A stretch of DNA of 64,000 nucleotides from Cellulomonas sp. P24 (GTDB taxonomy: Bacteria; Actinomycetota; Actinomycetes; Actinomycetales; Cellulomonadaceae), in NCBI RefSeq assembly GCF_024704385.1, contig NZ_JAJDFX010000002.1, positions 1,302,001 through 1,366,000 on the forward strand, written 5' to 3'. The translations under genes and the position numbers were made by a program. The stretch's first letter is position 1. Every line of letters begins with the position of its first letter. Positions 1 through 64,000 of the stretch are shown one piece after another. The notes under the pieces were generated by a model that searched no databases, was not told where the DNA came from, and saw only the letters and a program-made list of their open reading frames with translations.

Positions 1-501
1 GGACGCATCGTGGTCTCCACCGCCATGCTGCACGCCCTTTCGGCCGACGAGCGACGGGTCCTGCTCGCCCACGAAGCCGCTCACCTGGCCCACGGCCACC
101 ACCTCTACATCCAGGTCGCCGAGCTCGCGGCAGCCGCGAACCCCCTGCTGCGACCCGTCGCCCGCGCGATCGCCGCCGCGGTCGAACGCGACGCGGACGA
201 GATTGCCGCTACCGAGGTCGCCGACCGCCGACTGGCAGCACGCGCCCTGGCGCGCGCTGGCATGGCGCGCGCATCGGTCCCCACCCACCCCCGCACCCTG
301 GCCGGAGCACTTGGCGCCACCGACGCGGACGTCGTCACCCGCGCCCGAGCCCTGCTCGCACCACCTCCCCCACACCGGCGCATCCTCGCGGCGCTCGTGA
401 CCGCCATGATCCTGGCCACCAGCGCAGTCTCCCTGGCCACCGCCAAGCAGACCGAACGACGATTCGAAACCGCCCAGGCCAGCTACACCCGGCACACCTG
501 A
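1..501 (+). CDS. M56-family (BlaR1/MecR1-type) metallopeptidase, 3' part
   Basis: The reading frame is open from the first base, so the gene begins outside the window. The visible part contains a zinc-protease HEXXH motif (HEAAH, in LLAHEAAHLAHGHH) about 20 codons after an in-frame GTG at 10. A conserved-looking acidic stretch (ERDADEIAATEVA) follows, as in M56 peptidases, and one hydrophobic segment lies near the C-terminus (LVTAMILATSAVSLATA). M56 proteins are membrane peptidases often paired with a BlaI/CopY-type repressor; such a partner would lie upstream and is not visible. In actinobacterial metal islands these pairs can accompany copper genes, which fits this context but is inference. 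Confidence 0.8.
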   Translation, partial: GRIVVSTAMLHALSADERRVLLAHEAAHLAHGHHLYIQVAELAAAANPLLRPVARAIAAAVERDADEIAATEVADRRLAARALARAGMARASVPTHPRTLAGALGATDADVVTRARALLAPPPPHRRILAALVTAMILATSAVSLATAKQTERRFETAQASYTRHT

Positions 502-689
502 CACCCACCGCACACCCCCGCAGGCGAGAACCGTGATGCCTCGTTGACGCACGACACATCACGGGCGCGGTCTGCCGGGCATCGCGAGGGGGCGGCGGGA
601 CTCATACGGCGCGCGCGAGCCTGCGCAGTGAAGTCGACAGGTCCCTACGCGCCTCGAGCGGTCCAAACCGTTGCCAACAGCCTCGAGAC

Positions 690-707
690 CATGAAGATTC
701 CCTGAAG
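690..707 (-). promoter_or_regulatory. CopR-type direct repeat upstream of copZ
   Basis: Two 7-mers 11 bp apart: CATGAAG-ATTC-CCTGAAG, followed by TTC. It lies 133 bp before the copZ start. On the plus strand it reads GAAG-ward, the opposite orientation to its gene, unlike the other sites with an assignable target. The surrounding gap 502-839 holds no convincing gene. Confidence 0.6.
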
Positions 708-839
708 TTCTCCGCCGCTCGTCGCTCTTCGCTCGATCGGTGCCGCGCCGGGGCCTAACGTCGTGCGAGTCGCGGCGCCGAGGGGACACGAGGTCGCCGA
801 GGTGTCAGGATCCACGATCGTCGACCTGGGAGACTCGCC

Positions 840-1055
840 TTGAACACCACCACCTATGACGTCGCCGGGATGACCTGTGGCCACTGCATCCACGCGGTGA
901 CCGGCGAGCTCACCGCACTGGGGGGTGTGCGCGACGTGAGGGTTGACGTCCCCGCGGGCAAGGTAACCGTGCGATCCGATCGTCCACTGGACCTGGGCGT
1001 GCTGCGGACAGCGATCGACGCGGCGGGCTATGAGCTGACGGGCGTGAGCGCATGA
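840..1055 (+). CDS. copZ: CopZ-like heavy-metal-associated (HMA) chaperone
   Basis: A 71-residue protein that is a single HMA ferredoxin-like fold. The metal-binding motif GMTCGHC is near residues 10-16 and the C-terminal GYELTG is typical of the family. It should bind Cu(I) through the two cysteines in the cytoplasm and pass it to the ATPase encoded just downstream. The start is TTG at 840, preceded by GGGAGA; the first residues MNTTTYDVAGMTC align naturally with the family. The stop overlaps the ATG of a 32-codon membrane ORF, and copA follows at 1164, so the three probably form one transcript. Confidence 0.92.
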   Translation: MNTTTYDVAGMTCGHCIHAVTGELTALGGVRDVRVDVPAGKVTVRSDRPLDLGVLRTAIDAAGYELTGVSA

Positions 1056-1150
1056 CACGCGGCGCAGTTGGCCGCCTCACCGCGTACGTCGCCGCTCTGG
1101 CCGTCCTGTTCGCCGCCGTCTACGCGCTCGCACGTGCGCTCCACGCCTGA
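1052..1150 (+). CDS. 32-residue single-span membrane peptide between copZ and copA
   Basis: The ATG overlaps the copZ stop (ATGA). The ORF encodes a 32-residue peptide: a short basic N-terminus (MTRGAVGR), one hydrophobic helix rich in Ala/Val/Leu/Tyr, and a C-terminal ARALHA. It ends 13 bases before the copA start. I do not recognise a family. Translational coupling on both sides and its membrane character suggest a small subunit or regulator of the copper ATPase, but it could be a chance ORF. Confidence 0.5.
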   Translation: MTRGAVGRLTAYVAALAVLFAAVYALARALHA

Positions 1151-1163
1151 AGGACCACCCCCG

Positions 1164-3518
1164 ATGACCAGTACCGACGCGACCGATGGCACTCCCTTCT
1201 CCGTGATCGAGCTCGTCATCGGCGGGATGACCTGCGCGTCGTGCGCGGCGCGCATCGAGAAGTCGCTCAACAGGATCGACGGCGTCAGCGCGAGCGTGAA
1301 CTACGCACTGGAGTCGGCGACGGTGCGCTACTCCGAACCGGTGAGCGTCGAGAAGCTCATCACCACGATCCAGGACGCTGGCTACACCGCCACGCGTCCG
1401 GCACTCTCCGGTGAGGCTGCCGAACCGGTCTCGGCAGCCTCACCGGGCGCGGAGGACGCCACCGACGCCCTGCGACGGCGTCTGGTGATCTCGGCTGTCC
1501 TGACCGCTCCGGTGCTGCTGCTGGCGATGGTGCCGATCGCCCAGTTCGACAACTGGCAGTGGCTGTCCTTGACCTTGGCCGCACCCGTGGTCGTGTGGGG
1601 TGCACTGCCGTTCCATCTGACGACGTGGAAGAACCTTCGCCATGCCACCGCGACCATGGACACCCTGATCTCGATGGGTGTGCTCGCAGCGTTCGGGTGG
1701 TCACTGTGGGCGCTGTTCCTCGGTGACGCCGGCGGGCCGAGCATGCGGATGGGCTTCACGTTCTTCCCCGAGCCCGGTGCAGGACGTGGTCAGATCTACC
1801 TGGAGATCGCCTCTGCGCTGACGGTGTTCATTCTGCTGGGTCGGTACTTCGAGGCCCACGCCAAGCGTCGCTCGGGGGCGGCACTGCACGCCCTTCTCGA
1901 GCTGGGCGCCAAGGACGTCGGGGTCCTGCGCCCGGGCCCGACCGGGGAGGTGGAGTCCCGGATACCGATCGACCAGCTCGGCGTCGGGATGAGGTTCGTG
2001 GTTCGCCCCGGGGAGAAGATCGCCACCGACGGCGTTGTCGTGGAGGGCACGTCGGCGATCGACTCAGCGCTGCTGACCGGAGAGTCCATTCCGGTCGAGG
2101 TCGGACCCGGTGACCTGGTCACCGGCGCCACCATCAATGCCGGCGGTCGCCTCGTGGTCAGGGCCACCCGCATCGGGGCCGACACCAAGCTCGCCCAGAT
2201 CGCCAGGCTGGTGGTCGAGGCCCAATCCGGCAAGGCCGCCGTCCAGCGCCTCGCGGACCGGGTCTCAGGAATCTTCGTGCCCGTCGTCATCGCCCTGTCC
2301 GTCGCGACGCTCGCATTCTGGCTCGGCCACTCCGGCGACAGCGTCGCAGCGTTCACAGCCGCGGTTGCCGTGCTGATCGTCGCGTGCCCGTGCGCACTGG
2401 GACTCGCCACGCCCACGGCGCTGCTGGTCGGGACCGGACGGGGCGCACAGCTCGGTGTCCTGATCAAGGGTCCAGAAGTGCTGGAGTCCACGCGCAAGGT
2501 CGACACGATCGTGCTCGACAAGACGGGCACGGTGACCACCGGGCGCATGTCCCTCGTCGGCGTGGTCGCCGCCGCTGGCGTCGATCCGACGCAGGCACTC
2601 GGTCTTGCCGCCACGCTCGAGAACGCCTCCGAGCACCCGATTGCCGCAGCGATCGCCGCTGGGGCCAGGGACCGGGGGATCCACCTTGCGGCGGTCGATG
2701 GCTTCCAGAACGTGCCTGGCCGGGGCGTGCGCGGCACGGTGGGAAATCTCGACGTCTGCGCGGGACGCGCCGGCTGGCTCGACGACCAGGGCATGGTTCT
2801 TCCCGCCGAGCTCACTGCCGCGCTGAACGACGCAGAAGCTGCAGGCAGGACCGCGGTCGCTGTCGGCTGGGACGGCGCCGCTCGGGCGCTTCTCGTCGTG
2901 GCCGACACGATCAAGGCGACGTCCGTAGAGGCCATCACTCAGCTGCGCAGCCTCGGGCTGACCCCGATCCTGCTCACCGGAGACAACTCCCGGGCTGCCG
3001 CGGCCGTCGCCGCCCAGGTCGGCATCACCGACGTCATCGCCGAGGTCCTTCCCGAGGAGAAGGTCGCGACCATCACCCGTCTCCAGCGTGAAGGTCACGT
3101 CGTGGCCATGGTCGGTGACGGTGTGAACGACGCTGCAGCCCTCGCACAGGCCGACCTCGGACTCTCCATGGGCACCGGGACCGACGCCGCGATCGAGGCC
3201 TCGGACCTGACGCTCGTGCGCGGCGACCTTCGGGCAGCGGCTGACGCCATCCGCCTGGCGCGGCGCACTCTGGCCACCATCAAAGGGAACCTCTTCTGGG
3301 CGTTCGCCTACAACGTCGCAGCCCTCCCGTTGGCCGCCTCGGGCCGCCTCAACCCCTTGCTTGCGGGTGCCGCCATGGCGTTCTCGAGCATCTTCGTCGT
3401 GTCCAACTCGTTGCGGCTACGCCGCTTCACAGCGTGGTCCCAGCCCGCCATCGCAGCCCTCGAGGGATCGTCGCCCGCAGCGGTAGGACGTGACGTCCTG
3501 CTTCCTGCCCGCAGCTGA
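1164..3518 (+). CDS. copA: Cu(+)-exporting P1B-type ATPase
   Basis: A 784-residue P1B-1 ATPase that pumps Cu(I) out across the membrane using ATP. In order it shows an N-terminal HMA domain with GMTCASC near residue 20, paired membrane helices, the actuator motif TGES, the transmembrane metal site [10 protein letters not shown], the phosphorylation motif DKTGT, the SEHP nucleotide-domain motif and the hinge GDGVNDAAAL. The last helices carry YN and the M-x-x-SS signature (MAFSS) of Cu(I) pumps. ATG 1164 is preferred over upstream in-frame codons because an AGGA lies about ten bases before it and the HMA domain starts soon after. It is the main target of copper delivered by the adjacent copZ. 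Confidence 0.96.
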   Translation: MTSTDATDGTPFSVIELVIGGMTCASCAARIEKSLNRIDGVSASVNYALESATVRYSEPVSVEKLITTIQDAGYTATRPALSGEAAEPVSAASPGAEDATDALRRRLVISAVLTAPVLLLAMVPIAQFDNWQWLSLTLAAPVVVWGALPFHLTTWKNLRHATATMDTLISMGVLAAFGWSLWALFLGDAGGPSMRMGFTFFPEPGAGRGQIYLEIASALTVFILLGRYFEAHAKRRSGAALHALLELGAKDVGVLRPGPTGEVESRIPIDQLGVGMRFVVRPGEKIATDGVVVEGTSAIDSALLTGESIPVEVGPGDLVTGATINAGGRLVVRATRIGADTKLAQIARLVVEAQSGKAAVQRLADRVSGIFVPVVIALSVATLAFWLGHSGDSVAAFTAAVAVLIVACPCALGLATPTALLVGTGRGAQLGVLIKGPEVLESTRKVDTIVLDKTGTVTTGRMSLVGVVAAAGVDPTQALGLAATLENASEHPIAAAIAAGARDRGIHLAAVDGFQNVPGRGVRGTVGNLDVCAGRAGWLDDQGMVLPAELTAALNDAEAAGRTAVAVGWDGAARALLVVADTIKATSVEAITQLRSLGLTPILLTGDNSRAAAAVAAQVGITDVIAEVLPEEKVATITRLQREGHVVAMVGDGVNDAAALAQADLGLSMGTGTDAAIEASDLTLVRGDLRAAADAIRLARRTLATIKGNLFWAFAYNVAALPLAASGRLNPLLAGAAMAFSSIFVVSNSLRLRRFTAWSQPAIAALEGSSPAAVGRDVLLPARS

Positions 3519-3553
3519 GGGCCCACCCCGCACTCGTACCGGAGAGGCACAAC

Positions 3554-4296
3554 GTGACCGTCAGCACCACAGGGGCCCGCCATCGTGCGGCGCGCCGTCC
3601 CATCACCCCCTGACCGACTTCGCGAACGCGGCCACGGGAAACATGGCGACGGTCGGACGTCGAACCGCCGTGGTCGCCGCCTCGTCGGGACTCGTGGTCT
3701 CGATGTTCGCATCGCCCGCCGCCGCAGCCCCGTCGGGCGAGGCCGCATCGGCCTCGGTCCCGTCGGTCGACACCGCCGCACTGACCGGCGCCGCGCGAGC
3801 GGTCCTGGAGACGTCCCCGGTCGTCTCGGTCGCCGACTCGACCCAGTGGTCGTTCGACGTCCCCGAGGTCACGGCCGTCGCGCCCCCCGTCAAGCAGCGC
3901 ACGGTGCGGACCGTCTCGCGGTCGAGCGTGCGCACCGTCAACGCCCCGATCCCGCAGTCGGCGTCGGGCAACGCGGTGCTCGAGATCGCGGCCCGCTACG
4001 TCGGCGTCCCCTACCGCTGGGGTGGCACCACGCCGGCCGGCTTCGACTGCTCCGGCTTCACCCAGTACGTCTACGCGCAGCTCGGGATCCACCTCCCGCG
4101 CACATCCGAATCGCAAAAGTATGCCGGCATCGTCGTCGCGCGCGCCGACGCACGACCGGGCGACCTGATCTGGACGCCGGACCACGTGGCGATCTACGCC
4201 GGCGGGAACCTGCAGATCGACGAACCTCGAACCGGCGGCAGTGCCCAGTTCCGGAGCATCTGGCAGAGCAACCCGGTCTTCATCCGGGTGATCTGA
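3554..4296 (+). CDS. NlpC/P60 (C40) cell-wall endopeptidase, frameshifted near its start
   Basis: The catalytic half is intact: FDCSGFTQYVY with the nucleophilic Cys and PDHVAIYAGG with the His, typical of secreted D-gamma-glutamyl endopeptidases. The N-terminus is split. GTG 3554, with a strong GGAGAGG upstream, reads MTVSTTGARHRAARRPITP and then hits TGA at 3611. The next frame continues at once as LTDFANAATG, then a signal-like hydrophobic stretch (VVAASSGLVVSMFASPAAAA). The break is in a C5 run at 3606-3610 where one C appears to be missing. If the shift is real, translation could restart at ATG 3643, keeping the signal peptide. No obvious link to copper. Confidence 0.8.
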
Positions 4297-4403
4297 TCTT
4301 CTACGACTCTCCTGAAGTCACGCGAGACGGCTGCAGTGGTGTCGGTCGGGGTGGTTCACGGTGGCCCAGCAGGCGCCGCCTCGCCGGTGGCTCAGCCCTC
4401 GAC

Positions 4404-4592
4404 GGTGGCCCGCACCTGGTGATGTTCCTGCACGACGAGGTGATGGTGCATGCCCCGGCGGAGGTCGCCGACGAGGTCGCGTCAGCCATACGCGAATCGG
4501 CGATCGAAGCGGGACGGCTGCTGTTCGGCGACATGGGTGTCGAGCTCGCGTTGGACGTGTCGATCGTGGACAGCTACGCCGACGCGGCGTGA
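4404..4592 (+). pseudogene. 3' remnant of a PolA-family exonuclease/DNA polymerase
   Basis: Only the last 60 or so codons are present, reading from HLVMFLHDEVMVHAP through to LDVSIVDSYADAA and a stop. This matches the palm/C-terminal end of actinobacterial bifunctional 3'-5' exonuclease/DNA polymerase proteins (family A, motif C HDE). Upstream in the same frame the sequence is the out-of-frame C40 gene, so the rest of the gene is gone. It marks a recombination junction just after the C40 gene. Confidence 0.65.
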
Positions 4593-4718
4593 GGGCGACC
4601 CGGCCCGGCGACAGCCGCGGGGCCCTGACGTCGCTCCCCGTCGCGCCGTCGCAGCGAAGCCGGCGCCGCGTTCGGCTGCCGTCCGTTCGGTTGAGGCGGC
4701 CCGGTCGGTGGCCCTGGC

Positions 4719-6974
4719 TCAGTCGGGCGAACTCGCTCGGACCCGGTCGAGCAGCAGTGTGGCGACGTCCACGACCTGCGGGAGGCGGGCGGGTGACTCC
4801 CCGGCGGGCGAGGCGTCGCCGGCGTGCGCGGCGACACCGTCCGAGAGCATGACCGAGCAGAACGGGCACGCGGTCGCGATCACGTCGGCGCCGGTCGCGA
4901 TCGCCTCCCCGGCGCGGTCCGTGCTGATGCGCGTGCCGATGGACTCCTCCATCCAGACGCGCGCGCCGCCCGCGCCGCAGCAGAACGAGCGGTCGCGGTT
5001 TCGCGGCATCTCCGCGAGCGCGACGCCGGGCAGTGCGCCGAGCAGCTCCCGCGGCGGCGTGTAGATCTCGTTGTGGCGGCCCAGGTAGCACGGGTCGTGG
5101 TACGTCACCGAGGACACCGATGCCTCCGGGCCGGGATCCGCCACCGGCACGAGCCGTCCTGCCGTGACCAGCTCGTCGAGAAGCTCGGTGTGGTGGACGA
5201 CGTCGTACCGGCCACCGAGCTGCGGGTACTCCCGCGCGATCGTGTTGAAGCAGTGCGCGCACGTGACGACGATCTTGCGGGCGCCGACCTCGTTGAGCGT
5301 CTCGACGTTGGCCGAGGCGAGCATCTGGAACAGCAGCTCGTTGCCGGCCCGCCGCGCCGGGTCGCCGGTGCACGACTCCCCGTCGCCGAGCACCGCGAAC
5401 GAGACCCCGGCGGTGTGCAGCAGCTCGGCGACGGCCCGGGTCGTCTTCTTCGCGCGATCCTCGTAGGCACCTGCGCAGCCGACCCAGAACAGGTAGTCGA
5501 CCTCGGCCGCCGAGTCCACGTCGGCCCCGACGACGGGTACGTCGAACTCCAGGCCCTTGGCCCAGTCAAGCCGGGCGCGCGATGCCATGCCCCACGGGTT
5601 GCCCTGACGCTCGAGCTTGGTGAACATGCCGCCGAGCTCCTTCGGGAACGCCGACTCCATCAGCACCTGGTAGCGGCGCAGGTCCATGATCGTGTCCACG
5701 TGCTCGATGTCGACAGGGCACTGCTGGACGCAGGCGCCGCACGTCGTGCAGGCCCACAGCGCGTCGGCGTCGATCACGCCGCTCGCGAGGAGGTCGACGC
5801 CCGCGTAGGGGTTCGGCTCCGCCGCGGCCGGACGGGTTCCATCCGCGCCGACCGTCGTGGCGGCGCCGGCGGCAGCCGTGCGCGCGGCCTGCAGGTACGG
5901 TGCGGTGGCCGCGGCGTGGTCGCGCAGCGCCAGCGTCAGGAGCTTCGGGGAGAGCGGCTTGCCGGTCGCCCACGCCGGGCACTGGTCCTGGCAGCGGCCG
6001 CACTCGGTGCAGGTCGAGAAGTCCAGCAGGCCCTTCCAGGTGAACTCCTCGATCGCCCCGACCCCGAGGCGGGCGTCGTCCGGCAGGTCCTCGAGCGTCG
6101 CGACGTCGACGTCCGAGCCACCGACCCGGAGCGGCTGCAGGGGGCCGAGCGCCGGGCGGCCGCTGAGCTCGCGCCGTGCGTAGACGTTGACGACCGCGAG
6201 GAACCGGTGCCAGGCGACGCCCATCGTCGGCTGGCGCCCGACCACGACGAACCAGCTCATCGACACCAGGATCTTGACGGTGGCGGTCACGACCGTCGCC
6301 GCGTCCAGGACCGACGCGGACGCACCCGCCCATGCCGATCCGTACCAGGAGGTCAGCGGGAAGTGCCACGCCGACGCGAGGTGGACGGTCGCGACCGACT
6401 GGGCCGCGAGCGCGTACTCCAGCCCGCGCAGCACGAGCACCGCGAGGACGACGACCAGCACCGTCACCTCGACGAAGTACGCGGCCGCGGCGTCGGACCC
6501 GAAGAACCGCGACGTGCGCCCCGGCGACCGGCGCGACGTGCGCACCCGGATCGCGATGAGCGCCAGGATGCCGAGCAGCCCCGCCCACGCGAACGCCTCG
6601 ATCACCCACTCGACGGGCGGAAGGTGCCCGATCACCGGCAGCGAGTACGTCGGGTCGACGACCTGCCCGTACCCGCTCACGAGCGTGAGGAACAGCACCG
6701 GGAAGGACACCATCACGACCCAGTGCGACGCCCGCACCACGGGCCTGTGCTGGAACCGCCCGTGCCCCACCATCTCCCGGACAACGAGCCATGCCCGGCG
6801 CGCGACCGGCCGCGTGCGATCAGGCGCGGGTCGACCGATCCGCACGGTCCGGACGATCGCCGCCGCACCGCGCGCGAACACCGCGACCCCGACGAGGGTC
6901 GCGACCACGACGACGGCCAGGCAGACCAGCTGGAGGGTGTCCACCGGAGCACGGTAGTCCGCCGCCGACGCCAC
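4719..6974 (-). CDS. Membrane-bound (Fe-S) oxidoreductase, heterodisulfide-reductase-like
   Basis: A 751-residue protein. The N-terminal third has about five membrane helices resembling a NarI-type module. Two [4Fe-4S] ferredoxin motifs follow (CTECGRCQDQCP and CTTCGACVQQCP). Two CCG-type domains complete it, the last reading FCCGAGGARVWMEE, as in HdrB/GlpC and the mycobacterial Rv0338c family. It probably carries electrons between the quinone pool and an unknown soluble partner; the substrate cannot be told from sequence. It is monocistronic, and the neighbouring multicopper oxidase is separated by 74 bases. It looks like a chromosomal core gene rather than a metal-resistance gene. Confidence 0.88.
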   Translation of the reverse strand: MASAADYRAPVDTLQLVCLAVVVVATLVGVAVFARGAAAIVRTVRIGRPAPDRTRPVARRAWLVVREMVGHGRFQHRPVVRASHWVVMVSFPVLFLTLVSGYGQVVDPTYSLPVIGHLPPVEWVIEAFAWAGLLGILALIAIRVRTSRRSPGRTSRFFGSDAAAAYFVEVTVLVVVLAVLVLRGLEYALAAQSVATVHLASAWHFPLTSWYGSAWAGASASVLDAATVVTATVKILVSMSWFVVVGRQPTMGVAWHRFLAVVNVYARRELSGRPALGPLQPLRVGGSDVDVATLEDLPDDARLGVGAIEEFTWKGLLDFSTCTECGRCQDQCPAWATGKPLSPKLLTLALRDHAAATAPYLQAARTAAAGAATTVGADGTRPAAAEPNPYAGVDLLASGVIDADALWACTTCGACVQQCPVDIEHVDTIMDLRRYQVLMESAFPKELGGMFTKLERQGNPWGMASRARLDWAKGLEFDVPVVGADVDSAAEVDYLFWVGCAGAYEDRAKKTTRAVAELLHTAGVSFAVLGDGESCTGDPARRAGNELLFQMLASANVETLNEVGARKIVVTCAHCFNTIAREYPQLGGRYDVVHHTELLDELVTAGRLVPVADPGPEASVSSVTYHDPCYLGRHNEIYTPPRELLGALPGVALAEMPRNRDRSFCCGAGGARVWMEESIGTRISTDRAGEAIATGADVIATACPFCSVMLSDGVAAHAGDASPAGESPARLPQVVDVATLLLDRVRASSPD

Positions 6975-7048
6975 TGACCACGAACGGGCTGGGCCAACCA
7001 GACTGCGTCAGCTCGCTGGCGCGCCATGGCTTCGACCTGTCGTAGCGC

Positions 7049-8617
7049 TCAGGCGAGGTAGGACAGCACGCTCATCATGCCGAGCTCGGCGTGGTAGGTG
7101 TTGTGGCAGTGGACGGCCCACTGGCCCGGGTTGTCCGCCTGGAGGTCCACGGCGACGGTTTGCATCGGGAGCACGTTGACCGTGTCCTTGCGTATCCCGG
7201 GTCCAGTCGCGCCGATGAGGGCGAAGGTGTGGCCGTGGATGTGCATGGGGTGGAACATCATCGACTCGTTGCGCATGAGGAGTCTGACCCGCTCGCCGGC
7301 GCGGATGTCCAGGGGGCGGTGGTTGCCGTATCCGGCGCCGTTGATGAACCACTTGCGGCCGCCATCGACCATCTGCAGGGCGAGCTCGAGGGTTCGGTCA
7401 GGCGTTCGTGGCGCCATCGCCGATGCGTCGGTGGGGGCGAGATCGGAGTAGGCAAGGAGGCGACCGCTCAGCTCGGTCGGGCGCGCGTCCGCGGGCGGGA
7501 CCGCCCCAGAGGCGGTTCGCAGGACCGCTGACCCGGCGGCTGTCGCTTTCCCCTCAGCGACCGCCACGACGGGGAAGGCGCCGTCTCCTGCGGTGACGAC
7601 GACGTCGTAGCGCTCACCCATCCCAACGATGAGCGTGTCGACTTGGATCGGGACCACCGAATACCCGTCCGCGTGGGTCACCGTCAGGCGGTGGCCCCCG
7701 ATGGCGAACCGGTAGGCGGTGTCGCTGCCGGCGTTGATGAGCCGCAGCCGGATCCGCCGGCCGGGAGCGGTGCTGATGACGAAGGGGTCCTGCGGTGGTC
7801 GCCCGTTGATCAGATGCGCGGGGTAGACGACGTCGCCGGTGTCCGTGCCGAGGGGATGGTCACCCGAGGGCATGGTCTGGGCCATGGACATCCCCCCGCC
7901 ATCTGTGCTGCCCATCGACATTCCTGCCATCGGGGCCCCACCGGTCATGCCATCACGCGTCATGCGCGCAAGGATCGCGTCCGGGGAGTCGCCCCAGCCG
8001 TCGGTCCAGTCGTCCAGCACGAGGACGACCTCCTCGTCGTAGGTGCCTGCCTCGGCGGGGTCTTCGACGATGAGAGCTCCCTGCAGACCCGTGTCGAGCT
8101 GGACGCCGACATGGGGGTGGAACCAGTAGGTGCCCGGGTGGGAAGCGATGAACGCGTACTCGAAGGATCCTGCGGGTGCGACCGCGGCTTGGGTCAGGCC
8201 AGGGACACCGTCCATGTCGTTGCGCAGGGCGATGCCGTGCCAGTGGACGCTCGTCGGCGCGGGCAGGTCGTTGACCAGGCGGACCCGCAGCTCGTCGCCG
8301 GCCTGCACACGGATCTCAGGTCCCGGCACGGTGTCGTTGTACGCCCACGTGTGCACGGTCCTTCCCGCGAGGTCGATGGTCGCGGGTGCGGCACGCAGCT
8401 CTCGGCGAACGACGTTTCCCGTCGTGCGCCGGGCTGCTTCGGCGGCAATGACCGCACCTGAGCGTGAGCCGATCAGGTCGGGTGGGGCGAAGATCCTGCT
8501 GCCGGCGAAGGCACCGGCACCCACCACGACGATGCCGGCTGCGCCGAGCTGTAGGAAGCGGCGACGACCGAGGGTCGCCGCCGGTCGGAGATCGGACGGG
8601 CGCGGGGACAAGGGCAT
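7049..8617 (-). CDS. Tat-exported multicopper oxidase (CueO/CopO type)
   Basis: A 522-residue protein with a twin-arginine signal (LGRRRFLQLGAAGIVVVGAGA) near residue 17. All four copper-binding blocks are present: HWHG, WFHPHVG, HPMHIHGH and HCHNTYHAELGMM, so the type 1 and trinuclear sites look complete. A methionine-rich insert (GMTGGAPMAGMSMG and on) near the middle resembles the Met-rich loop that recruits Cu(I) in CueO. It likely oxidises Cu(I) to the less toxic Cu(II) outside the membrane. A CopR-type repeat lies 118 bp upstream of the start and reads toward this gene. Confidence 0.94.
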   Translation of the reverse strand: MPLSPRPSDLRPAATLGRRRFLQLGAAGIVVVGAGAFAGSRIFAPPDLIGSRSGAVIAAEAARRTTGNVVRRELRAAPATIDLAGRTVHTWAYNDTVPGPEIRVQAGDELRVRLVNDLPAPTSVHWHGIALRNDMDGVPGLTQAAVAPAGSFEYAFIASHPGTYWFHPHVGVQLDTGLQGALIVEDPAEAGTYDEEVVLVLDDWTDGWGDSPDAILARMTRDGMTGGAPMAGMSMGSTDGGGMSMAQTMPSGDHPLGTDTGDVVYPAHLINGRPPQDPFVISTAPGRRIRLRLINAGSDTAYRFAIGGHRLTVTHADGYSVVPIQVDTLIVGMGERYDVVVTAGDGAFPVVAVAEGKATAAGSAVLRTASGAVPPADARPTELSGRLLAYSDLAPTDASAMAPRTPDRTLELALQMVDGGRKWFINGAGYGNHRPLDIRAGERVRLLMRNESMMFHPMHIHGHTFALIGATGPGIRKDTVNVLPMQTVAVDLQADNPGQWAVHCHNTYHAELGMMSVLSYLA

Positions 8618-8734
8618 GTATGGGCTCCAAGGGAAAGGTGAAGACTTGTGTCAGGCGAGCGCGCGCACATGGACCGGGCGCGGGGTCGGGCGAGACGAGC
8701 CTGACCCGCTAGGACGAAGGTCCTACGTGCAATT

Positions 8735-8752
8735 GATGAAGGTTCTCTGAAG
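8735..8752 (-). promoter_or_regulatory. CopR-type direct repeat for the multicopper oxidase
   Basis: GATGAAG-GTTC-TCTGAAG on the plus strand; read in the direction of the oxidase gene it is CTTCAGA-GAAC-CTTCATC. It sits 118 bp before the oxidase start in a divergent promoter region. Confidence 0.72.
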
Positions 8753-8805
8753 AGGCGCCCCGGACCGGAGCACCGCGGTCATTGGCGCGGGCGTGGGGCC
8801 TGGAT

Positions 8806-8823
8806 CTTCGTCGGATCTTCGTC
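8806..8823 (+). promoter_or_regulatory. CopR-type direct repeat for the coiled-coil/PspA operon
   Basis: CTTCGTC-GGAT-CTTCGTC, two identical 7-mers 11 bp apart, 84 bp before the start of the rightward gene at 8907. Together with 8735-8752 it gives the divergent region one repeat per gene, each in its own orientation. Confidence 0.75.
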
Positions 8824-8906
8824 GTTCCTCGCTGTGAACCTCGCACAGGTGGGCGAGCGTTGAGCGTGATGGCAGCGCACCTTCACGGACAGGGACGAAC
8901 ACACGC

Positions 8907-10352
8907 ATGAACAGCGGAACCGGTGCACCCGGCCTCACGGCGGTCTTGCTCGTCGTGGTCGCCGTCATCGCGGTCACCCTGGCCTGGACCGGTCTGCGCG
9001 CGGCCGCTCGGCGTCGTAGCCCTGATCGCGAAGGTGCCCGTGGGGTGCCTCCCGACGAGTTCGCGGGAGAAACGACGGCCGCACTGAACACCCGAGCAAG
9101 CGCGTCTTTGGTCGCGATCGATGACGCGATCACGACCTCGGGTCAGGAGCTGGGGTTCGCCCAGGCACAGTTCGGGGCAGAGGCGACGGCCACGTTCGAG
9201 GTTGCGCTCACGGCCGCCAGGACATCGGTCGCGCGCGCGTTCGCGCTGCGCCAGCAGCTCGACGACGCCTTCCCCGAGACCGAGCAGCAGGCTCGTGCGA
9301 TGGCCTCCGAGATCATCCGGATCTGTTCGCAGGTCAGTGCCGATCTGGACTCCCACACCCACGAGTTCGAGGCGCTGCGGGACCTGCAGGCACACGCCCC
9401 TGACCTCCTGGACGACGTCGCGCGACAGGCGACCGAGGCCGGTGCACGGGTGTCTGCGGCGCGCGTGACCCTGGCGGGGCTGTCCGCGTCGTACCCCGCG
9501 ACGGCGTTGGCGTCCATCAGCGCCAACCCGGACCAGGTCGAGCGACTCGTCGCGGGGATCACGTCGACCGTGACCGCCGGGCGGGCGGCGCTGGCCACCG
9601 GGGACCGCGCCGCGGCGGTGGCCGCTGCACGCTCCGGGCAGGCGGCTCTCGCGCAGGCGATGAGCCTGCTCGACGCGGTCGGCCAGGCCGGGGCGAACCT
9701 GGCCGCGGCCGGTCGCAGGCTCACGAGCAGTATCGCCGTGTTGAACCAGGACGTGATCGACGCCGCGCGGCTGGCGCCGTCGGACCCCGAGGTCGTGGCG
9801 CAGGTCGCCGTGGCCACGGCCGCGATCGCCGAGGCCCAACGGGCAGCGGCCGGCGCCGACCCGCTGGAGGCCCTGCGCGCGGTGACCCGCACACAGGGCG
9901 AGCTGGGTGCGCGCCTGGCGCCCTACCGTGAGCAGGCCGAGCATGCGGAGGCAGCCCGCAAGCAGCTCACCGATCTGCTCGGACACGCCACCGCCCAGAT
10001 CGGCGCGGTCAGCGACTACATCGACACCCGGCGCGGCGCCGTGGGCCCCGAGGCGCGCACCCGACTGGCCGAGGCCGCCCGCCATGCTCGCCAGGCCCAG
10101 GACCTGGCGGGCACCGACCCTGTCCAGGCCCTGTCCGAGGCGACCCAGGCCAACCAGCTCGTCAACTCGGCCCAGACCCTGGCCCAGCAGGACGTCGCCG
10201 ACTTCGAAGCCCAGCAGCGTCGCGATGCGGGTGGCCCCACGGGTGGGTCGATGGGCGGTCCGGGCGGGATGGTGCTCGGCGGCATCCTGATCGACCAGCT
10301 TCTGCGCGGCGGCGGTCGCGGCTTCGGCGGCGGCTTCGGCGGCGGGTGCTGA
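8907..10352 (+). CDS. Membrane-anchored coiled-coil protein, TPM-protein C-terminal part without the TPM domain
   Basis: A 481-residue protein with one N-terminal membrane helix (LTAVLLVVVAVIAVTLAW). About 400 residues of Ala/Glu/Gln-rich helical, probably coiled-coil sequence follow, then a Gly/Phe-rich tail ending GGGFGGGC. Segments such as SGQELGFAQAQFG and RAFALRQQLDDAFPE match the C-terminal region of actinobacterial TPM-domain proteins, but the extracytoplasmic TPM domain itself is missing. It is followed after 73 bases by a PspA-family gene, so the pair probably acts at the cytoplasmic membrane in envelope-stress protection. A CopR-type repeat upstream suggests copper control. Confidence 0.7.
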   Translation: MNSGTGAPGLTAVLLVVVAVIAVTLAWTGLRAAARRRSPDREGARGVPPDEFAGETTAALNTRASASLVAIDDAITTSGQELGFAQAQFGAEATATFEVALTAARTSVARAFALRQQLDDAFPETEQQARAMASEIIRICSQVSADLDSHTHEFEALRDLQAHAPDLLDDVARQATEAGARVSAARVTLAGLSASYPATALASISANPDQVERLVAGITSTVTAGRAALATGDRAAAVAAARSGQAALAQAMSLLDAVGQAGANLAAAGRRLTSSIAVLNQDVIDAARLAPSDPEVVAQVAVATAAIAEAQRAAAGADPLEALRAVTRTQGELGARLAPYREQAEHAEAARKQLTDLLGHATAQIGAVSDYIDTRRGAVGPEARTRLAEAARHARQAQDLAGTDPVQALSEATQANQLVNSAQTLAQQDVADFEAQQRRDAGGPTGGSMGGPGGMVLGGILIDQLLRGGGRGFGGGFGGGC

Positions 10353-10425
10353 CCTGACCGCATCGGCCCTCCCCCACCATCTGCACCATCAGTGTCCGAC
10401 AGCTCGACCGATGAGAGGAACCACC

Positions 10426-11145
10426 GTGGCAGACAAGCAGACCGTCCTTGGCCGCATCACCCAGCTCGCGAAAGCCAACATCAACTCCCTCCTGGACCAC
10501 GCCGAGGACCCAGGCAAGATGATCGACCAGCTCATCCGCGACTACACGAACAACATCGCCCAGGCCGAGGACGCCGTCGCCCAGACCATCGGCAACCTGC
10601 GCCTGGCCGAACAGGACCACGCCGCTGACCTCGCCGCGGCCACGGACTGGGGCCAGAAGGCCGCCGCGGCCTCCACCCGCGCCGACCAGATGCGCGCAGC
10701 GGGCAACACGGCCGATGCCCAGAAGTTCGACAACCTCGCCAAACTCGCGCTCGGCAAGCAGATCACCGCCGAACACAACGCCACCGAGGCCGAGCCGCTG
10801 ATCGCCTCGCAGTCCGTGGTCGTCGAGAAGCTCAAGGCCGGGCTGATCGCGATGAAGGACAAGCTCGCCGACCTCAAGACCCGGCGCGACTCCCTGGTGG
10901 CCCGGCAGAAGACCGCGGAGGCCCAGTCCCGCGTCCAGGGGGCCATGTCCTCCATCAATGTGCTCGACCCGACGAGTGAGATCTCACGGTTCGAGGAGAC
11001 GGTGCGCCGCGAGGAGGCCCACGCCGCCGGGCAAGCCGAGATCGCGGGATCCTCCCTGGACGCGCAGTTCGCCGAGCTCGACGCGTCGAGCGAGAACATC
11101 GAGATCGAAGCCCGACTGGCGGCGCTCAAGGCAGGGTCCAACTGA
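10426..11145 (+). CDS. pspA: PspA/IM30-family membrane-stress protein
   Basis: A long helical protein of 239 residues with the PspA signature (AKANINSLLDHAEDPGKMIDQLIRDY) near its N-terminus. PspA proteins bind stressed inner membranes and form rings or filaments. GTG 10426 is chosen because GAGAGG lies 6-12 bases before it and the product starts MADKQTVLGR, the usual family N-terminus; an ATG at 10411 lies inside that ribosome-binding region. It is cotranscribed with the coiled-coil protein upstream and followed by a hairpin and an OmpR-type regulator. Confidence 0.9.
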   Translation: MADKQTVLGRITQLAKANINSLLDHAEDPGKMIDQLIRDYTNNIAQAEDAVAQTIGNLRLAEQDHAADLAAATDWGQKAAAASTRADQMRAAGNTADAQKFDNLAKLALGKQITAEHNATEAEPLIASQSVVVEKLKAGLIAMKDKLADLKTRRDSLVARQKTAEAQSRVQGAMSSINVLDPTSEISRFEETVRREEAHAAGQAEIAGSSLDAQFAELDASSENIEIEARLAALKAGSN

Positions 11146-11157
11146 ACCTGAACCACT

Positions 11158-11205
11158 CACCTGGCGCGGGCGGTGCGAACGGGTCCCTCGCCCACGCGCC
11201 AGGTG
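11158..11205 (+). terminator. Hairpin between pspA and the response regulator
   Basis: Perfect 11-bp inverted repeat: CACCTGGCGCG at 11158-11168 and CGCGCCAGGTG at 11195-11205, with a 26-base loop. There is no T-run, so it may be a weak terminator, an attenuator or an RNA-processing site. Confidence 0.45.
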
Positions 11206-11237
11206 GGCCGAACGCCGCACGCCGGCCCGTCTCCGCC

Positions 11238-11981
11238 GTGGACACCGCCCAGACTCGGGCGACGACCGCACCACGGGCACGAGTGCTCGTGGTCGACAAT
11301 GAGCCCACCAGCCGCGCCCTGCTCGCGGCTGCGCTGCCGCTCGCCGGATTCGAGGTGCACACCGTCACCGACGGCGCAGGCGCCCTGCGGGTCATGCGCC
11401 AGCTCGACCCGGACCTGGTGATCATGGACGTCGTGCTCCCGGGCATGGACGGCTTTGCTGTGACCAGGCAGTGGCGCCGGATGGGACAGGTCGTCCCTGT
11501 GGTCTTCCTCACCGCCCGCGACACGACCGAAGACAAGGTCACGGGCCTGTCGGCCGGGGGCGACGACTACCTCACCAAGCCGTTCAGTCTCGAAGAACTG
11601 GTCGCGCGCATGCGTGCGATCCTGCGCCGGACGTGCGATGCGGGGAGTGCGGACGCGGGCGTACTCGCCTACGCCGATCTCGAGCTCGACCAGGATAGTC
11701 GTGAGGCCACCCGCGCGGGGCACCGGGTTGACCTGTCCTGCACCGAGTTCACACTCCTGCAGTACCTCATGCACAACCAGGGTCGGGTGGTGTCCAAGTC
11801 GCAGATCCTCGAGGACGTCTGGCAGGGTGAATGGGACCGCAGCCCCAACGTCGTGGAGACCTACATCTCCTACCTGAGGCGCAAGGTCGACGGCATCACG
11901 GCTGAGGACGGGTCCACCGTCGCACCGTTGATCCACACGCGGCGCGGTGTCGGATACCTGCTCCGGCAGGCGTCGCCGTGA
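11238..11981 (+). CDS. OmpR/PhoB-family response regulator without an adjacent kinase
   Basis: A 247-residue regulator with a receiver domain: the acidic pair after VLVVDNEP, phospho-acceptor Asp in VIMDVVLPG, and Lys in YLTKPF. A winged-helix domain follows, ending in RRGVGYLLR. GTG 11238 is the likely start. No kinase follows on the same strand; the next kinase is convergent and already paired with its own regulator. The gene lies 92 bases after pspA, so it may regulate or report on the envelope-stress pair, or share the kinase at 12012-13148. Confidence 0.88.
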   Translation: MDTAQTRATTAPRARVLVVDNEPTSRALLAAALPLAGFEVHTVTDGAGALRVMRQLDPDLVIMDVVLPGMDGFAVTRQWRRMGQVVPVVFLTARDTTEDKVTGLSAGGDDYLTKPFSLEELVARMRAILRRTCDAGSADAGVLAYADLELDQDSREATRAGHRVDLSCTEFTLLQYLMHNQGRVVSKSQILEDVWQGEWDRSPNVVETYISYLRRKVDGITAEDGSTVAPLIHTRRGVGYLLRQASP

Positions 11982-12011
11982 CCGCCGCCGATCACCCGAC
12001 CGGCGACCGGT

Positions 12012-13148
12012 TCACCCCCGCACTGACGCAGCGACGGGCAGCATGATCGTGAACGCCGCACCCCGGCCCGGTCCGTCGCTGTGGACCGTGATCGTCCCAC
12101 CGTGTGCCTCGGTGATCGCCCTGGCGATCGACAGACCCACCCCAGAACCGCCGTGAGCCCGGTCACGGGCACTGTCGACCCGGTAGAACCGGTCGAACAC
12201 GTGGGCCAGATGCTCCGAGGGGATGCCCTGGCCATCGTCGGCCACCACGATCCGCACGCGGGCCCCGACACGGTCGACCATCACGCGAACCGCGCCCCCA
12301 GACAGGGTGTGGCGAACGGCGTTGTCCAGCAGATTCGTCAGGACCTGCCCGAGCCGGTCGGCGTCCGCGTCGACCATCACGCCCGAGGTGATCGGCGCCA
12401 TGCGAACGTCGAGGTCGATGCCACGCTCCGCGCACCGGGTCGCGGCCTGAGCGGCCGCGTCGGTGACGATCTTCGTGATCGCGGTGGGAGTGCGCCTCAT
12501 CGTCAGGCGGCCTTCGTCGACGGTGGTGACCAGAGCGACGTCCTCGCTCAGACGCAGCAAGCGCCCGACCTGGTCGCGGAGCATGCCCAGGGTGGGCGGG
12601 TCGGCATGCTCGACTCCCTCGGCGATCGCCTGGAGGTAGGCGCCCAGGGTGGCGATCGGGGTGCGCATCTCGTGGGCAAGGTCACCGAGCATCTGCGTTC
12701 GGGTCGCTTCGATCCGGCCGAGGTCGGTGGCCATGGAGTTGAAGGCGTCCGCGAGCTCGTCGAACTCGGCGCCCATCCCGACCGGCGGGACCCGCGCGGT
12801 GTAGTCGCGCCTTGCCACCCTCCGGGCCGCGGCGATCACCGGGCTCAGCGAGAGGGTGATGCGCCGGGTCAAGAAGATGCTGACCACCACAGACGTGAGC
12901 GTGGCAGCGGCCAGAGCGAGCGCCAGGGACAGAGCGGAGGCGGTGCGGAATGCGCGCTCGGCGTGCACGGTGACCTCCGGGCTCACCGCACCGGCGCGAG
13001 CCATGTGGGCGTGGAAGATCGCCGGCCCGACACCGGCGGCCACGACCCAGGCAGTCGCAGCCCCGACGAACACCACGACGACGATCGCCACGAGCAGGCG
13101 GGTCCCTAGGTCGCGTCGCCTGGAGGGGCGTGGCGAACCGTCGGTCAC
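12012..13148 (-). CDS. Sensor histidine kinase, CopS-like
   Basis: A 378-residue kinase with two membrane helices enclosing a short extracytoplasmic loop of about 45 residues that contains His and Met (FHAHMARAG). It then has HAMP, the phospho-acceptor His in LAHEMRTPIATL, and a HATPase domain with LLDNAVRHT and DDGQGIP. The ATG overlaps the stop of the upstream regulator (ATGA), so the two are translationally coupled. A small sensor loop of this kind suits periplasmic metal sensing. The copper assignment rests on context and the nearby CopR-type repeats. Confidence 0.9.
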   Translation of the reverse strand: MTDGSPRPSRRRDLGTRLLVAIVVVVFVGAATAWVVAAGVGPAIFHAHMARAGAVSPEVTVHAERAFRTASALSLALALAAATLTSVVVSIFLTRRITLSLSPVIAAARRVARRDYTARVPPVGMGAEFDELADAFNSMATDLGRIEATRTQMLGDLAHEMRTPIATLGAYLQAIAEGVEHADPPTLGMLRDQVGRLLRLSEDVALVTTVDEGRLTMRRTPTAITKIVTDAAAQAATRCAERGIDLDVRMAPITSGVMVDADADRLGQVLTNLLDNAVRHTLSGGAVRVMVDRVGARVRIVVADDGQGIPSEHLAHVFDRFYRVDSARDRAHGGSGVGLSIARAITEAHGGTITVHSDGPGRGAAFTIMLPVAASVRG

Positions 13149-13876
13149 TGCCCCGGGCCCATCCGGTACCCCACACCCCGCACGGTGCGGATGAACGTCG
13201 GCGCCGTTGAGTCGTCACCCAGCTTGCGGCGCACGTGAGCGATGTGGACGTCCACCAGGTGCTCGTCACCGACCCACGTGGCTCCCCACACCGCCTCGAT
13301 GAGCTGGACCCGGGAGAAGACCATGCGCGGATGGGTCGCCAACACCGCCAGGACGTCGAACTCGGTGCGGGTCAGATCGACCAGCTCCCCGGCGAGGCGC
13401 ACCTCCCGGGCGAGCAGGTCGATCGTCAACGATCCGACGGTCATGTCGGCTGTCTCGGCGCCGGTGTCGTCCTGGCGGGGCCGGCGCAGCATGGCCTTGA
13501 CCCGGGCGACGAGCTCGCGCGGGCTGAACGGCTTGGTGAGATAGTCGTCCGCACCCACGGACAGGCCGATGAGCTTGTCTATCTCCTCCACGCGCGCCGT
13601 GAGCATGATGATGTAGCAGTCGGAGAAGGTCCGCACGACCCGGCACACCTCGATGCCGTCGACCCCCGGCAGCCCCAGGTCCAGCACGATCACGCCAGGG
13701 TCCCATTCGCGCGCTTGCGCGATCGCCTCATGGCCGTCCGTCGCGGTGGCGACGTCGAACCCGTCTCGCTCCAGGTAGCCGGAGACCAGTCGGGCCAGGG
13801 GCACCTCGTCATCCACCACGAGCACCCGGGTCCTGAGGGCTGGAGCAGACGTCGACGCAGTACCCGGATTGGCCAT
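13145..13876 (-). CDS. OmpR-family response regulator, CopR-like
   Basis: A 243-residue regulator. The receiver has VLVVDDE, phospho-acceptor Asp in VIVLDLGLPG and YLTKPFSP. The winged helix carries DVHIAHVRRKLGD and ends RTVRGVGYRMG, the MtrA/CopR-like form. ATG 13876 gives a product beginning MANPGTAST; longer in-frame starts run through the promoter region. It is one of two close paralogues in the window and a leading candidate to bind the CTTCATC-GAAT repeats, one of which lies 61 bp upstream of its own start, implying autoregulation. Confidence 0.9.
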   Translation of the reverse strand: MANPGTASTSAPALRTRVLVVDDEVPLARLVSGYLERDGFDVATATDGHEAIAQAREWDPGVIVLDLGLPGVDGIEVCRVVRTFSDCYIIMLTARVEEIDKLIGLSVGADDYLTKPFSPRELVARVKAMLRRPRQDDTGAETADMTVGSLTIDLLAREVRLAGELVDLTRTEFDVLAVLATHPRMVFSRVQLIEAVWGATWVGDEHLVDVHIAHVRRKLGDDSTAPTFIRTVRGVGYRMGPGQ

Positions 13877-13936
13877 GCCCCCATCGTGATGCCTCCGGCA
13901 GGCCCGCAGGTCAACACCAGCGGCGCCGGGCGGGGA

Positions 13937-13954
13937 CTTCATCGAATCTTCATC
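13937..13954 (+). promoter_or_regulatory. CopR-type direct repeat, best consensus copy
   Basis: CTTCATC-GAAT-CTTCATC, two identical 7-mers, followed by AAGACT. It lies between the divergent regulator (start 13876) and the thiol-redox operon (start 14044, 90 bp away) and reads toward the redox operon. Confidence 0.8.
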
Positions 13955-14043
13955 AAGACTCCGGAGGCCGTGCCGGACTGTCATCCGAGGCTGGATACCG
14001 GCGGCGCACCTGGCGCCACGCCCAACACACACTCGGAGGACCC

Positions 14044-14388
14044 ATGACCGGCGCGTCGCCTCAACCTGCGAGCGAACCACCGCTCGCGGCGACACGTGTG
14101 GACATCACCGTCGTGAGCACACCCGCGTGCCACTACTGCGCCGATGCCGAGCTCGCGCTCACGGTGATCGCCGACCGGTACCCGATCCGCGTGCGCATCG
14201 TGGAGCTGGAGTCGCCCGAAGGCCTGCGTCTGACGGCCCGGCACCGCCCGGCGATGAGCCCGCTGGTCTTGGTGAACGGCCAGTTCTTCAGCGCCGGGCG
14301 ACTGCCGCGCAAGAAGCTCCTCGCCGTTCTCAGCACTGCTGCCGCCGAGGACGCCTCCTCCGGCGACGGTTCGTGGGTCGCGAGCTGA
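14044..14388 (+). CDS. Glutaredoxin-like thiol-disulfide protein
   Basis: A 114-residue thioredoxin-fold protein with a CxxC active site (TPACHYCADAE) near residue 28 and the cis-Pro region MSPLVLVNG. A GGAGGA lies just before the ATG. It has no signal peptide, so it acts in the cytoplasm. It opens a four-gene run with a CcdA-like membrane electron carrier, a TlpA-like thioredoxin and a VanY-like peptidase, which suggests a thiol relay across the membrane, for example to keep copper-protein cysteines reduced. Confidence 0.82.
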   Translation: MTGASPQPASEPPLAATRVDITVVSTPACHYCADAELALTVIADRYPIRVRIVELESPEGLRLTARHRPAMSPLVLVNGQFFSAGRLPRKKLLAVLSTAAAEDASSGDGSWVAS

Positions 14389-14390
14389 CG

Positions 14391-15362
14391 ATGGGAAGCC
14401 TGTTGACCACCGGTAGCGTGCTGGCTGCCTTCTTCGCCGGGGGCGTGGCGTTGTTCGCGCCCTGTTGCATCGTGTTCCTCGCCCCGAGCTACCTGGCGGT
14501 GGCGGTCAAGAACCGCCGCTGGCGGCTCTTGCCGTTCACGTTCGTGTTCGCGGCGGGCCTGGCCCTGGTCCTGGTGCCGATCACCCTGGGCGTGGGACTG
14601 CTCGCCGGGGCGATCGCGCACTACCACGGCGCACTGTACTTCGCCGGTGGGGTCCTGATGATCGTCCTGGCGATCCTGTCGCTGTCGGGTCGGATGTGGT
14701 CGCTGCCCTCGTTCATCGCCGCCCCCGACACCGCCCGCGGTGACACCGGGAGCTTCTTCGCGCTCGGTGTCTTCTCGGGGATCGCCTCGAGCTGCTGCGC
14801 GCCGGTCCTCGCCGGAGTCATGACGCTCTCAGCGCTGTCGGGCTCGGCCGCCGGCGGCCTGCTGCTGGGTTTGGCGTTCGTGTTCGGGATGGTGTTCCCC
14901 CTGTTCGTGATGGCGCTGGTCTGGGACAAGGCGCACCTGGCCGAGCGGCGGTGGATGCGCCCGCGCCCGGTTCGGCTGCGGGCCGCCGGGCGCGTGCTGG
15001 TGACCAACACGCTGAACCTCGGAGTCGCCGCGGCGTTCACCGTCATGGGCGTGGTCGTGTTCTACCTGGCCGCAACCGGTGGAATGTCCGGTGGGTCGGG
15101 TGTGCAGGGTGCCATTGGTCGCGGGCTCGCTGGGGGGTTCGAACGCATCCAGGTGTGGTTGGCGCCCGTCCCCGAGGCGGTCCTCGGTCTGGGGCTGCTC
15201 GCGCTCGCCGCGGTCTTCGTCGTGGCGACCCTGCGGCGCCGCCCACCGGCCGGTCGCGACGACCCCGACCCCGATGACCCGGCGGACCACCACACCGATT
15301 CGCTCCCCGACCGGTCCTCGCCGGCGCAGACCCCAGCCGCATCCAAGGAGAACCGGTCATGA
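14391..15362 (+). CDS. CcdA/DsbD-type transmembrane thiol electron transporter
   Basis: A 323-residue polytopic protein with about seven helices. Paired cysteines occur in the first helix (LFAPCCIVFLAP) and again in the fourth (IASSCCAPVLAG), the two sites expected to carry electrons in CcdA proteins. ATG 14391, two bases after the glutaredoxin-like stop, is taken as the start; the frame is open upstream but that part lies inside the preceding gene. The hydrophilic tail is Asp/His-rich (DDPDPDDPADHH). The stop overlaps the next start (ATGA), so the TlpA-like protein is its probable partner. Confidence 0.86.
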   Translation: MGSLLTTGSVLAAFFAGGVALFAPCCIVFLAPSYLAVAVKNRRWRLLPFTFVFAAGLALVLVPITLGVGLLAGAIAHYHGALYFAGGVLMIVLAILSLSGRMWSLPSFIAAPDTARGDTGSFFALGVFSGIASSCCAPVLAGVMTLSALSGSAAGGLLLGLAFVFGMVFPLFVMALVWDKAHLAERRWMRPRPVRLRAAGRVLVTNTLNLGVAAAFTVMGVVVFYLAATGGMSGGSGVQGAIGRGLAGGFERIQVWLAPVPEAVLGLGLLALAAVFVVATLRRRPPAGRDDPDPDDPADHHTDSLPDRSSPAQTPAASKENRS

Positions 15363-15998
15363 CCTCGCGCAGCGCGCAGCGCCGCAACCTCACCGACCGC
15401 GCCTCGATCGTGCATGCACAGGCGCTCGCCCGGGCCAAGGCCGAACGCGGCCGGCGCCGGCGCCGGCTCCTGTCGTGGACCGGGGCGCTGGTCGTCATCG
15501 CCGCCCTGGTGACCTTCGGCATGCTGACCTCACGTTCGGCGGCGTCCGACGCGCAACGGGTGGCGCCCGACTTCACCCTGCCCACCACCACGGGCACCAC
15601 CGTGAGCCTGAGCAGCTTCCGTGGGCGCCCGGTGATCTTGTACTTCAGCGAGGGTGCCGGCTGCGCTCCCTGCAGCGCCCAGATCGCCGCGATCGAGAAG
15701 GACAAGGCCGCGTTCGACGCGGCACACCTGACCGTGCTGCCGATCGTCATGAACACCCGGGCCGAGATTCAGCCCGATCTGGACGCCGCCGGGGTCACCA
15801 CCCCCGTCCTGCTCGACAACGGGACCGTCTCCCAGGAGTACGACGCCCTCGGCAAGGGCATGCACCCAGGCCTGCCCGGGCACTCGTTCGTCCTCATCGG
15901 CCCCACCGGCACCCAGCTGTGGAGCGCGGAGTACCCCTCGATGTGGCTCGACCCCCCAACAGCTCCTCAGCGAGGCGACCTCGCGACTGAAGGCATGA
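15359..15998 (+). CDS. TlpA/ResA-like membrane-anchored thioredoxin, frameshifted near its end
   Basis: It starts with a basic cytoplasmic tail and a membrane helix (LLSWTGALVVIAALVTFGML). A peroxiredoxin/TlpA domain follows (APDFTLPTTTG, then GAGCAPCSAQI with a CxxC). The product would oxidise or reduce protein thiols outside the membrane using electrons from the CcdA-like partner. The frame breaks in a C6 run at 15952-15957: removing one C gives LDPQQLLSEATSRLKA and a TGA at 15996 that overlaps the next gene's ATG, the expected arrangement. Without correction the frame runs on into the peptidase gene. Confidence 0.85.
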
Positions 15999-16806
15999 GC
16001 CGCCTCCCGCGCCACCGGCACGCGTCCCCCCAGACCAGGCGGCGCGGTGATCCCACCGCCGCGCCGCCTGCCCCATGCCCGCCACGCCCCCGGCGGCGCC
16101 CACGCGCCAAGAGACACCGGATCGCCCTCACGCTCGTGCGGACCGCGCTGGCAGGGACGCTCGTGGCTTCGATCACGGCCTTCGCGGTCGGCTCGACCGG
16201 ACGCGCCGAAGCGGGCTCACCGACACCGTCCTGGCCGACAACCCTCGAAGCCCTGACCGCGTCGACGCCCGCTCCGCCTGTCCCCACCGCCATGGTCGAG
16301 CGCCCCTTGTCGAATCTGGAGCGCGCGTCGCGTTCCGAGGCCCGTAACGCCGTTCCCGGGTGCAGTGGCATCGTGATCGGAGGAGATCGCAACGGGCAGC
16401 TGCCGCCGTCCGAGCTGTGCGACCTGTGGCAGCGCCCCTACCAGGACCGCGCAGACGCGGTCGTGACCCTCTACGCCCTCGACGACGCCTACCGGGCCCG
16501 GTTCGGGACCGACATGTGCCTGACCTCGGGATACCGGGACCTGGAGAAGCAGGCCGCCCTGCGCGCCAGCCTGGGGTCGAAGGCGGCCCCCCGGGCCTGA
16601 GCAACCACGGATGGGGCCTGGCGATCGACTTCTGCGCCGCGACCTACACCGGGACGTCCGGTGCGTGGCTCGACGAGAACGGTCCCGCCTTCGGCTGGGC
16701 GAACCCGCCCTGGGCCCACCGCGGCGGGGCCGGACCCTACGAACCCTGGCACTGGGAGTACACCTCCGCAGTGGCACGAATGACCGCCAGCGCGCCCACA
16801 CGGTGA
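15995..16806 (+). CDS. VanY-like M15 D-alanyl-D-alanine carboxypeptidase, frameshifted
   Basis: The product begins MSRLPRHRH, has a membrane-anchor helix (ALAGTLVASITAFAVG), then an M15 domain: LTSGYRDLEKQ, SNHGWGLAIDFC with the zinc His and Asp, and EPWHWEY with the last His. The two halves of the active site are in different frames: the first frame stops as SKAAPRA at 16600. A single missing C in the C6 run at 16587-16592 restores continuity into GLSNHGWG. It trims peptidoglycan stem peptides; its place at the end of a redox operon is unexplained. Confidence 0.82.
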
Positions 16807-18115
16807 CCCCGCCGGGTCCTCGCGCCGTGCAGGCTCTCCGCCCATGCACGGGCAGCCGTCGAGCCCGATTCGAGGTCCATGGTTGCGCGACGCCCGCACC
16901 GCCGACGGGTGCTCACCGCCCATGTCGAGCGCCCCGATGTGGACGCCACAGATCCGTACCGGCGCCCGCGTGAGACCGGGCGGGTCACTTCGAGGATGTC
17001 GTGGTGGGCGCGGTCTGCGCGCGGGACGGATGAAACTTCGCGTCGCGACCAGCAGCGCCCCGCCCGCGCCCCCTGCCTGCCGTCGCCAGCCCACCACCCG
17101 GGGGTTGGCGCCGGTCGCCCTCGACCGGTGGCCGCGGCCATCACCGTCCCCCCTGGCGTCGTCCGCGATGCCGTGCGGTCGCTCCGTCCATCACCGCGCA
17201 GTGGTGCAACAGGTGGACGCGTCTGCGCGGTCTCGTCCGCGCAGTTGCGTGGCCCCTGGGCAACGACGGCGCGAAGCTCTCGGACCTGCTCGCTTGGCAC
17301 GGGGATCTCCTCGTGTGCGAACCGTCCGACGGTGCCGAGCGTCTGCGCCCAGGACGTTGCCGTCGAAGTCACGAGCTGCGACACGGGCGAACAGCGCGGT
17401 CGGCTTGCGGCGCGCGCTCTCCGGGTGCGAACGTCGGGCCGGCGAACGTGAGTGGGCCGGGGTGGCGGGCAGCGTCGGCCGGTCAGGAATGGCGGTTCGT
17501 GTGGCCCTCGCGACAACTGCTCGCGGTCAGAACGAAATCGGTGCGCGACCCCGGCGGGCGCGGGAACGACGTCGCCGGACTTCAGGGCTTCTTCGTCAAT
17601 TCTGCACCCATTTGCACGGGTCTGACGATCATCCTCGAGGTGAGAGCAACCGAACCTACAGGCGCCCGACGAGCAAGCGGTGCTCCTTGCCGATGATGTC
17701 AGCGTCAACACCACGATCAGACCGTTCGCGATATTGCGGGCTTTCCCGAAGGTCGCGACTTCGCACCGCAGGCAAGAGTCACGACAGGGAGGCAGGCCAT
17801 GGGCAGGGCCAGTCATGGTCACCGGGTCGATGACGAAAGCACGCCCGCGCGATGGTGTTCTGCGCATCCGGGCCAGGATTCCACCCGACCACCGGCTCGT
17901 CCATTGGATGCGCGCTGTTCCCGGGCCACGCGGCGCGCCCCGACGTTGCGGGCGATGCGCGCACTGGCCGCCTGGTGCCCATCGTGACGGGCATCGATCG
18001 TCCGCGTCGAGCACGCCCGCCGACGTCGCGCTCCGCGCTCGGCGCAGACCACAGGCAGCACACCTCCGCCGGAAGGACCGGCGGGGAAAATCGAAATGGA
18101 TCGAGGGTGATCGAC
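16807..18115. other. 1.3-kb stretch without a convincing gene
   Basis: Several frames stay open here because of high GC, but their translations are Arg/Ser/Pro-rich with no recognisable domain, and none has a good ribosome-binding site. Positions 17200-17450 could be a decayed gene. The one clear element is a CopR-type repeat at 17580. Confidence 0.5.
17580..17608 (+). promoter_or_regulatory. CopR-type triple repeat in a gene-free stretch
   Basis: Three 7-mers in 11-bp phase: CTTCAGG, CTTCGTC and CTGCACC with spacers GCTT and AATT. The nearest rightward gene (DoxX-like, 18116) starts about 510 bp away, farther than any other site, so an unannotated small gene or RNA, or a deletion, may intervene. 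Confidence 0.55.
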
Positions 18116-18781
18116 ATGAAGGGTTCGTCGGCTCTACCACCGCGTACGCACTTGCCCAAGATCGGGCTACGGGTCGGGTTTGGTCTCATCTGGCTCGTGG
18201 ATGCCGTCCTGAAGTGGCTTCCGGGTTTCAGGGGTGACTACATGGACACGATCATGGGAGAGGCCAACGGGCAGCCGGGTTGGACGAAGCCGTGGTTCGA
18301 CTTCTGGACCAACGTGCAACATCCGTACACAACATTCTTCGCCTATCTCGTCGCCGTCCTGGAGACCCTCATCGCGGTGGCGCTGATCATCGGGTTCGCC
18401 CGCAAGATCACCTACGTCGGTGCGATTGTCCTGAGCATGCTGATCTGGGGAACCGCCGAAGGTTTCGGTGGTCCGTACACGTCAGGTTCCAGTGACATCG
18501 GCACCGCGATCATCTACGTCCTGGTGTTCGTCGCCCTGCTCAGCTTCAGCTACGACGAGGGACCGAGCCGGTACGCCGTCGACACGTGGCTGGAGCGACG
18601 GATCAGCTGGTGGCACTGGCTCGCCGAGGTCGGCGCCCACAACCACCACCCCGACTCTGCGGCGCGCCCTGACACCGCCGCACACACCGACACCGCCGCG
18701 CACCCCGGGCCCGTCCCCGCAGGCCCGGTGCCGGACACCTCGCGATCCGACTCGCTCGCCACCTCCCACCATTCCCACTGA
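18116..18781 (+). CDS. DoxX-like membrane protein with His-rich tail
   Basis: A 221-residue protein with four hydrophobic helices typical of DoxX/DoxD-type proteins (GLRVGFGLIWLVDAVLKWLPGF in helix 1, FFAYLVAVLETLIAVALIIGF in the middle). The C-terminal tail has His clusters (AEVGAHNHHPD, TSHHSH). ATG 18116 follows GAGGGTG. DoxX proteins have been tied to quinone-linked and thiol-redox membrane complexes; here the His tail suggests metal binding. It starts a run with a small His/Gly-rich protein and an ICMT-family protein. Confidence 0.78.
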   Translation: MKGSSALPPRTHLPKIGLRVGFGLIWLVDAVLKWLPGFRGDYMDTIMGEANGQPGWTKPWFDFWTNVQHPYTTFFAYLVAVLETLIAVALIIGFARKITYVGAIVLSMLIWGTAEGFGGPYTSGSSDIGTAIIYVLVFVALLSFSYDEGPSRYAVDTWLERRISWWHWLAEVGAHNHHPDSAARPDTAAHTDTAAHPGPVPAGPVPDTSRSDSLATSHHSH

Positions 18782-18815
18782 CACCCGCGCCCGTCGACGT
18801 CTCACGGAGGCCGTC

Positions 18816-19034
18816 ATGCTCACCTTTCTGGCAACGAACTGGCTGTGGGTCGTGCTGATCGGCGCCATGGCCGTGATGCACCTGGGCCACCGCACGCACG
18901 GCGCGGGCGGCCACGGCGGTGGCTGCGGTCACGCGGGAGCCGGGCAGCACCATGGCGGCGAACACGGCGACCACGAGCTGCCCTCGCCGGGTGACCAGGG
19001 GCCGGACACGAACCGGACCGCGGGTCCGCGGTGA
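18816..19034 (+). CDS. Small His/Gly-rich single-span membrane protein (DUF2933-like)
   Basis: A 72-residue protein with one N-terminal helix (WLWVVLIGAMAVMHL). A soluble part packed with His, Gly and one Cys follows (GHRTHGAGGHGGGCGHAGAG, then QHHGGEHGDHE). GGAGG precedes the ATG. The layout matches DUF2933-type proteins found beside copper genes. Its stop overlaps the next start (GTGA). It probably holds or relays metal at the membrane; two similar proteins occur at 37146 and 43412. Confidence 0.72.
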   Translation: MLTFLATNWLWVVLIGAMAVMHLGHRTHGAGGHGGGCGHAGAGQHHGGEHGDHELPSPGDQGPDTNRTAGPR

Positions 19035-19723
19035 GCAGCGGATACGGCCTGTGGCCGCTCGTGCTGATCAGCACCGCGATCTTCGTGGTGTTCGCGGCCA
19101 GCTTCTTTCACCCGCGCAGCGGGCGCGACTGGCGCGCGATGGGCGCCTACACGGGGTTCCTGGTGGCGCTGTTCACCGAGATGTACGGCTTCCCGCTGAC
19201 CGTCTACGTGCTGGCCGGCCCGTTGGGGACCCGGTTCCCGCTGCTACGCGCCGACCACGCCGGCGGGCACCTGTGGAACGACCTGATCGGGTGGACTGGC
19301 GACCCGCACGCAAGCCCCTTCCACCTGGCGTCCTACGCGATGATCGGTGGCGGGTTCTGGTTGATCGCCGTCGCGTGGCGCCACCTGTTCGCCGCCGCCC
19401 GCGACCACCAGCTCGCCACGGCCGGACCCTACGGTTGGCTCCGCCATCCTCAGTACGCAGGCTTTCTGCTCGTCATGCTCGGCCTACTCGTCCAATGGCC
19501 GACCATCCCGACCCTGGTCATGTTCCCGGTCCTCGCCGTGGTTTACCGGCGCTTGGCGCGCAACGAAGAACGTGAGGTCGCCGCAGCCTTCGGCCAGGCC
19601 TGGACCGCGTACGCGGCCACGGTCAACCCGTTCATCCCCAGGCGCCCCCGCCCTATCGCACCCGCAAAATCCGCACGACCCGTGGCTGTCTCAGCCGCTC
19701 CCCCAGCGACGAGACCGAACTGA
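19031..19723 (+). CDS. Isoprenylcysteine carboxyl methyltransferase (ICMT/PEMT)-family membrane protein
   Basis: A 230-residue protein with about five helices. The C-terminal signature of the family is present: TAGPYGWLRHPQYAGFLLVMLG, then YRRLARNEEREVAAAFGQAWTAY. Such bacterial proteins are probable SAM-dependent methyltransferases of lipids or small molecules, rarely characterised, and are frequent in copper and mercury islands. GTG 19031 overlaps the upstream stop, so it belongs to the DoxX-like operon. The substrate cannot be inferred. Confidence 0.85.
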   Translation: MSSGYGLWPLVLISTAIFVVFAASFFHPRSGRDWRAMGAYTGFLVALFTEMYGFPLTVYVLAGPLGTRFPLLRADHAGGHLWNDLIGWTGDPHASPFHLASYAMIGGGFWLIAVAWRHLFAAARDHQLATAGPYGWLRHPQYAGFLLVMLGLLVQWPTIPTLVMFPVLAVVYRRLARNEEREVAAAFGQAWTAYAATVNPFIPRRPRPIAPAKSARPVAVSAAPPATRPN

Positions 19724-20094
19724 CGCCACACGGTGCCGCATCGCGATCAGAGCGAGGTCCACCGCCAGGACGTGCAGGCCGCGAACTCACTGCACCGACC
19801 CGGCTCAGTCTGACGACGACCGTGTGCGCCATGCCAACCACGGCCTGGCGCATCTCCGGTTCGAGCCCGGCCAGCAGCTCCGTGGCCCACGATTGCCGCC
19901 GGCAGCGGACCTACCGCGGTTTGTGACGATGCCGGGGTCGGTCGACCGGTGATTCAGATCCTGCCCCGGCGCGGCGGCGATTCTCCGTGGTCGCCGATGC
20001 GGCTACGCCGGCCACGAGCCGGCCAGCGCCGATCTTGACCAGATTTTCGTGGTTTCGAGGTCGGGACGACATGATCGCCGCCCTACTCTGCATA

Positions 20095-20109
20095 TACCCC
20101 GGTGGGGTA
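20095..20109 (+). promoter_or_regulatory. CsoR-type palindrome upstream of the ABC exporter
   Basis: TACCCC-GGT-GGGGTA, a perfect palindrome of the G/C-tract class bound by CsoR-family copper repressors. It is centred 84 bp before the ABC ATPase start at 20186. A TTGACC lies at 20035-20040. The rest of the gap 19724-20185 holds no gene. Confidence 0.7.
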
Positions 20110-20185
20110 CCTGCCGGGTATCGAGCCGCACCTTGCCCCGGACACGCGGTGCGTGCGCCAGCGCCTGGCGTCGAAAGGTTACGCG

Positions 20186-20881
20186 ATGACGACAACCCGC
20201 TTCGCGGTCACTGGAGTGACCGCTTCGAAGGCCGGCGGCGAATCACCGTCTGAGCTGCTCGTCGCAACTGGGATTGAGAAGGCGTACGGGCGCGGTATGT
20301 GGCCGCTGCGGCACCGTCAGGAGGTGTTGCGCGGGGCCAGTCTCAGCCTGCTTGCCGGCGAGGTAGTGGGCCTGGTCGGGGAGAACGGGTCCGGCAAGAG
20401 CACCTTGATGAGAATCCTCGTCGGTGCGCAGGCCTCCGACGCCGGGACGGTGGTCCGCACCGGCACGCTGGGGTACTGCCCGCAACAGCCCCTTGTCTAC
20501 CCCCGCCTCACGCCAGATGAGCATTTCGAGCTCTTCGCGCGCGCCTATCAGATGACCGACGAACAGGCCCGCGTGTCCCGCCAGGGCATCTACGACCGGC
20601 TCGGCTTCGCCCGCTACGCCCATACCCGAGTCGAGCGTCTGTCGGGCGGAACCTTGGCCAAGGTCAACCTCGGGCTCGCGCTGCTCGCGGACCCTGATCT
20701 GCTGTTGCTCGACGAGCCGTACGCCGGGTTCGACTGGGACACATACCAGAAGTTCTGGGGCTTGGTCGCCGACCGCCGTCAGGCCGGTCGCGCAGTTCTC
20801 GTCGTCAGCCACTTCGTGGTCGACGAAGACCGGTTCGACCGCATCGTCGACCTCAAGGACGGACGGGCCGTGGCGCGATGA
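20186..20881 (+). CDS. ABC transporter ATP-binding protein
   Basis: A 231-residue ATPase with Walker A (GENGSGKST), signature LSGGTLAKVNLG, Walker B (LLLLDEP) and the switch His (VVSHF). ATG 20186 follows AAAGG; longer in-frame starts would overlap the palindrome. It overlaps the permease start by four bases (ATGA). ABC-2-type exporters of this shape move lipids, drugs or peptides. The CsoR-type operator upstream points to copper induction, but the substrate is unknown. Confidence 0.85.
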   Translation: MTTTRFAVTGVTASKAGGESPSELLVATGIEKAYGRGMWPLRHRQEVLRGASLSLLAGEVVGLVGENGSGKSTLMRILVGAQASDAGTVVRTGTLGYCPQQPLVYPRLTPDEHFELFARAYQMTDEQARVSRQGIYDRLGFARYAHTRVERLSGGTLAKVNLGLALLADPDLLLLDEPYAGFDWDTYQKFWGLVADRRQAGRAVLVVSHFVVDEDRFDRIVDLKDGRAVAR

Positions 20882-22401
20882 CCGTGCTGGTGTTTGTCCG
20901 GCGCTTCCTCACCGACTACGCCCGCAACCCGGTCAACGTGTTGCTGCTCGTCGTGGTCCCCGTCGTGTTCGTCGTGGTCGTGGCCGCAAGCCTGGCCGAC
21001 TTCGCGAAGCTGCTTGGCGGCAGCGGATCGGCTGTGCAGACCGTCACGGCCGCCTGGGCGGCCGCGTTCCTGGCCGGCATCGCGATGTACTTCCAGATCG
21101 CCGCCACCCGGGACACCGACCGGCGCGTGGTCATCGCCGGGTTCCCGGCCTCCCGCCTGGTGCTCGCTCGGCTCCTGACAGGCCTGGCCCTGGCAGTACT
21201 CGCCAGCGCAACCGCCCTGGTCGCGCTGGCCGCCCGTACCGGCATCGAGGACCCGGTCCCGGTCATCGCCGGCACCGTGATGTCCGCGATCATCTACCTC
21301 GCGATTGGCGCCACCGTCGGCACTGTGGTCCGCAACCCGGTCAACGGCACCGTCATCGTGCTGTTCGTCTGGATACTGGACGTGTTCTTCGGACCCGCCA
21401 TCGGTGCGACTGACCGGGTCGCCACGCGCGGCCTACCGACTCACTTCGTCACGCTGTGGATGGTGGGCCTCCCGTCCGGACACAGCAGCCATGGAGGAGA
21501 TCTCGCCTGGGCCCTGGCGTGGACGCTCACCGCCGTGCTTGCCTCGTGGGCGATCGTCTCGGCGCGTACCGGTCGCGCCCGCGGACACGCCCGACGCCAG
21601 TCCCGGGCACGAACCGGGCAGCTCGTAGCCGCGTCCCAGATGGCCCGGCGCGACGCGCGACGCAACCCGGCCCAGTGGGCGCTGTTCGTCCTCGTGCCGG
21701 TCGTGTTCATCCTCGGCTCCGTGGCGGTCACCCCACACAAGCCCATCACCGTGACGCTCGAGGAGCACGGCCGTCGAATCGCGCACTCCTTGCCGATGCC
21801 CGATGTGCACGCAGCCACCATGGCCCCCCTCGCGATCGCCTCACTGGCAGCGCTGATCGGGTTGTTCTTCCTGTTCGACAGCCGCGAAAGTGATCGACGC
21901 GTCGCCCTCGCCGGGCTGAGGCCGAACGCGCTGCTGGGAGCCCGCCTGGGCGTGCTCACCCTGACGGTGCTGGCCGCGACCGCCGTGTCCGTCGCGACCG
22001 TTGCACAGGTCTTCAACGCCACCCGGTGGCTCACCTACGTCGCAGCGAGCGTTCTCATCGCAATGACCTACGCCCTCGTCGGCGCCCTGCTCGCCCGGGT
22101 CTTCGGGCGAGTCGGCGGCGTCTTCATGGCGTTCGTGCTCCCCTTCCTCGACGTTGGCATCGTGCAGAGCCCGATGCTCCACCCCACCCCCACGACGCTG
22201 GCCACCTGGCTACCCGGCTACGGCGCGTCGCGGGTCCTGCTCGACGGAGCGTTCACCAGCGGCTTCGAGGAGACTGTGCCCCTGCTCATCGGTCTGGGTT
22301 GGCTCCTCGTCCTTGGCGTCGGGGTCGCGCTGGCCTACCGCCACGCGATAGCACCCGCCGCGCCGGCGGCCTGTGCGGGTAGCCGACGCGCCCGTCGTTG
22401 A
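20878..22401 (+). CDS. ABC-2-type permease, tandemly duplicated
   Basis: A 507-residue membrane protein with two homologous halves of about six helices each. The first opens RRFLTDYARNPVNVLLLVVVP, the second QMARRDARRNPAQWALFVLVP, and each later has a matching DTDRRVVIAGF / ESDRRVALAGL segment. The pair would provide both membrane halves of an exporter driven by the upstream ATPase. The start overlaps the ATPase stop. A hairpin (GGTCCC-GTC-GGGACC, 22420-22434) follows the stop. Confidence 0.82.
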   Translation: MTVLVFVRRFLTDYARNPVNVLLLVVVPVVFVVVVAASLADFAKLLGGSGSAVQTVTAAWAAAFLAGIAMYFQIAATRDTDRRVVIAGFPASRLVLARLLTGLALAVLASATALVALAARTGIEDPVPVIAGTVMSAIIYLAIGATVGTVVRNPVNGTVIVLFVWILDVFFGPAIGATDRVATRGLPTHFVTLWMVGLPSGHSSHGGDLAWALAWTLTAVLASWAIVSARTGRARGHARRQSRARTGQLVAASQMARRDARRNPAQWALFVLVPVVFILGSVAVTPHKPITVTLEEHGRRIAHSLPMPDVHAATMAPLAIASLAALIGLFFLFDSRESDRRVALAGLRPNALLGARLGVLTLTVLAATAVSVATVAQVFNATRWLTYVAASVLIAMTYALVGALLARVFGRVGGVFMAFVLPFLDVGIVQSPMLHPTPTTLATWLPGYGASRVLLDGAFTSGFEETVPLLIGLGWLLVLGVGVALAYRHAIAPAAPAACAGSRRARR

Positions 22402-22419
22402 CCACAAGCGGGCCGATCT

Positions 22420-22434
22420 GGTCCCGTCGGGACC
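22420..22434 (+). terminator. Short hairpin after the ABC operon
   Basis: GGTCCC-GTC-GGGACC, a perfect 6-bp stem 19 bases after the permease stop, in the convergent gap before the leftward Lgt-like gene. It has no T-run, so its activity is uncertain. Confidence 0.35.
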
Positions 22435-22559
22435 CGGACCGGACCCTCGCGGGCGGGCACCTGATCGCCGCAACCTGCCGCGCTCCCCGCCACCGCGGTC
22501 GGGTTCTCGCCGGCCGCGCGTGGTGCTGCCCGCCTGCGGACCGTACCGCGCGGGTTCGG

Positions 22560-23996
22560 TCAGCCGACCAGCCCGACGGTCAGCGCGGCGAGGAACGTGA
22601 TCCCGGCGAGCACCAGGGTGATCTGGCGTCCGTGGGTCGTCTTGCGCGGTAGGCCGCGCAGCGGGAACAGGAGCTGGCGTCCCACCACGTACAGTGCGAA
22701 GCCGGCGAGGAAGACCGCGCCGTCCACGTGCGGGCGCCCCACCAGGACGGCCACGAGCGTTGCCGAGGCCAGCACGGCGGCCAGGGTGGACTCCATCAGC
22801 TGGACCGGGATGCGGCGCACACCGATCTGACGGTCCGAGGACCACAGCCCCCATCGCGAGGCGGTCGGCAGGCCGGCGCAGCAGCCGCCGAAGAAGCACC
22901 CGAGGCGTCCGATCGCCTGACCGAGCAGAAGACTCGGAACAGTCAGATCCAGCAGCACGCCAACGGGGATCCCACTCAGCGCGGCCCCGAGAGCAAAGGT
23001 CCCGATCGCCGCCAGGACGAACCCCTGGATGCTCATCCCGACACTCAGAAGCCGGCGCTTCTCCTCCAGGTGGGTAACCCGGTAGTAGACCTTCGCCCCG
23101 AGGAACCCCATCAGGCAGGCGACCAGCGCGACCAGCAGGACCCGGGTGACGGGCAGTCCGCGCCCGGCCGCGAGCACCGACTCCATGATCAGCGCGGCGA
23201 GCACCCCGGTACCTACCAGGGCCGGCCACGCACCCAAGACAACCCCGGGCGCACGCAGCTGTGTCATGGGGGCGTAGGACGAAACCCCGACGTTCGTCGC
23301 GCTCGCCAGGGGTACCGGCTGCGTCCGGGCCGCGCCACCGTCCTGCGGGGCGCCGGCAATCGCGTGCGCGGTGACCTGCCACCGGCCGGGCGTCTTGTCG
23401 AGCACGCGGTGGGTCAGTGCGACCCGTCCGCTGCCCGGTTGCACGTGGAGCATCGTGGCGAGCTCCTGGAACGTGTCCTTCGGTCCCCGGTTGCCCTTCA
23501 CGTCCAGGCGGACCCCGATGAACCGCACGGTCACTGGATAGGGGTCCCCGCTCGGGGCCGCGTCGAACCAGTACGTCAGGCCGATCGCCTGGGGCTCTTG
23601 CGAGGACAGGGACTCGAAGCCCGGCGTGATGAACTGTAGGGGCCAACCCGCACCGGACCCGCCGGCGATGGCTGCCAACCGCGGAACAGCCACGTCGAGC
23701 GCGGTGCGCTCGATCGCGGTGGCAGTCTCCGCCGAGTCGGGGCCGCTGGGCCGCGGGCTGGACTCCCCGGGCCTGAGCGCGTGGCGTCTGAGCGGAATAG
23801 GGGTGTCAACGCGCGTGCCCTGTGGTCGCGCGCCCGTTCGCAGGCGGGCGGTCCCGGTCGGGTGCGAAGCTGCCTCAGCCGGGATGTTCCCCGTCAGGAG
23901 GGAGCCACCGCGGCGCTCGGCGACAGGTTCGGGCCCGAGCAGGCCGGCGCCGGGTCGGGCGATCTTCGGTGAGGGACGAGGTGACGTCGCGGGCAT
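22560..23996 (-). CDS. Lgt-family protein (prolipoprotein diacylglyceryl transferase) with large N-terminal extension
   Basis: A 478-residue protein. The C-terminal half is a polytopic Lgt domain with the motif GQAIGRLGCFFGGCCAG. The first 250 or so residues precede the membrane part. They start with a Pro/Arg-rich low-complexity stretch and end in a beta-rich domain (PYPVTVRFIGVRLDVKGNRG, then VLDKTPGRWQVTAHA) resembling an Ig/FixH-like fold. ATG 23996 follows GGAGGG. Lgt attaches the diacylglyceryl anchor to lipoprotein cysteines. The extension and the second copy at 42359 suggest specialised, copper-linked use. A CopR-type repeat lies 108 bp upstream. Confidence 0.8.
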   Translation of the reverse strand: MPATSPRPSPKIARPGAGLLGPEPVAERRGGSLLTGNIPAEAASHPTGTARLRTGARPQGTRVDTPIPLRRHALRPGESSPRPSGPDSAETATAIERTALDVAVPRLAAIAGGSGAGWPLQFITPGFESLSSQEPQAIGLTYWFDAAPSGDPYPVTVRFIGVRLDVKGNRGPKDTFQELATMLHVQPGSGRVALTHRVLDKTPGRWQVTAHAIAGAPQDGGAARTQPVPLASATNVGVSSYAPMTQLRAPGVVLGAWPALVGTGVLAALIMESVLAAGRGLPVTRVLLVALVACLMGFLGAKVYYRVTHLEEKRRLLSVGMSIQGFVLAAIGTFALGAALSGIPVGVLLDLTVPSLLLGQAIGRLGCFFGGCCAGLPTASRWGLWSSDRQIGVRRIPVQLMESTLAAVLASATLVAVLVGRPHVDGAVFLAGFALYVVGRQLLFPLRGLPRKTTHGRQITLVLAGITFLAALTVGLVG

Positions 23997-24103
23997 CGGA
24001 ACCCTCCAGGGGTCGTGGTGGACCGGGCCACGCGGTGCGGACGGCCGACCGCTGCGGCGAGTTCCAGGTTCGTCCGCGCACGCAGCACATCCGACCGAGG
24101 CGC

Positions 24104-24121
24104 GGTCAAGATTCCCTGAAG
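24104..24121 (-). promoter_or_regulatory. CopR-type direct repeat for the Lgt-like gene
   Basis: GGTCAAG-ATTC-CCTGAAG on the plus strand, read leftward as CTTCAGG-GAAT-CTTGACC, 108 bp before the Lgt-like start at 23996. Confidence 0.68.
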
Positions 24122-24213
24122 GTTCGCCCAGGGCCACCCCTGCGGTTGCACGATCACACGACTATCGCCAGTCCACCGGCGCACTCTCGATCAGGCGCGT
24201 GCACCAGCGCCGC

Positions 24214-25143
24214 TCACGGCGTCGGACCCGGTGCGGGTCGGTGCCGGCCGGGCGCGAGCACGATCCCCATCGCGACGAGCACTGCGACCAGGCCGACCCC
24301 GGTCCACCCCGACGTCCGCTCGCTCAGCACGACAGCGCCCAGCACGATCCCCACGACCGGGGTCAGGAACGTCCATGCGCTCAGGGCGTCCAGCCGTGCA
24401 CGCCTGGTCTCGGTGAACCATGCGACGAACGCCGCGGCGCTTCCCACCAGAGACAAGAACGCGAGCACGGCGATGAACCGCGGCGTCCAGGCGATCACGG
24501 GCGCCCCCTCGACGGCTTCGGCGACCACTGCCAGGACAGCTCCGCCGATCACGAAGTGCCATCCGCTGGCCCCGATCACGTCGAGGGACCCCAGCCGGCG
24601 CGACAGCAGGGTGCCGGCGGTGATGGCTGAGGCGGCCAGCAACGACAGTGCCGCCCCGCGTCCGCCTCCCCCAGGCACGGCGACCAGCACCAGGCCGGTG
24701 AACCCGACGACGAGCGCCCCGGCCGTGCGGCGCGAGACGGCCTCGCCGTAAAGCCACCACGCCGGCAACAGGATCAGCAACGGCTGGGCGTTGGCAAGGA
24801 CCGCGGCCGTCCCGGTGGCCAGACCGCCCGCCGCGGCGAACATGGCCCCGAAGCCAACGGTGACATTGACCAGACCCAGCACCGCGATCAGGCCCCACGC
24901 GCGTACACCCACCGGTCCCGGGCGGTGCTGGCTTCTGCCGACAGCCAGCAGGGCCGCCCCGGCCACCAGCGCGCGCAGGGCCGCGAACCACAGGACCGGG
25001 GCATCGCGCAGTCCCCACTGGATGGCCACGAAACACGCCCCCCAGACGGCCGTGACCCACAGCATCCGTAGCGGGCGGGGGCGCCCGAGTGCCGGAGCCG
25101 GGCTCGCAGCATCAGTGCCAGGTGTCACGGTGGTCGCGGTCAC
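24214..25143 (-). CDS. EamA/DMT-superfamily transporter
   Basis: A 309-residue protein with ten hydrophobic helices in two repeats (WGACFVAIQWGLRD in the first, LLSRRLGSLDVIGASGWHFV opening the second), the RhaT/YdcZ-like layout of drug/metabolite exporters. GTG 25143 lies 13 bases after the stop of the ATPase gene; in-frame extension upstream would lie inside that gene. Its substrate is unknown. Cotranscription with the CopB-like ATPase is likely. Confidence 0.82.
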   Translation of the reverse strand: MTATTVTPGTDAASPAPALGRPRPLRMLWVTAVWGACFVAIQWGLRDAPVLWFAALRALVAGAALLAVGRSQHRPGPVGVRAWGLIAVLGLVNVTVGFGAMFAAAGGLATGTAAVLANAQPLLILLPAWWLYGEAVSRRTAGALVVGFTGLVLVAVPGGGGRGAALSLLAASAITAGTLLSRRLGSLDVIGASGWHFVIGGAVLAVVAEAVEGAPVIAWTPRFIAVLAFLSLVGSAAAFVAWFTETRRARLDALSAWTFLTPVVGIVLGAVVLSERTSGWTGVGLVAVLVAMGIVLAPGRHRPAPGPTP

Positions 25144-25156
25144 GGCACGGTGTCCG

Positions 25157-27556
25157 TTACCGGAGCCCGGCCGGCGCGGGCACGGCCGTGGTGGCCGATG
25201 TCGGGCCCGTGGGTGTTGCTGGTGTGGGCAGGCGTAGACGCTTGAGCAGCAGGGCGTTGACGGCAACGATCAGTGAGGAACCGGACATCGACAACGCGGC
25301 GATCTCCGGTCGCAGGACGAGCCCGAATGCGGGTTCGAAGACCCCGGCGGCAATCGGCAGGGCGATCGCGTTGTACCCCACGGCCCAGCCGAGGTTCTGG
25401 TGCATCTTGCGCACCGTGGCACGCCCGACGCGCAACGCGACGGACACGTCCAGCGGGTCCGAGCGCATCAGCACGATGTCCGCGGTCTCGATGGCGACGT
25501 CCGTCCCGGCGCCGATGGCGATGCCCACGTCTGCCGTGGCCAGGGCCGGGGCGTCGTTGACGCCGTCGCCGACCATTGCCACCCGTTTGCCGGACCGCTG
25601 CAGCTCGGCGATCTTGGCGGCCTTGTCCCCGGGCAGGACCTCGGCGATCACGGTGTCGATACCGAGCTGGTCGGCGATGCGCGTGGCGGTCGCCTCGTTG
25701 TCCCCGGTGAGCATGACCACGTCGATCCCGGACTCGTGAAGGGCAGCCACCGCGGCGGAAGCGGTGTCCCGCGGCGCATCGGCCAGCGCGATGGCTCCCG
25801 TGGCACGGCCGTCCACAGCGACCAGGACCGCAGTGCGCCCAGAGGCTGCCAGCTCGTCACGACGCTGCGCCAGGTCGCCCAGGTCGACATCGTCGGCCGC
25901 CATGAGCCGGGCGTTGCCGACCAGCACGCGACGTCCGTCCACCTGTGCGCTGGCACCCTGGCCGGGAACGTTGCGGAAATCGGTCATCGTCAATGTCTCA
26001 AGGCCTCGGCTGGCGGCCAGGTCGGCAAAGGCCCGGGCCAACGGATGCTCGGACTCGCGTTCAACCGCCGCTACCAGGGCCAGCATCTCGTCCTGGCTCA
26101 TGTCCTGGGCGATCACGTCGGTGACCTCGGGTGCACCCTTGGTCAGGGTGCCGGTCTTGTCCATCACGACGGTGTCGATCCGGGCCGAGGTCTCCAGGGC
26201 TGTGGCGTCCTTGAACAGCACCCCGCGCCTCGCACCCAGACCGGTACCCACCATGATCGCCGTCGGGGTCGCCAGACCCAGTGCGTCGGGGCATGTGATC
26301 ACCACGACGGTGATCGCGAACAGCATCGCTGTCTGCACGCTCGCACCGGCAGCCAGCCAGACCCCGAACGTCGCCCCGCCACCGATCAGCGCCACCAGGA
26401 CGAGCCAGAATGCGGCCCGGTCGGCCAGTCGTTGCCCGGGGGCCTTGGAGTTCTGCGCCTGCTGGACCATGGCCACGATCTGCGCCAGTGCGGTGTCCGC
26501 GCCGACCTTCGTGGCCCGAACCCGCAACGTCCCGGTGGTGTTGATCGAGGCGCCGATCACCGGCAGCCCGGGTGTCTTGGCGACCGGCATGGACTCCCCA
26601 GTGACCATCGACTCGTCGACCTCAGACTCACCGTCTTCGACCACCCCGTCCACGGGGATCTTCGCCCCGGGCCGGATCAGCAGCAGGTCACCGACCTGAA
26701 CCTCCGCGGTGGGCACCTCGACGAACTGCCCGCCGCGGACGACGACGGCCTTCGCCGGGGCGAGCTCGAGCAGGGTTCGCACCGCGTCGCTCGCCCCTCC
26801 CCGGGCGCGCATCTCGAACCAGTGCCCCAGCAGCACGAACGACGTCAGCACGGTGGCGGCCTCGTAGAAGACGTCACCGCCACCGGTCAGGGTCACCACC
26901 AGGGAGTAAAGCCAACCGGCACCCACCCCCACCGCCACCAGGACCATCATGTCCAGCGTCTTGGCGCGCAAGGCCCGGAACGCGCCGTCGAAGAAGATCC
27001 ACGCCGAGTAGAAGACCACCGGCACCGACAGGCCCAAGGAGAACACGTCGTCGCGCAGACCGAACGGCGCGGCGACGCTGAAACCCAGAACCTGGCGCCC
27101 GATCGGAGACCACAGCACGATCACCACCGAGAGCACGGCCGCGACCACCAACCGGTTGCGCATGTCGCGGACCATGTCCGCCATCGTCATCGCGCCGTGC
27201 CCGCCGCCATGCCCCATCGCCTCATGCACAGAACCGACCGGGGCGTCGTGCCCGCCGTGGGCGTCGTGCGCGTCGTGGCCCGCGTGGCTGGCTGGCGTGG
27301 GCGGCTCGGCCATCGGGTCGCACGAGTGCTCGGGCACCGACTGCCCGGCGCAGTGCAGTCCGCAGTCTCGGACCCAACCGGACAGCTCGGCGACATCGGT
27401 GCGGTCAGGGTCGTAGGTGACGTTCGCCGTCTGCGATACGGCGTTCGCCTCCACGGCGAGGACCCCGGGGCGACGGCGCAAGGTGCGCTCCACCACGGCG
27501 GCGGAGGTGGCCCCGTGCAATCCGCCCACCTGCAAGACGACGGTGCGTGCTGACAT
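25157..27556 (-). CDS. CopB-like heavy-metal P-type ATPase with CPD motif
   Basis: A 799-residue P1B ATPase. The N-terminal HMA-like domain has lost its CxxC (VGGLHGAT). It is followed by a His-rich linker (SHAGHDAHDAHGGHDAP, then MGHGGGHGAM), as in CopB-type pumps. TGES, DKTGT, SEHP and [10 protein letters not shown] are intact. The membrane metal motif reads TCPDALGLATP, so the second Cys or His of CPC/CPH is Asp. The last helices carry YN and MSGSS. The His-rich N-terminus points to Cu(II)/Ag or another divalent metal rather than Cu(I). It lies downstream of csoR. Confidence 0.9.
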   Translation of the reverse strand: MSARTVVLQVGGLHGATSAAVVERTLRRRPGVLAVEANAVSQTANVTYDPDRTDVAELSGWVRDCGLHCAGQSVPEHSCDPMAEPPTPASHAGHDAHDAHGGHDAPVGSVHEAMGHGGGHGAMTMADMVRDMRNRLVVAAVLSVVIVLWSPIGRQVLGFSVAAPFGLRDDVFSLGLSVPVVFYSAWIFFDGAFRALRAKTLDMMVLVAVGVGAGWLYSLVVTLTGGGDVFYEAATVLTSFVLLGHWFEMRARGGASDAVRTLLELAPAKAVVVRGGQFVEVPTAEVQVGDLLLIRPGAKIPVDGVVEDGESEVDESMVTGESMPVAKTPGLPVIGASINTTGTLRVRATKVGADTALAQIVAMVQQAQNSKAPGQRLADRAAFWLVLVALIGGGATFGVWLAAGASVQTAMLFAITVVVITCPDALGLATPTAIMVGTGLGARRGVLFKDATALETSARIDTVVMDKTGTLTKGAPEVTDVIAQDMSQDEMLALVAAVERESEHPLARAFADLAASRGLETLTMTDFRNVPGQGASAQVDGRRVLVGNARLMAADDVDLGDLAQRRDELAASGRTAVLVAVDGRATGAIALADAPRDTASAAVAALHESGIDVVMLTGDNEATATRIADQLGIDTVIAEVLPGDKAAKIAELQRSGKRVAMVGDGVNDAPALATADVGIAIGAGTDVAIETADIVLMRSDPLDVSVALRVGRATVRKMHQNLGWAVGYNAIALPIAAGVFEPAFGLVLRPEIAALSMSGSSLIVAVNALLLKRLRLPTPATPTGPTSATTAVPAPAGLR

Positions 27557-27641
27557 GTCCAGCGTCCCTTCAGGACTTCGGTTCCGGCCAACGTGCCGGG
27601 ACGGTCGTGGTGCCTGGCGGCCGCTGGTCGATGTGCACGGT

Positions 27642-27926
27642 TCAGCTGCGCACGAGCCGGGCGATCGCGGCCGAGGCCTCTTTGAGCTTGGCGTCCTGCT
27701 CGGGCCCCCCGGTCCGGGCGGCGTCCACCAGACAGTGACTCATGTGGTCCTCCAGCAGCACCAGGGCCACCGACTGCAGTGCTCGGGAGGCTGCCGAGAC
27801 CTGCGTCAAGACCTCGATGCAGTAGGTGTCCTTCTCGACCATGCGGGCGATCCCGCGCACCTGACCCTCGATGCGACTCAGCCGGTTCAGCAGGTCGCTC
27901 GTCGGGCATCGGTCCACCGTCATCAC
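27642..27926 (-). CDS. csoR: CsoR-family copper-sensing repressor
   Basis: A 94-residue four-helix regulator with the Cu(I) ligand set in place: Cys in DTYCIEVLTQ, then His and Cys in LLEDHMSHCLVDA (C-H-C). Apo-CsoR binds G/C-tract palindromes and releases them on binding Cu(I). Two such palindromes in the window (20095 and 31212) are probable operators. It is followed after 85 bases by the CopB-like ATPase on the same strand. Confidence 0.93.
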   Translation of the reverse strand: MMTVDRCPTSDLLNRLSRIEGQVRGIARMVEKDTYCIEVLTQVSAASRALQSVALVLLEDHMSHCLVDAARTGGPEQDAKLKEASAAIARLVRS

Positions 27927-27970
27927 GGTCCTCCTTCCCTAGCTAGCTGAGGCGTCCTGGCGTGGCGGGC

Positions 27971-28006
27971 ACCCGCCGGGGGTGGATGTCTCCTCCCCCG
28001 GCGGGT
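27971..28006 (-). terminator. Strong hairpin between the fused ATPase and csoR
   Basis: Perfect 12-bp stem: ACCCGCCGGGGG (27971-27982) and CCCCCGGCGGGT (27995-28006) around a 12-base loop. It lies directly after the stop of the fused ATPase gene and 45 bases upstream of csoR, both leftward, so it separates the two transcripts. Confidence 0.75.
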
Positions 28007-28012
28007 CGGGGT

Positions 28013-30838
28013 TCAGGATGTCGCGGCGCCGGCGTACGTGTGCGGATCCGAGTTGAAGGTCGCGGCGCAGGCCGTGGAGCAGAAGTAGTAGGTGGTGCCG
28101 TGGTGCTCGGCGCTGGCGGCGGCCGTGGCCGGGTCCACGCCCATGCCGCAGACCGGATCGGTGGTCTTGCTCGACTTTCCGAACATGGTGTCCTCCTGGT
28201 GTTCATCGCGCCCGATCTCCACCACCGGGTCGGTGGTGGGCACCCGGACGTCGTCATCGATGGCCCGCGGCGTGAACCTGCGGAGCCGGTTGGCGTTGGC
28301 CACCACGGACAGTGACGACAACGCCATCGCACCTGCGGCGATCATCGGGCTCAACCGAAGGCCGAAGGCGGGGTAGAGCGCGCCGGCGGCGATCGGGATG
28401 CCGATCCCGTTGTAGACGAACGCGAACACCAGGTTCTGGCGGATGTTGCGCATCGTGGCCCGTGACAGGTCGATCGCGGTGACCAACCCGGACAGGGCCC
28501 CGGAGATCAACGTGATGTCCGAGGCCTCGATGGCCACGTCGGTGCCGGTGCCGATCGCCGAGCCCACGTCGGCCTGCGCCAGCGCCGGGGCGTCGTTCAC
28601 GCCGTCGCCGACCATGCCCACCACGCGCCCCTCGCCCTGCAGTCGGCGCACCTCGGCAGCCTTGTGCTCCGGCATCACCTCGGCCAGGACCCGGCGGATG
28701 CCGACCTGGCGGGCGATGGCGGCGGCGGTGGCCCGGTTGTCACCGGTCATCATCACGACCTCGATCCCCAGGGCGTGCAACGCCGCCACGGCTGCGGCCG
28801 AGCCGGTCTTGATGGTGTCGGCCACCGCGACGACGGCGGCGGGGCGCCCGTCGACGGCCACGAGCATGGGGCTCTTGCCGTCGGCGGCCAGGCGCGCGGA
28901 CTCCGACTCGAGGACGCCGGCGTCGATGCCGGCTCCGGATAGCAGGCGCCGGTTGCCCACCAGCACCTCCCTGCCTGCGACGAGGGCCCGCACGCCCTGG
29001 CCGGTGATCGAGTCGAATGCCGTCGCCGGTGTCAGGGCCAGGCCACGTTCCTTGGCGCCGGCGACGATTGCGGTGGCCAACGGGTGTTCGGAGGAGACCT
29101 CGACGGCCGCGACCAGCGCCAGAACCTCCTCGGAGGTGAAACCGGGTGCGGGCAGGACATCGGTCAGGACCGGGGTGCCGTTGGTGATCGTGCCGGTCTT
29201 GTCCAACACGATGGTGTCGAGCTTGTGCGCGGTCTCCAGGGCCTCGGCCGACCGGATGAGGATCCCGGCGGTGGCGCCCTTGCCGGTGCCGACCGTGATC
29301 GACAAGGGTGTCGCCAGACCAAGCGCGCACGGGCAGGCGATGACCAGCACCGAGACCCCCGCCACCAGGGCGAAGACGAATGCGGGCGGCGGACCCACCA
29401 GCGCCCAGACGACGAAGGTCCAGATCGCCAACGCGATCACCGCCGGCACGAAGTAGCCGGAGACCTTGTCCGCCAGTCGCTGGATCGGGGCCTTGGAACC
29501 CTGAGCCTGGCGGACCAGCTTGATGATTTGCGCGAGCATGGTGTCCGCGCCGATCTTCATCGCCTGGTAGGTGAAGGTCCCGGTCTGGTTGATCGTGGCG
29601 CCGATGACGGTGTCACCTGCCGCTTTGACGACCGGGATCGGTTCACCGGTGACCATCGACTCGTCCACGGGCGACCGACCCTCGACGACCACTCCATCCA
29701 CGGGAAGCTTCTCTCCTGGGCGCACCACGACGACGTCACCCAGCACCACCGCGTCGATGTCGATCTCGGTCTCGACCCCGCCGCGGACGACGCGGGCGGT
29801 GCGTGGCTGCAGCCCGATCAAGGTCCGGATCGCCTCGCCGGTGCCCGCCTTGGCTCGCGTCTCGAACAGTCGCCCGAGGAGGATCAGGGTGACGATCACC
29901 CCGACAGCCTCGTAGTAGACCGACCGGACGTCGGCGGGCAGCACGCCGGGGACGATCGTGACGACGAGGCTGTAGCTGTAGGCCGCGATCGTGCCCAGGG
30001 TGATCAGGGAGTTCATGTCCGCGGTGCGGTGAGACAGCGCAAGCCACCCGGTGCGGTGGATCGGCCACCCGGTCCACACCATCACCGGGGTGATGAGCGC
30101 GAGCTGGAACCACCTGTTCATCAACAGCATAGGGACCCAGGTGACTCCGGCCAGGTCGGTGAGCATCACCGCGAACAGCACGGGCGCGGTGAGCACCGCG
30201 CCGAGGATCACCCGCCGCTTGAGGTCGGCAATTTCTGCGTCTCGCTCCCGCTCCTCGGCATCGGCAGCCTCCGCCGCTGCCGCTGCACCCAACGGGTCAC
30301 CTCCACCGCCCACGACGGAGGCGGTGACCGGATCGATCGCACCGTCCAGGGCCTGGACCCGTGACCCGCCCATCACCTCGTCCGGGCTGTCGTCGTGCAG
30401 CTCGCCCAGTGCCGCGATGAGTGCCTCCACACCACCGGGCGCCGCGACCTCCGGCGACGGGGCGTCGCCGACCACCCGCAGGGTGCCGTGCAGCATGCTC
30501 ATCCCGCACGCGAACCCGTACTCACCGGGAACCTCGGGGGTGAACTCGACCGCCGTGGTCTCGAACGCGGGAAGGGTCTGGTTGACCTTGAAGTCCGCGA
30601 AGACCACCCGCGAGGAGCAGTCGCCGGACTCCTGGCGGTCGAACAACAACCTGACGGGCACCCCGGGGACCACCTGGATGACGTCCGGGCTGTACCCGCC
30701 CTTGACCGTCACCGTGACGACCTGCACCCCGTTGTCGAGCTGCGCCCGGCGCGAGGTCTTGGGTCCGAAGAAGTACCAGGCCATCAGCCCCGTGAGGGCC
30801 GCGGCCACGACGATGATCACCACGTCGCCGATGTTCAT
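28013..30838 (-). CDS. Cu(+) P1B-ATPase fused to an N-terminal cupredoxin and a C-terminal YHS domain
   Basis: A 941-residue protein. In order: a membrane helix ([20 protein letters not shown]); a cupredoxin-like domain with copper-ligand region ACGMSMLHG near residue 110; an acidic linker; then a Cu(I) ATPase core with TGEP in place of [23 protein letters not shown] and [10 protein letters not shown], ending in MALSS. The last 57 residues are a YHS domain ([19 protein letters not shown]). An AGGAGGA lies just before an in-frame ATG at 28186, so the YHS part (28013-28186) may also be made as a separate protein. It is coupled by ATGA to the HMA protein upstream. Confidence 0.9.
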
Positions 30839-31152
30839 GACCGTGCACCTCCACCTTCGCTGTGACCAGACGAACCGTGCCTGACCTCGTGATCGCCGAC
30901 GGGCGGCGCCGGGGTGCGCTCCCGGATTCGGGTCCTGGCCCCGGTGAGGGCGAACCCCGCCTCACCGACCGCGTCGCGGACCTGCCCGAGGCCGACATGC
31001 GGCCTGGAGGTGACTGTCACTGAGGACGACCCGTCACGAACGAGGTCGACCTTGACCTGGGTCACCCCCGCCACGTCGTGCACGTGCTCCAACACCTGCG
31101 CGAGGCAGTCCCCGCAGGTCAGCCCTTCGACGTCATACCGCGTGGTCGTCAC
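30835..31152 (-). CDS. HMA-domain copper chaperone
   Basis: A 105-residue protein with an N-terminal HMA domain ([12 protein letters not shown]) followed by a basic, His-containing tail ([23 protein letters not shown]). GTG 31152, with GGGGGATC before it, fits the family N-terminus better than the ATG 18 bases upstream, which has no spacing from its purine run. It is coupled (ATGA) to the fused Cu-ATPase, to which it presumably delivers Cu(I). Its promoter carries both a CsoR palindrome and a CopR-type repeat. Confidence 0.88.
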
Positions 31153-31211
31153 GATCGATCCCCCGTCCATCTCTCGCAGGTTTGCGCTCGGCGTCGTCCC
31201 GGTCGCCCCTG

Positions 31212-31230
31212 GATACCCCGTTGGGGTATC
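31212..31230 (-). promoter_or_regulatory. CsoR operator overlapping a promoter
   Basis: Perfect palindrome GATACCCC-GTT-GGGGTATC. On the minus strand a TTGACT (31238-31243) lies just upstream, so the palindrome covers the spacer and -10 region of the promoter for the HMA/fused-ATPase operon. A repressor bound here would block RNA polymerase. Confidence 0.85.
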
Positions 31231-31274
31231 TGGTGCCAGTCAAGACCGGGCAGGTGTCCGTTGGACGCCGGATC

Positions 31275-31292
31275 CCTGAAGATTCGATGAAG
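31275..31292 (-). promoter_or_regulatory. CopR-type direct repeat for the HMA/fused-ATPase operon
   Basis: CCTGAAG-ATTC-GATGAAG on the plus strand, reading leftward as CTTCATC-GAAT-CTTCAGG. It lies about 30 bp upstream of the TTGACT and 123 bp from the start codon, a suitable activator position. Confidence 0.8.
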
Positions 31293-31352
31293 ACACCGGC
31301 GGCCTGGCGCGGACGGGCCGCGGCGGGCCGCCGACGCGTGAAGGCCCGGGGA

Positions 31353-32507
31353 TCACCCCGAAAGGTTGTGCGCACGCACGTGCTGGTGCGCGGGCAGGTG
31401 GATCCGGAACCTTGCCCCCGTGCGGGGTCCCTCGCTTGCCGCGGTCAGCGTGCCCCCGTGGGCCTGGACGATTGCCCGGGCGATGGTCAGACCGATCCCG
31501 CTGCCTGCCGAGGACCGGGTGCGGGAGGCATCGGCCCGGTAGAAGCGCTCGAAGAGCCGCTCGGCGTCGACCGGATCGAACCCGGACCCGGTGTCGACGA
31601 CTTCCAGGACGGCGCCACGCGGATCGGTGGCGACAACCACGTGGACCGCGCCCCCTGCGGGGGTGTGTCGCAGTGCGTTGTCGAGCAGGTTGGCGACGGC
31701 TTCGGTGATCCGGTGCGGGTCCACCCGTACGACAGCTGCCCGATCAGTGATCCGCAGGTCCAGCTGCACCCCTGCCGCGACGTAGCGGGCTCGGGCCGCG
31801 GCGACCGCGTCGGTCGCCAGTCCGCCCAGCTCGACCGGTTCGGCGTGCAGGTCCAGCTGTCGCTCCTCGGCCCGCGAGACGGCAGACATGTCGGCCACGA
31901 GATGGCGAAGGCGATCGGCCTGGTCGATCAAGGTCGCCCGCGTGACCGCATCCAGTGGCAGGACACCGTCGACCACGGCCTCCACCGTGGCCTCCAGCGA
32001 CGCGATCGGGGTGCGCATCTCGTGGGCCAGGTCTCCGATCAAGCGCCGGCGAATGGTCTCGGTGTCTGCCAACCGGGCCGCCATGGCGTTGAACGCGTCG
32101 GCGAGCTGGGTGAACTCCGGGCCGATGGCCGGGGCCTGGACGCGCACGCGCAGGTTGCCCCGGGCGATGCGATCGGCCGCGTCGGCCACAACGGCGACCG
32201 AGCGCCCCAGACGCCTGGCCACGATCCACGTCACGGCGAACGCGGTGATCATCGCCACCGGTACGGCCACCCCCAAAGAGGTGAGGATCGTGTTCGCGAA
32301 CGCGTCCTGCACCTGCATCAGCAGGGTCGGGTCGAGAGGTCCGCCCACCGCCATCCGCAGGTGGTACCGGAACGCTGTGGGCGCGACGCCCAGGGCGACA
32401 CCGAGCACGGTCACTCCGCCGGCGAGCACCACGAGCCCGAGCGAGACCATCAACCGCCACACGAACCCCAACGGGGTGCGGCCCCTGCCCCGACGACGCG
32501 TTCTCAC
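31353..32507 (-). CDS. Sensor histidine kinase, second CopS-like
   Basis: A 384-residue kinase: membrane helix (FVWRLMVSLGLVVLAGG), an extracytoplasmic loop of about 50 residues, a second helix, HAMP (LGRSVAVVADAADRIARGNL), His in LAHEMRTPIASL, and HATPase motifs LLDNALRHTP and DTGSGF. GTG 32507 follows GGTGGG; the longer open frame upstream overlaps the regulator gene. It is paralogous to the kinase at 12012, with a different sensor loop, so the two may see different ligands or thresholds. Confidence 0.89.
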   Translation of the reverse strand: MRTRRRGRGRTPLGFVWRLMVSLGLVVLAGGVTVLGVALGVAPTAFRYHLRMAVGGPLDPTLLMQVQDAFANTILTSLGVAVPVAMITAFAVTWIVARRLGRSVAVVADAADRIARGNLRVRVQAPAIGPEFTQLADAFNAMAARLADTETIRRRLIGDLAHEMRTPIASLEATVEAVVDGVLPLDAVTRATLIDQADRLRHLVADMSAVSRAEERQLDLHAEPVELGGLATDAVAAARARYVAAGVQLDLRITDRAAVVRVDPHRITEAVANLLDNALRHTPAGGAVHVVVATDPRGAVLEVVDTGSGFDPVDAERLFERFYRADASRTRSSAGSGIGLTIARAIVQAHGGTLTAASEGPRTGARFRIHLPAHQHVRAHNLSG

Positions 32508-32583
32508 CGATACCCACCCGGCCGACCCACGGGCCCCACGTTCACCCCAGGCGCCGCGGCGAGTCGGACCGCGGCCAGTGACG

Positions 32584-33342
32584 TCATCCGGCGCCCATCC
32601 GGTAACCGACTCCCCGCACCGTGCGGATGTAGCGCGGGGCGCCCGGGTCGTCGCGGAGCTTGCGCCGCACGTGCCCCAGGTGGATGTCCACGATCCTCTC
32701 GTCGCCGAACCATGCGGGTCCCCACACCTGCTGGACAAGCCGGGTGCGGCTGAACGCGGTCCCCGGACGCGAGGAGAGCGTGCTCAGCAGGTCGAACTCG
32801 ATGGGGGTCAGGACGACCATCTGCTCGCCCAACCACACCTCGCGCGCCTCCGGGTCGATGCTCAGCTCACCGAACCGGCGCACGGGGGCGGCCTCCGGGG
32901 ATCCCGCGCCGTCAGATTGCGCGGCGTCCGCGCGTGGGCGGCGCATCATGGTGCGGATACGAGCGACCAGGACCCGCGAGGAGAACGGCTTGGTCATGTA
33001 GTCGTCGGCACCCACCGACAGGCCGACCAGGGTGTCGATCTCCTCGGCCCGCGCGGTGAGCATGATCACGTAGGCGTCGCTGAACGTCCGCAACTGACGG
33101 CAGACTTCAGTCCCGTCGATCCCGGGCATCATCACGTCCAGCACGACGACGTCCGGGTGGACCTGACGAGCCACACGCAACGCCTCGTGCCCATCACCGG
33201 CGGTCGTGACGTCGAACCCCTCACGCCGGAGATAGGCCGCAACGACCCGCACCAACGACGGCTCGTCGTCGACCACCAGTGCCCGGATGCGGGGCACACC
33301 CGAAGGGCCCGCATCCGTCGTCGGCCCCTCGGGTGCCATCAT
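32584..33342 (-). CDS. OmpR-family response regulator, second CopR-like
   Basis: A 252-residue regulator: VVDDEPSLVR, phospho-acceptor Asp in VVLDVMMPG, YMTKPFSS, and a winged helix with DIHLGHVRRKL and RTVRGVGYRMG. The DNA-binding region is very close to that of the regulator at 13145, so both could recognise the same CTTCATC-type repeats. ATG 33342 follows GAGAGGGACTGGGA; an ATG seven codons upstream is the alternative. The kinase follows after 76 bases. Confidence 0.9.
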   Translation of the reverse strand: MMAPEGPTTDAGPSGVPRIRALVVDDEPSLVRVVAAYLRREGFDVTTAGDGHEALRVARQVHPDVVVLDVMMPGIDGTEVCRQLRTFSDAYVIMLTARAEEIDTLVGLSVGADDYMTKPFSSRVLVARIRTMMRRPRADAAQSDGAGSPEAAPVRRFGELSIDPEAREVWLGEQMVVLTPIEFDLLSTLSSRPGTAFSRTRLVQQVWGPAWFGDERIVDIHLGHVRRKLRDDPGAPRYIRTVRGVGYRMGAG

Positions 33343-33435
33343 TCCCAGTCCCTCTCCGTGCATGTGTGAGCCATTCCTCGTGGTCGCGCACGGTCAGCTC
33401 GCACCGAACCGCGGCGCCTGCGCACGAACGCGGGG

Positions 33436-34047
33436 CTAGGAGACGGTGAGTTCGGTGTACATCCCGGCGCCGTAGTGCCCGGGCAGGTTGCAGACCAGCT
33501 CGTAGTGCCCCGGCGTGAGGGTGAGGGTGACCCACCCCGAGGCGCCTGGGCGGATCCCCTGACCGGCGCCTTGGCCCCCGGTGTTGGACGCTTCCCCGAG
33601 GCTGCCGGCCTCGTCGACCTTCCCGTCCGGACCGATCGGGCGCGCACCGACCTGCTGGTTGTCCGCCAGGGGCAAGATGACCAGCTCGTGATCGATGCTG
33701 CCGACGTTGGTCACCGCGAACGACACGGTGCCCGCCGGGGCGCTCGCGCGGTCAGCACTCAACCGCATGGACCCGCCCATCATCGTGCGCTGACCCATCA
33801 TGGATCCGCCCATGTTCACCAGGGACACGTTCACGACAGTCCCCGGGAGGGCCGGAACCCCGCGCGACGAACCGCTGGACAGTCCCGCAGGACCTGACCC
33901 GATCCCCCACCTGGCCGCGGTGCCCGACCCGAAGGCCCCAGCCCACGCCGAGGCCACCAGCACCGAGCCGAGCAGCGCCGCGACTGCGGCGGCGAGGGCC
34001 GCGATCAGCCATCCCCGCCCTCCCCTGGCCGTGGCAGTGCGTGCCAT
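33436..34047 (-). CDS. Secreted or membrane-anchored cupredoxin
   Basis: A 203-residue protein with an N-terminal signal/anchor helix (LIAALAAAVAALLGSVLVASAW), a Gly/Ser/Met-rich linker (MGGSMMGQRTMMGGSM) and a cupredoxin domain. The four type 1 copper ligands appear in order: His in SIDHELV, Cys in LVCNLPGH, His in the same motif, and Met in GAGMYTE. It would bind copper outside the membrane. The ATG overlaps the SHOCT gene's stop by one base (TAATG), so the two are cotranscribed. Confidence 0.88.
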   Translation of the reverse strand: MARTATARGGRGWLIAALAAAVAALLGSVLVASAWAGAFGSGTAARWGIGSGPAGLSSGSSRGVPALPGTVVNVSLVNMGGSMMGQRTMMGGSMRLSADRASAPAGTVSFAVTNVGSIDHELVILPLADNQQVGARPIGPDGKVDEAGSLGEASNTGGQGAGQGIRPGASGWVTLTLTPGHYELVCNLPGHYGAGMYTELTVS

Positions 34048-34319
34048 TACCGGCCGCCTCGGGCCGCGATCAGGGCTGCGCGCTGCTGCTGGTAGGTCTC
34101 CAGGTCCACCTCGCCCGACGCGAGCCTGCGGTCCAGGATGTCCACGGGCGACTCCTGACCCGGGACCGGTTGCGACACCTCGCCCGCGTGGCCGGGGTGC
34201 GCGTTCGACGGGAGCAGGCGAACCACCAACCAGATGATCGCCGCGATCAGAACCACCCAGAACAGCCCCATGAAGATCCACGCGCTGCCACCGGCACCCC
34301 CGCCATACCAACCCATCAT
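34047..34319 (-). CDS. SHOCT-domain small membrane protein
   Basis: A 90-residue protein with an N-terminal Gly-rich start (MMGWYGGGAGG), one helix (FMGLFWVVLIAAIIWLVVRLL) and a C-terminal SHOCT motif (DILDRRLASGEVDLETYQQQRAAL). The ribosome-binding site is GAGAGGC. Such proteins are common next to copper genes and are thought to help membrane-protein assembly, but no activity is proven. It heads a two-gene operon with the cupredoxin, behind a CopR-type repeat. Confidence 0.82.
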   Translation of the reverse strand: MMGWYGGGAGGSAWIFMGLFWVVLIAAIIWLVVRLLPSNAHPGHAGEVSQPVPGQESPVDILDRRLASGEVDLETYQQQRAALIAARGGR

Positions 34320-34398
34320 GTCCGTCTGCCTCTCTCGTATGTTCGTCTTCGGTAGGACTTCAGCCTCCCGCTCCGATGCGACGAACCCACCGAGGAAC

Positions 34399-34416
34399 GA
34401 CAAAGATCCGACGAAG
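34399..34416 (-). promoter_or_regulatory. CopR-type direct repeat for the SHOCT-cupredoxin operon
   Basis: GACAAAG-ATCC-GACGAAG on the plus strand, leftward CTTCGTC-GGAT-CTTTGTC, 80 bp before the SHOCT start. It is nearly the same as the copy at 8806. Confidence 0.72.
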
Positions 34417-34678
34417 GTGCTCAACGTGTCGTCTCTGTCGAATCTCTGTCGTTTCCTCACCATGATCCACGGGTCGGCGCGAAAGGCTGGAGTCGTGCCG
34501 GAATCGGGGCGCGAACAATCGAGGGGGGTGCTCCGCATGGCCGAGATCGGCCACATTTCCACCGCGACCCAGGTCGACCACACCGTGCGGGCAGTCGCTG
34601 CCAGCGCCACACGTCCGTTCCGGACGCCCGCGACAGCCGTTGATGGCGGGGCGGGCACGCGCTCGTCTTCGCTCAGCC

Positions 34679-34701
34679 GGGCGGTCCGATACGGACCGCC
34701 C
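34679..34701 (+). promoter_or_regulatory. Perfect 10-bp palindrome upstream of DUF302 gene
   Basis: GGGCGGTCCG-ATA-CGGACCGCCC, ending 46 bases before the DUF302 start. It could be an operator for the CsoR-family protein at 35218 or a short hairpin; the sequence does not decide. Confidence 0.5.
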
Positions 34702-34747
34702 GCCTGAGCCGCACACCCATCGCCCAACCGATCGAGAGGATCACGTC

Positions 34748-35152
34748 ATGAGCTATGCCATCACCACCACCTTGGACCAGGCGTTTGAGACGACCTTGGC
34801 GGCGGTGCGCGCCGCGTTGACCGCGCAAGGTTTCGGGATCCTGACCGAGATCGACATGGCGGGCACGATGAAGGCGAAGCTCGACGTCGACATCGACCCC
34901 CAGGTCATCCTCGGCGCGTGCAATCCACCGCTGGCTCACCGCGCGTTGCAGGTCGAGGAGTCGATCGGACTGCTCCTACCGTGCAACGTGGTCGTGCGCG
35001 CTGCAGGCGCGGGCCGCACCACGGTCGAGGCCCTGGACCCGACTGTCATGGTCACCGTGACCGGCAACGACGACCTTCGACCAGTCGCCGCCGACGCCGC
35101 CTCACGGCTGGTCGCCGCCCTTCGCAGTCTCGCTCCGTCGCCAACTTCGTGA
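34748..35152 (+). CDS. DUF302 domain protein
   Basis: A 134-residue soluble protein with the DUF302 pattern: an N-terminal TLDQAFETTLAAVRAALTAQGFGILTEIDM, then LGACNPPLAHRALQVEESIGLLLPCNVVV with two cysteines. No signal peptide. GAGAGGATC precedes the ATG. DUF302 proteins bind ligands of unknown identity and often travel with CsoR-family regulators and thiol or metal genes, as here. The CsoR-like gene follows after 65 bases on the same strand. Confidence 0.88.
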   Translation: MSYAITTTLDQAFETTLAAVRAALTAQGFGILTEIDMAGTMKAKLDVDIDPQVILGACNPPLAHRALQVEESIGLLLPCNVVVRAAGAGRTTVEALDPTVMVTVTGNDDLRPVAADAASRLVAALRSLAPSPTS

Positions 35153-35217
35153 ACGCTCGGGCATCCCAACCCAGTGGTCGCACCGATACCCAAGTCTGAG
35201 AACCCGAGACGGAGACA

Positions 35218-35487
35218 GTGGTCATGGAGATGGACCCGGAAGAAATGGCCAGAGTCGTCAACCGGCTCAGGCGGACCCAGGGGCAGGTGGGGGGCGTCGT
35301 GCGGATGCTCGAGGAGGGTCGGACCTGCGAGGACATCATCACCCAGCTCGCCGCAGTCAGCCGGGCCCTGGACCGGACGGGATTCGCCCTCACCGCATCG
35401 GGACTCAGGCAGTGCCTGGCCGACTCCGGCGGCACGGAGACGACGGACACGCTCAAGCTGGAGAAGGTGTTCCTCTCACTCGCCTGA
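35218..35487 (+). CDS. CsoR/CstR-family regulator lacking the copper-ligand His
   Basis: An 89-residue member of the CsoR/RcnR fold: NRLRRTQGQVGGVVRMLEEG, Cys in TCEDIITQLAAV, and Cys in SGLRQCLADS. The His that completes the CsoR copper site is absent from the second motif. That two-cysteine pattern is closer to CstR, which senses persulfides, so this may be a thiol or sulfide sensor rather than a copper sensor. It probably controls its own operon with DUF302. Confidence 0.85.
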   Translation: MVMEMDPEEMARVVNRLRRTQGQVGGVVRMLEEGRTCEDIITQLAAVSRALDRTGFALTASGLRQCLADSGGTETTDTLKLEKVFLSLA

Positions 35488-36072
35488 GCGGTAGCCGCAA
35501 CGACCGGGGTACCGGCAGCCTTACGCTCTTCACCGCCGACAGACTCGAACCATCGCGAACTTAGCCGCCCCGGGCTTGGCGCATGGCGTCAACGACTACC
35601 GCACCAACTCCAGGGCCGTCGAGCGACGCCCGGTGCGGCACGACCGGTGCGCATCACGGACATCGTTCGAACCAGGGCGATCGTCCCGATGGCCCGGCCA
35701 GGCGCCTCGGCTGCCCACGGAACCCCCGTCAGCACACCGAGACCAAGGTCAAGCCCGTCTGTCGCCCGCGGCCGGCAGCTCGCGCCAAGCCCAGTTCGCC
35801 CCGCGCCAACACGATCGGCGCAACGCGATGGGCGAGTGGATCTCGCCAGTCGCGACTGCGTCCGACGCGCCGCCACGGCCGGCGTTGTGCGCCCGGATCC
35901 CCTGCCACGTCGTCGTCGCTAAGGAATGCGGCGACAGATGTCAACGACGGGCTGGGATTGACCCCCTTACACTCGGGCGGATTCTGGGGGGAGGGTCAGT
36001 CTCAGGGCGTCGACAACAGAACGTACGCGCCATGCCCCACTCGTTGACGAGGTCCGGCACAGGGACCCTTCC
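35488..36072. other. 585-bp gap without a gene
   Basis: Several frames are open but give Arg/Pro/Thr-rich translations with no recognisable domain or ribosome-binding site. No repeat or palindrome stands out. Confidence 0.5.
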
Positions 36073-36852
36073 CTACGGTTCAGATGCGCCCAGGACTGCC
36101 AGCACGGTCGGTGCCAGGGCATCCGCGATCCGCCCATAGCCGGTCGCTGACGGATGAAAAGCGTCCGCGCTCATCGTGCTCGGGTCGTGAACGAACTGGC
36201 GACCGACGTCCCGGCTCACGTCGACCAGGCGCACCGACGCGCGCTGGGAGGCAGCATGCCGCTGCGCGACCCCCATCAACCTGCCGTAGCCGTGCACCGC
36301 ACCCCGCAGGGGGTAAGGCACGGCCCGCATCGCACGGAACTCCGGCAGGCCCGACATCACCACAGGGGCACCCAGGCCCACGAGGGCGTCAAGGAGTTCA
36401 CCCGAGTGACGGGCAAGGCGGGCGGGCGGGGTCCGGTTGGTGACGTCATTGGTGCCCACCAAGAGCACCGAGACGTCCGTGTCACCCAAGGCCAGCGGCA
36501 GCTGGAGGTTGAGGACGTCGCGCGTCAGAGCACCCGAGCGCGCGTAACCCACGACATGCACCGCACGACCCGCACCGTCAGCCACCCGTTGCGCGAGCTG
36601 CACGGGCAAGGAATCGCTCACATTACAGACCCCGACCCCCGCCATCGCGGAGTCACCGAACGCCGTCATCTCCACCGGTGGCAGACCCCGCAGGACTCCC
36701 CGGGTCGGCACGACGGTCACGTCGATGTCGCCCACGCATTGCGGTGAACTCCCTTGGCGCTTGCGCATGCCCGCAGCCTGGCCGCGGGTGATCACGGCAA
36801 GAGCGACCAAAAATGCCATCAGCACTCCCTGCGACCGATGTCGTCGCGTCAT
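36073..36852 (-). CDS. SGNH/GDSL-family hydrolase, exported
   Basis: A 259-residue protein with an N-terminal hydrophobic segment (GVLMAFLVALAVITRG), block I FGDSAMAGVG with the catalytic Ser, block III VGTNDVT, and block V DAFHPSATGY with Asp and His. It belongs to the lipase/esterase-like SGNH hydrolases and is likely secreted or anchored. ATG 36852 follows GAAGGG. No operon partner is evident and its role in the island is unknown. Confidence 0.86.
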   Translation of the reverse strand: MTRRHRSQGVLMAFLVALAVITRGQAAGMRKRQGSSPQCVGDIDVTVVPTRGVLRGLPPVEMTAFGDSAMAGVGVCNVSDSLPVQLAQRVADGAGRAVHVVGYARSGALTRDVLNLQLPLALGDTDVSVLLVGTNDVTNRTPPARLARHSGELLDALVGLGAPVVMSGLPEFRAMRAVPYPLRGAVHGYGRLMGVAQRHAASQRASVRLVDVSRDVGRQFVHDPSTMSADAFHPSATGYGRIADALAPTVLAVLGASEP

Positions 36853-37145
36853 CCGTGTTGCCCTTCCGCGCGGCGGTCTCCGACGAGCGCTCGTACCACT
36901 TATCTGCCACCAAGGAGAACGGCGAACCCTGCCACGGTGCACGGGCCCGGCGCAGGCTCGGGCAGCCCGCTCGTCGCCGCTACCCGCTGAGCCTGTGGCC
37001 TATCTGCTACCTCGCCTGGCGCTCGGGGCCGACTGCCAGCGACGTCTGCGGACCGGCCCCGAGCACCTCACGCGCCCAGCGGGCTGTCACCTCGGTCGAT
37101 GCCGACTGCACTGGGCGCGAGCGCTGCCGCCCTGTGCGCGGCGCG

Positions 37146-37457
37146 TCAATGGTCGTGCCGGCCCGGCATCGCGAACATCATCGCTGCCATCACTGCGAGA
37201 CAGATCACCGCGAACACGATCGCCCCCGTACCCGCCACACCCGTGGCGACGAGGATCCCCACGATGACCAGCATCGGGATGCAGCATGCGATCATCATCA
37301 ACCGGTGTCCGCCATGCCCGCGGTGACCGGTCGCGGCGTCCTCGTCGGGATGCTGGTGGCCATCGTGGTGGTGCACCGGCTCGCCACTCGCATGGTTCGA
37401 CGACGATGGCTGTGGTCGACCCGTCGGACCGCTGTCCGACGGCCCGTTGCGCATCAC
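37146..37457 (-). CDS. Small His-rich two-helix membrane protein
   Basis: A 103-residue protein. A soluble N-terminus rich in His (GEPVHHHDGHQHPDEDAATG, then HRGHGGHR) precedes two hydrophobic helices (LMMIACCIPMLVIVGILVA, then AIVFAVICLAVMAAMMFAM) and a C-terminal GRHDH. It resembles DUF2933-type proteins in composition. The start overlaps the stop of the DUF2892-like gene upstream (ATGA). It probably binds metal at the membrane surface. Confidence 0.7.
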   Translation of the reverse strand: MMRNGPSDSGPTGRPQPSSSNHASGEPVHHHDGHQHPDEDAATGHRGHGGHRLMMIACCIPMLVIVGILVATGVAGTGAIVFAVICLAVMAAMMFAMPGRHDH

Positions 37458-37696
37458 TTCGCCGACCTCAGCGAAGCGGGCACATGCCCCAGTCTCTGGT
37501 AAAGCGGGCAGTGACCTGTGGCCCCGGTCACGATCAGATCGAGCCCGACCAGAATCAGGAGCACCTCCAGGACCCTCGCGATCACCGACTCGGCCCCGAC
37601 CAGCAGGAGCACGCCGCCGGTGACAGCGAGCACCCCCACAACGATCCGGGCATCGCGTTCGATCGAGGTGAGATTGACAGACAGCTTCGTACGCAT
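37454..37696 (-). CDS. DUF2892 (YgaP transmembrane-type) protein
   Basis: An 80-residue protein with the DUF2892 pattern: NLTSIERDARIVVGVLAVTGG, a second helix VLEVLLILVGLDLIVTG, and the conserved end GHCPLYQRLG. In other bacteria this membrane domain is linked to rhodanese or sulfur/thiol chemistry. It heads a two-gene operon with the His-rich protein, and a CopR-type repeat lies 93 bp upstream. Confidence 0.85.
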   Translation of the reverse strand: MRTKLSVNLTSIERDARIVVGVLAVTGGVLLLVGAESVIARVLEVLLILVGLDLIVTGATGHCPLYQRLGHVPASLRSAK

Positions 37697-37788
37697 CGCA
37701 TCTCCTCAGTGGACTCCCGAGCCGTTGAGCTACGAGAGGGCCTCACCTGTCAGCGTGGCCGGCGTAGGTGAAGGCTCGCGTGTCCTTC

Positions 37789-37806
37789 GATGAAGATGCC
37801 CTGAAG
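37789..37806 (-). promoter_or_regulatory. CopR-type direct repeat for the DUF2892 operon
   Basis: GATGAAG-ATGC-CCTGAAG on the plus strand, 93 bp before the DUF2892 start and reading toward it. The rest of the gap, 37807-38270, holds no convincing gene. Confidence 0.75.
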
Positions 37807-38270
37807 AACCCGGACGGTTCGGCCCCTCCCCGCCGTGACCCGTGGCTGCGTGCCGGTGTGCCCGCTACGCGCGGCCGGGCGGCAGACCAGGGGCGGGCGA
37901 CCGGGGACCGACGCGACCGGGCGGCGGCGGCCGCCCAGGACCAACAGCCACCAGCACCCCCTGAGCCGTGTGATTGAATGCCGCCATGGCCGGACCCCAT
38001 GTGACCCTCGCGACTGCGGTTGACCCCGCGGTGCGGGAGTGTTGTCCGCCCACCTGCGCCAGCTGTTGAGCTGAGCGCGCAGCGACGCCCCGCGGGCGTC
38101 GACGACCAGGCGTCGCCGTCCTGGCGGCCCCTGGCCCATGAGCCGGCTCGGCTCACCCGTTTGTGCGCAGCATTCTCTGCGCCCCTGGTCGTCGGCACGC
38201 CCGCCGATCGATACTCCCACGCGCCGCCATGGGCTCCGGGCCGGTCGACACCCCATCTGAAAGGACTGTC

Positions 38271-39101
38271 ATGAAGCACATCGCGAGCACACTTCGAGGG
38301 ATCGCTCTCATCACGGCAATCGGGTTCGCGTTGGCGGGGTGCTCGAGCGCTGCGGGGTCCTCGGGGGGCACGGCGAGCGGGCACGCCGCTGCGGACACCT
38401 CTCTGGCGGCGGTGCAGAAGGCGGGGGTCATCACGGTCGGCACGGAGGGCACCTACCGGCCGTTCTCCTACCACGCGGGTGGATCTGGCGCCCTGACCGG
38501 GTACGACATCGAGGTGATCAAGGCCGTCGCGTCCCAGCTGGGCGTGACCGCGAAGTTCGAAGAGACCCAGTGGGACGCGATCTTCGCCGGTCTGCAGGCC
38601 GGCCGGTTCAACGTCATCGCGAACCAGGTGTCGATCACCCCCGAGCGTGCCTCCACATACCTGTTCTCCACGCCGTACACCTACTCGACCGGGGTGATCG
38701 TCGTGCGCTCGTCGAACACCTCGATCACCTCCTTCGCGTCCCTCGCTGGCAAGACCACCGCGCAGTCGTTGACGAGCAACTGGTACGCCCTCGCCCAGCA
38801 GAACGGTGCCACCATCCAGGGCGTCGAGGGTTGGGCCCAGTCCGTGGCACTGGTCCAGCAGGGGCGGGTGGACGCCACGATCAACGACAAGCTGACGTAT
38901 CTGGACTACCAGAAGCAGAACGCTGACACCGGGCTGAAGATCGCGGCCGAGACCGCCGAGAAGTCCACGAGCGCCTTCGCGTTCACCAAGGGCAGCACAA
39001 CCCTCGCCCATGCGGTCGACGACGCACTCAAGAAGCTCACCGACGACGGGACACTCGCTGCCATCTCGAGGAAGTACTTCGGGCAAGATGTCTCGCGGTA
39101 G
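38271..39101 (+). CDS. Cystine/polar amino-acid ABC transporter substrate-binding lipoprotein
   Basis: A 276-residue periplasmic-binding protein with a lipoprotein signal (GIALITAIGFALAGCSS, lipobox LAGC). The SBP family 3 domain has GTEGTYRPFSYH, GYDIEVIKAVASQLG and WDAIFAGLQAGRFNVIANQV, patterns close to the cystine binders TcyA/FliY. AAGGA precedes ATG 38271. The permease and ATPase follow. Cystine uptake would supply thiols, which fits a copper-stress island, but the substrate call is by resemblance only. Confidence 0.85.
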   Translation: MKHIASTLRGIALITAIGFALAGCSSAAGSSGGTASGHAAADTSLAAVQKAGVITVGTEGTYRPFSYHAGGSGALTGYDIEVIKAVASQLGVTAKFEETQWDAIFAGLQAGRFNVIANQVSITPERASTYLFSTPYTYSTGVIVVRSSNTSITSFASLAGKTTAQSLTSNWYALAQQNGATIQGVEGWAQSVALVQQGRVDATINDKLTYLDYQKQNADTGLKIAAETAEKSTSAFAFTKGSTTLAHAVDDALKKLTDDGTLAAISRKYFGQDVSR

Positions 39102-39137
39102 GACGCCGCACGGCCGGCATGGCGCAGGCGGCAGGCG

Positions 39138-39812
39138 ATGACCGCGGACCCTTCGCGCTGGGCTCTGTTTGTCTCAGCGCTGTGGCCCATCGTGCACGGG
39201 GCGATCGCGAGCACGATCCCCCTGGCTGTGGTGTCGTTCGCGATCGGGCTACTGCTCGCACTTGCCCTGGCCCTGATGCGCCTGTCGGGTAACCGACTCG
39301 CGTCGGGCACCGCTCGCGTGTACATCTCGCTCGTGCGCGGCACACCGCTGCTGGTCCAGCTGTTCGTGATCTTCTACGGACTGCCCTCCATCGGCATCGT
39401 CCTGCAACCGTGGCCCAGTGCCGTCGCCGCATTCTCCCTGAACGTGGGCGGGTACGGGGCCGAGGTCATCAGGGCCGCGATCCTCTCGGTCCCCCACGGG
39501 CAGTGGGAAGCGGCCTACATGATCGGCATGTCCCACCGGCGCACCTTGAGCCGCATCATCTTGCCGCAGGCCGCACGGGTCTCGGTGCCGCCGTTGTCCA
39601 ACACCTTCATCGCCCTGGTCAAGGACACCTCGCTGGCCTCACTGATCCTGGTCACCGAGCTGTTCAGACAGGCCCAGAAGGTCGCGGCCTTCAGCCAGCA
39701 GTTCATGCTGCTGTACCTGGAGGCCGCCCTCGTGTACTGGGTTGTGTGCCTGGTCCTGTCGAGCGCCCAGGGATCTCTCGAGAACCGATTGGATCGTCAT
39801 GTCGCCCGCTGA
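39138..39812 (+). CDS. Amino-acid (cystine-type) ABC transporter permease
   Basis: A 224-residue permease with about five helices and the EAA loop of the HisM/TcyB family (EVIRAAILSVPHGQWEAAYMIGM, then RIILPQAARVSVPPLSN). The start is ATG 39138, 36 bases after the binding protein. It overlaps the ATPase start by 14 bases. Only one permease gene is present, so it would work as a homodimer. Confidence 0.9.
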   Translation: MTADPSRWALFVSALWPIVHGAIASTIPLAVVSFAIGLLLALALALMRLSGNRLASGTARVYISLVRGTPLLVQLFVIFYGLPSIGIVLQPWPSAVAAFSLNVGGYGAEVIRAAILSVPHGQWEAAYMIGMSHRRTLSRIILPQAARVSVPPLSNTFIALVKDTSLASLILVTELFRQAQKVAAFSQQFMLLYLEAALVYWVVCLVLSSAQGSLENRLDRHVAR

Positions 39813-40584
39813 AGAGCCGCCGCCCATGGGCGAGGTTCTGCTGAGCGTGCACGGGCTGAGCAAGAGCTTCGGGGCGAACCCCGTCCTGCGGTCAATCGAC
39901 CTCACCATCGAGCGCGGGCGCGTGCTCGCCCTCATCGGCCCCTCCGGGTCCGGCAAGACAACTCTCCTGCGGTGCCTGAACGGTCTGGAGCTCGCCGACG
40001 GCGGGACGATCAACACCCCCGGTGAGCTGACGCTCGACTTCACGACACCGCCCACCAGGAGCCAGCTCAGCGCACTCCGGGACCGTTCGGGGATGGTGTT
40101 CCAGCACTACAACCTGTTCCCGCACAAGACAGTGCTGCAGAACGTGCTCGAAGGCCCCCTGGTCGTCCAACGCCGACCACGGGCCGAGGCGACGGCCAGC
40201 GCCCTCGAGCTGCTCGCTCGGGTCGGCCTGAGCGAGAAGACGCACACCTACCCCTTCCAGCTCTCCGGCGGCCAACAGCAACGCGTCGGCATCGTGCGAG
40301 CGCTCGCACTGCAACCCCAGCTCCTGCTCTTCGACGAACCGACCTCGGCACTGGACCCCGAACTGGTCGGGGACGTCCTGCGCCTGATCAAAGAGCTCGC
40401 AGCCGACGGCTGGACAATGGTCATCGCCACCCATGAGCTGGAGTTCGCCCGCGAAGTCGCCCACGAGATCGCCTTCCTGGACGCCGGCACGATCCTCGAG
40501 CGCGGCCACCCCTCGCAGCTCCTGCGCGACCCCCAGCACGAGCGAACACGCCAGTTCCTGCACCGCGTCCTGCACCCGTTCTGA
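39799..40584 (+). CDS. Amino-acid (cystine-type) ABC transporter ATP-binding protein
   Basis: A 261-residue ATPase with Walker A (GPSGSGKTT), Q-loop ([13 protein letters not shown]), signature LSGGQQQRV, Walker B ([14 protein letters not shown]) and H-loop (ATHELEFA), the polar amino-acid GlnQ/TcyC type. ATG 39799 gives [15 protein letters not shown]. It completes the importer with the two upstream genes. Confidence 0.92.
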
Positions 40585-40726
40585 CCAGCCAACATCTGCG
40601 CATCCGGCGGGCGCCCGAGCAGGATCTCGTTCACCCGCGCGGGCAGATCGCGGCGGTGCGGACCCGACGCCGCTCCCATACCGCCGTGGGCGATGGAGCC
40701 CTGTCGAGGCCGCGCGGTCCGGGCTC

Positions 40727-40755
40727 CTTGATCAAGCCTTCATCGTTTCTGCACC
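40727..40755 (+). promoter_or_regulatory. CopR-type triple repeat before a membrane-protein gene
   Basis: CTTGATC, CTTCATC and CTGCACC in 11-bp phase (spacers AAGC and GTTT). The first possible ATG follows only 13 bases later, so the true start of the next gene may be further downstream. Confidence 0.6.
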
Positions 40756-40767
40756 GCGAACCCTGCA

Positions 40768-41205
40768 ATGAATCGACACGGTAGAGGGATGGACGCGACA
40801 AGCACCCGAGCGCAACCGACACAGGTCAGCGCACACGCCGCTGGGGCGCCGAAGACCGGGCGCCCCCGGCGCACGGTCTGGACCGCCCTGAACGGCGCCC
40901 TGGGCGCAATCGTCGGGGTGGCCCCGCACGTGCTGCACCACATCGGACCCCTCGTGGGGACCGCACTGGTGGCAGGTGCGGGAGGGACTGCGCTGTTCGG
41001 CGGCCTGGGTCTGGTCGCCTCCGTGCCGATGCTCGTCAAGCTGCATCGCAGGTTCTCGAGCTGGTGGGCACCGGCCATCGCGTTGGCCGCCTTCACCGCG
41101 ATGTTCCTCGTCTCCTCGCTCGTCATCGGGCCTCTGATCAGCGGCACCACCCAGCCCGCGACACCGGGTACGACCGCCATCGACCACGCCGCCCACCACT
41201 CCTGA
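40768..41205 (+). CDS. Hypothetical membrane protein with His-rich C-terminus
   Basis: A protein of up to 145 residues with two or three hydrophobic helices (LVGTALVAGAGGTALFGGLGLVASV and APAIALAAFTAMFLVSSLVIG), preceded by VGVAPHVLHHIGP and ending IDHAAHHS. The first ATG (40768) and the second (40789) both lack well-placed ribosome-binding sites, and a CopR-type repeat ends just before, so the start is uncertain. I do not recognise the family. The His pairs suggest metal contact. Confidence 0.6.
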   Translation: MNRHGRGMDATSTRAQPTQVSAHAAGAPKTGRPRRTVWTALNGALGAIVGVAPHVLHHIGPLVGTALVAGAGGTALFGGLGLVASVPMLVKLHRRFSSWWAPAIALAAFTAMFLVSSLVIGPLISGTTQPATPGTTAIDHAAHHS

Positions 41206-41327
41206 GCCGGCCGGGTCACCGTGCCCGCGACGGGCCTCGTGCGGTACCGGAAGGTTGGCGTGGCAACCCCGGACCGGTGATGCCCGGGCCCGTCCTCGAT
41301 GGCGCCGTCAGCCCTCACCCGTTTGTT

Positions 41328-41552
41328 TCACGCCGATGAGCCCGCCAGCTCGCAGCCCGCCGCAGTGAGCGCCGCGCGAACGGACTCCTCACTGAGGATC
41401 GCCGAGCTGGTGACCGTGACCCACGACCGCCCACCGGTGATCCGCTCGATCTGCACGCCCGTGACACCGGCGATGGTCGTGACCTTGACCGCGACCGATG
41501 ACACGCACTGGTCGCACATCATCCCGTCAACGACATAGGTGGCGGTACTCAT
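41328..41552 (-). CDS. HMA-domain copper chaperone, third copy
   Basis: A 74-residue HMA protein, MSTATYVVDGMMCDQCVSSV, with the metal motif MMCDQC. GGGGGGACCC lies before ATG 41552, and the in-frame extension upstream has no coding look. It is unlinked to an ATPase, unlike the copies at 840 and 30835, and may serve another target. Confidence 0.88.
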   Translation of the reverse strand: MSTATYVVDGMMCDQCVSSVAVKVTTIAGVTGVQIERITGGRSWVTVTSSAILSEESVRAALTAAGCELAGSSA

Positions 41553-41683
41553 GGGTCCCCCCTTCACAACGACGGTGCGGTACGCGCGGAGCAGTCGCCG
41601 TGGCCTGGTGTCACCTCGTCCCACGGGATGTTGGGCACGCGACGGCACGGAGGCGGTGTCACACTCCCTCGACGGCGTCCGGC

Positions 41684-42052
41684 TCAGACGGTCGCATCAG
41701 CGCGTACCCCGGCACCGCCATGGTGGTGACCTCCGTGCCCACCGCAGCACGACCGGGACTCAGCGGCGTCCACGACGACCTCGTACGCCGTGTGCCGGGG
41801 CCTCTCGTGAAGAATCTCCTCTAAGCGGGCATGAACCTCCGCAGCCACCGCGGTGCCCTGCATCGCGGCGAACGCCTCCGCGCTGGTGTGCTCGACCAGC
41901 GCAACGTACGTGCCGTCCGCGGCTAGCATCAGGCGCCGACCGCTCAGCCCCTCGACCTGGCCCAGCCGGTTGTTTGACCACGCGAACCAGGCCCGGAACT
42001 CCCCGTCCCGATCGGTGGGTACCTCAGGGAAGGTGGCGATCACGACGAACAT
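41684..42052 (-). CDS. Antibiotic-biosynthesis-monooxygenase (ABM) domain protein with Cys/His-rich tail
   Basis: A 122-residue protein: an ABM ferredoxin-like domain (VVIATFPEVPTDRDGEFRAW, then YVALVEHTSAEAFAAMQG) followed by a tail rich in Cys and His (SRSCCGGHGGHHHGGAG). GGAGG precedes ATG 42052. ABM proteins include haem-degrading enzymes and quinol monooxygenases; the tail suggests copper or haem binding here. A CopR-type repeat lies 122 bp upstream. The reaction is unknown. Confidence 0.75.
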   Translation of the reverse strand: MFVVIATFPEVPTDRDGEFRAWFAWSNNRLGQVEGLSGRRLMLAADGTYVALVEHTSAEAFAAMQGTAVAAEVHARLEEILHERPRHTAYEVVVDAAESRSCCGGHGGHHHGGAGVRADATV

Positions 42053-42173
42053 GGGTTCCTCCAACAGGTGAGGTCAAGGGTCGGTAGCACCACGCCCCCG
42101 GGCCATCCGAGCCGCGCCCGGGCGGGTGCTGTGCCCAGGCTCCTGCACCCGGGCGCATCAACGCCCGATATTC

Positions 42174-42191
42174 GATGAAGATGCGATGAAG
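42174..42191 (-). promoter_or_regulatory. CopR-type direct repeat for the ABM gene
   Basis: GATGAAG-ATGC-GATGAAG, two identical 7-mers, 122 bp before the ABM start and reading toward it. Confidence 0.8.
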
Positions 42192-42232
42192 ACCGACGAG
42201 ACCGGGCTCACGCCCGAGCTGCCGCAGGGGAT

Positions 42233-42250
42233 CTTCATCGAACGTTGACC
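42233..42250 (+). promoter_or_regulatory. CopR-type direct repeat for the second Lgt
   Basis: CTTCATC-GAAC-GTTGACC, 109 bp before the Lgt start at 42359. With 42174-42191 this divergent region has one repeat per gene, as at 8735/8806. Confidence 0.7.
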
Positions 42251-42358
42251 GATCCGCCGGGACAACCTTCGTCGCACCCCCACATGGTGGGGTCCGGCGC
42301 CGAGCTGCCGGGATGAGCCCACAACCCACCTCCGCGTCCGTGAACGACGGAGTGACGC

Positions 42359-43153
42359 GTGCGCCCGATCCTCTTTTCAGTCTTTGGCTACAACGTCCAG
42401 TCCTACGGGCTCAGCAAGGCGTTGGCGGCACTGGTGGCTGCGTTCCTGCTCGCTCGCGCGTTCGACCGGGTGGGCCTCAAACGCGACTCCGCCTACTCCT
42501 TGGTGATCTGGGCGACCGTCTGGGGCTTCGTCGGAGCCAAGATCTACTACCTTTTCGAGCACGCCCCGAACCTGACACTGCACAGCTTCGGCGGCATGGG
42601 CTTCACCTGGTACGGCGGCCTCATCGGCGGCGCGGCCGCGACGCTGGTCATCGTGCGCCGCCACCGTCTGCCTCTCGGCGTCGTCGCCGGCGCGATGGCG
42701 ATCCCGCTCACCGTGGCCTACGGCATCGGTCGCCTCGGGTGCCTTCTCGCAGGCGACGGCACCTACGGGAAACCCACCTCCCTTCCGTGGGGCATGACGT
42801 TCCCTCACGGGGTAGTGCCCACCGACGTACCCGTGCACCCCACCCCGCTGTACGAGGCACTCGCCGCAATCGTGATCACCGCGATCCTGTGGGGGATCGC
42901 CAAGACCTGGAACCCGCCAGGGGTCTTTGGCGCCTACCTCGTGCTGAGCGGGATCTCCCGGTTCCTCGTGGAGTTCCTTCGCATCAACTCCCCAGCACTG
43001 CTCGGGCTGACCCAGCCGCAACTGTGGGCCCTCGCCAGCGTGGGCGCCGGTCTGGTGCTGATCGGGTGCACCCGGCACCGGACCGCACCGCAACCGGTCC
43101 CAACCGACACCACGGATCAGCGCGCGCCGACACAGTCCTCGCCGAGAGCCTGA
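42359..43153 (+). CDS. lgt: Prolipoprotein diacylglyceryl transferase (Lgt), accessory copy
   Basis: A 264-residue polytopic protein with the Lgt layout: early GYNVQSYGLSKALAALVA, FTWYGGLIGGAAATLV, the family motif AYGIGRLGCLLAGDGTYG, and VHPTPLYEAL near the active site. The start is GTG 42359. It transfers diacylglycerol to the lipobox cysteine of preprolipoproteins. It is unlike the N-terminally extended copy at 22560. A CopR-type repeat upstream suggests it is a copper-induced, dedicated copy. Confidence 0.9.
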   Translation: MRPILFSVFGYNVQSYGLSKALAALVAAFLLARAFDRVGLKRDSAYSLVIWATVWGFVGAKIYYLFEHAPNLTLHSFGGMGFTWYGGLIGGAAATLVIVRRHRLPLGVVAGAMAIPLTVAYGIGRLGCLLAGDGTYGKPTSLPWGMTFPHGVVPTDVPVHPTPLYEALAAIVITAILWGIAKTWNPPGVFGAYLVLSGISRFLVEFLRINSPALLGLTQPQLWALASVGAGLVLIGCTRHRTAPQPVPTDTTDQRAPTQSSPRA

Positions 43154-43165
43154 ACCGGCGCACAT

Positions 43166-43183
43166 CTTCATCGGTTCTTCGTC
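43166..43183 (+). promoter_or_regulatory. CopR-type direct repeat for the small membrane-protein pair
   Basis: CTTCATC-GGTT-CTTCGTC, 71 bp before the start at 43254. Confidence 0.75.
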
Positions 43184-43253
43184 AACCGTGCTCCACGACG
43201 AACAGGTTCACCCCCGACGCTGAACATGACACGGACCGGGCAGGAGGAACGCG

Positions 43254-43415
43254 ATGGCGATCAGCGGATGGCTCATCCTCGCCGGAGTCCTCCTTCTCTA
43301 CGTCGCCCTGGGCCTGTGGGCGGTCTCCCAGATCTTTCCCACCAACAACCCGAACCCGCACAGCTCACGACGCGTTCGCGAACCAGACCGACAACAGGAG
43401 GACTCCCAGCCATGA
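43254..43415 (+). CDS. 53-residue single-span membrane protein
   Basis: A short ORF starting MAISGWLILAGVLLLYVALG with an excellent ribosome-binding site (AGGAGGA), one helix, and a polar tail (FPTNNPNPHSSRRVREPD). Its stop overlaps the start of the next gene (ATGA). No family is recognised. The strong translation signal, coupling and CopR-type repeat upstream support it as a real gene. Confidence 0.7.
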   Translation: MAISGWLILAGVLLLYVALGLWAVSQIFPTNNPNPHSSRRVREPDRQQEDSQP

Positions 43416-43744
43416 ACAGCCCGATGCAAGGACACAACCACGGCGGCAAGAACCACCTGCTCGCGATGCTCGGCATCTTCGCCGTCATCCTGGTCGTCCT
43501 GCTCGCCGCCGGACGATCCTTTGGCGAGGCCCTACCACTGGCCGCGGTGCTCGCCTGCCCGGTCATGATGATCGGGATGATGTTCATGATGCGCGGCGAC
43601 AACGGCCACCAGCACGGCGACGACTCCACAACCGGCCACGATCACGACCACGGGACGCGAGCTGCCTCCGAAGGGAGCGTCTCTGACCCCGCGACCACGA
43701 GCGCGAATCACGCGAACGCCCCCACCCAGCGACAGCACCCCTGA
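43412..43744 (+). CDS. DUF2933-like His/Met-rich two-helix membrane protein
   Basis: A 110-residue protein, MNSPMQGHNHGGKNHLLAML, with two helices (AMLGIFAVILVVLLAAG, then LAAVLACPVMMIGMMFMM) and a His/Asp-rich C-terminus (GHQHGDDSTTGHDHDHG). Translation is coupled to the 53-residue protein upstream. It closely parallels the proteins at 18816 and 37146: a small membrane anchor with a His-rich face, likely for copper binding. Confidence 0.75.
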   Translation: MNSPMQGHNHGGKNHLLAMLGIFAVILVVLLAAGRSFGEALPLAAVLACPVMMIGMMFMMRGDNGHQHGDDSTTGHDHDHGTRAASEGSVSDPATTSANHANAPTQRQHP

Positions 43745-44306
43745 AGGTCGTTCTCGCCCCTGGTTCGGCTCGTGGAGACCGGAGCCAACCGACCGACAGG
43801 CGCACCTGGTCGAGCCGGAAGTGCCCACATGATGTCGGACCGCACGTGCGTCGTCTTCATCCCCGCGACCGCCGGGATCCGAGGTCTGGGCCTGACCGGG
43901 GTCACGAGCACCGTGATCGTCCACGAGCGTCGGAAGAACGCGAGCATCCAGGTCGCAGCGAGACCACCCACCGCAGTTGTCAAGGCCGGCACCGGCCAGT
44001 CGCGGAACCGGGGTGCAAGCAGGGCCCGAGCCAATGGGGGCGATCAGTTGCCCGCGAGCAGCACGACTCCGAGAACCGGGACATCGTCCCGCGTGTGCTC
44101 GAAGGTGGTGCTGACTGACCCGGGGTGGACGGTGGTGATCCACCATTCACGGCGGCGGTCTGGTCGGCATGGTGGCAGAGAATGCGACCTGGGGAGTCGA
44201 TGGTGCGCGGGGTCGGACATCCGGGACCTGCCGCGACGCACATCGAATCTTCATCGAATCTGCAGGATGGGTGCAAGGTTCACCAGAACCATGGAGCCCG
44301 ACCGCT
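43745..44306. other. 560-bp gap before the IS3 element
   Basis: No convincing gene; open frames have low-complexity translations. It ends with a CopR-type repeat (44238) and then the 5' scrap of the gene split by the IS3 element: an in-frame ATG at 44267 or 44291 runs into it. Confidence 0.5.
44238..44266 (+). promoter_or_regulatory. CopR-type triple repeat cut off from its gene by an IS
   Basis: GCACATC-GAAT-CTTCATC and then GAAT-CTGCAGG in 11-bp phase. The IS3 element begins 41 bp further on, so whatever this site drove rightward has been displaced by the insertion. Confidence 0.65.
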
Positions 44307-44348
44307 GGGACTGCCCCCGGTCTGGTTGACACTCGGGGTTGATGGTTC

Positions 44349-45233
44349 TCAGGCCGCGTCTGCGGCTGCGTAGATCATCTCAAACTCGACGGGGGTGAGC
44401 TTGCCCAGGGCGCGCTGTCGGCGGCGACGGTTGTACTTGGTCTCGATCCAGGTCACCATCGCCAGCCGGAGCTCCTGGCGGGTGTCCCAGCGGCGGGTGT
44501 CCAGGACGTTCTTCTGGAGCAGGGAGAAGAAGCTCTCCATGCTGGCGTTGTCGCCGGCTCCGTATGAGCGGCCCATCGAACCGACCAGGCCGTTGTTCGC
44601 GAGCAGGCGCTGGGTCTTCTTGGCGCGAAATTGACCGCCCCTGTCCGAGTGACAGATCGTTCTCACCGGTGAGCGCAGGGCGATCGCGTTCCGCATCGCT
44701 GAGACCGCCAGCGACGCCTTCATCCGCGAGTCGATGGAGTAGCCCACGATCTTGTTGGAGTACAGGTCCTTGATCGCGCAGATGTAGAGCTTGCCCTCGC
44801 GCGTGGGGTGCTCGGAGATATCCCACAACCAGACCTTGTTGGGAGCCTCGGCGACGAACTCGTGACGGACCACGCCGTGCTCGTCAACCACCGCGAGGAG
44901 GTCGTCATGCGGAGCGGGGCCGGTGGCACCTGGCTTGCTGGTCTTCTTCTTCGCATGAGAGGCGTAGATGCCGGCGATGCCACACAGCCGGTGCACGCGG
45001 TTCTCGCCCACGACGATGCCGTGCTCGTCGGCCAGCTCGTCGGTGAGGAACCTGTAGCCCAGCGTCGCATCGTCCTGATGGATCTCGTAAAGGACGTCGA
45101 TGAGGTGGGCGTCGTCCCAGTCCCGTTGGGACACGGGGTTCTTGAGCCACTTGTAGTACCCCTGCGTCGTCAGACCCAGGACCCTGCACGCCACCGCGAC
45201 CGGCACCCTGATGCGGGCGCCGGCCGCGGCCAT
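44349..45233 (-). CDS. IS3 OrfB transposase (DDE integrase)
   Basis: A 294-residue rve-type integrase domain. The catalytic residues are Asp in WLWDISEH, Asp in CHSDRGGQF and Glu in NASMESFFSLL; the HTH_21-like region AHLIDVLYEIHQDDATLGYR precedes them. It is normally made as an OrfAB fusion by -1 frameshifting; the OrfB frame continues upstream past its ATG as KIVFPLVREMAAAG to the slip site at 45254-45263. Confidence 0.93.
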   Translation of the reverse strand: MAAAGARIRVPVAVACRVLGLTTQGYYKWLKNPVSQRDWDDAHLIDVLYEIHQDDATLGYRFLTDELADEHGIVVGENRVHRLCGIAGIYASHAKKKTSKPGATGPAPHDDLLAVVDEHGVVRHEFVAEAPNKVWLWDISEHPTREGKLYICAIKDLYSNKIVGYSIDSRMKASLAVSAMRNAIALRSPVRTICHSDRGGQFRAKKTQRLLANNGLVGSMGRSYGAGDNASMESFFSLLQKNVLDTRRWDTRQELRLAMVTWIETKYNRRRRQRALGKLTPVEFEMIYAAADAA

Positions 45234-45253
45234 CTCACGGACGAGAGGGAAGA

Positions 45254-45541
45254 CTATTTTCCCGGCAAGTTGGCCTGCGACAGGTAGGCAGCAGCGCGCC
45301 GTAGGACCTCGTTCTCCTGCTCGAGCAGGCGGATCCTCTTGTTCGCCTCACGCAACTGCTTGCGCTCGTCTTCGCTCAGACCGGGACGCTTGCCGTCCTC
45401 GACATCGGCCTGCTTCATCCAGTTCGCCAGCGAGCCTTCGGAGACGCCGAAGTCCTTCGCGATCTGAGACAGCGGTGCCTGGCCCTTGCGGGCCACGGCC
45501 ACGACGTCGTTGCGGAACTCCTGAGGATAGGGCTTTGCCAC
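45254..45541 (-). CDS. IS3 OrfA (helix-turn-helix)
   Basis: A 95-residue protein: HTH_Tnp_1 domain (MAKPYPQEFRNDVVAVARKG, SQIAKDFGVSEGSLANWMK) and a leucine-zipper helix (ANKRIRLLEQENEVLRRAA). It ends LPGK at TAG. The last codons read GGGAAAATAG on the minus strand (45263-45254), a classic A-run slip site for the -1 shift into OrfB. Confidence 0.92.
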   Translation of the reverse strand: MAKPYPQEFRNDVVAVARKGQAPLSQIAKDFGVSEGSLANWMKQADVEDGKRPGLSEDERKQLREANKRIRLLEQENEVLRRAAAYLSQANLPGK

Positions 45542-45611
45542 GGGGACATCCTTCCAGCGAGGACCAGATCCTCACAGATCAGGTGTCAACCAGACCCGGG
45601 GCAGTCCCGCT

Positions 45612-46195
45612 GCACCCTGGTGCTGTCCCGACGCATCCTGAACCTTCTCTCCTACCGACTCCCCATCGTGTGCGACGAACTGGGCATCTCGCTGCTCGAC
45701 CACCACCACGCCGCCACTGATGCGAACGCTGCCGCCCTCATCGCGCTCGAGCTAGCACGCCGCCAGCAGGCCAGCAGCTTGGAGGAACTCGCGTCCGGCG
45801 TTCAGGTGCGACTGGGCCACGTCTACGGCGGCAACTGGCATGGGTGCGTAGGCACAAGCTTTGGGGAGACCCCTGGAACGAACCCCGACGCTGACCCCCA
45901 ACACCCGTTCTACGGGCAGGTCATGGTGTTCACTGGCGGACTGACAATGCGCCGGGAGGACGCGTGGGCTGCTGTCGCATCACTCGGCGCCACGCCCGAG
46001 AAGGGCGTGAACAAGCGCACCACCATCCTCGTCGTCGGCGATGGGTTCACGGGCAACTCCGTGGAGGAGTTCCACACTGGCAAGGCCGTCAAAGCCGTTC
46101 ACTGGCAAGCCAAGGGCCACACTATTGAAGTCCTGACCGAAGGTGACTTCCTCGAGATGCTGGAAGAGAAGGCATCATCTGGCGCACGCAGTTGA
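45612..46195 (+). pseudogene. Truncated exonuclease-BRCT protein, split by IS3
   Basis: The remaining part reads CTLVLSRRILNLLSYRLPIVCDELGI, the end of a DnaQ-like 3'-5' exonuclease domain, then a BRCT domain (FYGQVMVFTGGLTMRREDAW, TTILVVGDGFTG, KAVHWQAKGHTIEVLTEGDFLEML). The catalytic N-terminal half is absent. Before the IS, the frame extended left only to an ATG at 44267 or 44291, so the gene was already truncated when the IS landed. Confidence 0.75.
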
Positions 46196-46342
46196 CGTGT
46201 CGCCCCTGCGGGACGGTTCGACACCAAGCCCTGTCCGAGGAAATGCCCCCGCCGCCCCGAGGTCGTACCGACAGCCTCGGGTACAGCACCGAGCGAGCAC
46301 CTGTGACCGCCGCGCGCACGCCGCCGCGCACTCCCACGCGCG

Positions 46343-47053
46343 CTAGTCTGCGGCCGCTGCCCCGTCGAACGGCGAGTCAAGGAAGGCGAGGAACGCGAGG
46401 CCCCGCGGGTCAACGCCGTGATAGATCGTGGGCTTGACGACCGACTGCTTCTTGGGCGACGAACCCACCCATTCGTCGGTGACTCGCCCGTCATTGATCT
46501 CCCAAACCAGGCCATCGCCAACTAAGTCGCGAAGCAGAGGCCAAACCGCGTTCTCAGCGAGTGAGCCCGATAGTGCCCGAGCTATGAGCATCTGGGCGTT
46601 ATCCACGCGCTCCGTGCGACCCGCCTCGATCGTCATTAGTGTTCGAAGAACGACTACATGCGACGGCTCGTAGGCGCCGATCAGGGCAAGGAATCGATCT
46701 CGCTGATCCACTTCCCCGGCCACGTATCCGTTGACCAGGCCGTTTCGTAGGTACTGGCGCTTGGTTTCGTCCGCTGTCTCCAGCGACTCCCGAACGACCC
46801 TCATGGTCGCAGCATTGAACTCCTCAGATTCCAGGACGCCGAGCTGGAGCCCGTCGAGCTCTTCAAAAGCGCGCGTTACGTCGCACCGGAGTTCCTCGAG
46901 AATGCGTGCGACTCGCTGCTGAGCGGGGATGCTTCCGAAGTATTGAGCCACAACTGCGGCCGGTCCGCCGAAGATGGGGATTGCTGAGACTGCTGTGGCC
47001 ACGGTCAAGCCCGCGAGCTCAGCGCCTTTGGCGTTAGCCGCATCTCTGTCCAC
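46343..47053 (-). CDS. Hypothetical protein with N-terminal hydrophobic segment
   Basis: A 236-residue protein. The first 45 residues are hydrophobic with Gly/Pro (LAGLTVATAVSAIPIFGGPAAVVAQYFG). The rest is helical and charged, with a possible winged-helix end (VWPLLRDLVGDGLVWEINDGR). I do not recognise it. GC content is somewhat lower than in the island and codon use is more mixed, in keeping with recent acquisition. No operon partner. Confidence 0.65.
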   Translation of the reverse strand: MDRDAANAKGAELAGLTVATAVSAIPIFGGPAAVVAQYFGSIPAQQRVARILEELRCDVTRAFEELDGLQLGVLESEEFNAATMRVVRESLETADETKRQYLRNGLVNGYVAGEVDQRDRFLALIGAYEPSHVVVLRTLMTIEAGRTERVDNAQMLIARALSGSLAENAVWPLLRDLVGDGLVWEINDGRVTDEWVGSSPKKQSVVKPTIYHGVDPRGLAFLAFLDSPFDGAAAAD

Positions 47054-47073
47054 TCGCCAAGACTAGCCATGGC

Positions 47074-47169
47074 CTACCCGAGTGCACAGGCCTGCATGGA
47101 GTTGCCGGCCTGGGTCGAGCCGGCGACCAGGATGTCGAAACCTGCGGCGACGGCTGTGCCCAGGAACCT
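47074..47169 (-). pseudogene. Fragment resembling a CpaF/TadA-type secretion ATPase P-loop
   Basis: A short frame reads RFLGTAVAAGFDILVAGSTQ, then AGN and a stop. This is like the region before and including the start of the Walker A motif in CpaF-family ATPases (usually ...GGTQAGKTT). Only about 30 codons remain. It is a weak but suggestive scrap of a conjugation or pilus gene. Confidence 0.35.
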
Positions 47170-47272
47170 GGCCCCGTGGTGATCACGGCGGCGGTTCCCT
47201 TCGGTGGTGGGTTCGGAGCGCCGGGAGGCTCTGGGAACACAAAGGGACGCTGCGCCACAGTCGGTTCGGGTA

Positions 47273-47614
47273 CTACCGCCCCGCGCCCGCGAGGTACTTC
47301 ACGAGTTCTTCGGCGAACATGCAGGCGTCGCCCTTCAAGTCCTGGCGCTCTTCTCGGTCCGCGTCGGACCACTCGTCCACGAGCTGGTCCAGGAGTTCCG
47401 ACACGATCTGCACCTCGTCGATGAGGTTCGAGATCGCACTCGATGTCGCGACGGTCGGTGAGGCGAACGTGATGCCAAACTCGGCGCACCTGGCGGTGAG
47501 GAGTCGGCCTGCGGCTTCGTCGCCGATGATCGGGACGTCGGAACGAAGGTTCTCGAGCCGGGAGACGAGCTCATCGAGGCAGGCCCCGAGGGACCGGGCG
47601 CTGGCAACGGTCAA
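47273..47614 (-). CDS. Hypothetical protein, 113 residues
   Basis: A small acidic, helical protein (LGACLDELVSRLENLRSDVP, EVQIVSELLDQLVDEWSDAD). The start appears to be TTG 47614 after GGAAAG. It overlaps the end of the upstream gene by 44 bases, so the two are translationally coupled. No family recognised; a two-gene cassette such as this in a mobile region could be a defence or toxin-antitoxin-type pair, but nothing in the sequence proves that. Confidence 0.55.
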   Translation of the reverse strand: MTVASARSLGACLDELVSRLENLRSDVPIIGDEAAGRLLTARCAEFGITFASPTVATSSAISNLIDEVQIVSELLDQLVDEWSDADREERQDLKGDACMFAEELVKYLAGAGR

Positions 47615-48323
47615 CTTTCCAGCTGCGACGATAACCAGCCGATCGCCAGTCTTCGCGATCGTCGAGCGTCCAGGCGCTGTCGGTGTCCGGATTCTGGCGG
47701 GCTTTGTCTGCCAGTACCTCCCCGGACGCCAGCCACGCGCGTACCTGGTCTCCCTCGACCTCGATCAACGTCGCGTACGCGAACCCTTCGGCGAGAGAGG
47801 TGTCGACCGCCTTGCACATCTCGGTTCCGTCCTCGTTCCACACGCTTCCGACGTACCCGGTAGGCCCAATGACAGCGAGCGGTCGGACATCGCCATTGCC
47901 CTCGCTCGGGTCAGGCATGAGGATGCCTGGGTAGCCGCGCCGCCCGATGATCTCTGGCGCGATCAAGGGCATTTGCGCGAGCGCGCCGATCCGGCGCCGG
48001 TTCTCGTCGTAGTTGGTTCCGTAGAGAACCGCACTCGTGATCGGCCTCGCGGCCGAAGCACCGGGTGGGCGGACCCGCCCTACGGGGGTATTGGTCATGA
48101 GTGTCTGCGCCGCCGCGGCGATGTCCTCACTGGTGAGCGCATACGGAAGAGCACTGACCATCCACGGCGCAGGCCCCGAGCCCAGTGCGGCTCGCCCCTG
48201 GGGCGTTGAGGGACCGAAGAGCTTTCGTCTGAGGCTCACCTGGTCCGCCCTTCCGGAGGCGATGACGAACGGTCCGCTGCCGCCCACTTCGGAGAGTCTG
48301 ATGCGATCCCCAACACTCTGCAC
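47571..48323 (-). CDS. Hypothetical protein, 250 residues
   Basis: A soluble protein beginning MQSVGDRIRLSEVGG. It includes GYVGSVWNEDGTEMCKAVDTSLAEGFAY and a central ALTSEDIAAAAQTLMTNTPVG. No membrane segment, signal or motif that I recognise. It pairs with the overlapping 113-residue gene. Confidence 0.55.
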   Translation of the reverse strand: MQSVGDRIRLSEVGGSGPFVIASGRADQVSLRRKLFGPSTPQGRAALGSGPAPWMVSALPYALTSEDIAAAAQTLMTNTPVGRVRPPGASAARPITSAVLYGTNYDENRRRIGALAQMPLIAPEIIGRRGYPGILMPDPSEGNGDVRPLAVIGPTGYVGSVWNEDGTEMCKAVDTSLAEGFAYATLIEVEGDQVRAWLASGEVLADKARQNPDTDSAWTLDDREDWRSAGYRRSWKVDRCQRPVPRGLPR

Positions 48324-49705
48324 CCGGGCGCTTCGCCCAGGGGTGCTCCCCCGGTCGTCCCGGCCTACTGAACGTACCTGACCTGGTCAAAGGACAGCAG
48401 CGACTGGCATGATCCTGCGCCTCCCCGCCTACGCTCCACCGGTCAGATGCCTGGTCCTGCGTCGGTGGCGTCCCGTGAGGTGGTGTAGTTCCCGTCCTGC
48501 TTCGTCGTGGTGATCGCGACGTGGAAGGCCATCGTGCGATGGTCGGTGAGACCGGACTAGGGAACTCACGGAAGGACATCGCACGATGGCTATGGACCAG
48601 TCTGCCCTGCTCGACCTGCTGACCGCATTGAAGGACACCGACGTCAGCGACCGGATCAGGGTCGCGACCGAGCACCTGTATCAAGAGCTGATCGACGCCG
48701 AGGTGACCGCGGTGATCGGCGCGGGCCCCTGGCAGCGCACCACCGAGCGCACGACCCAGCGCAACGGGTCGCGGGACCGCGTGTTGACGACCACGGCCGG
48801 GGATCTGGAGCTGCGGATCCCCAAGCTGCGCACCGGGTCGTTCTTCCCGAGCTTGTTGGAGCGGCGCCGCCGGGTTGACCAGGCGCTGTTCGCGGTGGTC
48901 ATGGAGGCCTACCTGCACGGGGTCAGCACCCGTAAGGTCGACGACCTGGTCAAGGCGTTGGGTGCGGACACCGGGATCTCCAAGAGTGAGGTCTCCCGGA
49001 TCTGCGCCGGTCTGGACGAGGAGGTCTCGGCGTTCCGCGACCGTTCCTTGGACCAGACCGCGTTCCCCTACGTCTACCTGGACGCGACCTACTGCAAGGC
49101 CAGGGTCGGACGCCGGGTGGTGTCCCAGGCCGTGGTCATCGCCACCGGGGTGCGGGCCGACGGTCACCGTGAGGTCCTCGGGTTCGACGTCGGAGACTCC
49201 GAGAACGGTGCGTTCTGGACCGCGTTCCTGCGATCGCTCAAGGCCCGCGGCCTGACGGGGGTGCAACTGGTGATCTCCGACGCCCACGAGGGGCTGAAGA
49301 CCGCGATCAGCTCGGTCCTGCTCGGATCCTCCTGGCAACGGTGCCGGGTCCACTTCACCCGCAACGTGCTGGACGCGGTGTCCAAGACCAACGCCGAGAT
49401 GGTCGCCGCGGCGATCCGCACGATCTTCGCCCAACCCGACGCCGACCACGTGGTCGAGCAGTTCGAGGTCATCGCCACGATGCTGGGCCGGTCCCACCCC
49501 AAGGTCGCGGGCATGCTCACAGGCGCCCGCGAGGACCTGCTCGCGTTCACCGGGTTCCCCGCCAGCCACTGGAAGAAGATCTGGTCGACCAACCCCCTAT
49601 CTGTTAACCGGTTCTCGGGCGACACGTTGGCGCTGGCGGCGTGAGGCTGCCCGGGCTCGGGTCGGGGCGGGCGGATCCTGCGGGGAGCTGGCGAGGGGAG
49701 GGGTC

Positions 49706-50764
49706 ATGGAATTGCGGGTGCGACGTACTGACGGCGGGCACGAGTTGAGCGGTGGCTGGGTTGGCGTCGGGGAGGTGAACGCGTTCCTGGGGCACCTGGC
49801 CGGCAGGGGCTTCTCGCCTGCGACGGTGCGGGCCTACGCCTACGACCTGTTGAACTTCGCTCGGTTCATCGGTGGGCGGGACCTGTTGGTGGCGGACGTG
49901 GGCCCGACGGACATCTTCGAGTGGATCGACGTCCAAGGGGTGCGCCGACCGGGCCAGGCCGGCGGCGTCGTGGCGTTGCGGCGCCCGGGCGCGGCGCCGT
50001 CCTCGGTGAACCGGCGTGTCGCAGCGGTCCGCGCGTTCTTCGAGTATCAGGTGATGACGGGGGCCCGGGCGCAGAACCCGGTCCCGACGCCGCGGCGGGG
50101 CGCCGGAGCCAGGCCAGCACCTGGGGGTTTGCTCGGCCATCTCGGGTCTGGACGTGCCCGTGGTGGTGGTCGCTTGGTGCGTCAACCGCGCCAGTTGCCT
50201 GAGTCCCTGCCGATGGATCAGGTCCAGGAGTTCCTGGGGAGCTTGCGCACTCACCGGGACCGGGCGATGGTGCTCGCGATGCTGCTCGGCGGACTGCGTT
50301 CGGCCGAGGTCCGCGGGCTGCTCCTGGAAAGCATCGATACTGGCCGACGGCGCCTGCGGGTGGTCGGCAAGGGCGCCAAGGAACGCGTCGTCCCTATCGA
50401 TGCGGCTTTCTTCACCGAGTTCGGCGCCTATCTTCGCCTGGAGCGGCCCCTCGGTCTGGCCACCCCGGAAGCCTTCGTCGTCCTGCGGGGCCCGGGCGCC
50501 GGGCGCCCGATGGGTGAGGCGGCGCTGCGAAGTCTGTTCCGCCGCCACCGGGCGTCCTCCGGTGCGATCCGGGTTCGCCCCCACAGGTTGCGGCACACCT
50601 ACGGCACCGAGCTCGCCGCAGCGGGGATCGACCTGCTCGCGCTGCGGGACCTGATGGGCCACGTCAGCCCGCAGACCACCGCCGCCTACGTGCACCTGTC
50701 GATCGAGCACCTGGCGGCCGAGTACGCCGCCGCCCGGGCCGTGATGAGCGGGGCACGGTCATGA
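49706..50764 (+). CDS. Tyrosine recombinase, TnpA-like
   Basis: A 352-residue phage-integrase-family recombinase. A SAM-like N-terminal domain ([22 protein letters not shown]) precedes the catalytic set: Arg198 (LGGLRSAEV), His293/Arg296 (HRLRHTYG), His319 (LMGHV) and the nucleophile Tyr328 (TAAYVHLS). GGGGAGGGG precedes the ATG. Its size matches TnpA of Tn554, and its stop overlaps the next start (ATGA). Confidence 0.9.
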
Positions 50765-52756
50765 GCGCCGCCGTCGCGCGCATCGCGACCGCTGGCGACC
50801 ACGATCTTCTCGGGGACTACGTCGATCACCTGGATACCCTCGAGCTGTCCGACCGGGCCCGACGCGACCGGCTGCGCGCCGCCCGCACGTTCCTGACCAC
50901 CGCGGGCGACCTGACCGCCTGGATGGATCTGCCTACCGGCGTCCGGGTGCAGGACCTGCGCCGGACCGGGGCATGGCCTTTCCTCGTCCACGCCATCGGC
51001 GCTGGGCTCGTGCGCCTGGACCTGGACCTGGCCGGGGCGAAGAACCTCACCGGCCTCGCTGCCACGATCGAAGCCCGAGACCCGGGCGGCTTCACCGCCG
51101 CCCGGACGGGCGGCGCGACACTGGGCTGGACCCAGACATGGGTCCAGACCGTGCTGGGTGAGTGCCTCGCGGTGATCCTCGCCTGGCACGGGGGCGCCGT
51201 CAGCCAGGTCACGAGCGCGGTGATCGACGACTTCGACGCTGCACTCCACTCGAGCGTGACGATCCCAGCCTCGACGAAGAAGGCCTACCGGTGCCGACTG
51301 GCCAGCCTGCGTCAGATCCTGTTCCAGGCCCACATCGTGAACGACCCACCCAGACGACGGCCCTGGGCCCGCAGCCTCGAGCAGCGTCTGGACGCCGTCG
51401 CCATGGCCGAACCGATCCGCGAGGTGATCGGGCGCTACGTGCGCACGCGCGCCACCGTGCTACGCCCGAAGTCAGTCGAGTCCCTGGTCAACGACCTCCT
51501 GCCGGTCGCGGAATACCTCACCACCCACCACCGCGACCTGCGAACCTTCGCCGACCTGCGCCGTGAGCACGTCGAGGGTTTCCTGGCCTGGAACCAGACC
51601 CGAGGCTGGCGAGGGCAACGAGCCGCCGCCGGCACCGGACGCACCATCTCCCGGTCCGTGGCCGCCTCCACCGTCCTGACCCTACGCAACCTCCTGGACG
51701 ACATCACCGCCTGGGGCTGGGACCAGGCACCGGCCCGCCGACTCGTCTTCGCCGCCGACATCCCCAAGCTCGACCGTCCCCTGCCCCGCGCCCTCGCACC
51801 CGACATCGACGCCGCACTGATGAGCGCCGTTGCCCAACTGGACGACCCGTTCGCCCGCACCGGGCTGACCGTGCTGCGCGGCGCGGGCCTGCGCATCGGG
51901 GAACTGCTCGACCTCGAGCTCGACGCCGTCGTCGACTACGCCGCTGCCGGGACCTGGCTGCGTGTCCCGCTCGGCAAGCTCGCCACCGAACGCATGGTCC
52001 CCCTGGACCACGACACGCTCACCGCTCTGGACCAATGGGCCGCGACCCGCGGGCAGCACCGACCCGTGCCCCATCCGCGGACCGGCGCACCGACCGACTT
52101 CTTCTTCACCGAGCACGGCCACCGGCTCGGCGCCACGAGGCTGCGCAACGGGCTGCTGACCGCCGCCCGCGACGCCCAGTTGCACGGCCCCGGCGCACAG
52201 GTGCTGGTCGTGACCCCCCCACCAGCTGCGCCACACCTACGCGACTGCCCTTGCCAACGCCGGCATGTCGCTGCAAGCCCTCATGGCGCTGCTCGGGCAC
52301 GTGACCCCCGAGATGACGATCCGCTACGCCACCCTGGCCTCCCCGACCCTGCGCGCCGCCTACGACGAGTCGATCGGCAAGCTCCGACGCCAGCTCACCT
52401 TGACCCCCGTCGGACGCCCGATCGTGCCCGACAAGATCGCCTGGCTCGGCACCGAGATGCTCAAGACCCGGCTCGGGAACGGGTACTGCTCGCGCCACCA
52501 GGCCCAGGGCGCCTGCCCCTACGCCAACATCTGCGAGACCTGCGACCACTTCACCCCAGCCGCCGAGTTCACCGCAGCGTTGACCGACCAGGTCGCCGAC
52601 ATCCGCGCCCTGCAGACCGACGCCGAAGCCCGAGGATGGGCCTCCGAAGCAGCCCGCCACGACCGCGCCGCGACCGCCATCGAGCACCACCTCGACCGGC
52701 TCCGCCCACGCACCGAGAACCCCCCAGCCCTTGCCCCGCCCACGAGAGCCGGTTAA
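50761..52756 (+). CDS. Large tyrosine recombinase, TnpB-like, frameshifted in a C7 run
   Basis: About 664 residues once corrected. The first catalytic Arg is in [17 protein letters not shown]. The remaining set, [24 protein letters not shown] and the Tyr in TIRYATL, lies in the other frame. The break is a C7 run at 52214-52220: one C fewer joins VVTP to HQLRHTY. The tail has a Cys/His cluster ([20 protein letters not shown]). Size and order match TnpB of Tn554. As written, the protein would lose half its active site. Confidence 0.85.
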
Positions 52757-53341
52757 TGGAACGACTGAACAAGGAGGTCAAGCGCCGCACCGATGTCGTG
52801 GGCGTCTTCCCCAACCCCGCCGCGCTGCTGCGACTGGCCGGCGCCGTCCTGGTCGAAGCCCACGACGAATGGGCCGCCACCGACCGCCGCTACCTCTCCG
52901 AACACTCCATGGCCCAGCTCGCCGCCATGACCACCCTCGCCACCCTCGCCGAACAGGAGGTGGACGCCCCCGAACTCCTCACGGCATGATCTGAGCACTG
53001 ACCCGCACGGTGTCGAGAAACTCCACCACTCAGCGGGACGTCACCCCTGCGTCTGGCGTGTGCGAGAGTTTCAGTACCGAACGGGTACCGACTTGCTATG
53101 ACGGCTGAGTGTCAGTGCAGGTCAGAACGGTGAAGTGCGCAGTCTTCCAAATTGGCTACGGGAGCCCGCTCCGCGTTGCGCGCACCGGGCGACTCTTCCA
53201 GGGGCCCCGGGTATGCAGACCGTCCACCGCAGGAGCACCGCTCCAGGCGATCAGCGGTTGCCCCGCAGAGATGATCGGCTACCCAGGACATTTCGAGTTC
53301 GGCGCCGCAGGCCGGCGTACGAGAATTCATCGCAGCTGCAC

Positions 53342-53926
53342 TCATCTCGTCAGTGCGACGGCATCAGAGTCCGCGGGAGCGCCGGGGATCGGCTCCGACT
53401 TGATGGGGCCGCTGTGCGGCTGGTCGAGCGTGTAATCTCCTTGCTCCGCGCCCGACTCGATGATCCGGCCCGCAGCGGCGATCGCGCGGGAGGCTGCTTC
53501 GCGCAGTCGGCTGGCGTCGCCGTCTGCCCATCCGGTGACGTACGGCACGGAGTACGCGGCGCTCTCCAGGCTTGCGGAGGCGGTGACGAGGTAGGCGATG
53601 GATTCGGCCTCAACCTCGGCTTGCCCGCGGCACTGGTGGTTGATGGCGTAGTCGGGGAAGCGGTGTTCGTGGTCGGCGCGGATGTGCCCGAGTTCGTGGG
53701 CGAGGGTCTTGACGGCCTGCGCGGGGTCGACGTCGTCGCGGACCCGCACGACGCGTTGACCGTAGGAGGTGTAGCCGTTCGCGCCGCCGCACGGTCCACG
53801 TTCGAGGCGGAACCCGTCGGCGTCGACGAGCCTGGAGAGGTGGTCCCACAGGTGCTCCGGCGCGGGGCCGCGCAAGAGTTCGGGGGCGACGTCGGGTAGG
53901 GGGTGGCCGTCGGTCTGGGTGAGGTC
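53342..53926 (-). pseudogene. ardC-type antirestriction gene, C-terminal half
   Basis: It reads LTQTDGHPLPDVAPELLRGP, EHLWDHLSRLVDADGFRLERG and the zinc-protease motif TLAHELGHIRAD, then RGQAEVEAESIAYLV, the ArdC/ImmA-like metallopeptidase half. It joins exactly to the N-terminal half at 61111-61539 (VHVFD + LTQTDG). The two are now separated by 7.2 kb. ArdC-type proteins protect incoming conjugative DNA from restriction. Confidence 0.88.
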
Positions 53927-54010
53927 TTCTCTCGAGATTTCGTGGTCTTGGTCTGAGGTTCCCGTGGACGCGGGGTTGTTCGTAGCGTCCGGCGTCGAGT
54001 AGGAACGGTC

Positions 54011-55213
54011 ATGACCATCGAGTTCGGTGTACCGGCACAGGTTGTCGAGGAGTTCTTGGAGCATCTGGCCCGCCGGGGCCGCGGGTCGTACACGACCCGC
54101 GCGTACCGACTGGGCGTGCAGGACTTCGGTTGCTGGCTCGCTGAGCGTGAGCAGTCGCTGGAGGGTGTCTCCCGTGCAGATGTGGAGGTCTACGTCGATG
54201 CGTTCGCCCGCGGCTACCGCACCGGCGGGCGACCGCCACGCGAGCAGCGCACGTCGGTCGTCGAGCTGACGTCCAAGCAGCCCAGGGGTTCCGATGGACG
54301 GCGCGCGCCCCGCACGGTGAACCATCGGCTGAGCGTGTTGGGGTCGTTCTTCGGCTACCTGATCGACCGCGACACCGAGGCGGGTGAGGGCACCTGGGCT
54401 GACAGGGTCAGCCCGGTGCCGCAGGCCCCGGCTGTCGGTCCACGGCACGGGCGCCCGGGTGGCGGCGATGCACCGGTACGTGGTCGCGCTGAGCTGCGTC
54501 GGCGCGAGCCCCGCAAGTTGCCACGCGATCTGGACCCGGCGGACGTGCAACGACTGATCGACGCGGCGCCATCCGCGCGTGACCGGGCGTTGTTGATCCT
54601 GTTGTCGCGCACCGGTCAGCGGATCGGTGACTGGAGCCCCGAGCACGGCCGGCACGGCGTGCTCGGGATGACCCTGGCCGATCTGGACCGGCGCACCTCG
54701 ACCGTGACCGTGCTGTTGAAGGGTGCGCGCGATGAGCATCGCGTTCCGGTCACCGCACCGTTCTGGGTCGCGTTCGACCGTTACCTGAGCGACGAGCGCG
54801 GCGATCCGCCCACTCAGGCGGTGTGGGTCGGTGCGCGACGTGGCCGTGGCCGGCCGTTGTCGTATGGGGCGTTCGAGGCCGGGCTGCGGCACCTGGCCGG
54901 CAAGGTCGGGATCCCGGTGACAGCGCACATGTTCCGTCACACCGTCGCGACTGCTCTGGTGGAGCATTCCGGTGTCGCGGTCGCCCAAGCCGTCCTGGGA
55001 CATCGTCACGTCGGGACCACTGTCGATGTCTATGCCCACGTCGACCGCCACAGTCTCGTCGAGGCCGTGTCGGCGTTCGAGCAGCGGCCGGTGATCGATC
55101 GCGCGAGAACCCACGCAGGCCGCGAGAAGTACGCGTTCCATTACGACCTCCGCACGATTGAGGAACTCGACGCACTCGCCCATCCGCGACTGGTCAACAA
55201 GGAGCAGCGATGA
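54011..55213 (+). CDS. Tyrosine recombinase, second TnpA-like
   Basis: A 400-residue integrase-family protein: N-terminal core-binding domain (VVEEFLEHLARRGRGSYTTRAYRLGV) and catalytic Arg in LLSRTGQRIGDW, His/Arg in HMFRHTVAT, His in LGHRHVG and Tyr in TVDVYAHVD. It starts 84 bases inside the left border. It overlaps the next gene by ATGA, as in the element at 49599, from which it is strongly diverged. Confidence 0.9.
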   Translation: MTIEFGVPAQVVEEFLEHLARRGRGSYTTRAYRLGVQDFGCWLAEREQSLEGVSRADVEVYVDAFARGYRTGGRPPREQRTSVVELTSKQPRGSDGRRAPRTVNHRLSVLGSFFGYLIDRDTEAGEGTWADRVSPVPQAPAVGPRHGRPGGGDAPVRGRAELRRREPRKLPRDLDPADVQRLIDAAPSARDRALLILLSRTGQRIGDWSPEHGRHGVLGMTLADLDRRTSTVTVLLKGARDEHRVPVTAPFWVAFDRYLSDERGDPPTQAVWVGARRGRGRPLSYGAFEAGLRHLAGKVGIPVTAHMFRHTVATALVEHSGVAVAQAVLGHRHVGTTVDVYAHVDRHSLVEAVSAFEQRPVIDRARTHAGREKYAFHYDLRTIEELDALAHPRLVNKEQR

Positions 55214-57418
55214 CCGGGCGCGCCGCGCAGCTGGCCGCCGCCCGGCAACTCGCGGTGGCTCCCTACGACCGCGCTGGCGTGCTCGCGCACCTGGGTGCGG
55301 AGGTCGCCGGCTACCGGTTTCGTCATCGGTCTCAGGGGCAGCGGATGCTGCGCGCGACCGGGTTCACCCTGGACGCGCTCGACCGGCTGCCCGGCGAGCG
55401 GCTGGCCGATCGCTGGGAGGCGTTCGAGGCGCAGGTTTGGCCGCGGTGGCTCACCGGTGACGGGAGGCCACCGGTGCACGACACCTGGACGTGGGGGATG
55501 TGGGCGTTGGTGACCTCGCGGCTGGTCCGACCGTCGTGGCCGTTCCTCACCTGGACCCGCACCACGCAGTGGGTCGCACGTCTTCCTTTCGACGACCCCA
55601 TGACCAGCGCGCATGCGCAACTGGGTGACCGCAACGGCGGCGTTGCCGTTCGGGACACCGATGTTCGCGATGAACGCGGTCAATCGCGGACTGCGGGCGC
55701 TGCTCCACTGCGGTGTTGATGAGCTGTCGGGGCTGAGCGAGGCGGATCTGCGCGCCGCCGGTCGGGGCAAAGGCGCCGACGTCCTGGACGCTGCGCTCTG
55801 CCAGCTCGGGGTGTTCACCCGGACCCCGCAGCGCGGCACCTTGCGCTGGAGAAGCGTTGGACGGCGCGAGCCAGCAGACCTTGCTGGTGTCGCGGGCGTC
55901 CCGGAGATGTTCCGGCAGGTCGCTGGTCTGTACTTGGAGCACTACTCCCGGCGACTGTCGGACAACTACGCGACGTTGCAGCACAAGGCCCGGGCCTTGG
56001 CGCACTTCTTCACATACCTGCAGGCCACCCATCCGCAGGTGACGTCGTGCGCGCAGATCACCCCGGCACACGCGCGTGGCTTCGTCGGCCATGCGGTGGA
56101 GCAGGCCAGGACCGTGCAACGCGGACGGCACAAGGGCAGCGGGGACACCACCAGCGCCCACGCCTGGCTGGTGGATGTCCGGTGCTTCTTCGCCGACCTG
56201 TGCACCTGGGCAACTGAAGCTGACTCGCCGTTCGCCGCGCACTGCCCGAGCGTGGTCCCGCTGACCCGCCACGACCTGCTCGACAGCGGCTTCACCGACG
56301 CCCGCAAGCGCACCGAAGCCCGCCTGACCAGGACCGTGCTGGACCTGGAACGGGAGATCCCGAACATCCGGGCGTTCGCACTGCGTCGCTGGCATGAGAC
56401 CCAGCAGGCCCTGAGGATCGACGAGAGCGGCGAGGGGTTGCAGCGTGCGGAACGGATCGCGTTCTGGGACTGGGCGCTGCTGGAGTTGCTGCTGACCAGC
56501 GGGCTGCGGATCGAGGAGGCCTGCGAGCTGACCACCTTCGACATCCTCAAGCGGGCGTTGCCCGACGGCAGGTTGTACTACCTGCTGCACGTCAAACCCT
56601 CGAAGTTCGACCGGGCCCGGGTGATCCCGATCGGAGACCAGCTCGGCCGGGTGATCGCCGAGATCATCCGGCACGTGCGTGGCTTCTACGGCAGCGACCA
56701 CGTCCCGGCCTGCGACCGCAGGGATGAGCACGAGAAGCGGGCACTGCCGTGCGCGCCCTACCTGCTGCAGGGCCGAACCCACCCGAGCACGCTGAACAGC
56801 CAGACCATCCGGGGCCGGTTGAGCGCCCTGTCGCTGGCCGCCGGCGCCACCCACAGCGACGGTCGGCCGCTGGCCCTGACCCCACACGACTGCCGGCGGG
56901 TGTTCGCCTCCGAACACCTCAATAGCAACACCCCGGTACACGTCATCCAGGCGCTGCTCGGACACGCCACGGTGAACACCGTGATGATCTACGCCAAGCT
57001 CTACCCGACCCAGCTCGTCGAGGAGTACCGCCGCGCGATGCGGGGCCTGTACGGCGATGTCTACGGACCTGCGGCCAACCGTGCGCCGACAGACCAGGAG
57101 TGGGCGGTGTTCACTGCGAACTGCTCGATGCGTGACATGGGCACCCACATGTGTGCGCTGCCGACCGGTGAGCACTGCCCCCGCGGGCTGGTCTGCCTAG
57201 GTTGCGGGCACGCCCAGCCCAAAAAGAGCGCCACCCCGATCTTCCGGCGGATGCTCCTGTCCCACACGCGCGCGCTCGAGCGGGCCCGCGAGGCCGGTGA
57301 ACCCGCCGGACAGCTCGCTGCCCGCGAACTGGAGGTCGAGCGGATCAGCAGTGCGCTCCAGCGCGCCCAGGAGCTCACCGCAGACGCGGCTGCGGCGTTG
57401 GAAGCCGCCGCGGTCTGA
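55210..57418 (+). CDS. Large tyrosine recombinase, second TnpB-like, frameshifted or split
   Basis: Two frames together encode about 735 residues. The first (55210 on) runs to WTRTTQWVARLPFDDPMTS; the second takes over at 55613 (RNWVTATAALPFGTPMFAMN) after an apparent extra base in GCGCGC near 55607-55612. It has a catalytic Arg in LTSGLRIEEACELT, an H-x-x-R variant in TPHDCRRVFASEHL, LLGHATVNTV, and Tyr in MIYAKL. The tail has a Cys cluster (MCALPTGEHCPRGLVCLGC). The overlap could instead be two genes, but a 107-base overlap would be unusual. Confidence 0.75.
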
Positions 57419-57430
57419 CACGATCAGAGC

Positions 57431-57952
57431 GTGAGCAGCACCTGGTTGTCGATCCGCGTCGACCTCGTATCCGGTCGCGCCGATGAGTTGTGGCCCCGAC
57501 CGGGACGGATCTTCGCTGCCGCCCGCAGCCACACGTTCAACCAGCTCGCCACGGCGATCGATGACGCGTTCGCCCGCTGGGACCGCTCGCATCTGCACCA
57601 GTTCTACCTCGCCGACGGTCCCCGGATTGGTGACCCGGAGTGGGCTGACGACGTCGACGACGAGGTCCTCGACGGGGCACGGCTGACCCTCGGTCGGCTC
57701 AAGGCGGGCGATCAGTTCGTCTACGAGTTCGACCTCGGTGACAGCTGGCTGCACCTGTGCACCGTCGCCCCGCGGCGCATCGACCCGGCCGAGCAGCTCG
57801 GCATCGTCCCGACCCGGCCGTTGCCCTACTGGGGCTGGGGATCCATCCCCGACCAGTACGGCCGAGCCTGGGACGGGGACGACGGCGAAGACCCCACGCC
57901 CAAGAACACCAAGGGTGTCGACCTACCCAGCATCGGACCATGGCAGCGGTGA
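57431..57952 (+). CDS. Plasmid pRiA4b ORF-3-family protein (IS1096 TnpR-like)
   Basis: A 173-residue protein with the family pattern: TWLSIRVDLVSGRADELWPRPGR, FARWDRSHLHQFYLADG, and the signature FVYEFDLGDSWLHLCTV. It begins at GTG 57431, 13 bases after the recombinase stop. This family accompanies transposable elements such as IS1096 and many plasmids; no reaction is established. It probably belongs to the recombinase element. Confidence 0.85.
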   Translation: MSSTWLSIRVDLVSGRADELWPRPGRIFAAARSHTFNQLATAIDDAFARWDRSHLHQFYLADGPRIGDPEWADDVDDEVLDGARLTLGRLKAGDQFVYEFDLGDSWLHLCTVAPRRIDPAEQLGIVPTRPLPYWGWGSIPDQYGRAWDGDDGEDPTPKNTKGVDLPSIGPWQR

Positions 57953-58162
57953 GAATTGAGCGGGGGTTACCTCCACGCACGCGGTGTGCTTCTTGTCGGC
58001 ATCGCAGACGGCCAAATCGCTGCCGAGAGTGCCCTAGTCGCGCGTCAGACCTTGTGGGACCCAACCGGACCTCGGTAACACCTATCGTCCCAAGTCAGGA
58101 GGGCATTCACGACCGGCCGATGGTCACGACGGCATAAGCGGCCCAGGGGGTCATCGACGTGA

Positions 58163-59371
58163 TCACGACGTCTTCACGGTGAGCCCGAAGACGCTATCAA
58201 CGGTTCGCGCAGGCATGTACCAGCCACGCGAAGCATCGGACGTGAGCCTCGCCTCGACCATCCCAACAGCGATGGTCGATGAACTGCCGCTCGTTGCTTC
58301 CACAGGCCCTCCGCTGTCGCCAGCGCTGAATGCCGCCTGTGACCACGTCTGAAACGCGGACACGAGGCCAGTAATCGTCTGCCCGTCGTATGACACGCTC
58401 TGCCCGGTCGCCGAGATCCTGACACTACAGACCTCACGGTCAGTTGCGCCATCGGTACACAAGAGTGTTCCAACGGTGTCGGTGGAGGACACACCGGTCA
58501 CGTGCCGCTGGGTTGAAGTCGGGTCGGACCACACGTAGCCCGAGGACGACGCGAAGATGAGTTCGCCGTCCATGTTCCCGCTGAACTGACGCACACCCAC
58601 GCTTCCGACGGAGTTGCCGCCGTTTGTCCATGCGCCCGCTCCGCAGTGGCCGGCAGTCGGAACCACCGACGATCCCGCTCGGCTTGCGGAAAACCATGAA
58701 GTACAAGAACCAGACCCTTGATCAATCTTGTCGCCACCGAACCATGGGGCGGAGTCATTTGTGCGGCCAGCGCTTCCAGACGCATTTTGACTGCTCGCGT
58801 CCACCGTCACTGCGTCTCCGTAGCGAGCCGTGATAAGTGCGGCGTTGGCTGGGGAGTAGTTCGACAAGTGGACGACAACGGTGTTTGACGTGATGTCCGG
58901 CCCCCAACTTGACAGCACGATTCCTTCGGTCTTGAGTCGTGATTGATCCGTGTCAATCTGTCCCGTGATGCTGGCCATTTGGGCGAGGGTTCGCTTCACG
59001 AGGCGAACAACCACTGGAACTCGTCCGTCTGCTGGAGCGCCAGGAGCGGAAGTGAGCAGATTCGCCGCGACACCAGCCGATGCTGCTATGGCCTCGCTTA
59101 CCTGTGTCGTCGGCGGGCCCACATGGTCAAGCTCGACACCGGTGTTTGTGATCTGAATTCCGGCAAACCCGGCCTCGCCCTGAACCTTCTCTGTGAGCGC
59201 CTCCGCGACGGCGCGCGCAGCGAAATTCAAGGAGTCACTTGTTGAGTAGTCCGGGCTGATCGACATGGCGTCCGCTGGCGCAACCCAAAGTCCGGAGCCA
59301 ACGACCACGCCGAGCGCGGCGATCGATCCCCAAGAGCCCATCCACCTGCGCGTCATCCTTGGTCGCAACAC
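58163..59371 (-). CDS. Secreted S1-family (streptogrisin/alpha-lytic-like) serine protease
   Basis: A 402-residue preproprotein. A signal peptide follows a basic start (MTRRWMGSWGSIAALGVVVGSG). A prodomain of about 170 residues contains a repeat-like VVVRLVKRTLAQMASITGQ. The protease domain has His in PTAGHCGAG, an Asp candidate in NMDGELIF, and Ser in SAGDSGGPV. GTG 59371, with GAGGGGG upstream, is the best start. GC content is lower here than in the island. It is cargo in the ardC insertion, divergent from the membrane protein at 59638. Confidence 0.85.
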   Translation of the reverse strand: MLRPRMTRRWMGSWGSIAALGVVVGSGLWVAPADAMSISPDYSTSDSLNFAARAVAEALTEKVQGEAGFAGIQITNTGVELDHVGPPTTQVSEAIAASAGVAANLLTSAPGAPADGRVPVVVRLVKRTLAQMASITGQIDTDQSRLKTEGIVLSSWGPDITSNTVVVHLSNYSPANAALITARYGDAVTVDASSQNASGSAGRTNDSAPWFGGDKIDQGSGSCTSWFSASRAGSSVVPTAGHCGAGAWTNGGNSVGSVGVRQFSGNMDGELIFASSSGYVWSDPTSTQRHVTGVSSTDTVGTLLCTDGATDREVCSVRISATGQSVSYDGQTITGLVSAFQTWSQAAFSAGDSGGPVEATSGSSSTIAVGMVEARLTSDASRGWYMPARTVDSVFGLTVKTS

Positions 59372-59637
59372 TGTGCCCCCCTCAATGTGGCGGCGCCAGT
59401 CCACGAAGCAGGCGTCACCGTGGCGCGCCACCACGCGAGGTTGTCGATCGGCGGCTTCCCACGCTGGACCGCTGGTGGTGCTTGTCGTCAACGCTAGCGC
59501 CAGGTAACGTCGACCCGCAAGAGCCAATTCGGGACTCGACGTTGTCGCCATCTCGCGCGATGGGCGGCTGGGTATTGACGGCGAGGCCGGGCGTTCGCTC
59601 GCAGCCGTTCAGCTGTTTCGTAGACGGGCGGGGGTAC

Positions 59638-60156
59638 ATGGGGCGCTCATGGGGCCGAACGGCCATAGTCTTCTCAGTTGTGTTGGTCTTCCTCGCCGCG
59701 GGGATTGCGATCTATCGTCAGGTGAGCGAGAACAGCACGATCGCACGTTTCCCGCAAGGCGCGGTGATCGACCCGCAGAAAGCGGGCGATGTCCCAGAAT
59801 GGGCATCGAGGCTCCCCGCGCCCACCGCTGTGCGGATCATAAGTCCCGGAAAGCGATCCGACCTGATAAGCATGCCATGGCGATTTGTTTCTATCGACAG
59901 TGGCGCAACGTCTCTGAATGTTCTGTACGTCGCCGGAGATGGAAGCTGCATTACACCGGTGGGATTTGAAGTCGAGGAGACCGCGTCGTACGTCGAGGTT
60001 TGGGCATGGAGTAGGTCAAATGGGGCACTCGCGTGCGGCGGCGGCGCGGTGCGTGCGGCGGGTATCGTGAATTTGCCGGAGCCAATTGGCACTCGAGCCC
60101 TGATTCATGCGCAAGTAGATCCAGCATGGAGAAGCCCCGGTTTTCTCGCAGACTAG
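59638..60156 (+). CDS. Hypothetical single-span membrane or exported protein
   Basis: A 172-residue protein starting MGRSWGRTAIVFSVVLVFLA with one N-terminal helix and an extracytoplasmic domain (DVPEWASRLPAPTAVRIISP, LNVLYVAGDGSCITPVGFEV) containing two cysteines likely to pair. GGGGG precedes the ATG. No family recognised. It is divergent from the secreted protease with a 266-bp shared promoter region, which suggests related function, perhaps an inhibitor or surface partner. Confidence 0.6.
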   Translation: MGRSWGRTAIVFSVVLVFLAAGIAIYRQVSENSTIARFPQGAVIDPQKAGDVPEWASRLPAPTAVRIISPGKRSDLISMPWRFVSIDSGATSLNVLYVAGDGSCITPVGFEVEETASYVEVWAWSRSNGALACGGGAVRAAGIVNLPEPIGTRALIHAQVDPAWRSPGFLAD

Positions 60157-61110
60157 TCTGGCGCACCCGAGATGACCTGCGGTGTTCGGCCTAAAGCGTG
60201 GCGAACACAGAATGATGAGGCTCGCCTGGCGGAACGACCGCGCCCTGACAGCACTGGGCAAGGCCCTCCGCGAACTGGAAGGAAGTGTCTCACCAACTCC
60301 GTGCGGCAGCGTCGCCGATAGTCGCTGTTATCGTCACAGCGCCGGGGATTCTTGGGGGAGACTTGTCGGGCGCCGCGCTTACGTCGCCCGGGCACGTACC
60401 GGCAGACGCACTCCGGCTGCGTCCATGAGATGAACCGCGTTCCGTAAGCCGTTGGGTTGCCCGGGAGGACGGGGTATGGCTGAGTGCTGATCGCCCCTGG
60501 CGGATTGGCCGCCCGGTCTTGCGGGGCGCCTCGGCGGCTGATTGAGATGCGCGGTTCGGTCGCTGTTGACAGATCTGTCGGCGGCGAGCCCTTCGGGCCA
60601 CGAAGTTGATACCAGGGCGGATGAGCAGGAGATGCACCAGCGGCAAGGCCCGCGCGGGAGGGCGGGTGTCGATGTCGGAAGGGGGCACAGCTGAGTGTGC
60701 CTGATCAACGAGGCGGGCACGAAAGTGTGGTCGTCCAGGGTCGTCCAGGGTCGTCCAGGGTCGTCAGCGACGAGAGCGCCATTCTCGAACTGATCGGTGG
60801 GGTGCTCGCCCGCGCCCAACTTCGCCCGGCCGAGGCGCCCTGGTGCTGCTGGCCGGGTAGTAGACCCCGGCACGTACCGGAAACCCGTGCCCGCAAACTC
60901 GGCCACGCCTATCTGGACCTGGACATAGGCCACCGCGAGACAGCGCCTCTGGCCCTCGACCGGGTCGAAGGCAGGCGCCGGACTGGAACCGGCGAACCCG
61001 CCGGCCTGCCAATCCCGTTCTTCCGCAAGCCCCGTGCTCCTGAGACAATCGAGAGCACACTCGCCGATCCGATGGACGACAGACCTGGTCGGGCAATCTC
61101 GGGATAACGG
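60157..61110. other. 0.95-kb right flank of the insertion, no firm gene
   Basis: Only weak open frames; one of 136 codons at 60697-61107 (plus strand) has no recognisable domain. The stretch includes a short tandem repeat at 60731. The right end of the insertion is at 61110. Confidence 0.45.
60731..60765 (+). repeat. 10-bp tandem repeat, 3.5 copies
   Basis: TCGTCCAGGG three times followed by TCGTC, perfect. It has no spacers and is too short to be a CRISPR array. It lies near the right end of the ardC insertion and may be a recombinase-binding or slippage product. Confidence 0.8.
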
Positions 61111-61539
61111 GTCGAACACGTGGACAACCTTGAAGCCGCGCAATTCGCGCCGTGTGACGGACTCCTGGTCGCCTGTCGGTGACGGCTCGAGCCGTTGCGA
61201 CTCGGTCGCCGGTGGAGGTGGAGTCTGACTGTCGGCGGTGTTGCCGGGTGCGGGGCGGTAGACGCAGGGGGCGAGGATGGCGATGCCGTGCTCGCCCTTC
61301 AGGACGCGCCGCCCGAGAGCATTCCAGGTGCGGATTCCTGCGACGCGGGTGGCGTCAGGTCGCTGGACGGCGATGAGCAGGACGTTCGACGGTGAGTAGT
61401 CCGGGAACCGTGCGGCGACCTGAAGCATTCGCATCCACGCCTCGGAGGATGCGAGGTCCTCCACCGCGCTGACGAGCTTGTCGTGCAGGGCAGCGAGCCG
61501 TTCCTCCGGTGTGGGCCAGTCTGTGCGTGTGGTGGTCAT
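61111..61539 (-). pseudogene. ardC-type antirestriction gene, N-terminal half
   Basis: It begins MTTTRTDWPTPEERLAALHD, then ASSEAWMRMLQVAARFPDYS and IRTWNALGRRVLKGEHGIAI, the ArdC N-terminal ssDNA-binding domain. It ends RRELRGFKVVHVFD where the insertion starts. It lies six bases after the stop of the transglycosylase/C40 gene, so it was the next gene of a conjugation operon. With the distal half the intact protein would be about 336 residues. Confidence 0.9.
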
Positions 61540-61545
61540 GGTCGT

Positions 61546-62793
61546 TCACCGGCCGTTCGTGGTGGGTGGGGTGACGGCGGAGGCTTGGAGGGTGCCGCGG
61601 CAGATGGGGTCGGACCAGCCGAGGTACCCGGCGCCGCGCACGAATCCGGCGTTGATCTGGGCGAGGGAGATCAGGTAGACCCCGCCGTGGTTGCCGGTGG
61701 CGGAGTCGAAGACCTCGTTGGAGGTGACCAGGGTCTTGGCCGGGTCACAGCCCGGATCGGCCTGCACGACGACTGAGGTGTGCCCGAAGGGGCGCCCGGT
61801 GGCCCAGAACACGAACGACCCCAGGGGCGGGCAGGTGTCGCCGGGGTGGGCGTGGCCGGTCAGGAGCATGGCGTCCCAGTGCGCCGCGGCGGAGGTGTAC
61901 CCGGAGTTGGTGTACCCGTAGGCGCGGCAGGCGAGCTTGTCGCACAACCCGGCCCACCCGGAGGTGACTCCAACGTAAGACAGCGCGGTCTGCACCGCGG
62001 TGGCCGTCTCGGCGGGTGTGCCGGGTGGGATGACGATGTCCCCGCTGGTGCCCAGGCCCGGCAGGCACCCTGGTCCCGCGGCTGATGGCGATGGGCCCGG
62101 GTCGGCCGCGGGGCTCGCGGCAGGCCAGCTCGTCGCGACCGGGCCCAGGGGTTCGCTCTGGGCGCCGGTCTGGTCGGGGGCCGACCACGCGGCCACGCGC
62201 TGATCGACGGCGGTGATGAACCGGGCGGTGACGTCGGGGATCGCCGGGTAGGTGGCCAGCCGGGATTCCCCGGCGTTGTGGGCGATGATCAGCGCGTCCA
62301 GGACCGGAAGCCGGGAGGACGCCCAGTCGGGGTGGGTGGTACGGATCGCCCTGACGGTGTTCAGCCGGTTGCACAGGTACTGTCCGGCGACGTGGGCGTG
62401 GATGTCGGGGTCTTTGACGTCCCAGATGCCGTTGTTGTTCAGGTCCGCCGACCACGGGTGAGCGTAGGTGGCGGCCCAGATGCTGGCGTTGAGCTGGAAC
62501 AGCCCCCAGGTGCCACCGTTGGTGTCGTTGGCATATGCGTCGGGGCGGAATCCGGACTCTTGGGCCATGACGGCGGCGATCCACGTCTCGGGCAGGTCCG
62601 GGCACGCGGCCTTCGTCTCGCCCACCCACACCCGTGCGGCCGCGGGCACCGGTGCGGCCTGGGACAGGGCCCCGCCTGCGGAGGACTCGATGCAGGCCAC
62701 CGCGGGGCCGCCCACGTTCAGGGCCGCCAGGACCGCGATGACCGGCACCGCCAGGAACCCGAGCCCGCTCGCGGCCAGGAGTGCCTTCATCAT
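61546..62793 (-). CDS. Conjugation-associated lytic transglycosylase fused to a C40/CHAP-like peptidase
   Basis: A 415-residue protein: N-terminal signal/anchor helix (GLGFLAVPVIAVLAALNVGG), a lysozyme-like transglycosylase domain (ETWIAAVMAQESGFRPDAYA, TWGLFQLNASIWA), a Pro/Ala/Ser linker, then a peptidase-like domain (LSYVGVTSGWAGLCDKLACR, GHAHPGDTCPPLGSFVFW). It would open the cell wall for the transfer apparatus. The ATG overlaps the stop of the coupling-protein gene (ATGA). Confidence 0.88.
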   Translation of the reverse strand: MMKALLAASGLGFLAVPVIAVLAALNVGGPAVACIESSAGGALSQAAPVPAAARVWVGETKAACPDLPETWIAAVMAQESGFRPDAYANDTNGGTWGLFQLNASIWAATYAHPWSADLNNNGIWDVKDPDIHAHVAGQYLCNRLNTVRAIRTTHPDWASSRLPVLDALIIAHNAGESRLATYPAIPDVTARFITAVDQRVAAWSAPDQTGAQSEPLGPVATSWPAASPAADPGPSPSAAGPGCLPGLGTSGDIVIPPGTPAETATAVQTALSYVGVTSGWAGLCDKLACRAYGYTNSGYTSAAAHWDAMLLTGHAHPGDTCPPLGSFVFWATGRPFGHTSVVVQADPGCDPAKTLVTSNEVFDSATGNHGGVYLISLAQINAGFVRGAGYLGWSDPICRGTLQASAVTPPTTNGR

Positions 62794-64000
62794 CGAAGCC
62801 CACCGCCGGTCGCCATATCGCTTGGCGCGGCACCCCTGGCGGCGGCTGCGGTGGCCGCCTCGACGGCCGCCTGCCCGGCGATCAGGGCTTGGGCGTCGGG
62901 TCGGTCGGGCCAGGGGCGCAGGTCGATGACCACGGGTCGGGTCTGGCGCAGCAGCAGGACCGCGGTACCGAACGGAAGGGTCCGCAGCACCGAGGGCGGC
63001 ATGACCGGGACCATGCGTATCGAGGTGGACGTGGACTTCTCGCCGCCGCGCCCGCGGTTGCGGGTTTCGGTGAGCTCGTCGATCTCCCCGAGCAGTCGGG
63101 CGACGTCGTCCAGGTCCCGGTACTTCGCCAGACCACCCAGGATGATCTTGACGGTGGCGGCGTCCCAGATGGCGTCGGCGGCGTGCTCTCCCCACCGGTT
63201 GCGGGCCTGTGCCAGAGACTGCAGCACCGCCAGGGTGGTGATCCCGGTGCCCCCTCCTTCGGCCATCAGCTGCGGCAGGGACGGTAGCGGGGTGAGGTTG
63301 GCGATCTCGTCGAGCGCCAGCAGCAACGGCGGGTCCAACCGGGCGCCGGGGGAGCGGGCGGCCAGGGCCCGGGCGGTCTCGGTGATGTCCTCGACGAACG
63401 CGGCCACCAGCGGGGCACACGACCCGGACGTGACGGCCGCGGCGAGCAGGTACAGGGTCCCGGACTCACGCAAGAACCGTGCCGGGTCGAACGTGTCGCG
63501 CGGTCCGGGGTCCACGGAGTCCAGGACGTCGGGGTCGGCAAGGGCCGCCAGGGACTGGCGGACCCCTAGCCACACGGAGTCCCGGGTCCGCGGGTCGGCG
63601 TGGACCGCAGCCTCCAACGCATCCGCCCACCCCGACGCGGCACGCGAGTCCCGGTTCAGGATGGTCACGGCGTCTTCGGCGAGCACCGGGTTCAACGACC
63701 ACCGGTACAGGTCCACCGCACCTCGCCCGTCCAGGGCGGCGGCGTGCAGCAGGCACCGCAGGGCAGTCTCGGTCTGCCCGGCCCAGAAGTCCGAGTCCGA
63801 CACGGTCCGCCCGAACCCGACCCCCGCGGCCAGGCCCCTGGCCCGGACCAGGGCGGTGCGCGGGGTCTCACACCCGCGCACCGGGGACCAGCGCAACCCG
63901 CCGGGCAGCCCGGCCAGTCGTTGGGGGTCGAAGATCGCCACCGGGCCGTGAACCTGCCGGGCGGCCATGGTCACCGCGAGGGTGTCGGGGCGCGTGGAGG
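62790..64000 (-). CDS. TraG/VirD4-type conjugative coupling protein, 3' part
   Basis: The frame is open to the right edge and in-frame residues before the first Met read STRPDTLAVTMAAR, so the N-terminal part with Walker A is outside. The visible part has GPVAIFDPQRLAG, Walker B-like LLLALDEIANLTPLPSLPQL, the TraM-recognition region GGTGITTLAVLQSLAQARNRWG and a C-terminal TLPFGTAVLLLRQTRPV. It is the ATPase that delivers DNA to a type IV or actinobacterial transfer channel. Confidence 0.9.
   Translation of the reverse strand, partial: STRPDTLAVTMAARQVHGPVAIFDPQRLAGLPGGLRWSPVRGCETPRTALVRARGLAAGVGFGRTVSDSDFWAGQTETALRCLLHAAALDGRGAVDLYRWSLNPVLAEDAVTILNRDSRAASGWADALEAAVHADPRTRDSVWLGVRQSLAALADPDVLDSVDPGPRDTFDPARFLRESGTLYLLAAAVTSGSCAPLVAAFVEDITETARALAARSPGARLDPPLLLALDEIANLTPLPSLPQLMAEGGGTGITTLAVLQSLAQARNRWGEHAADAIWDAATVKIILGGLAKYRDLDDVARLLGEIDELTETRNRGRGGEKSTSTSIRMVPVMPPSVLRTLPFGTAVLLLRQTRPVVIDLRPWPDRPDAQALIAGQAAVEAATAAAARGAAPSDMATGGGLR

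Follow-up and report, generated by a model that had tools for sequence, protein, structure and literature searches.

The window analysed here, a 64,000-nt stretch of the genome of Cellulomonas sp. P24 (GCF_024704385.1, NZ_JAJDFX010000002.1, positions 1,302,001-1,366,000), carries a copper operon on its minus strand, with the gene order HMA - cupredoxin-ATPase-YHS - csoR - second copper ATPase (copA). The first gene (30835-31152) codes for an HMA-domain copper chaperone-like protein; its likely start is a GTG at 31152, preceded by GGGGGA at 31164-31159. It is followed by a copper P-type ATPase with N-terminal cupredoxin and C-terminal YHS domains (28013-30838), a CsoR-family repressor (27642-27926) and a second copper P-type ATPase, in which an HMA domain is present (25157-27556). 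This gene content agrees with a preliminary description of the locus, which had placed an HMA/fused-ATPase operon below the promoter. Relatives of the fused ATPase over most of its length were found in contigs of several phyla. Immediately upstream of the promoter lie genes for a sensor histidine kinase (31353-32738, minus strand; the longest ORF, whose real start is probably further in) and an OmpR-family response regulator (32584-33363, minus strand). Both score below the cut-offs of the NCBIfam heavy-metal sensor/regulator models (cztR_silR_copR), so the candidate names CopS and CopR are used here by analogy. Upstream of the promoter a stem is present at 31297-31333; no terminator was found there, and with a fold z-score of just -1.1 this candidate was set aside.

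The operon CsoR aligns with CsoR of Streptomyces lividans (4adz, E 2e-29). Its Cu(I) ligand residues Cys36, His61 and Cys65 coincide with those of 4adz, 4m1p and a chromosomal copy, and the RLxR motif described for CsoR helix 1 in the part of PMC3902906 consulted here is present as RLSR. There are four CsoR-family genes in the genome, one of which (C2:2121197) also bears the Cys-His-Cys set. The CsoR-family protein encoded at 35218-35487 contains Cys residues and has a glycine in place of the ligand histidine, and thus probably senses something else; a persulfide-type sensor may be guessed. As for the response regulator at 32584, it shares 50% identity and a near-identical recognition helix (GDERIVDIHLGHVRRKL vs GDERIVDVHIGNLRRKL) with a Corynebacterium plasmid regulator, which was the comparator here rather than C. 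glutamicum CopR itself. The plasmid regulator has a CopR-type repeat at the annotated start of its gene. Five regulators of the Cellulomonas genome were compared: those at 32584, 13145 and C2:4037981 are alike, and those at 11238 and L021:4724 fall outside this group.

Upstream of the HMA gene we found a CopR-type direct repeat on the minus strand (31277-31293; TGAAGATTCGATGAAGA, with 0 mismatches to TGAAGATTNNNTGAAGA; operon-sense TCTTCATCGAATCTTCA), as had been proposed for a position about 30 bp above the other promoter elements. The C. glutamicum pattern consists of two 9-bp repeats, TGAAGATTT, separated by a 2-bp linker; the CopR site TGAAGATTTgaTGAAGATTT with its repeat TGAAGATTTnnTGAAGATTT was established by gel shifts with altered fragments, according to the sections of PMC3140484 at hand. 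The window sequence reads TGAAGATTC-GA-TGAAGACAC and agrees in 14 of 18 letters, the first half-site in 8 of 9 and the weak second one in 6 of 9. By this pattern it is a putative CopR site of the C. glutamicum type. At up to 3 mismatches the window contains 12 matches to this repeat type (0.55 expected). Across the genome, 15 matches with at most 2 mismatches, compared to 1 for a reversed control, are confined to three places (6 at C2:55-75 kb, 8 in the window and 1 at C2:4035638). Multicopper oxidases, DUF3105 proteins, Lgt-like and PspA-like proteins as well as ATPases are encoded nearby, a gene set that looks like a copper regulon. Judged by eye, the repeats mostly read TCTTCA-N5-TCTTCA toward the next gene and lie about 70-130 nt above its likely start codon, the reading being ambiguous at repeats 692, 17590, 44248 and L021:558. 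The repeat at the exporter promoter has the same orientation and lies 124 nt above the HMA gene. Repeat 44248 is closely followed by an IS-type integrase-core gene (44349-45233), which may have separated it from its gene. A further element, the palindrome AGGACC-NTN-GTCC, occurs at 8712-8724, C2:61135 and C2:2121036, next to the promoters of two multicopper oxidase genes and of the chromosomal csoR. It resembles DosR-type sites; being hardly enriched genome-wide (13 vs 9 in reversed controls), it was rejected as a copper-promoter element.

The second motif is a CsoR-type operator, GATACCCC-N3-GGGGTATC, at 31212-31230. The perfect palindrome that had been noted before thus exists, as an 8-3-8 arrangement and the sole exact match in the window. 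Its letters, TACCCCAACGGGGTA, contain a TAC-X9-GTA inverted repeat around G-tracts, the type 2 operator motif given for S. lividans CsoR in the portion of PMC3902906 used here. With up to 3 mismatches, the pattern has 2 matches in the window (0.12 expected) and 12 in the genome, against 0 with a reversed control. Four of the 12 are near copper- or transport-related genes: the window site, 20093, C2:2121056 upstream of the chromosomal csoR, and C2:4035825 upstream of an ArsP-type gene. Site inspection covered 6 of the 12, the six others having 2-3 mismatches. Two of the inspected palindromes were taken as chance occurrences, C2:3488585 because it is inside a tRNA-like stretch (by eye) and 382783 because it is inside a predicted ORF. 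The palindrome at 20093-20111 (2 mismatches) coincides with the beginning of a pair of ABC-transporter genes (20102-22401), whose real gene start may be further in.

Within 150 nt downstream of all 17 other CopR-type repeats of the genome, no palindrome (at most 1 mismatch) was detected. Among the CopR-type promoters found in this genome, that of the exporter alone would therefore be gated by CsoR, those of multicopper oxidases and other genes apparently lacking a CsoR site. The 17 repeats were picked by hand; C2:74436 (within an ORF), the overlapping shifted copies L020:13150 and L021:547, the 3-mismatch copy L021:2670 and the window's own repeat at 31277 were omitted. An apparent second dual site at C2:4035638/4035827 proved to be two back-to-back promoters: in the stretch C2:4035638-4035843 (L022:7639-7843) the repeat points toward a small gene on the minus strand, and the operator is part of a spacer promoter for an ArsP/YHS gene on the plus strand. 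The ArsP permease encoded there has three YHS domains and is followed by a regulator of the CopR group.

That both sites belong to one promoter, as the preliminary description had proposed, is borne out by relatives of the same pump, upstream of which pairing and spacing are kept, and by the orientation of the repeat, which (by eye) is that of most other CopR-type repeats. Contigs were scanned for relatives of the fused ATPase, the best 80 loci were taken, and the window together with the first 44 (L030-L073) was searched for composites, defined as a repeat (at most 2 mismatches) with a palindrome (at most 1 mismatch) 20-70 nt below it. Composites are present in 24 of the 45 loci, window included, and all gaps are 45-55 nt. 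Cutting near copies at 85% identity, whereby L030 and L031 fell with the window and L044-L048 with L043, left 17 non-redundant composites including the window. Using exact motifs at any gap within 1200 nt above the ATPase, both were found in 15 of 42 loci (L032-L073). In 14 of these the pair is 45-54 nt apart, near copies (L043-L048) making up six of the 14; only L041 deviates, with the exact pair at 74 nt and, at 54, a second repeat that is degenerate. A repeat without palindrome is present at six loci (L038, L039, L049, L050, L062, L069), and a palindrome without a repeat within the limits at six others (L034, L036, L053, L060, L065, L067). Among the latter, L034, L036 and L060 appear composite-like by eye, having a degenerate repeat and, above the palindrome, a TAnnnT.

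Among the named genera are Sanguibacter, Intrasporangium, Kocuria, Nocardioides, Cellulomonas, Propioniciclava, Propionicimonas and Micropruina. Metagenome contigs assigned to Acidobacteria or Proteobacteria account for a few matches; in the Proteobacteria case the ATPase is 96% identical to that of the window, and the contig is perhaps misfiled. In a looser scan of all 80 best loci, no pairing was seen in the last 36, which are mostly non-actinobacterial. Two genomes of the same family also have the composite, the near-identical L130 and L134 with a gap of 48. Genome scans with the exact composite pattern (own genome included) detected it in 2 of 396 genomes from the order and in 1 of 396 from the phylum, with 0 in reversed controls, so that it is specific but patchy and rare; the other match of this genome scan, L139, likewise precedes an HMA gene. 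In the stretches examined around the 17 non-redundant composites (window counted), 11 loci showed a csoR homologue and likewise 11 a CopR homologue; several of these stretches end near the ATPase. Above the ATPase of six plasmid relatives, the repeat (at most 1 mismatch) was found in 0 and the palindrome (at most 1 mismatch) in 4; L145 is composite-like by eye with a degenerate repeat.

A TTGACT is indeed present between the two motifs (31243-31238, minus strand), 33 nt below the repeat. It had been taken for the -35 element, with the palindrome covering the spacer and the -10 region after it. There is no TAnnnT 15-22 nt below TTGACT, and a strict scan for a sigma-70-like site at this promoter found none, though in GC-rich DNA this counts for little. 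Judged against other CopR-type promoters, TTGACT instead falls at the -10 position. A hexamer nAnnnT follows 33-34 nt after the repeat at 14 of the 17 other repeats of the genome, some of which are homologous pairs, and 0 of 2000 shuffles reached this count at any offset. The 16 composites other than the window behave similarly (TAnnnT in 10, nAnnnT in 11; 0 of 2000 shuffles reached either at any offset). The offset was first spotted by eye on the same sequences; the shuffles cover the choice of offset and not that of the hexamer. Among 27 additional repeats taken from relatives the pattern holds far less well (nAnnnT at +33 in 4, at +34 in another 4); many of these represent another repeat variant and could be sites of other regulators. 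L130 and L134, which are among the 27, are not scored as fits, their hexamers being TTGACT and TTCACT. Similar hexamers at the -10 position are TTGAGT in L058 and TTCACT in L033, L041 and L134, and L032 has TTGACG-17-CATTGT. The window's TTGACT is without the A at position 2 of a -10, and its assignment is supported by position, not by letters.

With TTGACT (31238-31243) as the -10, a weak -35-like hexamer, GTCCAA, would lie 17 nt above it at 31261-31266, and transcription is predicted to start on the minus strand at about 31231 (give or take some 2 nt). The centre of the repeat would then be at about -54 and the palindrome at about +2 to +20, hence most likely on the transcription start and not over spacer and -10. 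The preliminary description had made its reading depend on a start site that leaves the palindrome overlapping the promoter; the predicted start does differ, but even an operator at +2 to +20 would overlap with RNA polymerase. A MerR-type promoter with a long spacer was considered as well, and the -10 position speaks against it.

The four CsoR-only promoters that were compared are built differently. The chromosomal csoR promoter (TTGCGA-16-TATCGT), that of the ArsP/YHS gene (TTGCGG-16-TATGGT) and those of a Corynebacterium plasmid (TGGACA-16-TATAAT) and a Rothia plasmid (TATGCT, weak -35) have the operator in the spacer, with a -10 at its right arm; both plasmids have the gene order regulator-kinase-HMA-ATPase. 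At the palindrome's right arm (offsets 0-5), 4 of 4 CsoR-only promoters contain a TAnnnT vs 1 of 17 composites (L054), the comparison being confined to these four, which were gathered unsystematically and of which two are in this genome. Testing the right arm at one position only gave 0 of 17 composites and 1 of 4 CsoR-only promoters, and the wider offset test was used instead. The right arm in the window reads TATCCA, with no TAnnnT at offsets 0-5. Similar operons thus seem to occur with two designs, one with a spacer operator under CsoR alone and the other CopR-dependent with the operator at the start site.

From the two motifs, paired at a conserved spacing, the -10 position, the ligand residues and the two-component genes, together with general knowledge of the CopR and CsoR families, we infer the following mode of control. 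CopR, phosphorylated by the kinase in response to extracytoplasmic copper, would bind the repeat centred at about -54 and recruit RNA polymerase to a promoter whose -35 is weak and whose -10, TTGACT, deviates from the consensus. As long as cytoplasmic Cu(I) is lacking, CsoR on the palindrome at about +2 to +20 would block initiation or promoter escape, and Cu(I) would free it from the DNA. Full expression would then require both signals, an AND-type logic, and the pump would probably be fully on only at high copper levels outside as well as inside the cell. Since CopR and CsoR would act on different DNA, activation and repression could be adjusted independently, and with csoR inside the operon the switch would limit itself as well. 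On the available sequence evidence, we consider such a composite copper promoter, with AND-type control of the exporter by phosphorylated CopR and CsoR, to be likely.

The main alternative left is additive instead of strict AND control: both sites would work, with phosphorylated CopR overriding CsoR and CsoR suppressing only basal leakage, in a graded fashion. The two modes look alike in sequence, and csoR, being part of the operon, would shift in level with induction. Yet an operator on the start site is suited to block any recruited polymerase, and this layout is kept in 17 non-redundant promoters, so additive control appears unlikely to us. It is very unlikely that the promoter has the previously proposed layout, with TTGACT as -35, CsoR over spacer and -10 and CopR acting from about 30 bp above. 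The resemblance of TTGACT to TTGACA and the four CsoR-only promoters with an operator in the spacer, two of which are in this genome, speak for it; the missing TAnnnT at spacers 15-22, the empty promoter scan and the -10 found at the same position in most compared promoters speak against it.

That CsoR alone matters, the repeat being a remnant or serving another use such as an antisense transcript or copRS read-through, would fit the two regulator-kinase-HMA-ATPase plasmids, where a CsoR-type spacer promoter precedes the HMA gene and no repeat was found at that place, and the six plasmid relatives of the fused ATPase without a repeat at up to 1 mismatch. The fixed spacing of repeat, -10 and palindrome across genera and the orientation shared with most other CopR-type repeats make this highly improbable. 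Binding of the palindrome by another of the four CsoR-family proteins, for which the Cys-His-Cys copy at C2:2121197 would be a candidate, is hardly credible, given that the operon's own csoR comes after the ATPase, that a csoR homologue occurs in 11 of the 17 non-redundant composite loci (window counted) and that the copy at 35218 is without the histidine; the mechanism would remain unchanged anyhow. Composite, AND-type control by CopR and CsoR remains our preferred reading. Whether it extends to a class of actinobacterial copper-exporter promoters, in which an extracytoplasmic two-component activator and a cytoplasmic Cu(I) repressor form an AND gate at a single start site, the CsoR operator having shifted from the spacer to about +2 so that the two proteins can occupy the DNA together, and the pump alone being gated by internal copper, seems to us an even question. 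If true, external copper would not switch on a pump to empty a cell whose cytoplasm is not overloaded. The geometry leads to simple predictions for the start site, the effect of removing either site and the effect of spacing changes, and a natural two-input copper promoter would be a candidate part for biosensors.

In enterobacteria, too, one cell senses copper both in the cytoplasm and outside it, by CueR and CusRS, with an activator site near -54. These act on separate promoters, both as activators. Among the literature matches listed, which lay mostly outside subscription journals, no promoter with both CsoR and CopR-type sites was found, and the parts of PMC3902906, PMC4938975, PMC3353115 and PMC11978298 consulted describe none of this composite kind. 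CsoR of S. lividans resembles the window case in its type 2 operator TAC-X9-GTA and controls csoR and copZA, with no mention of an activator site in the consulted part of that report (PMC3902906). Among the CsoR-only promoters of this analysis, all four place the operator in the -35/-10 spacer; in the window it is at the predicted start. Another close system is CopRS of C. glutamicum, which shares the direct repeat TGAAGATTTnnTGAAGATTT, the sensing of extracytoplasmic copper and the activation of copper ATPase and multicopper oxidase genes (PMC3140484, as far as consulted). A single CopR site is given for C. glutamicum in those sections, compared to about 18 CopR-type repeats (at most 3 mismatches) in the regions examined here (PMC3140484). 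That one site serves two divergent clusters, and CsoR was proposed as a parallel cytoplasmic sensor acting on ctpV, whereas in the window both sites are located at one promoter (PMC3140484, same sections). C. glutamicum is described there with parallel circuits; the sequences presented here suggest that in several actinobacterial genera the two circuits converge on one promoter.
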